From: a virus
Direction: 5' to 3' (one strand)
Length of the DNA stretch: 24,425 nucleotides
Virus record (IMG/VR): IMGVR_UViG_3300020185_000254
Coordinates: 1-24,425 of that record
This document shows, piece by piece, positions 1 through 24,425 of the stretch. Below the pieces are notes generated by a model. The model was not told where the DNA came from and did no database searches. It saw only the letters and a program-made list of their open reading frames with translations. Position 1 is the stretch's first letter. The number at the start of each line of letters is the position of its first letter. The position numbers were made by a program, and so were the translations under genes.

Positions 1-1
1 C

Positions 2-73
2 ACAAAGGGCGGTCAAGGCTGTTTATCGGCACTCGACTCGAACAATAGTACTGATATCAAGTTATACCCCTAA
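2..73 (+). CDS. possible 3' end of an upstream virion gene (partial)
   Basis: The frame starting at base 2 is open from the window edge to a TAA at 71-73. Its last residues read ...DSNNSTDIKLYP. A second frame starting at base 1 is also open until a TAG at 46-48, so the frame choice is not certain. I prefer the longer one because its composition (Gly, Asn, Asp, Ser) resembles a phage structural protein and it ends closer to the next gene. No family can be assigned from 23 residues. Confidence 0.3.
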   Translation, partial: TKGGQGCLSALDSNNSTDIKLYP

Positions 74-100
74 AACATTCATCATAGCGAAATTTACATC

Positions 101-556
101 ATGAGCAGACATTGGGCAGTAGTAATACAAGAGACAGGTGAAGTCATCACCACGATGCGAATGAACTCTGGCGAGTTCGTTGACGGCCAAGACTACGACG
201 ACCTTCATATCGTCAAGGACATCACTGACGAGGAAGGCCCAGACAACTTTATCAAGACAAAGTATTGGAATGGACTGGAATGGGTTGACCTTCCCGAGAG
301 ACCTACCGGGCACTACAAGTGGTTCACCTATCAGTGGGTTTTCGATCAAGAAGATTTTATGGCAATCGTGAGAGCTGATCGGAACGCAAGACTCTCAGCC
401 AGTGACTGGACGCAGATTGTGGATAGCCCTTTAAGCGATGAGGTGATGCTCGATTGGCAAGTTTACCGTCAGAGTTTGAGGGACATCACGGACAACCTCG
501 ATGAGATTTACTCGGTATATGAAGTGCCTTGGCCGCTAACGCCAGAGCCAGCTTAA
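101..556 (+). CDS. phage tail assembly chaperone-like protein
   Basis: A 151-residue protein. Its second half has the pattern R(N)ARLSASDWTQ, then D-x-PL, then W-x-x-YRQ-x-LRDI. This is the signature of the small phage tail assembly chaperone-like family (Pfam Phage_tail_APC type), usually encoded beside tail fibre or tail genes. The N-terminal half contains a W-x-G-x-x-W pair (WNGLEWVDL). In known phages such proteins help fold or assemble tail or fibre proteins; that role here is inferred from family and position. There is no strong Shine-Dalgarno sequence in front of the ATG at 101. It is separated by 64 bases from the next gene, the largest gap on the left side of the window, so it may be transcribed or regulated apart from the ejection genes. 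Confidence 0.7.
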   Translation: MSRHWAVVIQETGEVITTMRMNSGEFVDGQDYDDLHIVKDITDEEGPDNFIKTKYWNGLEWVDLPERPTGHYKWFTYQWVFDQEDFMAIVRADRNARLSASDWTQIVDSPLSDEVMLDWQVYRQSLRDITDNLDEIYSVYEVPWPLTPEPA

Positions 557-577
557 AAAGAGAGGGCAAATAAAAAC

Positions 578-598
578 CCACGTATCATGGTAGCGTGG
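578..598 (+). other. small hairpin in intergenic gap
   Basis: CCACGT at 578-583 can pair with GCGTGG at 593-598 (five Watson-Crick pairs plus one T-G), leaving a 9-base loop. No T-run follows, so it does not look like a standard intrinsic terminator. It sits between the chaperone-like gene and the ejection genes and could be an RNA processing or stability element. Confidence 0.25.
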
Positions 599-620
599 AT
601 TGCTATACCCGGAGTAATGG

Positions 621-1013
621 ATGCCTCAGCTAGTTGATATCTATGAGGTTCACCAGATAGTTGAGCAGCCGATTCATGAGATCGGAAAACAAGCCGGGAA
701 ACCAAGCTTGTTCGCAGAAGTGTACAAAGCGTGCGCATACGGCGAGGCCTTCCTGTTCATGGAAGGAGAAAGTTTCACCATATTAAAACCAATAGTCGAA
801 GACGGAGTTAGCAAGCTTCTGGTCTGGGTTGCCTATAGCAAAGTGGGTAACGCATACCACAAGTTTATGCCGTTCATTGAAGAACGTGCGAAGGAACTAG
901 AGGTCAACGAGATTGAATTCTGGACCGCATTAGAGCCGATGAACCGGTTTGTTCGGTCCAAAGGCTGGACTAAGAGATACACAATCTGGAGCAGAAAATG
1001 TTCAACGAATTAG
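621..1013 (+). CDS. T7 gp13-like internal virion protein / GNAT-like fold
   Basis: A 130-residue protein whose length and position just before the ejection proteins match the T7 gp13-like family (138 residues in T7), needed for virion assembly in T7. The C-terminal part has a GNAT-like look: a helix and strand (VNEIEFWTA) followed by a C-terminal element RFVRSKGWTKRYTIWSRK, similar to the last strands of small acetyltransferases. No acetyl-CoA binding loop (R/Q-x-x-G-x-G/A) is visible, so catalysis is doubtful. The ATG at 621 is preceded by GGAG at 611-614. Its 3' end overlaps the next gene by 16 bases, indicating translational coupling. An alternative reading is a plain small acetyltransferase-like phage protein. 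Confidence 0.5.
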   Translation: MPQLVDIYEVHQIVEQPIHEIGKQAGKPSLFAEVYKACAYGEAFLFMEGESFTILKPIVEDGVSKLLVWVAYSKVGNAYHKFMPFIEERAKELEVNEIEFWTALEPMNRFVRSKGWTKRYTIWSRKCSTN

Positions 1014-1669
1014 ACGATCAACTGATGCTGGATGACTTCAGGGAAAGTAGGCACTTCAAGCCTTTCAATCTTCCCGGTAAGAAGTTCTCACGCCTTTTCT
1101 TTAAGGGTGGTGGTGGCGGCAGCATCGATGACACTGAAGACCAAAAAGAATTAGCAGCGATAGCTTTGGATCGTTTCAATCGCTACCAAGAAGTCTATGT
1201 CCCTGCTGAAAACCGATACATCGATGAAGTCAGAAACTATGACAGCGCAGCTCGAATGGAGCAAGCAGCTGGCGCGTCGACTGCGAATGTGCAAAGCGCT
1301 TTCACCGAAGGGTTTGCTGGACAGCGTCAAGACATGGCCGCTCAGGGAATAAACCCTGCAAGCGGAAGGTCCATGCAGGCACTGACTGATTACGGAACAA
1401 ACTCTATGTTTGCTCAAGCGGATAACGTGAACCGGGCTCAGCAGTCCATCCAAGACACCAAGCTTACTGGCATGCAAAACGTGGTGGCCATGGGCCAAGG
1501 GCAGGCAGGAAACGCCATGGCTGGGATAGCGGATGCCGCTGGTTACAGCTTAGACGAAGCGAATAGACGTGCCGACAATGCCTTTAATAGTTCCTCCGCG
1601 AATAGGTATGTAGCTGGCGCAGCACTAGGTGGCGCTATTGGCTACCAGAGATATGGGAGTAATGGCTGA
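998..1669 (+). CDS. gp14-like DNA ejection protein, copy 1
   Basis: A 223-residue protein. After a basic N-terminus and a GGGGG stretch near residue 40, it has R-x-x-Y-x-x-x-Y-x-P-x-E, a long helical region, a GINPASGR motif near residue 120, then helices rich in Ala, Gln and Asn and a Gly/Ala-rich end. This layout is typical of phage ejection or internal virion proteins that occupy the gp14 position in T7-like phages and leave the virion with the DNA. Function is inferred from the layout and neighbours, not from a catalytic motif. The start at 998 lies inside the previous gene, with GGAGC just upstream. Its TGA overlaps the ATG of the next gene (TGATG). The following protein has the same architecture. 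Confidence 0.6.
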   Translation: MFNELDDQLMLDDFRESRHFKPFNLPGKKFSRLFFKGGGGGSIDDTEDQKELAAIALDRFNRYQEVYVPAENRYIDEVRNYDSAARMEQAAGASTANVQSAFTEGFAGQRQDMAAQGINPASGRSMQALTDYGTNSMFAQADNVNRAQQSIQDTKLTGMQNVVAMGQGQAGNAMAGIADAAGYSLDEANRRADNAFNSSSANRYVAGAALGGAIGYQRYGSNG

Positions 1670-2175
1670 TGCCTTGGGGTGGCAGGTACGAAGATTATGG
1701 TCGAGACGGTAACAACGGAGGCTATAACAGCGGCTATAACGGGGGCTATTACAGCTCTGCAACTCGGCCAACGGATCGAAATAGCGACACCTACGCGCAG
1801 GACATGCGTGCCTACATTGCCCGTCAAGAGTACCAAGACTATCTGACTAGATTCGCTCCGGTTGAAGAGGAGCTTATCAATACCGTCATGGGCACAGAGC
1901 AGCTTGAGGAAAGGCTTTCCGCTATCACGGTAAACAATCAGGCCGCTAGAAAGACGGCTGAAAACAACATGCAGATGGTGCAAGGACGCTATGGCGTTTC
2001 GCAGTCAGCTCAACAGCAACAGCAAACAAAGATGGATTTAGATCGGACTCAGGCGCTATCACAGGCTAACGGGATGAATCAGACGCGCACGCACATCTTT
2101 GACAGAAACATGAACGCATTGGCTGGGGGAAGTGGGGCAATCCGCGGAACCATCCGGCAAGGATACGGTGGTTAA
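1669..2175 (+). CDS. gp14-like DNA ejection protein, copy 2
   Basis: A 168-residue protein starting on the TGATG overlap with the previous gene. It opens with a Gly/Tyr/Asn-rich stretch (residues 1-28). Then comes the same architecture as its neighbour: Y-x-x-Y-x-x-x-F-x-P-x-E-x-x-x-I, a helical region, a YGVSQSA motif at about residues 104-110 in place of GINPASG, a QQQQQ run, and a helix rich in Gln, Asn and Thr ending in Gly-rich sequence. I read it as a diverged tandem paralogue. Its role is inferred to be the same: an internal virion or ejection component. No enzyme motif is visible. Confidence 0.55.
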   Translation: MPWGGRYEDYGRDGNNGGYNSGYNGGYYSSATRPTDRNSDTYAQDMRAYIARQEYQDYLTRFAPVEEELINTVMGTEQLEERLSAITVNNQAARKTAENNMQMVQGRYGVSQSAQQQQQTKMDLDRTQALSQANGMNQTRTHIFDRNMNALAGGSGAIRGTIRQGYGG

Positions 2176-2177
2176 TT

Positions 2178-2825
2178 ATGGGCTATGGAATTATTGGCGC
2201 AGGCCAAGAAACAAAAAGGCAGGCGCTTTCCGGGCTTGATGAAGTTGCTCGAATGGAGCAGCAAAACAAAATGGCTCGCGATGCAAGAGACCAAGCCAAG
2301 ACGGCACAGAGATCTCAGATGGTGGGTATGGTCGGCGGTGTCGCTGCAGACAAAGCAGTTGGCTACGGGATGGAGAAGTACGCAGCTAAAAAGGCAGCTG
2401 AGAAAGCCGCGCTTAAAGGCGGCATGTCCTCAGTGGCAGCACCCGTATCGCAGACCACCGGGGCTCTAGGAAGTGCAGTGCCCGGTAGTTCAGTCGCAGC
2501 ATCTGGACAAGCCGGAGCGTTACTTAACACTGCAGTGCCCGGAGCTCAAGCGGCAGCAGGAGGCGGTCTTGCAGCACCCGGTGTAACAGCAGGAATGTCA
2601 GCAGCCGCAGCACCCGGGGTAGCAGCAGGAACGGCAGCAACAGGAGCGGCTACAGGTGCCGCAGCAACAGGAGCAGCCGCAGGTACAGCAGCGACAGGAG
2701 CAGCCGCAGCAGGCACAGGCGCAGCAGCTGGTGGTGCATCAGCAAGCGCTGGCGTTTTAGGGGCTATGGGTCCAGCCGGTTGGATGGCCTTAGCAGGTCT
2801 TCTCGCATTCTCAATTTTTGATTAG
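2178..2825 (+). CDS. Ala/Gly-rich internal virion protein with hydrophobic C-terminus
   Basis: A 215-residue protein starting two bases after the previous stop. Residues 1-45 form a charged, Gln/Lys-rich helix region. Residues 75-195 are low complexity (Ala, Gly, Thr, Val), with four (A/V)PG units whose prolines fall at residues 102, 121, 134 and 146, followed by AATGA-like repeats. The end is hydrophobic (GWMALAGLLAFSIFD, residues 201-215) and could insert in a membrane. Its place among ejection proteins suggests a virion component that enters the cell envelope with the DNA. No known domain is visible. Similar Ala-rich tails ending in a hydrophobic helix occur in other phage ejection proteins, but I cannot name a family. 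Confidence 0.55.
   Translation: MGYGIIGAGQETKRQALSGLDEVARMEQQNKMARDARDQAKTAQRSQMVGMVGGVAADKAVGYGMEKYAAKKAAEKAALKGGMSSVAAPVSQTTGALGSAVPGSSVAASGQAGALLNTAVPGAQAAAGGGLAAPGVTAGMSAAAAPGVAAGTAATGAATGAAATGAAAGTAATGAAAAGTGAAAGGASASAGVLGAMGPAGWMALAGLLAFSIFD
2611..2750 (+). repeat. GCAGCAACAGGAGC-type low-complexity repeats
   Basis: Degenerate tandem copies of a GCAGC(A/G)ACAGGAGC(A/G)GC-like unit encode Ala-Thr-Gly-Ala runs inside the Ala-rich virion gene. The repeats are imperfect at the third codon position, consistent with old slippage and drift. Confidence 0.6.
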
Positions 2826-2834
2826 GAATTCATC

Positions 2835-4115
2835 ATGCCAGCGTTAAGCACACAAGGATTAGCCTCTGGGATACAAGCCGGTTTCGGCATGGCACGTCAG
2901 GCTGGCCTAGATAGACAGAATGAGCAGCGGTATGAGCAGGAGCAGCTCGCCCAGCAGCAGGCCATTCAGACCGAACAGAGCCGCTATGACCAGCAGTTCG
3001 CTCGCGACCAAGGTCGATACGCCTCAGAGCAAGAGCGAGCAATGGCGCAAGATGCGGCTACTGCACAGTATCGTGCTGACACGTTGGCGGCTCAAGCCAA
3101 ACGCACCGGCCTTGAGTCAACGAAGTTTGAGCGAGATCAGCTCAAAGAAGCTGGGAAGTTTTATATGGGAAGCGCCATGCTTCCTGACTTCAAGGTCGAC
3201 ACTGAGTTAGAAGGTCAACTGCAATCAGCAGGTCTGCAACGATTTCTGCCAAGCCAGCAAATTGACACTGAGAATCTCGTCACCCTTAACAATTTAGATC
3301 GAATGGGTAGAGAGATATTGCAGACCGGCGAAATAGGAAGGGCTAACAGTCCTGAGTTCTTGGATCTTTTTAACAAAGCATTCGATCGCGAAATAAGTAC
3401 TGGTGAAGGTCAGGTTGATCCTAGCTCAGGCAAGGTAGTAAAGGATAAGCGCGTCGTGGGCTTCCAAGATATGGGCAGCGGTAAGTTTGCTACCGAGGTA
3501 ACCATGGTTTATGAAGATGGCACGCAATCTGAGCCACGCCCGGTTACTCTTTTCCGCTCTAGCAACCCAGATGATCCTGTGGTTGCAGAAGATCCTGATG
3601 CAATGATCCGAATGGTGCTGGGCCGAGCAGAAGTTGCTCGACGCATATCCTCTAACAAAGGGACCATCCAGTCCGCATACGACTTGATCACCGGAAAGAA
3701 CGACAAGGCTGAAACAGGCCAGACGCTGCCAGCTAACGCAAAGATGATTGAATATCTCACTCAGAATGGCATGGAGCGTGGTGAGGCAACGACGATTGTT
3801 ACTCAGTCAAAGGGCAATCCAATGAGTATCGCTGCGACGGTAGCAGGAAGAATGGTAACTGGCGACGTAAGCGGTGAGGCGACATTTGAGCAGGTATACC
3901 CACAAGTGCTACAAGCCCTTCAATCTCCTGAAGCACCTACTGCAGCACCTACTGCAGCACCCGCTGGAACGCCTACTGCAACACCCACGACAGACCAAGA
4001 AGCATTAAAGGCTGAGAAAGCTAAGGCTATGGGTCTCAACATTCCCGGTCAGGTAGACGTGACGCAGGCCCAGTCGAATACCCTGCCCCCCGGTTACAGA
4101 ACGGCTATAGGGTAA
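2835..4115 (+). CDS. Gln-rich coiled-coil internal virion / ejection protein
   Basis: A 426-residue protein with AGGAATT before the ATG. Residues 5-25 are Gly/Ala-rich and amphipathic (GLASGIQAGFGMARQ). Residues 28-95 are a Gln/Glu/Arg-rich predicted coiled coil (repeated EQ, QQQ, RYDQQ, RYASEQE). The middle, to about 350, is a mixed globular region with no motif I recognise. Residues 366-386 are a Pro/Thr/Ala linker with a perfect 12-base tandem duplication. The gene lies between two other ejection-type genes, and its coiled-coil start is typical of phage internal virion proteins, hence the call. The exact structural role (core, channel or chaperone) cannot be told. Confidence 0.55.
   Translation: MPALSTQGLASGIQAGFGMARQAGLDRQNEQRYEQEQLAQQQAIQTEQSRYDQQFARDQGRYASEQERAMAQDAATAQYRADTLAAQAKRTGLESTKFERDQLKEAGKFYMGSAMLPDFKVDTELEGQLQSAGLQRFLPSQQIDTENLVTLNNLDRMGREILQTGEIGRANSPEFLDLFNKAFDREISTGEGQVDPSSGKVVKDKRVVGFQDMGSGKFATEVTMVYEDGTQSEPRPVTLFRSSNPDDPVVAEDPDAMIRMVLGRAEVARRISSNKGTIQSAYDLITGKNDKAETGQTLPANAKMIEYLTQNGMERGEATTIVTQSKGNPMSIAATVAGRMVTGDVSGEATFEQVYPQVLQALQSPEAPTAAPTAAPAGTPTATPTTDQEALKAEKAKAMGLNIPGQVDVTQAQSNTLPPGYRTAIG
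3933..3956 (+). repeat. perfect 12-base tandem duplication (x2)
   Basis: GCACCTACTGCA occurs twice in tandem (3933-3944 and 3945-3956) and a partial third unit follows. It encodes Ala-Pro-Thr-Ala units of a linker. Confidence 0.85.
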
Positions 4116-4121
4116 TAGCGC

Positions 4122-5879
4122 GTGGAGTTCGCTACCGACAAGGACAACAACCGCTTTCGATGGGATGGTAACGACTGGGTTAAAGCCGAGTTTGCCTATG
4201 ACCAAAACAACAATGAGTTTGCTTGGGATGGCGCCGATTGGGCGCAGGTAAATACTGAGGCTCAAGACTTTGCTGACGAGAAGTATGGGCAGCAACAGCC
4301 CTCAGCCCCTTTGGATGGTCAAGAGCAAAATCGGTTTGGTGATTTCGTAGATCAGACCCAAGCAGCATTCGCAGAAAGCTTCGGTGCTGATGCAGCTGCT
4401 GCCCGAATCTTGACTGGCAGTGAAACTGCGGGTGCTATTGAAGACTCCCTTTACGAGTATGGTGAAGAGCAAAGGTCGACTTTAAGCTCTAACGCCAGAG
4501 AAGCTCAGGGCAAGACATGGCTCAGCGAAAACGAGGGCGAGACCTTCGGTGATGCATGGGGCGATGTTGATAGCTGGATTTCACTTGGAGCGTCCGGCGC
4601 AGGATCTCTAGGCTCGTTGATCGCTGGTGGTGGCGTAATTAAAGCAGCTGCCAGTATTGGTCTTCGTGGCCTTGGTAAGACCATCGTTAAAAACAGCGCG
4701 ACAGACAAGCGCGTCAACATGGGTATCTACGGAACACTCGAGGCAGGAATGGTCGGTGGTTCCGCAGGCCGTGCTGTTGAGGAAGAAATCCTCCGCATGC
4801 CTAATGAAATTCTCGTGGAATCCGAAGGATTTCAGGATGTATTCCAAGAGCTGATCGAAGAAGGCTATTCAGAGTCAGAGGCGGCAGACCAAGGTAAAAA
4901 GATATTCGCAAGAAGCACTGCTCAGATGGCAGTTGTCGGAGGCGGAGCAGCAGGTTTAGTTCTTGGCACAGTAGCTGGTAAGTATCTTGATGATGCGATC
5001 TCTGGGCGTATGGCTGGAGGAATGGCCGGGCTTCCTAAGAACGTAGCACTACAGACCGGAGTTCAAGGGGGTACTGAAGCAGCCCAAGGCGGCAGTCAGA
5101 AGTTTGTAGAAAACTTCGGTGTTCAGCAGGCTGACTCAAGCCAAGAACTTTCAGAAGGTGTAGCCGAAGCTGCGGTAGCAGAGGGTCTTGCTGGCGGAAT
5201 GATGGGCGCACCTGTGGGTGCAATTGGATCTCTTAGTTCACCGGTCGATTTGACTCAGACTCCTGACACGGATCCATTCTCGGATGTCGAGATTCCTGAT
5301 GTTGGGCTAGTGGTAGATGAATTCGGCAACCCAGTGGAGCCAGAGGGTTTGCTACCTGCGCCAGAAGTAGAGCCCGAACAGGTAGAACCAGACTTCGTTG
5401 TCACGCCTAGTGGCATGGCAGCAGAGAGCCAAGCGGATATTGACCAAGGTCAAGAGCGCATGAGAGCAGAGGCCGAGTCAGAAGTGCCTCTCATTGAGAC
5501 AACTTATCAGCCAGATCCTGACATGGTGGTTAACAGTCAGGGCGAGGCAATGACGCCTGACCAGCAGACTCAGGTCGACCTTGGCTTTAGGCCTAACCAG
5601 CTGGCTATTGAAAACAAGAACGTAATCTACGGCGAGGGACCAGTACGTGATCCCGCACGCAATGATGCTCTCGAGGAAGAGTTTCCTCAAGGATACAACG
5701 TCGACACCTATGAAGGTGATGCTGAGTTCAAGGCGCTGAAAGACATCAACATCAAGCAGCAGTTCCAAATTGAGGACTCCGGCGAGGTAGTTGAGGTCAG
5801 TGAGAGGGCGGATCGATTGTTTAGTAAAATCGACAAGCGCAGAGGTGTACTGACCAAACTTCTGGAGTGCGTAGGCTAA
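4122..5879 (+). CDS. large internal virion / ejection protein with WDGxDW repeats and glycine-rich hydrophobic segments
   Basis: A 585-residue protein starting with GTG six bases after the previous stop; no ATG fits because the first repeat begins at residue 2. Residues 2-22 and 23-43 are tandem 21-residue repeats, each with W-D-G-x-D-W (13-19 and 34-40). Hydrophobic Gly/Ala segments lie near 153-181, 268-287 and 352-372 and could be membrane-inserting helices. A GVQGGTEAAQGGSQ motif near 312-325 resembles a helix common in large phage injection proteins. Residues 380-500 are acidic and Pro-rich. The protein ends with LFSKIDKRR, similar to the LFSR sites in the 2105-residue protein. This suggests it acts with that protein in a DNA-ejection channel, as gp15 and gp16 do in T7 (inference). 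Its TAA overlaps the next ATG. Confidence 0.55.
   Translation: MEFATDKDNNRFRWDGNDWVKAEFAYDQNNNEFAWDGADWAQVNTEAQDFADEKYGQQQPSAPLDGQEQNRFGDFVDQTQAAFAESFGADAAAARILTGSETAGAIEDSLYEYGEEQRSTLSSNAREAQGKTWLSENEGETFGDAWGDVDSWISLGASGAGSLGSLIAGGGVIKAAASIGLRGLGKTIVKNSATDKRVNMGIYGTLEAGMVGGSAGRAVEEEILRMPNEILVESEGFQDVFQELIEEGYSESEAADQGKKIFARSTAQMAVVGGGAAGLVLGTVAGKYLDDAISGRMAGGMAGLPKNVALQTGVQGGTEAAQGGSQKFVENFGVQQADSSQELSEGVAEAAVAEGLAGGMMGAPVGAIGSLSSPVDLTQTPDTDPFSDVEIPDVGLVVDEFGNPVEPEGLLPAPEVEPEQVEPDFVVTPSGMAAESQADIDQGQERMRAEAESEVPLIETTYQPDPDMVVNSQGEAMTPDQQTQVDLGFRPNQLAIENKNVIYGEGPVRDPARNDALEEEFPQGYNVDTYEGDAEFKALKDINIKQQFQIEDSGEVVEVSERADRLFSKIDKRRGVLTKLLECVG
4125..4250 (+). repeat. two tandem 63-base repeats encoding WDGxDW units
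   Basis: Bases 4125-4187 and 4188-4250 encode aligned 21-residue units sharing F-A-x-D-x-x-N-N-x-F-x-W-D-G-x-D-W. The protein similarity is clear while the DNA has diverged. Confidence 0.7.
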
Positions 5880-6241
5880 TGAATAAGATTTCTAAGAAAG
5901 ACCTAGAGCAAAAAATGCGGTCTGGCGCGGTAGTGCGAGATGCCAGTAACAAGAAATTATACAAGGGCGATCAACCGGCTCCTTCTAAGGCTGACATTGC
6001 TCCCCTCCTAGACAAGGCTGCACTCGAAGATCTGAACTCGATCAATGAGACCGCAGGCAAGCGTATCGATGCGGCACTGGCTGTGGCAGAGAAAAAGGAA
6101 GGGCAGACGCAAGAGCTCATGAAGCAGATCACCGAAATGCTAGAAAAAACTTCTAAGCGCGTTCCCTACGAATTCGAAATTATTCGTGACGACAAGGGCA
6201 ACCTATCAAAGGTGAAAGCCACCCCAGTTGAGGCTGAATAA
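5879..6241 (+). CDS. small hypothetical phage protein, predicted helical
   Basis: A 120-residue protein from the ATG at 5879, which overlaps the previous stop (TAATG). An in-frame GTG at 5867 would add four residues, but GGAG at 5864-5867 serves the ATG better. The N-terminus is basic (MNKISKKDLEQK). Residues 60-95 are a predicted helix or coiled coil (AALAVAEKKEGQTQELMKQI is part of it). The end, EIIRDDKGNLSKVKATPVE, reads as a short strand-turn-strand of the kind seen in many small phage proteins. No function can be assigned. It links the ejection genes to the fibre cassette, with stop/start overlaps on both sides. Confidence 0.6.
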   Translation: MNKISKKDLEQKMRSGAVVRDASNKKLYKGDQPAPSKADIAPLLDKAALEDLNSINETAGKRIDAALAVAEKKEGQTQELMKQITEMLEKTSKRVPYEFEIIRDDKGNLSKVKATPVEAE

Positions 6242-7911
6242 TGCCTGCTTATTCAACTGACCTTCAAACGCTGAGCACTGCCGATGGTGTGGATGGTTCG
6301 CAGCCTACCGGATGGTCTGAAACGTCAGGCCATATTACTGGTAACCAAGCGACCGCAGACGAGGACTTAGTTCTTCAGGGTCAGTCGTGCGTATCGAAAC
6401 CTTCAGGAAACGCTACTGGCGTTGCGGCGGGATTTAACTACAACCACGGCATCAATATCAGGGCTGATGCAGATTGGGTGGATGGCACTTCGGTTATTTT
6501 CTATTGGTGGCTGGCTACATTTCCCAGCGCTTTGGAGAGCTTTACTTTTGGCCCTACCACGGGCGTAAGTGGCGATACAGGCGCTACTATTTCAGGCGGC
6601 TACCTGCTTGGCGTAGGTCAGGGTGAGGCAAACGCTCGATACTTTAACGTGGGCGGAAACGACAAATACGCTGGACCCTTCGGTGGATGGGTAAACACTG
6701 CCGTAGATCCAGTCAATACCCCTGTCGCTTATACAGACGGCAGCCCAAACGCTATTTATGACGTGTTTCATTACATCCCGGTACTGAAGCAGTCGGTACG
6801 TCGAGGTAACTCGATGGCGGCAGATGTTTTGCGATGGGGTCCGAGAGGAAAGATAACAGTAAGCGGCACAGGTGTTGCCACGCTTGATCGTGTCGGTGAG
6901 TTTGACAGTCGAAATGATACGTCTGCCGATTCAGAGTTCACGCTAATTGATAGTGGTCAGCACCGGCTAGGCCTCTTCCAATCCGAGGCAGGCTTCTACC
7001 TATGGAAGGGTCAGTTAGAGGTGACGGGCACACTGACTGATGACAACACATCTATCGTGTTGCAGGACTGCCCAACCGTTTATGCCGACTTCACGGAGAT
7101 GCTCGTTAATGATGGGACAGTAAACCTGACAAACGTCTCGTTCACTGCGCAAGCGACTTCACCAAGGCAAGGTAAGTTTTCGCGAACGGGCTTGAGCCCC
7201 ACTTTAAATATGACCGGCTGCGTTTTATTGGATACGTCAACAGCGTCCTTATCAAGCGCTACTGGATGCTCCTTTGTTAGAACGCTTGCAGTAACAACAA
7301 GCGGCAACTTTAAAAACAACAAGGTAACAGAGTCGGCAGATACCGTTGGATTGAAAACAAGCTCGTTCAACATTTTTTCAAGCGACGTTACTGGTAATGA
7401 GTTTACGAAAAGCGCCAGTACAAGCCATGCAGCAGAGATAAACGGTACTACAGACTTTGTTTGGGACAACACGCTTATTGGTTATGGCACAGGCTCAACT
7501 GGGAGCCCGGTTACAACAACCAGCACGGGCAACGAAGCACTGCATCTAACATCAACTAGCGGCACTATCGATATTTCAGTTGCTGCTGGAGCAACTATAC
7601 CCACGATCAGATCAAGCGGAGTGACAGTCAACGTCATTGCTCAGCAAACAACGCTAACAATTACCGGCGTAAAGGCTGGCTCTGACGTTGTTATTAGATC
7701 CGCTGGAACAACAACAAAATTAATAGACGTTCAGGACATTGTTTCGGATGGGAGCGTCTCGTACCAGTATACATTCGCTGCGTCGACATTCGTTGACGTA
7801 GCAGTATACGGAGAGGGATTCGTCCCTTTCTTTATCAACAACTTTGAGCTTAGCGTCAATGATGCGTCATTGCCTGCGGCTCAGGTCACAGATAGGAACT
7901 ACACCCCATGA
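6241..7911 (+). CDS. virion structural / tail fibre-like protein with probable beta-helix
   Basis: A 556-residue protein rich in Thr, Ser, Gly and Asn with almost no long helices. Residues 1-190 look like a beta-sandwich (GW, WVDGTSVIFYWWLATFP, GYLLGVGQGEANARYF). From about 250 to 420 there is a staggered pattern of small-residue turns with Asn ladders (NNKVT, GNEFT, DNTLI), spaced roughly 25-30 residues and typical of parallel beta-helix or solenoid proteins. The end (after about 480) looks like a small beta domain. In phages such proteins are tail fibres, spikes or capsid decorations; I infer a tail fibre or adsorption apparatus part. The ATG overlaps the preceding TAA and its own TGA overlaps the next gene (ATGATGA). 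Confidence 0.6.
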   Translation: MPAYSTDLQTLSTADGVDGSQPTGWSETSGHITGNQATADEDLVLQGQSCVSKPSGNATGVAAGFNYNHGINIRADADWVDGTSVIFYWWLATFPSALESFTFGPTTGVSGDTGATISGGYLLGVGQGEANARYFNVGGNDKYAGPFGGWVNTAVDPVNTPVAYTDGSPNAIYDVFHYIPVLKQSVRRGNSMAADVLRWGPRGKITVSGTGVATLDRVGEFDSRNDTSADSEFTLIDSGQHRLGLFQSEAGFYLWKGQLEVTGTLTDDNTSIVLQDCPTVYADFTEMLVNDGTVNLTNVSFTAQATSPRQGKFSRTGLSPTLNMTGCVLLDTSTASLSSATGCSFVRTLAVTTSGNFKNNKVTESADTVGLKTSSFNIFSSDVTGNEFTKSASTSHAAEINGTTDFVWDNTLIGYGTGSTGSPVTTTSTGNEALHLTSTSGTIDISVAAGATIPTIRSSGVTVNVIAQQTTLTITGVKAGSDVVIRSAGTTTKLIDVQDIVSDGSVSYQYTFAASTFVDVAVYGEGFVPFFINNFELSVNDASLPAAQVTDRNYTP

Positions 7912-8078
7912 TGAAAAAAGTAGTCATGACAACAGACAGCAAGCACGTAGGTGACACGGTCGACTCCACCGCCGACGTAATTGAATTCGCTGACGGCGAG
8001 AAGATGCAGGTGGAAAAGCGCCTAGCAGACAACAGGGTTCTCTCGAACTCCAACTACGTTATTATTTTAGAGGAATAA
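7908..8078 (+). CDS. 56-residue phage protein between two structural genes
   Basis: The frame ATGATGAAAAAAG... from 7908 to the TAA at 8076-8078 encodes 56 residues. It starts MMKKVVMTTDSKHVGDTVD and ends NSNYVIILEE, with a middle part rich in Asp, Glu and Val that looks like a small beta fold. The first ATG overlaps the previous stop by four bases, which indicates translational coupling, and it leaves only three bases before the next start. Otherwise 170 bases in a packed operon would be empty. Function unknown; perhaps a small virion or chaperone protein for the fibres. Confidence 0.7.
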   Translation: MMKKVVMTTDSKHVGDTVDSTADVIEFADGEKMQVEKRLADNRVLSNSNYVIILEE

Positions 8079-8081
8079 AAC

Positions 8082-9530
8082 ATGGCCAAGTTGATTGATG
8101 GTGACGATCTCATCGTCGGCACTAACATCGCTATTGATACAACTGCCCGGACTTTTACGCTTACCGCGTCAGCTGATGGTTCTACGACCAATGGCCTGAT
8201 CGCAAAAGACGGCGTAACACTTCAGGCGCTGTATTCTAAATTCATCAAGCTCTGGGAAACCAGTGCTTACAACAGCTTCCCGTTCCCAATGTATGCAATT
8301 GACGCCAAGTCGGGTCAGTTCCAGTTTGGTTTTGACGGATCAAAGTTCAGTGATTGGGGTCCATCAAACGACGCTACTCGTAACATGTTGCGAGATGGTG
8401 GTTTCGATGAATTCCAAGCAGGCGGCACAGCAGCCCTTGATGGAACATCTGCAACCGGCGATCTTGCTCGCAGATATGTAGGCATCGTATCTCTGGGTGA
8501 TGTTAATACGGGCGCTCAGCTTTACTACCAGCTTGCCTCAGCAGATGCCGCGGTCGATTTCGAATTTGACGATGAGGTTAACCAAGCAGTACAGATCTTT
8601 GGTGACTCAGCTGTTGATGCAGGGTCAGCCAACGTCAACAAGCAGGCATTCTTCAGAGCCTATGCTCGTGAGGAAGGGTTCACATACCGCGACTCTACGC
8701 TGGCCGACACTGGTCAGACAGCGACAGGTGCATTTACTGTTAATGTTCTGCTCTCTAACTCGGTTGATACGAACATTGTCAACACTGACGCAGAGATTAC
8801 CGGAGCTCAATCTGCGACTTACACAAACATCACGGTCGATTACTTCAGTGCAGGTCAGTCAACGGACATCAACGATGTAAACGATGACTTCCCTTTCAGC
8901 GTTATCGTCGATGGTAATGGTGCAACGCTTCAGCAAATCTACACCAAGCTGCAGTACCTTCTTCGCCAAGATGCGGACATTAATGATGCTGGAAACGCAG
9001 GGACAATAAACGGTAAGACGGCTAACTTGCTTGCGGAATTTGAGGGATCAACGCTCAAGTGTAAGCAAGGCGTGTTTATCTCGAACTTTAATGTCGACGA
9101 GCTGAACAATGTCGAGTTCATTGACGATAACGGCGTAACTCGTGTTTACAACTTTGCTTCAAGTGGAACGCTTCAGTTCAACAGCTTCTTGGCGTCAGGT
9201 GGAACAGGCTACTTCACTATGTTCATCACTGACTCAGTCACTGGTGCTGATGACTACGGAACGGGCGCTGCAATTGTTCTTGACGACAAGGATGGCTCGG
9301 ACATTTCAGGAACAATCTCAAGCGGATCTATTCCCTTCACTTTCGCATACGACACCAACGTGCAGGGCGGTCGGTCAGTCTTCACAGAAGCTGGCGGAAC
9401 GGTTCCTGTAACGGTCATTGCGGGTAACAAAGGCGTGGCTAAGCCGGTAGTTGCAACAGCAACAATCACCAAGGCGAAAGGTATAACGATCTCTCTCGTT
9501 GCTGAGCAGGATCGAGCTTACGTCGACTAA
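8082..9530 (+). CDS. phage virion structural protein with duplicated domain
   Basis: A 482-residue beta-rich protein with GAGGAA before the ATG. Near residue 44 it has GVTLQALYSKFIKLW, and near residue 280 GATLQQIYTKLQYLL, with similar sequence around both. This suggests an internal duplication of one domain. Between and after these are Thr/Asp/Val-rich beta segments (YRDSTLADTGQTATGAFTVN, then VYNFASSGTLQF). Proteins of this look are found among tail and appendage genes of environmental podoviruses; I infer a tail, baseplate or fibre part. No catalytic motif is seen. It lies between the small coupled gene and the 660-residue structural gene, all in one operon. Confidence 0.6.
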   Translation: MAKLIDGDDLIVGTNIAIDTTARTFTLTASADGSTTNGLIAKDGVTLQALYSKFIKLWETSAYNSFPFPMYAIDAKSGQFQFGFDGSKFSDWGPSNDATRNMLRDGGFDEFQAGGTAALDGTSATGDLARRYVGIVSLGDVNTGAQLYYQLASADAAVDFEFDDEVNQAVQIFGDSAVDAGSANVNKQAFFRAYAREEGFTYRDSTLADTGQTATGAFTVNVLLSNSVDTNIVNTDAEITGAQSATYTNITVDYFSAGQSTDINDVNDDFPFSVIVDGNGATLQQIYTKLQYLLRQDADINDAGNAGTINGKTANLLAEFEGSTLKCKQGVFISNFNVDELNNVEFIDDNGVTRVYNFASSGTLQFNSFLASGGTGYFTMFITDSVTGADDYGTGAAIVLDDKDGSDISGTISSGSIPFTFAYDTNVQGGRSVFTEAGGTVPVTVIAGNKGVAKPVVATATITKAKGITISLVAEQDRAYVD

Positions 9531-9542
9531 TAGGAGTTAATC

Positions 9543-11525
9543 ATGGCGGCTAACGACAAGCGTTTCACCCGTGTTCCACCAGAGAGCACTGGTGATCGCA
9601 TCCACATGGTCCATACCGCAGAGATTGAATTCTCTGGTGGCTATGATCAGTGGCAGATAGGCAAGAGATACACCATTAGTGGTAACGGTGGGCCAACTAT
9701 GTTGGTTCACGTCCACGGTGTGCAGGGCTCAGGCGTTGCTGGTCACCTAAGCGTTCACTACGCGAAGGCTGACAAGTACAACGAAGTAGAGCCAATCGCA
9801 GGGCAGACGGTCACCGATCCTGATGGCATTACTGTCGCTGCTACTGTCGTTGCCGCTTATGATACTTACATACCTGCTCAGAACATTATTGGTTACGATA
9901 ACCCTGAGTACGGCATGGATGTCGATATCACTGGCTCAGCCAATGTCCGATTTGCTGAGGGTCTTCCGCAGCTAGATGCGTGGGGCAAGCTACGAACCAC
10001 TGGTGCTACTTCTCTGGGTGAGTATGTCTTCGGACAGCCTGAGATTCTGAACAACAACTTTGCCAAGACCTCATTCGAGGGTGGCTATATCACCTATGAA
10101 GTGGATCGAAACTCCGTAAAGGTTGGTATTGATGATCAGGTTGGTACAGTCGCAAATGCGTTTGCTGCCATGACTTCAAATACTTATCACCGGTATGTGG
10201 CAGGCAGTAGTCACCTGTACGCAGGCACTGCCAGACTAAACGACCCTGCAGCGACAGGCAGCGTTAGACGCTGGGGATTGTTTGATTCAAACAATGGCTT
10301 CTTCTTTATTGTAGGAGCAGGCGGCACTGGTGCAGCAGGCGCCACAGGATTTGGTGTGTGTATTCGCAGCAGCATCCCTTCTGCTCCACAGAAAGACACG
10401 ATCATTCCTCGATCCGAATGGAATGGAGACAAACTTGATGGCACAGGTGATAGCCAAGAAGTACTAGACCTGACTCACGCAAACATCTGGTGGATTGATA
10501 TCCAATGGCATGGTGCTGGACGAGTTAGGTTCGGAACCTATGTAGATGGTCAGCGCGTTGTTTGTCATAGCTATTATCAAGGCAATCGGTTTGATCAAGC
10601 GATGAGCCAGACAGCGTCGTTACCGGTTTGTTTCGCAAACAAGGGGACCGCAGGTACTGGCTCAAATCTGTTTATTGAGACTTGGTCTGCTGCGGTATGG
10701 ACTGAAACGACGCTCGATGTTCGTAGCTTCGGTCAGCCATCTACCTATGCGTCATCGCATGCGACCGTTACAGCAGACATCGGTGACGACTGGCAGTACC
10801 TGTTCAGCCTGAGTCCAGAGCAGCTCCTTGATAGTGGCGAGGTTAACCACTCTTTGTATATGCCTACATCAATATCAGCGTTCGCATTTGATCAGGTCGC
10901 TGGGGCACCAGAAGCGTTGGTGGATATGAAGGCAACCTTGAACTCAGTACACGCTGGTCATGATTTTAGTTTGATCCCCGGAACTACGGTCGATGTCTCT
11001 ACTGCAGGAACAAGCTACGGCGGTGGCAAGACCATCCTCGAAGAAATGTTCCGAGGTCGCTATGAAGCTGATCTTACCGACACATACAACAACTATCAGT
11101 ATGGATCAGTTAAGAACTACTCAGATGATGGCGGAACCGCATCGCAAACAGTTACCGGTGCTACTGAAGCATTAGAGGCCGAGATTACTGTCAGTGGATT
11201 ACTGGCACTGAGAGAGCCTCAAGCGGCAACCTTCCCTCTCAACCTATTGGGTGGCGCAGTAGAGATCACTGGGTCCACAAACGTCAGCTGGAACGGCACT
11301 TATTTCTTGAGCCCAACTGGGACGAGCACAGCCAAGCTATACAGTGATGTGGGCTTGATGACTCCGGTTGACTCATCTGGATTCGGTGCATTTACCGGGA
11401 CAGCTACCGTCAAAGGATTCTATGGCTCACGACTTGTCTGGAGCTTCTTCGCGAAGACTAGACCTAGCCTTTTCACAACAGTGAAGTTGATGCTGGCGGT
11501 GAATTGGAAAGAGCTGATCCAGTAA
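9543..11525 (+). CDS. phage tail fibre / adsorption structural protein
   Basis: A 660-residue beta-rich protein with a strong ribosome site (AGGAG) before the ATG at 9543. The N-terminal 130 residues are a compact beta domain (GDRIHMVHTAEIEFSGG...). Residues 140-420 look like a concanavalin/LamG-like sandwich with the hallmarks RRWGLFDSNNGFFF and IWWIDIQWHGAGRVRFG. The C-terminal third is another beta region ending in LMLAVNWKELIQ. This pattern is frequent in structural proteins of marine and soil phages. Given the fibre-like neighbours, I infer a receptor-facing or tail-attached component. I found no terminal variable repeat or lectin motif that would suggest a diversity-generating element. 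Confidence 0.6.
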   Translation: MAANDKRFTRVPPESTGDRIHMVHTAEIEFSGGYDQWQIGKRYTISGNGGPTMLVHVHGVQGSGVAGHLSVHYAKADKYNEVEPIAGQTVTDPDGITVAATVVAAYDTYIPAQNIIGYDNPEYGMDVDITGSANVRFAEGLPQLDAWGKLRTTGATSLGEYVFGQPEILNNNFAKTSFEGGYITYEVDRNSVKVGIDDQVGTVANAFAAMTSNTYHRYVAGSSHLYAGTARLNDPAATGSVRRWGLFDSNNGFFFIVGAGGTGAAGATGFGVCIRSSIPSAPQKDTIIPRSEWNGDKLDGTGDSQEVLDLTHANIWWIDIQWHGAGRVRFGTYVDGQRVVCHSYYQGNRFDQAMSQTASLPVCFANKGTAGTGSNLFIETWSAAVWTETTLDVRSFGQPSTYASSHATVTADIGDDWQYLFSLSPEQLLDSGEVNHSLYMPTSISAFAFDQVAGAPEALVDMKATLNSVHAGHDFSLIPGTTVDVSTAGTSYGGGKTILEEMFRGRYEADLTDTYNNYQYGSVKNYSDDGGTASQTVTGATEALEAEITVSGLLALREPQAATFPLNLLGGAVEITGSTNVSWNGTYFLSPTGTSTAKLYSDVGLMTPVDSSGFGAFTGTATVKGFYGSRLVWSFFAKTRPSLFTTVKLMLAVNWKELIQ

Positions 11526-11535
11526 GGAGTAAGCC

Positions 11536-12243
11536 GTGGCATTATCGCTATGGATCTCGCACGCTGAAGAGTGGGAGGCCAACGAAAAAGTAAGCATCGA
11601 CGGGGTTAGTAAAGTTATCCGTGTGAACGATGATGTCACGTCATTGGACATCAGGGTCGATGTTTACTCTGCGTGGGTTCGATGGTTCGAGCGGGATCAG
11701 AACGCTCAGTTCCTACCGGCAATGCGCTTCTCTGGCTTGGATCCCATTCCGGGCGGCTTCACGGGCGGGACATTCTTCGTAACGAACGGGTGGAAGCTGT
11801 ACTACAACCCGAACACAGTAGCTGTGAACGGCATCCTTTACTCTGACAATTTCTTGACCGCCTATTACACCTACGAAGGCGTCGAAGTATTCCCCGCGAC
11901 TGTATCCGCACTGGGTATTCAGGCATCTGCTGCATCTGACGGCGCGGCGATTGCTGATGCTGTATGGGCGAACGATGGCGTTGTGTCTGCTGAGGATGTT
12001 GCAACGGAAGTTGCGGCACCTAGCGCCGATACGATTGCTGCTCAGGTCTGGAGTCAGGCCATAGAGGCAGGCCTAAGCGCGGAAGAAGTTACTCGCATCA
12101 TGTTCTCAGTACTCACCGGCAAAGTTTCGGGAGCGGGAACAGGCACAGAGCGATTCCGCGATGTCGCTGACACCAAGGATCGATTAGTAGTCACCGTTGA
12201 TGACGATGGCAACAGGTCCGCGGTGGTGAGAGATGGCGCTTAA
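11536..12243 (+). CDS. conserved phage tail/structural protein
   Basis: A 235-residue protein from a GTG at 11536, supported by AAGGAGT ten bases upstream. The N-terminal domain contains TSLDIRVDVYSAWVRWFER and NAQFLPAMRFSGLDP. The linker (150-190) is Ala-rich with two A-D-x-V/I-W-like units, and the C-terminal part reads EEVTRIMFSVLTGKVSGAG, then FRDVADTKDRLVVTVDDDG. This combination is a recurring phage structural family found beside tail and fibre genes; the molecular role is not established to my knowledge. The last codons overlap the start of the next gene by 11 bases. Confidence 0.65.
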   Translation: MALSLWISHAEEWEANEKVSIDGVSKVIRVNDDVTSLDIRVDVYSAWVRWFERDQNAQFLPAMRFSGLDPIPGGFTGGTFFVTNGWKLYYNPNTVAVNGILYSDNFLTAYYTYEGVEVFPATVSALGIQASAASDGAAIADAVWANDGVVSAEDVATEVAAPSADTIAAQVWSQAIEAGLSAEEVTRIMFSVLTGKVSGAGTGTERFRDVADTKDRLVVTVDDDGNRSAVVRDGA

Positions 12244-12466
12244 ACATTTTGGCGCTCGTCATTTCAGAGCAAACACCTTTAAAACAATTACCCACTTTCG
12301 GGTCGAGGTCGAGCTACGCGACAAGACCGGCGGCACTCGCAAGAAGTGGGTTGAGTTCGAGGCTGAACGCTACAACGAGGAGATGCAACTTCTCTATGAG
12401 CAGGCTCGGAGAGATGAAGAAGAGATTATTGCTGTGATTGTTACAGCCATGGAGATCATACAGTGA
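12233..12466 (+). CDS. small conserved phage structural-region protein
   Basis: A 77-residue protein beginning MALKHFGARHFRANTF, a start that recurs in short phage proteins encoded directly after the preceding family. The rest is charged and helical (RDEEEIIAVIVTAMEIIQ at the end). Its ATG lies inside the end of the previous gene and its TGA overlaps the GTG of the giant gene (GTGA). Role unknown; position suggests a virion or assembly factor made in fixed ratio with its neighbours. Confidence 0.65.
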   Translation: MALKHFGARHFRANTFKTITHFRVEVELRDKTGGTRKKWVEFEAERYNEEMQLLYEQARRDEEEIIAVIVTAMEIIQ

Positions 12467-15400
12467 GTTTAACTGCTTGTATTAAGAAGGCCGCTAAAGC
12501 TATTAGTCCACAGGACGGTGCATATCTAACTCAGGTGCGTGCCGAGTTAATGCAGGAAGGCATGACCGCGATAGAAGCGGATCGTGCAGCTGTCCAGACA
12601 TTGATGGACGGCACCATGCAGGAACTTCAAGAGCTATCTCGTATGGTTGAGGAGCAAGGTGGAAAGCCTCTTTATGAAGAGATGACGCAGGCGGCACTGA
12701 GCAGAGTCACAGACCGCACGCCAGAGCTTCAGGAAGCCGCACAAGGGGTCACTGAAGGAACGGTAAATCAAGAGCAATACGCTGAGACGGTCGATCGATT
12801 CAAGCCCGTACAGGCCTATGAGAGCGTTCCTGAGCCAGAGGCTGATGAGGCAGCAGTAGCCGCACTCACAGAAGACAAGCGAGAGCGTTTTGGTGCGGCC
12901 AGAGAAGTAGAAGACGGCACCCCAGTAGCAGTGAGATTAGACATCCCAGCATACCGTGACAACGGCACATGGGTTGTATCGATACACGAGCAGAAAGAAG
13001 GTCAGGGCCAGAGCTCATTTCAAGCTGGTAAGTCAATTGGCTATGACAGCACGGCAGTCATCGATAATGTTGAATTCGGTATGCCTCAGAAAGGCGCACT
13101 GAATATCGCCAAGGGTAAGCCCAAAGGGACTATCGCAACGATGAAAGGGACATGGAGAAATGTTCCTGCGGCTGCAGCCAAAGAAATGGCAGATGCTGCG
13201 ATGGCTAGTGGCGATTATGTGCAGGTCGGAATGGACCCAGAGCGGCACAGTTTCTTCTATGACCGTGGTGATCACCGTGTGCCTGTGTTGAGCGCAGATG
13301 AAGTCATTCAGGTAGGCCCATTAGTTCTGGCTAAGAATCCCACCTACGGCAAGAAAGAAGATTTCCTATTTAGTCGGACTGGTAAGCCTGCCCTTGACCC
13401 GGTGCAGCTCAATGCGGTCGTCGAGAGGATCACCCCCGGGCGGAACATAGATAATCCCGAGTCCCCGGTTGTCGTCGTCGACACCTTTAACGATCTTCCG
13501 CAGGCGATCAAAGATGTAGCGATCGCACAAGGTGCGCAGCGTGCTGATGGTACGTCTGAAGTTGATGGCGCTTTTCATAATGGGAAAGTGTATCTCGTGC
13601 GCGAAGAGATCGCGAGCGAAGAACAGGCTGAAACTGTACTACTGCACGAAACTACGCACGGCGGCATGATGGAAATGCTGCGCGATCAAGGTATCAAGCA
13701 GGCAGCAAACGAATTATTCGTAGCCATGGGTGGTTCCAAAGGCTTCAACAAGATCGCCGCAGAGATGGGCATCGAGGAAAAGCTCAAGCCATACCGCGAA
13801 GGATCAGAAGGCATGACCCAAGAGGATCGTCAGTTCCTTATGGTGTCAGAGATGCTCGCCTACATCGGCGAGAAAGGATCTAAGGGGCTCAAGCTTAAAG
13901 CTCAGGAGCTCATCGGTCGCATCAAACAGTGGCTACGTGATCGTGGGTTCGCGACTCTGGCTGAAAAGGATGCGACTGACATTGCCTATATGGCACGCAA
14001 GTCACGAGAGATCGGTCTAGGACAAGGCCCAGCCACACTGTTCTCGAGAAAGAGAGAGAAGCAGCTGGGTGAATACTCTGCCCGTCAAGATGCTAATGGC
14101 GGACTGTTTGTCAGTGGTGACGTTGAGAGCATTCGATCCAAGCTCCCCGATGGATTGCGCGGTCGACCTGTCGAAGGCGGTCTGCAGTTCACGCCAAACA
14201 ACGCCCCCAGAGTTGAGGCTGCACTGAGCGGTGAAAGATTCTCTGGCAGGTCGGGTGAAGTTACAAAGAACGAGATGAAGAACGGCAGGTACGTCGGAGC
14301 TCCACCTCAGTACAACACGCCAGCCAAACTCCCGGCATTCAGAAAGCGATTCAAGATGCTGGCTGATGAAGGCACCCGGGGACGTTTCTGGTACGAGAAC
14401 TCAGGTGAAGCCATCCTGCAGATGACCGGCGGTAACGTCGAAGAGGCCAAGAAGTTTGTAGCCTTGCTCGCCATCTTCTCACCCCAAGCCAAGGTGGACG
14501 CTAACTCTACCTTCGCGCTGCGAGCATGGGCCCAGTATCAGGCCGGGAAGCCCATCGAAGTTAAGCAAGACAACATGAACCAGAAGGCTACCGAGCTTCT
14601 CTATGAGAACAAGCCTTGGAATGGGGAGAAGACTAGTAACTTCTTCCAGAATCTTTTGCGAGAGATCGAGCCCAGTACCGAAGGTAAGCAAGGCGCAACC
14701 ATCGATCTATGGATGATGCGTGCTGGAGGCTTCAAGACAGACGCGCCAAACGGATCGCAGTATGCATTCCTCGAGAACGAGACTAACCGACTGGCACAGG
14801 AATTAGGCTGGGAGCCTCAGCAGGTGCAGGCTGCAATCTGGGTAGCAATGAAAGCCCGGATGGAAAACAAAGGCGTTAAGCAGCGCACTGAAGCAAGGTC
14901 TGAGAAAGACGGCTACCTTCACTACACCTACGAGCCTAAGAAGACGCGGCATGTAACTTCGCCTGATGAGCATATGCAGAATTGGATCGACGAGGCGATG
15001 AAGCACACGCCTACTGAGGCGGATACTAGTGCTGCCAAGTTCGATTACGGGGATGGCGTGCGTCGTCACCTTGGACAGATCTCATGGGAGGCGACTCCTT
15101 CTACGAAGATCGACGTTCTACCGGGCATCCATGACGCAAGCTACGAAGACAAGCTCGACTTCCAGTATGCCGTACAGAACGTGCTCTACGATGAGAACGG
15201 CACGGATAAGCTTGCCATGCAGCTGGGGCTGCTTGTAAATACCAATGACACCGTGGTCCCCGGCTACTGGGAAGGCATCAGTAATCCATCGAACCAGACC
15301 GAAGTAGCTATGGTTCCTGCTAAAGGCAGTGTTACGGGTACTGATCAAGCCCAGAAAGACAATCTGGATGTCTACGCTGCAGCAATAGGTCTCATGCTCA

Positions 15401-18400
15401 ATCAAGATGGTGTCGGATATCACCGCCCGTTTTACAAGGCAGCTAAGAAAGACAGTCACGGGATTGAGCTTGATGTTGGCGGACCACTTACTGGCGATCA
15501 GGTTACCGCTCTAGGCAAGGGCATTGAGGCGGTCTTCGGAGATCTCGCTGGCGCTATCGGTATTATTAGTACGCCAAATGGTGTGCGTTTGGTAGATTTT
15601 AGTGAGATGGGCTATAAAAAGTTCGGTCCTCTCATCCAGCAAGTGGTAGAATCAGAGACAGATTTGACGGCTGAGTTAGTACACTTTGCGTTTGACGGTG
15701 ACTTAGTCGAGAACAATTGGGAGGATAGTGCCGATGGGCAAGATTACATCAACAAGATTCGCGACAAAGGACGATCCGATATACTCGGGTTCATCGCAGC
15801 TGAGTTTTCACAACCGCTCCAAGAAGTCTTCAACCGATACTCAGAAGAGTTCGGATGGGGCGAGCCCGGAGATGTCCAAGAAAGACTCGAGCAAGCCAGC
15901 AACGAAGCAGGATATGTAACCCCTCTCTTCTCTCGCAGGCGTGAATCCACATTCACAGTACCTGAAGAGAAATTCGCGGATAGGTTTATCCGCAACCTAC
16001 AAGATAAATTCCTACAAGTTCAGCGCGTTCAGCGAGCAATCGAAAAAGCCACGGGCCGCAAGCTAGAGAAAGACTCTGACCCTTATCTGGTAGAGCAGTT
16101 CTTCACTGGCAAAGCTGAGGAAGATCTCGCCGCGGCAGAGCGCAAATTCATTCAGCCAATGATGGACAAGCTCGGTCAGTACGGCCTGAACATGAATGAG
16201 TTGGATCTATTCCTGATGGCTCGTCATGCGCCCGAGCGTAACGCAACCATTGCAGAGCGCAGAACACCCAAGGCTACAGATCAGGAGCCTAATCCAGAAT
16301 CTGAAATGCCGGACGGCGGTTCAGGAATGACCAATCAGCAGGCAGCTGACTGGATGGCGACGTTTGATCGCGAAGGAAAGTTGCAGCAGCTCGAAGAGGT
16401 GGCTAAGTACATCGACATGATGGTGGTTGAGCAACGTCGCATCATGACAGATCTTGATTTGATCAATGAGGCTCAGGCGTACCAGCTCGAAAACAACTGG
16501 CAGTACTACGTTCCACTCAAGGGCTTCGCTGAAGACTCTGAGTCCGATAACTCTACGCTGCACCAAAAGCGCGGCAAGGGTTTTGATATCCGGGGCAAGG
16601 AATACAAGTCTGCGACGGGCCGTAACAGTATGCCGGAAAGTCCTACAGCCGTGCTGCTAGCAGACCTCACTGAGAAGATCATACGATCCAGAAAGAATGA
16701 GGTAGGTCAGGCCTTCCTCAAGATGGTTCAAGACAATCCCAACCCGGACATCTACGAGATTCTGGAGCCGGGGGACTTGCCCAAAGGTTATGACGGCACG
16801 CTTGATAAAGATGGCAAGGCGAAGATGTCTGCTATCAACCCGGCTATGGACCCCTCAGTATTAGCCGTAAAGCAAAAAGGCGGCGAGACTAAGTACATTA
16901 AGATTCACGACAAGCTGCTTGCATCTGCTATGAAGAACATGGGGCCGCAAGAGATGGGCACGGTAACCGGCTTAGTCAATACAGCTACCCGGTTCCTCTC
17001 TGCAGCTAACACTTCTTTCTCCCCCGAGTTCCCACCCGTTAACTTTGTTCGAGATATCACCACGGCAATCATGAGTGTCTTGGCTGAGACCGATTTGAAG
17101 GACGGCAAGATTAAGGACATGGAAGGCGTTGCCGCGAAGATGGCTAAGGGTGCTTTGTTCCGAGTTAGAGATATCAACAACTACTATGAAAGCGTCAAGG
17201 CTGATCCCAATTACAAGCCCGAAGGTATTGAGGCAGACTTTGCTGAGTTCCTAGAGATGGGTGCTAAGACTGGATACTTTGACAGCAAGGATATCAACCA
17301 GCTCAAGGGCGACCTCGAGAGCATGCTCACCATGGCAGGCAACACCAACAAGGGTGCCTTCCTAAGAGCTAAGAAGAAAGTGTTCGATAAGGTCGAGCAA
17401 TGGAATACCGCGGTAGAGAATGGTGTTCGTTTGTCTGCGTATATCCATGCCCGGGATGCTGTATACCAAGCATCGATTGAGTCAGGTGTCGCGCCTGAGA
17501 AGGCAATGAAGGATGCCAAGCTAACAGCTGCTGACTTAGCCAAGAACCTAACCGTTAACTTCAACCGTAAGGGTGAGTATGGTCAGGCCATAAACGCTTG
17601 GTACATGTTTGCCAACGCCAGTATTCAAGGCAGCTTCAACTTGCTGCGTGCTGTATCTCCACTACGACGCGATGCCGAAGGCGACTTCAAGCTAGATCCC
17701 AAGATGAACACGGCCCAGAAGGTAGCCGCGGGAATGGTGGGCACTGGCTACTTCTTTGCCGCGATGAATCGTGAGCACGGCGGTGAGGATGAGGATGGCG
17801 TACCGTACATCGACAAGATCTCTCGTCACGTTAGAGAGCGGAACCTTATCTTGCTCGACAGTGTGTGGGGCGGTGACGGCGAGAAGTACACAGCTTTGCC
17901 TCTGCCATACGGCTTCAATATATTCTTCAATCTCGGCGACACGCTGGAAGCTGGCAAAAACTCAACGTACTTACCAAGACGACAGTCACTGGTAGGCCAG
18001 ATGGTCATCGGGTCACTGAACTCATTCAGTCCGTTTGGTGTTCCTGCAGGCGAAGATGCCCTTACCGGAACAGCTCTAACCCTCACGCCATCAGTGTTGA
18101 AGCCAATCGCTGAGATTGCTGCGAACCAAAGCGAGTTCAATGGTGGTCCGATCTACCCAGAGCAACGTGGCTATGGCGCTCAGCCGGTCGAGGCTTATCA
18201 GTCATTCCGCTCCACCAAAGAAGTGTACAAGAACCTTTCCATGTTCATGAACGACTTCACTGGCGGCAGTAAGTATGAAGAGGGTGGTATCAGTATCGCC
18301 CCTGACAAGATCGAACACGTCGTTGAATACGCGATGGGTGGTATGTATCGAACCGGGTCAAGGCTTCTCGAGACTGTCGATGCGCTTGGAGATGGCCGAC

Positions 18401-18780
18401 AGCTGTCAACCAACAACATTCCATACCTCAGATCATTTGCCGGAGAGAACAGATTCTACGAAGACCAGTCTCTTTTTTATGACCGATTAGAAGACATAGA
18501 TAATGCGGTTGCGGCCATCAAGGATAGAGAAAGCACTCCGGCAGAGAGGGGTGCGGCTCGAAAGGAAAACATGTGGAAGATAAAGCTTGCTAACAGGGCC
18601 AAGGGCGCTAGGAAGCGAATGAAGTTCCACCGTGATGCAAGGGATCGAATTGTCGCCAATACAGAGATCACAGACGCGGAGAAGGATGTTCGAATTAAGG
18701 AAGCGGAGGCCAAGATGAAGGCGGCTACGGATGAGTTTAATAAGGCTTACAACGAAGCCGAAAACAAAGCTGAGGGATAG
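12463..18780 (+). CDS. giant polyvalent internal virion / ejection protein with HExxH peptidase module
   Basis: A 2105-residue protein from a GTG that overlaps the previous stop. Four blocks are separated by LFSR at 302-305, 526-529 and 1155-1158. Block 1 has a domain at 155-300 (RLDIPAYRDNGTWVVSIHEQ; FFYDR; ADEVIQVGPLVLAKNP) like domains of phage polyvalent proteins; LPD3- or ADP-ribosyltransferase-like labels are possible but unproven. Block 2 has H395-E-T-T-H399 and a candidate third zinc ligand at E463 (SEMLAY). Block 3 (530-1155) contains RFWYENSGEAI near 640 and GATIDLWMMRAGG near 746; function unknown. Block 4 resembles LPD38-type C-terminal regions of polyvalent proteins (RFIRNLQDKFLQVQRVQRAI; VNFNRKGEYGQAINAWYMF near 1695) and ends in charged coiled coil. 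I infer a gp16-like protein ejected into the host, with enzymatic cargo. Confidence 0.75.
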   Translation: MSLTACIKKAAKAISPQDGAYLTQVRAELMQEGMTAIEADRAAVQTLMDGTMQELQELSRMVEEQGGKPLYEEMTQAALSRVTDRTPELQEAAQGVTEGTVNQEQYAETVDRFKPVQAYESVPEPEADEAAVAALTEDKRERFGAAREVEDGTPVAVRLDIPAYRDNGTWVVSIHEQKEGQGQSSFQAGKSIGYDSTAVIDNVEFGMPQKGALNIAKGKPKGTIATMKGTWRNVPAAAAKEMADAAMASGDYVQVGMDPERHSFFYDRGDHRVPVLSADEVIQVGPLVLAKNPTYGKKEDFLFSRTGKPALDPVQLNAVVERITPGRNIDNPESPVVVVDTFNDLPQAIKDVAIAQGAQRADGTSEVDGAFHNGKVYLVREEIASEEQAETVLLHETTHGGMMEMLRDQGIKQAANELFVAMGGSKGFNKIAAEMGIEEKLKPYREGSEGMTQEDRQFLMVSEMLAYIGEKGSKGLKLKAQELIGRIKQWLRDRGFATLAEKDATDIAYMARKSREIGLGQGPATLFSRKREKQLGEYSARQDANGGLFVSGDVESIRSKLPDGLRGRPVEGGLQFTPNNAPRVEAALSGERFSGRSGEVTKNEMKNGRYVGAPPQYNTPAKLPAFRKRFKMLADEGTRGRFWYENSGEAILQMTGGNVEEAKKFVALLAIFSPQAKVDANSTFALRAWAQYQAGKPIEVKQDNMNQKATELLYENKPWNGEKTSNFFQNLLREIEPSTEGKQGATIDLWMMRAGGFKTDAPNGSQYAFLENETNRLAQELGWEPQQVQAAIWVAMKARMENKGVKQRTEARSEKDGYLHYTYEPKKTRHVTSPDEHMQNWIDEAMKHTPTEADTSAAKFDYGDGVRRHLGQISWEATPSTKIDVLPGIHDASYEDKLDFQYAVQNVLYDENGTDKLAMQLGLLVNTNDTVVPGYWEGISNPSNQTEVAMVPAKGSVTGTDQAQKDNLDVYAAAIGLMLNQDGVGYHRPFYKAAKKDSHGIELDVGGPLTGDQVTALGKGIEAVFGDLAGAIGIISTPNGVRLVDFSEMGYKKFGPLIQQVVESETDLTAELVHFAFDGDLVENNWEDSADGQDYINKIRDKGRSDILGFIAAEFSQPLQEVFNRYSEEFGWGEPGDVQERLEQASNEAGYVTPLFSRRRESTFTVPEEKFADRFIRNLQDKFLQVQRVQRAIEKATGRKLEKDSDPYLVEQFFTGKAEEDLAAAERKFIQPMMDKLGQYGLNMNELDLFLMARHAPERNATIAERRTPKATDQEPNPESEMPDGGSGMTNQQAADWMATFDREGKLQQLEEVAKYIDMMVVEQRRIMTDLDLINEAQAYQLENNWQYYVPLKGFAEDSESDNSTLHQKRGKGFDIRGKEYKSATGRNSMPESPTAVLLADLTEKIIRSRKNEVGQAFLKMVQDNPNPDIYEILEPGDLPKGYDGTLDKDGKAKMSAINPAMDPSVLAVKQKGGETKYIKIHDKLLASAMKNMGPQEMGTVTGLVNTATRFLSAANTSFSPEFPPVNFVRDITTAIMSVLAETDLKDGKIKDMEGVAAKMAKGALFRVRDINNYYESVKADPNYKPEGIEADFAEFLEMGAKTGYFDSKDINQLKGDLESMLTMAGNTNKGAFLRAKKKVFDKVEQWNTAVENGVRLSAYIHARDAVYQASIESGVAPEKAMKDAKLTAADLAKNLTVNFNRKGEYGQAINAWYMFANASIQGSFNLLRAVSPLRRDAEGDFKLDPKMNTAQKVAAGMVGTGYFFAAMNREHGGEDEDGVPYIDKISRHVRERNLILLDSVWGGDGEKYTALPLPYGFNIFFNLGDTLEAGKNSTYLPRRQSLVGQMVIGSLNSFSPFGVPAGEDALTGTALTLTPSVLKPIAEIAANQSEFNGGPIYPEQRGYGAQPVEAYQSFRSTKEVYKNLSMFMNDFTGGSKYEEGGISIAPDKIEHVVEYAMGGMYRTGSRLLETVDALGDGRQLSTNNIPYLRSFAGENRFYEDQSLFYDRLEDIDNAVAAIKDRESTPAERGAARKENMWKIKLANRAKGARKRMKFHRDARDRIVANTEITDAEKDVRIKEAEAKMKAATDEFNKAYNEAENKAEG

Positions 18781-18781
18781 C

Positions 18782-19954
18782 ATGGAGCACCTATTAGAGT
18801 TTGCCACGGAACGGCAAAAGGAAGTAATAAAACTAGTCATAGAGATGGGCAGTGCTCGACGTGCTGCTGAAGCTTTAGGAATACACCACAGCACTGTGGG
18901 TGAGATGATAAATCGCGCCAAGTCCAAGGCAGCAATAAGCGGTGTTGCGCCAGAAGCGGGTATGACCCATCAAACTGCGGAAGGCTTTGCTACTAAGCGC
19001 GTCAGCACCATGTACAAAGATGACGGTTCGGTAGGCCTCCAGTGGCATATACAAGAGCAAGATAAAAAGCAGCAGATGGAAGCGATCACTCGTTTTTGTG
19101 AGTCGTTTAAGTGGAAGCCAGCGCCCAAGATTAAGCACAAGGGTGCTGAGAAAGCTGAGCTATGCACGCTGTACACGCTTACCGATTATCACATGGGTAT
19201 GTATGCCTTCCGAGATATCGGCGGTGATGATTGGGACAGCAAGATAGCGACCAACACAGCCATTACAGCATTGGCTCAGATGATTGATGGGTCACCGGAC
19301 TCAGCCATAGGGATACTGAATCTCCAAGGCGATTTTTTGCATTACGACTCCCTAGAACCAGTAACTCCGACTTCCGGCCATATCGTCGATTCTGATTCAA
19401 GAATGGAAGCACTGGTCGACGTTTCAGTGCACCTGATCATGCACTGCATAGAGATGCTGTTAGAGAAGCACAAGGATCTGAAGATCTTTATCTGCGAGGG
19501 TAACCACGATATCGTCTCGAGCCTATTCCTGCGCAAGTTGGTCAAGCATGTCTACATGGATAACAAGCGTGTCAGTGTGGACGACACGTCATTCCCGTAC
19601 TATGCGTATCAGCACGGCAGGGTCATGCTGGGATTCCACCACGGTCACAAGAAGAAAAACACCGCCTTACCAGCGCTGTTCGCCAGTGAGCCAAGGTATC
19701 GTCAGATGTGGGGCTCTTGTACTGCTGGCACGTATATCCACACAGGTCACTATCACCATCAAGAAAAAGATGTCCACGAAGATGGCGGTGCCGTTGTGGA
19801 GCGTCATCCAACACTCGCTGCACGCGACAGCCATGCCGCTCGCGGTGGCTACACGAGCCTAAGAGCAGCGCACGCTATAACGTACCACAAGGAAAAGGGT
19901 GAGGTGTCTAGGTGTACGGTTACACCCAGCGCATCCCAAGAAGCCGCAGCCTAA
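18782..19954 (+). CDS. HTH + calcineurin-like metallophosphoesterase
   Basis: A 390-residue protein from the ATG at 18782, preceded by GAGGG. An in-frame ATG at 18731 lies inside the previous gene and has no such site. Residues 10-45 form a helix-turn-helix (SARRAAEALGIHHSTVGEMI). The rest carries the full calcineurin-like phosphoesterase motif set: D135-x-H137, G-D184, G-N241-H242-D243, H287-G-H289 and G-H323-x-H325, which bind two metal ions and hydrolyse phosphate esters or DNA/RNA phosphodiesters. The combination of DNA-binding head and phosphoesterase suggests action on DNA. Such genes occur near the virion and packaging genes of several phages, but the substrate is unknown. It is the last rightward gene and overlaps the convergent zinc protein gene by 35 bases. 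Confidence 0.85.
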   Translation: MEHLLEFATERQKEVIKLVIEMGSARRAAEALGIHHSTVGEMINRAKSKAAISGVAPEAGMTHQTAEGFATKRVSTMYKDDGSVGLQWHIQEQDKKQQMEAITRFCESFKWKPAPKIKHKGAEKAELCTLYTLTDYHMGMYAFRDIGGDDWDSKIATNTAITALAQMIDGSPDSAIGILNLQGDFLHYDSLEPVTPTSGHIVDSDSRMEALVDVSVHLIMHCIEMLLEKHKDLKIFICEGNHDIVSSLFLRKLVKHVYMDNKRVSVDDTSFPYYAYQHGRVMLGFHHGHKKKNTALPALFASEPRYRQMWGSCTAGTYIHTGHYHHQEKDVHEDGGAVVERHPTLAARDSHAARGGYTSLRAAHAITYHKEKGEVSRCTVTPSASQEAAA

Positions 19955-20162
19955 ACTCTGCTTCAGTCTTATTGATCGTGTGCTTCCTGCATCCGCAGCT
20001 TTTACGAGCTCGGATGTGGGCTCCCCTGACATTCCATTCGTTGCTGCACGCCTTGCACATACACAACCACCAGTGATGGTTGTCGTTGCCGCGGTAAGCG
20101 TAGTCAAGAACTCGAACGTAATCCGTTTCGAATCCCCGATAGTCCCTTCGTTTAGCTGGCAT
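19920..20162 (-). CDS. small Cys-rich zinc-binding phage protein
   Basis: An 80-residue protein starting MPAKRRDYRGFE at 20162, with its ATG inside the last codons of the upstream membrane peptide gene (ATGCCAGCTAA), which decides this start over one at 20189. It has C-x-C-x-x-C (WLCMCKAC) and CGC 23-26 residues later (RKSCGCR), a zinc-ribbon pattern common in small phage proteins, followed by a helix (NKTEAEFRLRLLG). It may bind DNA, and such cores also occur in homing-endonuclease-like and regulatory proteins. Its 3' end overlaps the metallophosphoesterase gene tail to tail by 35 bases. Confidence 0.65.
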   Translation of the reverse strand: MPAKRRDYRGFETDYVRVLDYAYRGNDNHHWWLCMCKACSNEWNVRGAHIRARKSCGCRKHTINKTEAEFRLRLLGMRWV

Positions 20163-20286
20163 CAAATATGTGCGCCCAGAAGCAGACAAGACCAGTTGCT
20201 ATGACAGCAAATAAAACAGCAAGGAGCATAAAGGTCATTACAATTGCCGCAGATACAAAGTAGCAGCTTTTAATGAACCCCTTCAC
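20152..20286 (-). CDS. possible one-helix membrane peptide
   Basis: A frame from a GTG at 20286 to the TAA at 20152 encodes 44 residues: a short basic start (VKGFIKS) and one long hydrophobic segment of roughly 30 residues (AAIVMTFMLLAVLFAVIATG is its core) ending FWAHIFDAS. Without this gene 107 bases would be empty between two tightly packed genes. Its start overlaps the upstream HTH gene and its stop overlaps the next start. The exact start is uncertain (GTG at 20289 or 20286, or ATG at 20238 giving 28 residues), and no clear ribosome site is seen. Possible roles include a small inner-membrane regulator or a holin-like peptide; neither is supported by a motif. Confidence 0.4.
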   Translation of the reverse strand: MKGFIKSCYFVSAAIVMTFMLLAVLFAVIATGLVCFWAHIFDAS

Positions 20287-20602
20287 CACCGCACTTTTCA
20301 CACCGCGGCTTATGTCCAAAGATAGGTATTTCAGATAAGTAGTAGCCCCTTTCGCCAGTGCCGCAACACGCACTGCAGATCTCAGTGCTGAGTCGACCGC
20401 TAACATCAGAAGCACCTTGAAGTCTCCCGCCCAATCTTTCATCTTCGTTCTCCCAAGCGTCATAGCCATAAAGCTCTACGATCCTGAAGTAGCGCCTCAT
20501 GGTGGTCTCTGATATGTTGTTTAGTGTTGCGATGTTGCCCATGAAAACTCCGCTTTCGCGCAGCTCATAAGCCTCTGCCATTTGTGTAACTGAGAGTTTC
20601 AT
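20270..20602 (-). CDS. HTH protein with DnaJ/antiterminator-type zinc finger
   Basis: A 110-residue protein starting MKLSVTQMAEAYELRESG. Residues 1-45 form a helix-turn-helix (MAEAYELRESG... ISETTMRRYFRIVELYG). The C-terminus has C-S-A-C-x-G-x-G and C-E-K-C-G-G-E-G, about 20 residues apart: the CxxCxGxG pair of DnaJ-type zinc fingers, also found in phage late antiterminators of the Q type. I infer a regulatory DNA- or RNA-polymerase-binding protein, possibly controlling the late or integration genes. An ATG at 20629 would add nine residues; I chose 20602 because translation from there begins directly at the HTH helix, but neither start has a good ribosome site. It is divergent from the integrase across attP. 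Confidence 0.65.
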   Translation of the reverse strand: MKLSVTQMAEAYELRESGVFMGNIATLNNISETTMRRYFRIVELYGYDAWENEDERLGGRLQGASDVSGRLSTEICSACCGTGERGYYLSEIPIFGHKPRCEKCGGEGVH

Positions 20603-20606
20603 GTGA

Positions 20607-20621
20607 CACGAATTGGCCACG
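20607..20621 (+). repeat. CACGAATTGGCCACG, copy 1 (left of attP)
   Basis: Matches the copy at 20812-20826 in 14 of 15 bases (C instead of T at one position). It lies just upstream of the HTH/zinc-finger gene start and 30 bases left of the attP core. Possible integrase arm site, Xis site or operator. Confidence 0.5.
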
Positions 20622-20628
20622 ACGGCCA
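20614..20628 (+). other. inverted repeat TGGCC-ACGAC-GGCCA
   Basis: A perfect 5-base inverted repeat with a 5-base spacer, at the upstream edge of the minus-strand cluster and overlapping the first TTGGNCACG repeat. No T-run follows, so a protein-binding palindrome is more likely than a terminator. Confidence 0.35.
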
Positions 20629-20650
20629 TGAAACCCAGTGTTTACGGGGA

Positions 20651-20675
20651 GGTTCGATTCCGGCCCCGGGCACCA
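20651..20675 (+). other. attP: attP core: 3' end of a tRNA gene
   Basis: The bases GGTTCGATTCC, then GGCCCCGGGCACCA, form the T-arm loop, T-stem 3' strand, acceptor 3' strand, discriminator A and encoded CCA of a tRNA. The upstream bases do not continue as a tRNA: the T-stem 5' strand mismatches and no anticodon arm is present. Such 3' tRNA ends are the classic core of tyrosine-integrase attP sites, which restore the host tRNA on integration. The acceptor half (CCCGGGC) implies a host tRNA starting GCCCGGG; tRNA-Leu fits best from memory. The integrase starts 171 bases downstream. Confidence 0.8.
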
Positions 20676-20776
20676 TCAGCATATTTCCAGAAATAACATT
20701 CCCCACTATTTCGCACCCTTTCCTAACAAATTCAACGGTTTACCCAACCCCTCGTTAGTAGCCATCCACCAAATGA

Positions 20777-20807
20777 TTGGAATTCCCACTATAAAATTGG
20801 TTATGAT
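20777..20807 (+). promoter_or_regulatory. candidate sigma70-like promoter for the integrase
   Basis: TTGGAA at 20777-20782 and TATGAT at 20802-20807 resemble -35 and -10 boxes with a 19-base spacer (longer than ideal). A start near 20814 would fall inside the CACG/TTGGNCACG repeats at 20812-20838, which would then act as an operator-like element just ahead of the int ribosome site. Consensus matching by eye only. Confidence 0.3.
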
Positions 20808-20811
20808 CTGC

Positions 20812-20838
20812 CACGAATTGGTCACGCGATTGGACACG
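20812..20838 (+). repeat. tandem TTGGNCACG repeats, copies 2 and 3
   Basis: TTGGTCACG (20818-20826) and TTGGACACG (20830-20838) are spaced 12 bases start to start, preceded by another CACG at 20812. Spacing of about one helical turn puts them on the same DNA face. They end one base short of the ribosome-site GGAGG of int. Confidence 0.55.
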
Positions 20839-20846
20839 GAGGGTTT

Positions 20847-21830
20847 ATGGCAGGGAGTTTCACTCGACTGGAGAGCGGAAACTGGAGAGCACGGGTTCTC
20901 GTTGATGGAGCTCGTATCACTGGAACATTCCCGACTAAGCGCAGGGCTGAGCAATGGGTTGGGGAGCAGCTCAATAAAAAGCATGCGGTCTACAGCTACA
21001 CTCTTCTTGAAGCAGCTCAGCGGTATGCCGACGAGGTTTCTCCAACCAAGAAGGGAGAACGCTGGGAGGCGATAAGAATTAACGCCTTGACCAGAGACTA
21101 CCCGCGACTTTTTGCTATGAAGCTCAGCAAGATCGAATCCCAGCACATCGAAGAATTTATTAAGGATCGAATGGAGTCGGTCAAGAGTTCGACCGTTAAC
21201 CGGGAGATCAGCGTGATCTCTCACATATTTAAAAAAGCGATCAAGTGGAAGTGGGCAACGGAGTCTCCGACGACGCACGCTGACAGGCCGCGAGATCCAC
21301 CGCCAAGAGAACGACGGATATCCGAAGAAGAGATCGCCTTGATTTGTGCTGTCTTGGGATACTCCGAAGAGGTAACGGTGACCAACAAAAGTCAGATCGT
21401 CGCCATTGCTTTCTTGCTCGCTATCGAGACTGCGATGAGGCAAGGGGAAATCTCCAGTCTGGAGAAGAGAGACGTTGATCTGAATCGTAAAACTATTACG
21501 CTTCGCCCCGAGATCACCAAAACTAATGAGGGTAGGATTGTCCCACTCAGTCCCGAGGCCATTCGTTTGATCAAGAGAGTACCCAAAAGCAAGACCTCTC
21601 AATGGCTCGGATGCTACGCGCCCAGCGTCAGCGCCCTGTTTCTCAAGGCGGTTCGAAAATCTGGAATTGAAAATCTCACCTTTCATGATTCGAGACATGA
21701 GGCCACGACCCGGCTTGCTGGTAAGTTCCACGTCTTGGACCTTGCCAGAATCACCGGGCACAAAGACATCAACAAGCTTTTGATCTATTACAACCGGAGC
21801 GCTGCTGACATGGCTAACGACTTGGTCTAA
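20847..21830 (+). CDS. int: phage tyrosine integrase
   Basis: A 327-residue site-specific recombinase. The start is an ATG preceded by GGAGGG. Residues 1-45 are a small arm-binding-like domain (LESGNWRARVLVDGARITGTF). Residues 50-160 are the core-binding SAM-like helices. The catalytic domain shows R198 (TAMRQGE), H280-x-x-R283-H284 (HDSRHEA), H305 (GHKD) and the nucleophile Y314 (Y315 is adjacent), nine residues after H305 as is usual in this family. It recombines attP with attB, here probably a tRNA-Leu gene, with the attP core 171 bases upstream. All key residues are present, so the enzyme should be active. Its stop overlaps the stop of the convergent xis-like gene. Confidence 0.93.
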   Translation: MAGSFTRLESGNWRARVLVDGARITGTFPTKRRAEQWVGEQLNKKHAVYSYTLLEAAQRYADEVSPTKKGERWEAIRINALTRDYPRLFAMKLSKIESQHIEEFIKDRMESVKSSTVNREISVISHIFKKAIKWKWATESPTTHADRPRDPPPRERRISEEEIALICAVLGYSEEVTVTNKSQIVAIAFLLAIETAMRQGEISSLEKRDVDLNRKTITLRPEITKTNEGRIVPLSPEAIRLIKRVPKSKTSQWLGCYAPSVSALFLKAVRKSGIENLTFHDSRHEATTRLAGKFHVLDLARITGHKDINKLLIYYNRSAADMANDLV

Positions 21831-22030
21831 GCTTTTCGCGTAGCCCATGCGACTACCTCGTTGCGTATCCACCGACGACCAGCAGGAGCGCACTCGGGAA
21901 AATCTGGGCGCTTACTAATTTTATTCATGAAGTAGTGGCGACTGTACCCAAGGTACTGAGAACACTGGGTTGAGCTCCAGAGCTCCTCATGGCTATCTAA
22001 TTCTAGTGTGTGCATTTCAACTTCGCTCAT
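21827..22030 (-). CDS. AlpA/Xis-like excisionase
   Basis: A 67-residue protein with a winged-HTH of the AlpA/MerR-like excisionase kind: WSSTQCSQYLGYSRHYFMNK, then FPECAPAGRRWIRNEVVAW. This is the usual 'choose site, recognition helix, wing, W/R-x-x-EV-x-W' layout. Such proteins bend att DNA and turn integration into excision, or act as activators. AGGGTC lies before the ATG at 22030; a later ATG at 22015 would remove five residues. It is the last gene of the leftward recombination operon and converges on int with overlapping stop codons. Confidence 0.8.
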   Translation of the reverse strand: MSEVEMHTLELDSHEELWSSTQCSQYLGYSRHYFMNKISKRPDFPECAPAGRRWIRNEVVAWATRKA

Positions 22031-22043
22031 TTAAGAGACCCTT

Positions 22044-22514
22044 TTATGCTGCGTTAATGGAGTCAGCCCGAAACGGAGACGGGCCTAGATCGCTCAAGCG
22101 ATCGATGTGGTAATGAAGGACTACCTCCTCGTCGGCCTTGTCACCTCGGTCGAATCTACCTCCAACCGTTGTGTAGCAAGGTGGCTCAATGAGACTGATG
22201 TACTTCACACGATCGTCGTAAACGATGACGAAAGCTGATGAGCAGCCGGTAGCATCAAGCAAAGAAATTGCCTGCTGCCGCTTGGCTGATGAAACTAATA
22301 TGGTGGGATAATTGTCGTGTGCACAGTTACGACGTTTAACCTCAACGAAACCGCGGACGACCAGAATGCCTTCCTCGTTAACCTTCTCGAAAGCAAAGTC
22401 TAAAACGCCGAACTTGGATAGTTTTCGCAAATTGCAATTCCAAGAGCGCTCCAGATAGGAAGCGACAATGCGCTCCCTATCCAGATCGTTTGCAGTTTCA
22501 TAGGTAGGACGCAT
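22044..22514 (-). CDS. predicted PD-(D/E)XK family nuclease
   Basis: A 156-residue protein. D39 (GVLDFAF) and E58-x-K60 (GFVEVKRR) form the metal-binding centre of a PD-(D/E)XK nuclease. They are followed by the typical S-x-x-K-x-x-x-A helix (SSAKRQQAISL), and E14 in the first helix may add to the site. Short versions of this fold occur in many phage replication and recombination clusters as junction- or DNA-processing enzymes, and some protect or degrade DNA. It lies between SSB and the excisionase, two bases from the ssb stop, so it is probably co-transcribed. The substrate is unknown. Confidence 0.7.
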   Translation of the reverse strand: MRPTYETANDLDRERIVASYLERSWNCNLRKLSKFGVLDFAFEKVNEEGILVVRGFVEVKRRNCAHDNYPTILVSSAKRQQAISLLDATGCSSAFVIVYDDRVKYISLIEPPCYTTVGGRFDRGDKADEEVVLHYHIDRLSDLGPSPFRADSINAA

Positions 22515-22516
22515 GC

Positions 22517-22903
22517 TCAGAAGGGCATGTCGTCTGATACGCCGCCGACAGTGTCAGCAACTGGCTGTGGGGAGTTGGCACCAGAAGGCTGGTTAGCCTT
22601 GGGCAAGACTACAATCCTGTCCGCTCTGATGTCGTTTGAAAACTTTTCAATCCCTTGCTCATTGGTCCAAGATCGAATCGTTTGCTCTCCGGTCACCTCA
22701 ATCATTGAGCCCTTTTGCAAGATACCCATTAAGGCCTGAGCTCGCTTAGCGCCCCAATAATCGACGTTGTGCCAGTTAGTGGTCTGCCTGTCGCCCCAGC
22801 CTACGTTATCAGCCAAGCCAATCTTTAAGACAGCGTCACCGCCTACCTGTTTTATTTCTGGGTCACGCGATATGTTGCCCAGAACGATTATGGTATTACT
22901 CAT
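22517..22903 (-). CDS. ssb: single-stranded DNA-binding protein
   Basis: A 128-residue SSB. The OB-fold begins NTIIVLGNISRDPEIKQVGG, and W-H-x-V-D-Y-W and KGSMIEVTGE follow in the expected places. The C-terminus is a Pro/Gly/Ser linker ending in DDMPF, the acidic tip through which SSB recruits other proteins. It coats single-stranded DNA made by the exonuclease and works with the Erf-like annealing protein. Its ATG overlaps the stop of the exonuclease gene. It is shorter than host SSBs (about 170-180 residues), as is common in phages. Confidence 0.93.
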   Translation of the reverse strand: MSNTIIVLGNISRDPEIKQVGGDAVLKIGLADNVGWGDRQTTNWHNVDYWGAKRAQALMGILQKGSMIEVTGEQTIRSWTNEQGIEKFSNDIRADRIVVLPKANQPSGANSPQPVADTVGGVSDDMPF

Positions 22904-23787
22904 TACTTTGTTCCCTCGTTAGTTTTAATGGTCCACGACGTGGATTCTGAGCCCTTGTATGCAGAGAGATCCGCATCGGGCATTAAGTCTTTGAACGCTT
23001 GCGAGTACTTGATCGTGCCCGGGCGCTTCGTTGAGTAGACAAGAAGATCACCACCGCGGGTGCGCCTACCATCGACTGACTCTAGAATTTTTTTCTTGAG
23101 CGACTCCTTGGTAGCCTTGAGCACGGCCTCAGCATCGACGGCTGACTTCCACTGGTTGGCTAGGGATATAAATTCATCGTCATCACGAATGACCTCACGA
23201 TCCTCAATAAATGGTGCAAGCCTTTCGGAGTCCGCCATGATGGCCTCAACTTCCTCGTGGAATGCGTACAGAATGCCCACGTTATTGGCGAGCCATTCAC
23301 CGTCACGCTGCACACGTTCAATGTGCATCTCGGTAGGCGTCCACACGATAAAGTCGCACCACTCTCGCGACGTGCAGTGAAGCTGAAGCTGTATCTGCGC
23401 GTAGTAATGTGGTGATTGAGACAGCGGCTTGATTTTCTTTGAGAAGGGGCACTTGATTTCAACGATCCCCGATCGCCCGATGAGGCCGTCCGGCGAGGCT
23501 GCAATCCATTCGTACTCTGGGTGATTAATCTGGCCGGTCTCAAAGACTATCTGGCCAGACTGTTCTTGGTACGCCTCAAGAGCCACTGGCTCGTGCTTAG
23601 TACCCCACTCGGTAGCGAAGTTACCCTTGAACTCAGATTCAGCACCGGCCTTCGCACGCACCTTCTCGCGCAATGCGTCGTCCCGACTAGCAAAAGGACT
23701 GATACCTAAAACGGAGCCCACCATGGACCCCGTTATAGATACTGCCGCTCGCTGTGCAAACCACTCTGGTGAGCGTTGTTCAATCAT
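22903..23787 (-). CDS. YqaJ/lambda-exo-type recombination exonuclease
   Basis: A 294-residue protein of the YqaJ viral recombinase family, alkaline exonucleases that resect double-stranded DNA in a 5'-3' direction. It starts with RSPEWFAQRAAVSITGS (the family's QRS/T-x-E-W-x-x-x-R helix). The catalytic residues are D100 in SPDGLI and E110-x-K112 in VEIKCP. Length and order of motifs are normal and nothing is missing. It is coupled at both ends: its ATG overlaps the stop of the Erf-like gene and its stop overlaps the ssb start. The trio is a complete phage recombination system (resection, coating, annealing). Confidence 0.92.
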   Translation of the reverse strand: MIEQRSPEWFAQRAAVSITGSMVGSVLGISPFASRDDALREKVRAKAGAESEFKGNFATEWGTKHEPVALEAYQEQSGQIVFETGQINHPEYEWIAASPDGLIGRSGIVEIKCPFSKKIKPLSQSPHYYAQIQLQLHCTSREWCDFIVWTPTEMHIERVQRDGEWLANNVGILYAFHEEVEAIMADSERLAPFIEDREVIRDDDEFISLANQWKSAVDAEAVLKATKESLKKKILESVDGRRTRGGDLLVYSTKRPGTIKYSQAFKDLMPDADLSAYKGSESTSWTIKTNEGTK

Positions 23788-24425
23788 GCTGCATCCTCCT
23801 TTGAAATCTCGGCCTGCAACACATCCGCAAAGCCTTGTGTGCCCATCTGCTTTTTGCAGAGATCACTGAATACGCCACCCGCGCTTTGCTTGAGCTTGTT
23901 CAGCTTGGCGAAGTCGTCGTCATCGATGCCGAGGCGAGCTATCGCTATACCCGCGGTGTCAGAAGCCTCCGAAGCAGCATTCATCATCTGAATGTTCTCC
24001 GCATACTTGACCGCAAGCTTGGTATACCCAGCGAAGAAAACCATGGATGCCTTCTTCGCGTCATCAGCGGCCTTCTCACGCTCCGGTGCAAGTGCTGACT
24101 CAACAAGGTCAGCGACCTTTGAGTCCTTAGCCACAGAGTCGTTGGCAGACTTAGCGTCATCATCTTCCTGTCCGATCCCGCAGATCGCAGTCAGAGAATA
24201 CCGACGCGCATAGGTCAGCAGTGAGCCGAAACCTTGGGGCGTCATACTCTGACCCGCAGGCATCAGGAATGTACAGCGAATGAACTCGCCAGACTTGTGC
24301 ATGAGCATGGTAGTAACACCACACTCCGAACCATCTCGCGCAGGCAACTGGACATAACTCAACCCGTTCTTGGCGAAGGGCTCTTTGATCGCAGTAATGA
24401 CGTTCTCAAGCTTGGCGTACTTATA
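23784..24425 (-). CDS. Erf-family single-strand annealing protein (5' end cut by window)
   Basis: The frame is open to the window edge, giving 213 residues without a start. The visible start YAKLEN VITAIKEPFAKNG LSYVQL is the Erf-family N-terminal helix, and MTPQGFGSLLTYARRYSL followed by CGIGQEDDDA is the family signature. The C-terminal part is a charged helical domain. Erf proteins form rings that anneal complementary single strands and, in P22, circularise DNA. The missing residues lie beyond 24425. A TTG at 24362 could be mistaken for a start, but the conserved residues continue upstream of it. It is the first gene seen of the leftward operon; the promoter is outside the window. Confidence 0.9.
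   Translation of the reverse strand, partial: YKYAKLENVITAIKEPFAKNGLSYVQLPARDGSECGVTTMLMHKSGEFIRCTFLMPAGQSMTPQGFGSLLTYARRYSLTAICGIGQEDDDAKSANDSVAKDSKVADLVESALAPEREKAADDAKKASMVFFAGYTKLAVKYAENIQMMNAASEASDTAGIAIARLGIDDDDFAKLNKLKQSAGGVFSDLCKKQMGTQGFADVLQAEISKEDAA

Follow-up and report, generated by a model that had tools for sequence, protein, structure and literature searches.

Domain architecture of the 2105-residue protein

The window, the 24,425-nucleotide stretch of viral DNA that was analyzed, contains the open reading frame of a giant polyvalent-type protein (Table 1). The reading frame of 2105 codons was re-found in the sequence with the limits and strand originally given for it, and the H395-E396-T-T-H399 motif and E463 fell at the residue numbers claimed. 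The RLDIPAY...ADEVIQVGPLVLAKNP stretch, initially singled out as a separate domain, was found to be part of a conserved unit that is also present in other phage proteins. This unit exhibited 36 to 56% identity to sequences in L005-L015, L044, L070, L072, L083, L088, L092 and podovirus MW202701, and weak matches to phrog_586 (0.0027) and Pfam L5_gp82 (0.0086) were detected. A Pfam LPD38 match with an E value of 3e-31 bore out the description of the C terminus as LPD38-like.

The block between residues 530 and 1155 had been described as unassigned and as a candidate for something undescribed. The first description did not hold for residues 635 to 798, which matched Pfam DUF7178 (E 3e-13) and phrog_3842, both of which are families of unknown function. 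The second stood in part, as about 280 residues, 865 to 1140, had no functional assignment while about 200 of the 620 residues were placed in the HhH-GPD DNA glycosylase superfamily (see below). Overall, a predicted zincin, a DUF7178/predicted HhH-GPD domain and an LPD38 domain were present in one polypeptide, and such a combination of disparate domains, including an LPD or a zincin, in a single chain is that of a polyvalent protein, as originally proposed (PMC5512222). Searches of NCBIfam and PADLOC gave no match.

Table 1. Features of the giant protein and their positions in the window
Feature	Residues	Nucleotides	Strand	Evidence or remark
Giant polyvalent-type protein		12463..18780	+	2105 aa, GTG start
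Conserved unit with RLDIPAY / RHSxFYDR / ADEVIQVGPLVLAKN motifs	82-317	12706..13413	+	Kept in relatives
Zincin-like metallopeptidase domain (predicted)	320-525	13420..14037	+	AF2, VIA, family alignment
H395-E396-T-T-H399 motif	395-399	13645..13659	+	Inside helix 386-406
E463, predicted third metal ligand	463	13849..13851	+	Helix 453-471; invariant in zincin family alignment
Small alpha/beta N-terminal piece of module	533-600	14059..14262	+	Missing from many relatives
DUF7178 core, predicted HhH-GPD (OGG-type) DNA glycosylase/AP lyase	624-830	14332..14952	+	Pfam, AF2, VIA, profiles
K723, predicted Schiff-base lysine	723	14629..14631	+	72/72 distinct module sequences, 5/5 solo
D748, predicted catalytic aspartate	748	14704..14706	+	72/72 module sequences, 5/5 solo
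Q789-A-A-I-W793, predicted base pocket	789-793	14827..14841	+	Q, W invariant: 72/72, 5/5 solo
Extension beside core in polyvalent relatives	831-1150	14953..15912	+	AF2, VIA, conservation
C-terminal region, common to giant podophage proteins	1154-2098	15922..18756	+	phrog_616 E 3e-193; 128 phage records
LPD38 domain (PF18857)	1784-1988	17812..18426	+	Pfam

A predicted zincin follows the conserved unit

HETTH was the sole HExxH motif of the whole protein, compared to 0.02 expected from composition. When the zincin was aligned together with the 82-317 unit, MAFFT misaligned the two, and the zincin was therefore folded by itself. The AlphaFold2 (AF2) model of residues 320 to 525 had a pLDDT of 80.1 and a pTM of 0.73. 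In agreement with the original zincin reading, the model showed a zincin-like fold in which one helix bears HETTH, including both H395 and H399, and a second helix bears E463. Rows 1 to 7 of the VIA results obtained with this model were all zincins or zincin-fold domains (Z 4.8 to 6.6). Foldseek yielded no significant match, and a search of solved structures with a further alignment produced a sole match that was due to chance (de novo NTF2, E 0.44). The two predicted helices and three predicted strands are those of the polyvalent-protein zincins (MPTase), which likewise have an HExxH/HExxxH motif and a Glu on the second helix (Iyer et al. 2017, PMC5512222). On the modelled fold, this domain belongs to the family of zincins that is characteristic of polyvalent proteins. 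The motif family is common to phage proteins L108-L129, but these relatives have HExxGH whereas the 2105-residue protein has HExxH, one residue fewer. Searches for relatives with two zincin alignments found nothing new; a scan with a degenerate DNA motif yielded new zincin relatives where the alignment searches had not.

The DUF7178 core resembles HhH-GPD glycosylases

The block from 530 to 1155 was found to be one recurring mobile module, with 211 relatives in viral contigs, in many of which similarity begins near residue 600. A relative of 3606 aa (L026) is encoded by a prophage-like element of Halomonas sp. NO4. The AF2 model of residues 528 to 1155, built with 50 homologs, had a pLDDT of 92.2 and a pTM of 0.84. 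The top VIA match was the Thermotoga maritima OGG (3n0u; Z 7.8, 169 aa, 3.8 Å), and the Methanocaldococcus jannaschii OGG (3knt, Z 7.5; 3fhf, Z 7.3) and the Pyrobaculum aerophilum AGOG (1xqp, Z 6.7) were also detected, all of them spanning positions 93 to 334 of the model. The OGG entries occupied ranks 1, 2 and 4 with Z scores of 7.3 to 7.8 over 166 to 172 aa, values below 8 that are moderate when taken alone, and unrelated RND pumps reached a Z of 7.3 on another part of the model. No significant PDB match was obtained with Foldseek (Tga-AGOG at rank 28, E 2.5). The AF2 model and the VIA matches both point to an HhH-GPD fold.

Profile-profile comparison, which makes no use of structures, gave a probability of 91.1 (P 1e-6, score 51.9) for DUF7178 against Ogg-HhH, a family picked after the structural result, and thereby placed DUF7178 within reach of the HhH-GPD superfamily. 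The mean score of 300 column shuffles was 13.8 with a maximum of 26.8, and the reversed profile scored 12.4. The solo actinophage DUF7178 proteins alone gave a probability of 89.3 against Ogg, and the accepted pair Ogg-Nth reached 91.7 in the identical test, about equal to the DUF7178-Ogg value. The Pfam HhH-GPD hmm (PF00730) did not match the module, and no signal was seen between DUF7178 and the Nth or MutY profiles.

K723 aligned with the GxGxK lysine of Ogg and lies in the hairpin region, with D748 located 25 residues further on, which is the arrangement of a bifunctional HhH-GPD enzyme. The counterparts of K723 and D748 in MjaOgg are Lys129 and Asp147 (PMC5069365). The base pocket of MjaOGG2 contains Asp194 and Trp198, and in hOGG1 the place of Asp194 is taken by Gln315 (PMC3397491); the pocket Trp corresponds to the invariant W793. 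K723, D748, Q789 and W793 were also invariant in 55 of 55 sequences. By this alignment, K723 would act as the Schiff-base lysine and D748 as the catalytic aspartate of the predicted glycosylase, and Q789 and W793 would grip the flipped base. Together, the modelled fold and the aligned active site indicate that residues 624 to 830 very probably form a divergent HhH-GPD DNA glycosylase/AP lyase of the OGG type.

The core shares with OGG2/Ogg-HhH (PF22175; MjaOgg, SsoOgg and TmaOgg) the fold match, the Lys and Asp in register, the base-pocket Trp, and the Y-x-x-x-E and A-I-W helices. It differs in a very low level of identity, a K-D spacing of 25 rather than 18, a Gln in place of Asp194, and its location inside a 2105-residue phage protein next to a 320-residue extension. 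A strictly conserved C-terminal lysine reads 8-oxoG and sets specificity in OGG2 (PMC3397491). The DUF7178 core lacks this free lysine and has no place for it, as an internal domain offers no C-terminal carboxylate; assignment to the OGG2 subfamily was dropped for want of it. AGOG, an archaeal 8-oxoG glycosylase compared here by fold, is similar in its HhH-GPD fold and long K-D linker (1xqp, Z 6.7; PMC3397491) but is a stand-alone archaeal enzyme. The solo DUF7178 (PF23802) proteins of actinophages, such as gp173 of Gordonia phage PhinkBoden, annotated as a glycosylase, were clearly homologous (hhalign probability 99.0) and retained K, D, Q and W. In contrast to the module, they comprise about 200 aa, lack the extension and LPD38, and are encoded among small genes and not by a virion gene.

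Within the extension, E876 was invariant (72/72) and H987 was present in 67 of 72 sequences. Residues 863 to 1077 had a predicted likeness to tandem ferredoxin-like folds. Identification of this segment as an RND efflux pump (Z about 7) was rejected, the likeness being judged a generic tandem ferredoxin-like arrangement because these pumps reside in the membrane and the remainder of the pump fold is missing.

The C-terminal half points to carriage in the virion

Over 97% of its length, the C-terminal query was homologous to JC1 gp69, a protein of a Burkholderia relative (E 2e-42), and 51 unique peptides of gp69 were detected by mass spectrometry in purified virions (PMC9144972). The C-terminal 945 aa were 25 to 37% identical to the giant proteins of Bcep22-like phages (JC1 gp69 and DC1 gp67), 933W-type phages and Vibrio podophages. 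As with the 2105-residue protein, the genes of these giants come last among the large genes of the structural module, but the N-terminal cargo of these proteins differs, and the DUF7178 module was not found in them by tblastn. Given the homology of the C-terminal half to giant Bcep22-like proteins and the presence of gp69 in virions, there is a strong likelihood that the 2105-residue protein is also carried in the virion.

Proposed role of the protein

We propose that the protein combines a zincin for processing, a delivered HhH-GPD glycosylase and a virion-borne LPD38 half, and put the probability of this overall explanation at roughly 60%. The protein would enter the cell along with the phage DNA, the predicted zincin would most likely cut the polypeptide into working parts, and the glycosylase would then act on DNA in the cell. 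No report of a glycosylase in polyvalent proteins, or of a phage-encoded 8-oxoguanine glycosylase in virions, was found in the literature searched, and a survey of polyvalent proteins that covered 131 domains has no glycosylase in its main text (PMC5512222). DUF7178, of which no mention was found in the literature searched, gains a testable function and a predicted active site, and base excision would join the range of functions that may enter the cell alongside phage DNA. If this is true, it can be tested directly whether virions come equipped with DNA repair of their own or with weapons aimed at bases.

The modest Z scores and the lack of a significant Foldseek match or a Pfam HhH-GPD match could mean that DUF7178 is an unrelated fold with a chance helical-bundle similarity. 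This is highly improbable, as structure and profile comparisons agree on one subfamily with the catalytic residues in register and no shuffle came near the real DUF7178-Ogg score. It is also very unlikely that the module is a DNA-binding HhH fold that tethers or packages DNA without catalysis: although the protein around it is of the virion type and the extension might assist it structurally or in DNA binding, K723 and D748 are residues of chemistry rather than folding, are invariant across 72 diverse modules and the solo proteins, and the solo genes are situated among small actinophage genes of unknown function. For the zincin, the original prediction was an injected protease directed at the host. 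An intact predicted metal site and the published possibility of host-directed action by some polyvalent zincins (PMC5512222) are consistent with that view, which we nevertheless consider unlikely. Self-processing is the favored published view, zincins being the commonest domain of polyvalent proteins and processing of P1 DdrB providing a precedent (PMC5512222). Furthermore, some form of hHExx(x)H was present, on a motif count only, in 74 of 92 module-bearing ORFs with an uncut N-terminal end and differing cargo sets. The persistence of the motif amid differing cargo, the prevalence of zincins and the DdrB precedent are better explained by a common processing role.

The likeliest job of the glycosylase would be to clear the phage genome, as it enters, of an oxidized purine of the 8-oxoguanine class; such repair on arrival is a tentative proposal that falls somewhat short of even odds. 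A broader version, held slightly more firmly though still below an even chance, is a virion-borne glycosylase for either oxidative-damage repair or modified-base attack, with the conserved extension (E876 and H987) as a second, previously undescribed domain that cooperates with it; in its repair form, damage gained outside the cell may be mended before the first round of replication. A weapon that removes a modified or damaged base from the DNA of the host or of a rival phage, so that the chromosome is broken, nucleotides are freed or a modification-based defense is inactivated, appears doubtful. Polyvalent proteins have been argued to carry effectors (PMC5512222), and other module-bearing proteins carry ART-PolyVal, Zeta_toxin and InPase domains as well as LPD38. 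Bacteria turn glycosylases on modified phage DNA (Brig1, PMC11078745; Brig3, PMC13160076), and the reverse is conceivable, but both of those enzymes belong to the uracil-DNA-glycosylase superfamily rather than to HhH-GPD. The pocket residues resemble those of 8-oxoG readers, and the lack of a PADLOC match also argues against a weapon. The source phage is podovirus-like and probably temperate, and its host presumably has oxidized-purine repair of its own, a point that counts against the explanation preferred here.

Giant open reading frame and its genome setting

The giant reading frame was open throughout, and its length and the individual residues named in the original prediction were confirmed; a single HExxH motif was seen, against 0.02 expected from composition. 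Residues 530 to 1155, previously described as unassigned, include a match to Pfam DUF7178, so that the block did not wholly lack an assignment, though DUF7178 is itself a domain without known function.

An identical protein is encoded on a 35,290-base IMG/VR contig extending further downstream, where a helicase, a primase, an endolysin-family match and a small terminase (phrog_51, E 5.5e-34) were detected; matches to a large terminase and a head-tail adaptor were weaker. In the window, a 24,425-base virus record, co-oriented genes upstream include virion families phrog_1645 and phrog_8003 and a weak portal-family match, and the giant ORF is followed by genes for an exonuclease-like protein and a tyrosine integrase and by minus-strand genes for an SSB, a RecE-like exonuclease and an Erf-like annealing protein. 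The source virus is a tailed phage and is probably temperate.

Two further observations concern ORFs of the window. One ORF shares 50 bases with the tail end of the giant gene; it gave a match to phrog_704 "DNA repair exonuclease" (8e-103) and a weak helix-turn-helix signal at its N terminus. The other is similar to internal regions of giant proteins from phages, with matches to phrog_10089 (E 2e-21), phrog_938, phrog_2206 (N4-type virion RNA polymerase) and positions 274 to 424 of phrog_616, the C-terminal end of which is matched by the giant ORF. A protein that is single in relatives may, from these matches, be divided between two genes here.

Features of the giant protein, the window and related loci
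Feature	Location	Strand	Remark
Giant ORF	window 12463-18780	+	2,105 aa
HExxH motif	window 13645-13659		H395 to H399
Zincin domain	residues 320-525 (predicted)
Module	residues 530-1155
Module core	residues 624-830
DUF7178	residues 635-798	+	Pfam E 3e-13
Extension	residues 831-1150
LPD38	residues 1784-1988	+	Pfam E 3e-31
Exonuclease-like ORF	window 18731-19954	+
Inner-part ORF	window 4122-5879	+	585 aa
Halomonas sp. NO4 relative	L026:1501-12318		3,606 aa
Divided module	L059:5830-7899		three ORFs
Podovirus MW202701 protein	L023:7551-10535		994 aa
Tunturi_3 solo protein	L157:3647-4243

Fold of the module core

An AF2 model of the module built from 50 sequences was confident (pLDDT, 92.2; pTM, 0.84). 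Structural comparison with the PDB by VIA placed Thermotoga maritima OGG at the top (Z, 7.8; 169 aa; 3.8 Å), and the list also held Methanocaldococcus jannaschii OGG (Z, 7.5 and 7.3) and Pyrobaculum aerophilum AGOG (Z, 6.7), all of these matches covering model positions 93 to 334 (residues 620 to 861). Because Z values below 8 can reflect a common arrangement, a second test was performed on sequence profiles, with the Ogg family picked once the structural result was known. A DUF7178 profile of 50 polyvalent and 5 solo sequences matched an Ogg-HhH profile built from Pseudomonadota genome proteins (PF22175) with a probability of 91.1, a P value of 1e-6 and a score of 51.9. Column-shuffled Ogg controls (300 times) had a mean of 13.8 (standard deviation, 2.5; maximum, 26.8), the reversed control scored 12.4, and the zincin and extension controls scored below 19. 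The solo proteins alone gave a probability of 89.3. The positive control, Ogg against Nth, gave 91.7 (P, 7.8e-7), and the DUF7178-Ogg distance is therefore about that between Nth and Ogg; no direct signal was seen between the DUF7178 profile and Nth or MutY. The model and the profiles together indicate that the core has an Ogg-type HhH-GPD fold and is a divergent member of that superfamily.

Predicted active site and possible role

In the alignment, K723 falls on Lys129 of MjaOgg, its hairpin lysine, and D748 on Asp147, its catalytic aspartate (residue identities from PMC5069365). Q789-A-A-I-W793 aligned with the D-x-x-I-W of Ogg; in MjaOGG2, the oxidised base is stacked against Trp198, and Asp194 occupies the position that Gln315, a residue bonding to the base, has in the structure of hOGG1 (PMC3397491). 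Conservation in 54 or more of the 55 sequences was limited to 15 core columns, including K723, F727, D748, Y767, Q789 and W793, and the K, D, Q and W were invariant across 72 distinct module sequences. F727 might stack on the base like His133 of MjaOgg, at a place where the profile alignment has a one-residue gap. The pocket suggests an oxidised purine as substrate. Membership in OGG2 was rejected because the C-terminal lysine of that family cannot exist in an internal domain.

The solo DUF7178 gene of Gordonia phage PhinkBoden (gp173) already carries the depositor's annotation "glycosylase." In Tunturiibacter phage Tunturi_3, the product of a gene annotated "portal protein" is a DUF7178 protein of the solo type that retains the K, D, Q and W; that annotation is probably wrong.

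We prefer repair of the incoming genome as the role of the predicted glycosylase, with a probability of about 0.4. The main rival, an attack on host or rival DNA, is somewhat less likely. Brig1 and Brig3, two glycosylases of host defence, come from a superfamily other than HhH-GPD. The short list of predicted active-site residues allows a direct test. The original interpretation, of a peptidase and at least one further effector delivered by the phage, was partly supported and sharpened: the interest lies in a protein of virion type that is predicted to contain a DNA glycosylase, a new form of the known polyvalent kind.

Distribution of the module

Scanning with the module alignment brought up 211 relatives on viral contigs and another three in genomes of bacteria (a Burkholderiales MAG, a Gallionellaceae MAG and Halomonas sp. 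NO4). Alignments began near residue 529 or 600 and ended mostly near 1132 to 1155, the proteins containing it reached 3,606 aa, and the place of the module along the chain varied. These findings indicate that the block is one mobile module. Three scanned relatives carry further domains: LPD38, inorganic pyrophosphatase, ART-PolyVal, Zeta_toxin, weak MuF_C and weak RelA/SpoT. The Halomonas protein has InPase, ART-PolyVal, DUF7178 and LPD38; its contig apparently recurs in IMG/VR (L052, 57 kb), and the element is a possible cultured test system. The divided module at L059 suggests a decaying gene, an error in sequencing or the use of another genetic code.

The extension accompanies the core in polyvalent relatives, with E876 invariant and D915 and H987 nearly so; its model showed tandem ferredoxin-like units with generic structural matches only. 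Residues 82 to 317 were also conserved, and in podovirus MW202701 this unit lies in a protein encoded two small genes past the portal gene.

Probable carriage in the virion

Residues 1154 to 2098 had matches in 128 phage records, with 34 to 37% identity to Vibrio and 933W-type podophages and ∼25% to Bcep22-like Burkholderia podophages (JC1, E 2e-42; DC1; BcepMigl). In Vibrio phage 1.205.O and DC1, the homolog closes the structural module as the last large gene, as in the window phage. JC1 gp69 gave 51 unique peptides in CsCl-purified virions, with a score second to that of the major capsid protein (PMC9144972), and P1 DarB is a precedent for a very large protein that is packaged in the capsid and believed to enter the cell (PMC9024508). 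Given this gene position, the gp69 data and the DarB precedent, the giant protein is likely carried in the virion, and we infer that it is ejected into the cell.

Predicted zincin domain

Scanning with a degenerate DNA motif recovered relatives, phage proteins that contain the motif LHETVGHxG. L-H-E, the second H and E463 were invariant in the family alignment. The AF2 model (pLDDT, 80.1; pTM, 0.73) had three strands, with HETTH on helix 386-406 and E463 on helix 453-471. The best seven VIA rows were all zincins or zincin-fold domains (anthrax toxin factors, PPEP-1 and MATCAP; Z, 6.6 to 4.8), with YbeY and ArdC further down; these Z values are modest, but no non-zincin ranked ahead of them. 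The predicted location of H395 and H399 on a zincin active helix was thus borne out by the model. Self-processing would be favored over cleavage of host proteins on the basis of a published argument on polyvalent zincins (PMC5512222). Every aligned relative has HExxGH; in the window protein, one residue is deleted within the helix of the active site, and the resulting HExxH has the classical spacing. Both HExxH and HExxxH were described in polyvalent zincins by Iyer et al. (PMC5512222).

Follow-up and report, generated by a model that had tools for sequence, protein, structure and literature searches.

Aromatic-serine tags with lineage-specific spellings recur at the module borders of giant phage polyvalent proteins and may be sites of processing

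The window analysed here is the whole of a 24,425-nucleotide stretch of viral DNA (IMG/VR record IMGVR_UViG_3300020185_000254), and it contains a gene for a protein of 2105 residues (Table 1), an identical copy of which (100% identity) is found on a 35-kb IMG/VR contig. Because the window also encodes an integrase, an exonuclease-like protein, and tail and virion proteins, the element is probably a temperate phage. Its domain content makes the giant protein a polyvalent protein of the phage type, as described by Iyer et al. 2017 (PMC5512222). Several unrelated domains, each with separate homologues, share one polypeptide (module M1, the M2 peptidase, DUF7178, and M4 with LPD38), and one of them, LPD38, is a phage-restricted LPD domain (Pfam; residues 1784-1988, E=3e-31, 109 bits, cut-off 27). 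Residues 1151-2100 are matched by PHROG families 616, 14770, and 10691, which consist of giant phage proteins. M2 has the HExxH motif and later conserved Glu of a zincin-like metallopeptidase (MPTase); the Glu of the motif and the later Glu, E107 and E174 in the numbering of the first sequence, are invariant in 45 aligned sequences. According to a report on phage JC1 (PMC9144972), gp69 of that phage, a relative, is a virion component identified by 51 unique peptides. Because this relative resides in virions, the giant protein is probably carried in the virion as well and delivered with the genome.

Table 1. Features of the giant gene in the window (nucleotide positions of the window; residues of the encoded protein).
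Feature	Position	Strand	Basis or sequence
Gene for the 2105-aa polyvalent protein	12463..18780	+	ORF, GTG start; LPD38, DUF7178, and PHROG matches
Module M1, about residues 85-301	12715..13365	+	tblastn to ctYwJ313, CRP-207, CRP-9; alignment
LFSR copy 1, residues 302-305, M1 end	13366..13377	+	CTATTTAGTCGG
Module M2, zincin-like metallopeptidase, about residues 311-522	13393..14028	+	Profile search, 44 relatives aligned
LFSR copy 2, residues 526-529, end of peptidase linker	14038..14049	+	CTGTTCTCGAGA
DUF7178 domain (module M3), residues 635-798	14365..14856	+	Pfam PF23802, E=3e-13
LFSR copy 3, residues 1155-1158, border ahead of the C-terminal module	15925..15936	+	CTCTTCTCTCGC
Module M4, C-terminal conserved module with LPD38 (17812-18426)	15937..18777	+	Pfam, homology alignments

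The tetrapeptide LFSR occurs three times in this protein, at exactly the positions given by an earlier sequence-only reading, and the copies are followed by TGK, KRE, and RRE, respectively, as that reading had it. The metallopeptidase motif, HETTH at residues 395-399 (nucleotides 13645-13659), does lie between the first and second copies. It had also been argued that the copies are not a recent DNA repeat, and we agree: the codons differ among the three and there is no homology between them at the DNA level, so a DNA repeat is ruled out as their origin. Composition predicts 0.015 occurrences of LFSR in the protein, and none of 20000 shuffles reaches three; at least three copies of some tetrapeptide are, however, present in 839 of 2000 shuffles (42%). 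Because the motif was picked after looking and so many shuffles are similar, the window protein alone does not establish the pattern, and we dropped significance calculated from it.

Where do the copies lie with respect to module borders? Homology to M1 begins between residues 64 and 148 and stops between residues 291 and 308 (tblastn), M4 aligns, from residue 1154 or 1155, with giant proteins from phages of E. coli and Vibrio (34-37% identity), and M1 and M4 match different phages. Proteins of Ruegeria and Burkholderia phages align to M4 at 24-32% identity, the alignment for Burkholderia phages likewise starting at about residue 1154. All three copies coincide with breaks in homology, and the earlier proposal that LFSR stands at the ends of domain-like blocks is thereby confirmed. 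For a wider view, 222 loci yielded 212 giant ORFs, 120 of which were left after removal of near-duplicates; a border was defined as the end of a BLAST block between giant ORFs, and a motif was counted as near if it lay within 25 residues. The relatives are mostly from metagenomic contigs, and each dereplicated sequence enters the tests as an independent case. [LM]FSR is near a block end in 12 of 16 instances, which include the window's own three (75% against a background of 22%), and FSR is near block ends in 40-45% of instances in the 120 ORFs against 22-23%. Of the permuted controls, SR[FY] and RS[FY] stay at the background level, whereas [FY]RS and R[FY]S are raised at C-ends (0.41 each), which makes the tripeptide test by itself no more than moderately specific; at N-starts, the value for FSR (0.45) is above that of every permuted tripeptide. 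Since FSR is enriched overall by just 2.2-fold in these ORFs and is not among the top-ranked tripeptides, the signal is positional.

The linker that follows the peptidase module varies in length and sequence, and FS is its sole column above 50%. [FY]S is present in 29 of 44 dereplicated tails (28 of 43 with the window left out), compared to a mean of 10.8 and a maximum of 20 in shuffles, and none of the 400 dipeptides ranks above FS (z 5.9). The tag lies 15-47 residues (median 26) past the end of the module, in variable linkers beyond its last conserved helix. By sequence, M2, M4, and the ART module discussed below have no solved relative in the PDB, and we infer from the variability of the alignment that the tag is exposed.

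The same core recurs after unrelated module types. At the end of M1, relatives have FSK, FSN, FSS, or FSA, or else FQ, FK, or FR, at the same offset past GPLVxAKN; [FY]S occurs in about half of 25 distinct M1 tails, read by eye, and an aromatic residue is kept there in most of the others. ART-like modules end in GTFDPxNPDI, followed by RFS, LFS, RYS, or other tags (DIRFS and DILFSR are both seen), with [FY]S in 12 of 31 tails against 5.4 expected, a moderate excess; that many relatives have no [FY]S at one or another border speaks against the reading favored below. Of seven GNAT-like modules, three have RFS or LFS at their end. The M4 border reads YYSR in PhiR5_2, MFSR or MFSK in Vibrio phages, RFSV in BcepIL02, and otherwise elsewhere, and [FY]S[RK] is present in the 90-residue stretch around it in 24 of 76 dereplicated proteins. 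Three named isolates that were not in the starting set, the Pseudomonas phages F116 and USP_25 and the Shewanella phage Y11, each have at least two FSR at such borders. Among 398 sampled genomes, ART-PolyVal was found in two, and ddrB-ParB likewise in two. The expectation that LFSR itself would be kept at the borders of homologues therefore holds in part: the aromatic-serine core is kept, while exact LFSR is not conserved. From these alignments, the conserved core is h-[FY]-S-x, with the consensus hydrophobic or basic, then [FY], S, and any residue.

Each lineage appears to have its own spelling of the tag. A DNA pattern that matches the ART tail was used to choose viral contigs, and the 132 dereplicated ORFs were classed by that tail, which takes the forms DIRFS, NILFQ, NINYMP or NILFMP, and DITKxGG. 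Tags were then counted elsewhere in the same ORF and compared with shuffles, the motif classes having been defined after seeing the data. FS-type tags number 53 elsewhere in FS-class ORFs (29.9 in shuffles), xGG tags 76 in their own class (16.6), and [FY]M[PA] tags 18 in theirs (1.8), and each of the three is enriched in its own class only. Enrichment of the FQ tag is weak (81 versus 58.4). Proteins of the FMP type have up to seven YMP or FMP sites, some of them immediately ahead of the following ART module (YMPAAYHGTPH); this class contains only seven ORFs and is probably one lineage. Within proteins that use [FY]S, the class of the next residue (basic, hydrophobic, or other) is the same in 0.62 of border pairs, compared to 0.35 after permutation (p=0.001). 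With one protein per similarity cluster (12 clusters), median agreement is 0.86 (median p<0.005, 200 permutations), in a test that left out FSxP hits, which are part of the start of M4, by a filter chosen after seeing the data. These proteins thus have repeated similar sites at module borders, as a polyprotein does. The pattern is broader than the sequence-only reading saw: by comparison of sequences, it is an aromatic-serine end-of-module tag with lineage-specific spellings.

What reads the tag? We tentatively favor the explanation that the three LFSR copies are end-of-module tags in variable linkers, maintained by selection and read by one lineage-specific factor, for which a protease is the likeliest candidate. 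Selection would keep h-[FY]-S-x in otherwise variable linkers between folded modules, and each lineage would spell the tag in its own way and repeat that spelling at several unrelated borders, where a single factor would read it. We prefer a single factor because the spelling is shared by the borders of one protein and changes from lineage to lineage, as in a polyprotein. If that factor is a protease, it would part the modules inside the head, while they are being ejected, or once they have reached the new host. A more general form of this idea, which we hold with less confidence, is that h[FY]S[RK], h[FY]S[LIVM], [FY]MP, xGG, and perhaps LFQ constitute a lineage-specific border code with one co-evolving reader, most simply a protease, in which case these proteins would be phage polyproteins and incoming modules would acquire the local spelling.

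Cutting by the embedded peptidase, as suggested earlier, finds no support that is independent of lineage. Tag and peptidase co-occur (counts of 27/15/15/40, raw odds ratio 4.8), but the association fades once length and M4 lineage are controlled (27 versus 24.7 within strata, p=0.14), and the HEx2-3H motif is absent from 12 of 58 complete tagged ORFs. Many zincins favor a large hydrophobic side chain immediately downstream of the scissile bond, and the embedded peptidase could accordingly cut ahead of [FY], but nothing in the data points to it in particular. Cleavage seems the likeliest function of the tag. A different protease, from the phage or its host, would fit as well, and so would binding during packaging or ejection. 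FMP, if cleaved there, would place a proline beside the cut, which is unfavorable for most proteases and speaks against a protease. To our knowledge, no cleavage products of these polyvalent proteins are known. Because trypsin itself cuts after FSR, tryptic peptides ending at the LFSR sites would be uninformative.

The tag could instead be a binding peptide that docks modules to inner capsid, portal, or ejection proteins or to packaged DNA, somewhat in the manner of the cargo-loading peptides that attach to the inner face of HK97-fold shells, although we think this unlikely. In the loci examined, hardly any tags lie outside the polyvalent protein, and repetition within a protein together with lineage spelling fits a co-evolving partner as well as it fits a protease. 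Some tags have the forms RYSLR and RFSLR, which we take to resemble encapsulin cargo peptides and count in favor of binding. That relatives are virion proteins (PMC9144972) also agrees with a docking role; DarB of P1, however, is reported to reach the head by a localization signal of its own (PMC9024508), and repeated internal signals would be unneeded. Less probable again is that the tag is a scar of shuffling, a common linker exchanged along with modules and with no role of its own. Such a scar would be found where the tags are, at homology breaks between proteins, and neighboring sequence does sometimes recur, for example FMPASEAGAGKGK; on the other hand, the codons of the three LFSR copies differ, FS persists while the rest of the linker varies, the tags come after unrelated folds, and the tandem ART arrays of a Pseudomonas plasmid contain shuffled or duplicated modules with no common FS tag.

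That the aromatic residue is the best-kept position, even where the Ser is lost (FQ, FK, FR, or YA at the end of M1), is what one would expect of a structural cap in which the aromatic residue packs back onto the preceding module and closes its fold. We consider this improbable, as different folds would need the same cap, the tag lies well beyond the end of the peptidase module, and three stand-alone ART proteins stop 6-9 residues past the module, ahead of the tag position, and have no tag; agreement within a protein after FS would also go unexplained. Finally, chance could place one tetrapeptide three times in 2105 residues, as the shuffles of the window protein and the modest overall enrichment of FSR in the 120 relatives illustrate, but border placement and recurrence in homologues largely refute it, and we regard chance as very improbable.

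How, or whether, giant polyvalent proteins are split into working enzymes has been a question since autoprocessing was proposed in 2017. The border tag supplies exact residues for mutation and exact termini to seek. Moreover, if the lineage code is true, it would show what modules need for acceptance into the protein that a phage delivers, and it would aid the correct splitting of polyvalent proteins for annotation and expression.

The polyvalent proteins of Iyer et al. are, like the window protein, giant and multi-modular, with LPD38 and a zincin-like MPTase, and the MPTase was predicted to process them into functional units (PMC5512222); that paper names no cleavage site or border motif (no matches for FSR or linker). 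In the searchable open-licence literature, the tag is undescribed and no paper combines LFSR with phage and polyvalent, which is weak evidence of novelty. NCBIfam NF032893 (tail-700, PLxRFG), a large C-terminal domain of other polyvalent proteins, was considered as a possible identity for the motif and rejected: its motif differs from LFSR, and the domain does not match the window protein even when E values up to 1 are allowed. Head maturation proteases such as P1 Pro and SPN3US gp245 process packaged proteins at sites unlike h[FY]S: P1 Pro cuts the P1 capsid protein between E120 and S121 (PMC9024508), gp245 cuts after AXE (PMC10052503), and neither site matches the tag. Giant DarB-like virion proteins are found in the Bcep22-like podoviruses (BcepIL02 gp70 and JC1 gp69) and the Stx-type podoviruses of E. 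coli (PhiR5_2), and they share the C-terminal module at 24-37% identity; their upstream modules differ from those of the window protein, as do the border tags (YYSR in PhiR5_2, RFSV in BcepIL02). Viral polyproteins have short cleavage sites at their borders whose form is shared within a virus and varies between lineages, and the tags, as putative cleavage sites, show the same pattern. What the window protein and its class add to the description of Iyer et al. is this repeated tag and its lineage-specific spellings.

The product of the 585-aa gene upstream of the giant gene resembles the N-terminal part of giant proteins of the DarB-like, endolysin-type and virion RNA polymerase kinds, and it also weakly matches PHROG 616, a family of the giant protein itself. 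This gene may be a separate gene for the N-terminal part of the relatives' polyvalent protein. The giant gene shares its last 50 bases (window 18731-18780, + strand) with the start of the exonuclease gene that follows it. Further downstream, a 67-aa ORF faces the integrase gene and shares bases 21827-21830 with it; by its sequence, the small protein looks like an excisionase or a helix-turn-helix protein, and the region is probably the phage's lysogeny end.

Features of the window and of two comparison loci
Feature	Location	Strand	Match or source
585-aa protein	window 4122-5879	+	PHROG 10089 (E=2e-21); PHROG 2206 (E=5e-9)
DNA repair exonuclease, next after giant gene	window 18731-19954	+	PHROG 704
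Integrase and facing small ORF	window 20847-22030	integrase +, small ORF reverse	
Polyvalent protein with [FY]MP[AS] tags	L292, ORF from base 2	+	
Tandem ART-like array protein, ~5000 aa	L353:6268-21270		Pseudomonas aeruginosa plasmid

Among the comparison loci, the polyvalent proteins of L292, L238, L291, L307 and L265 repeat an [FY]MP[AS] tag at module borders, in up to seven copies. KxGG[KE]V-like repeats are dense in proteins of L099, L316, L109 and other xGG-type loci, where smaller proteins adjoining the polyvalent protein carry them as well. The ART-like modules of the L353 plasmid protein share no border tag. In L262, L276, L283, L288 and L310 the ART tails close with NILFQ or VLFQG; this type of tag is repeated only weakly inside the proteins, and these endings look like 3C-type protease sites.
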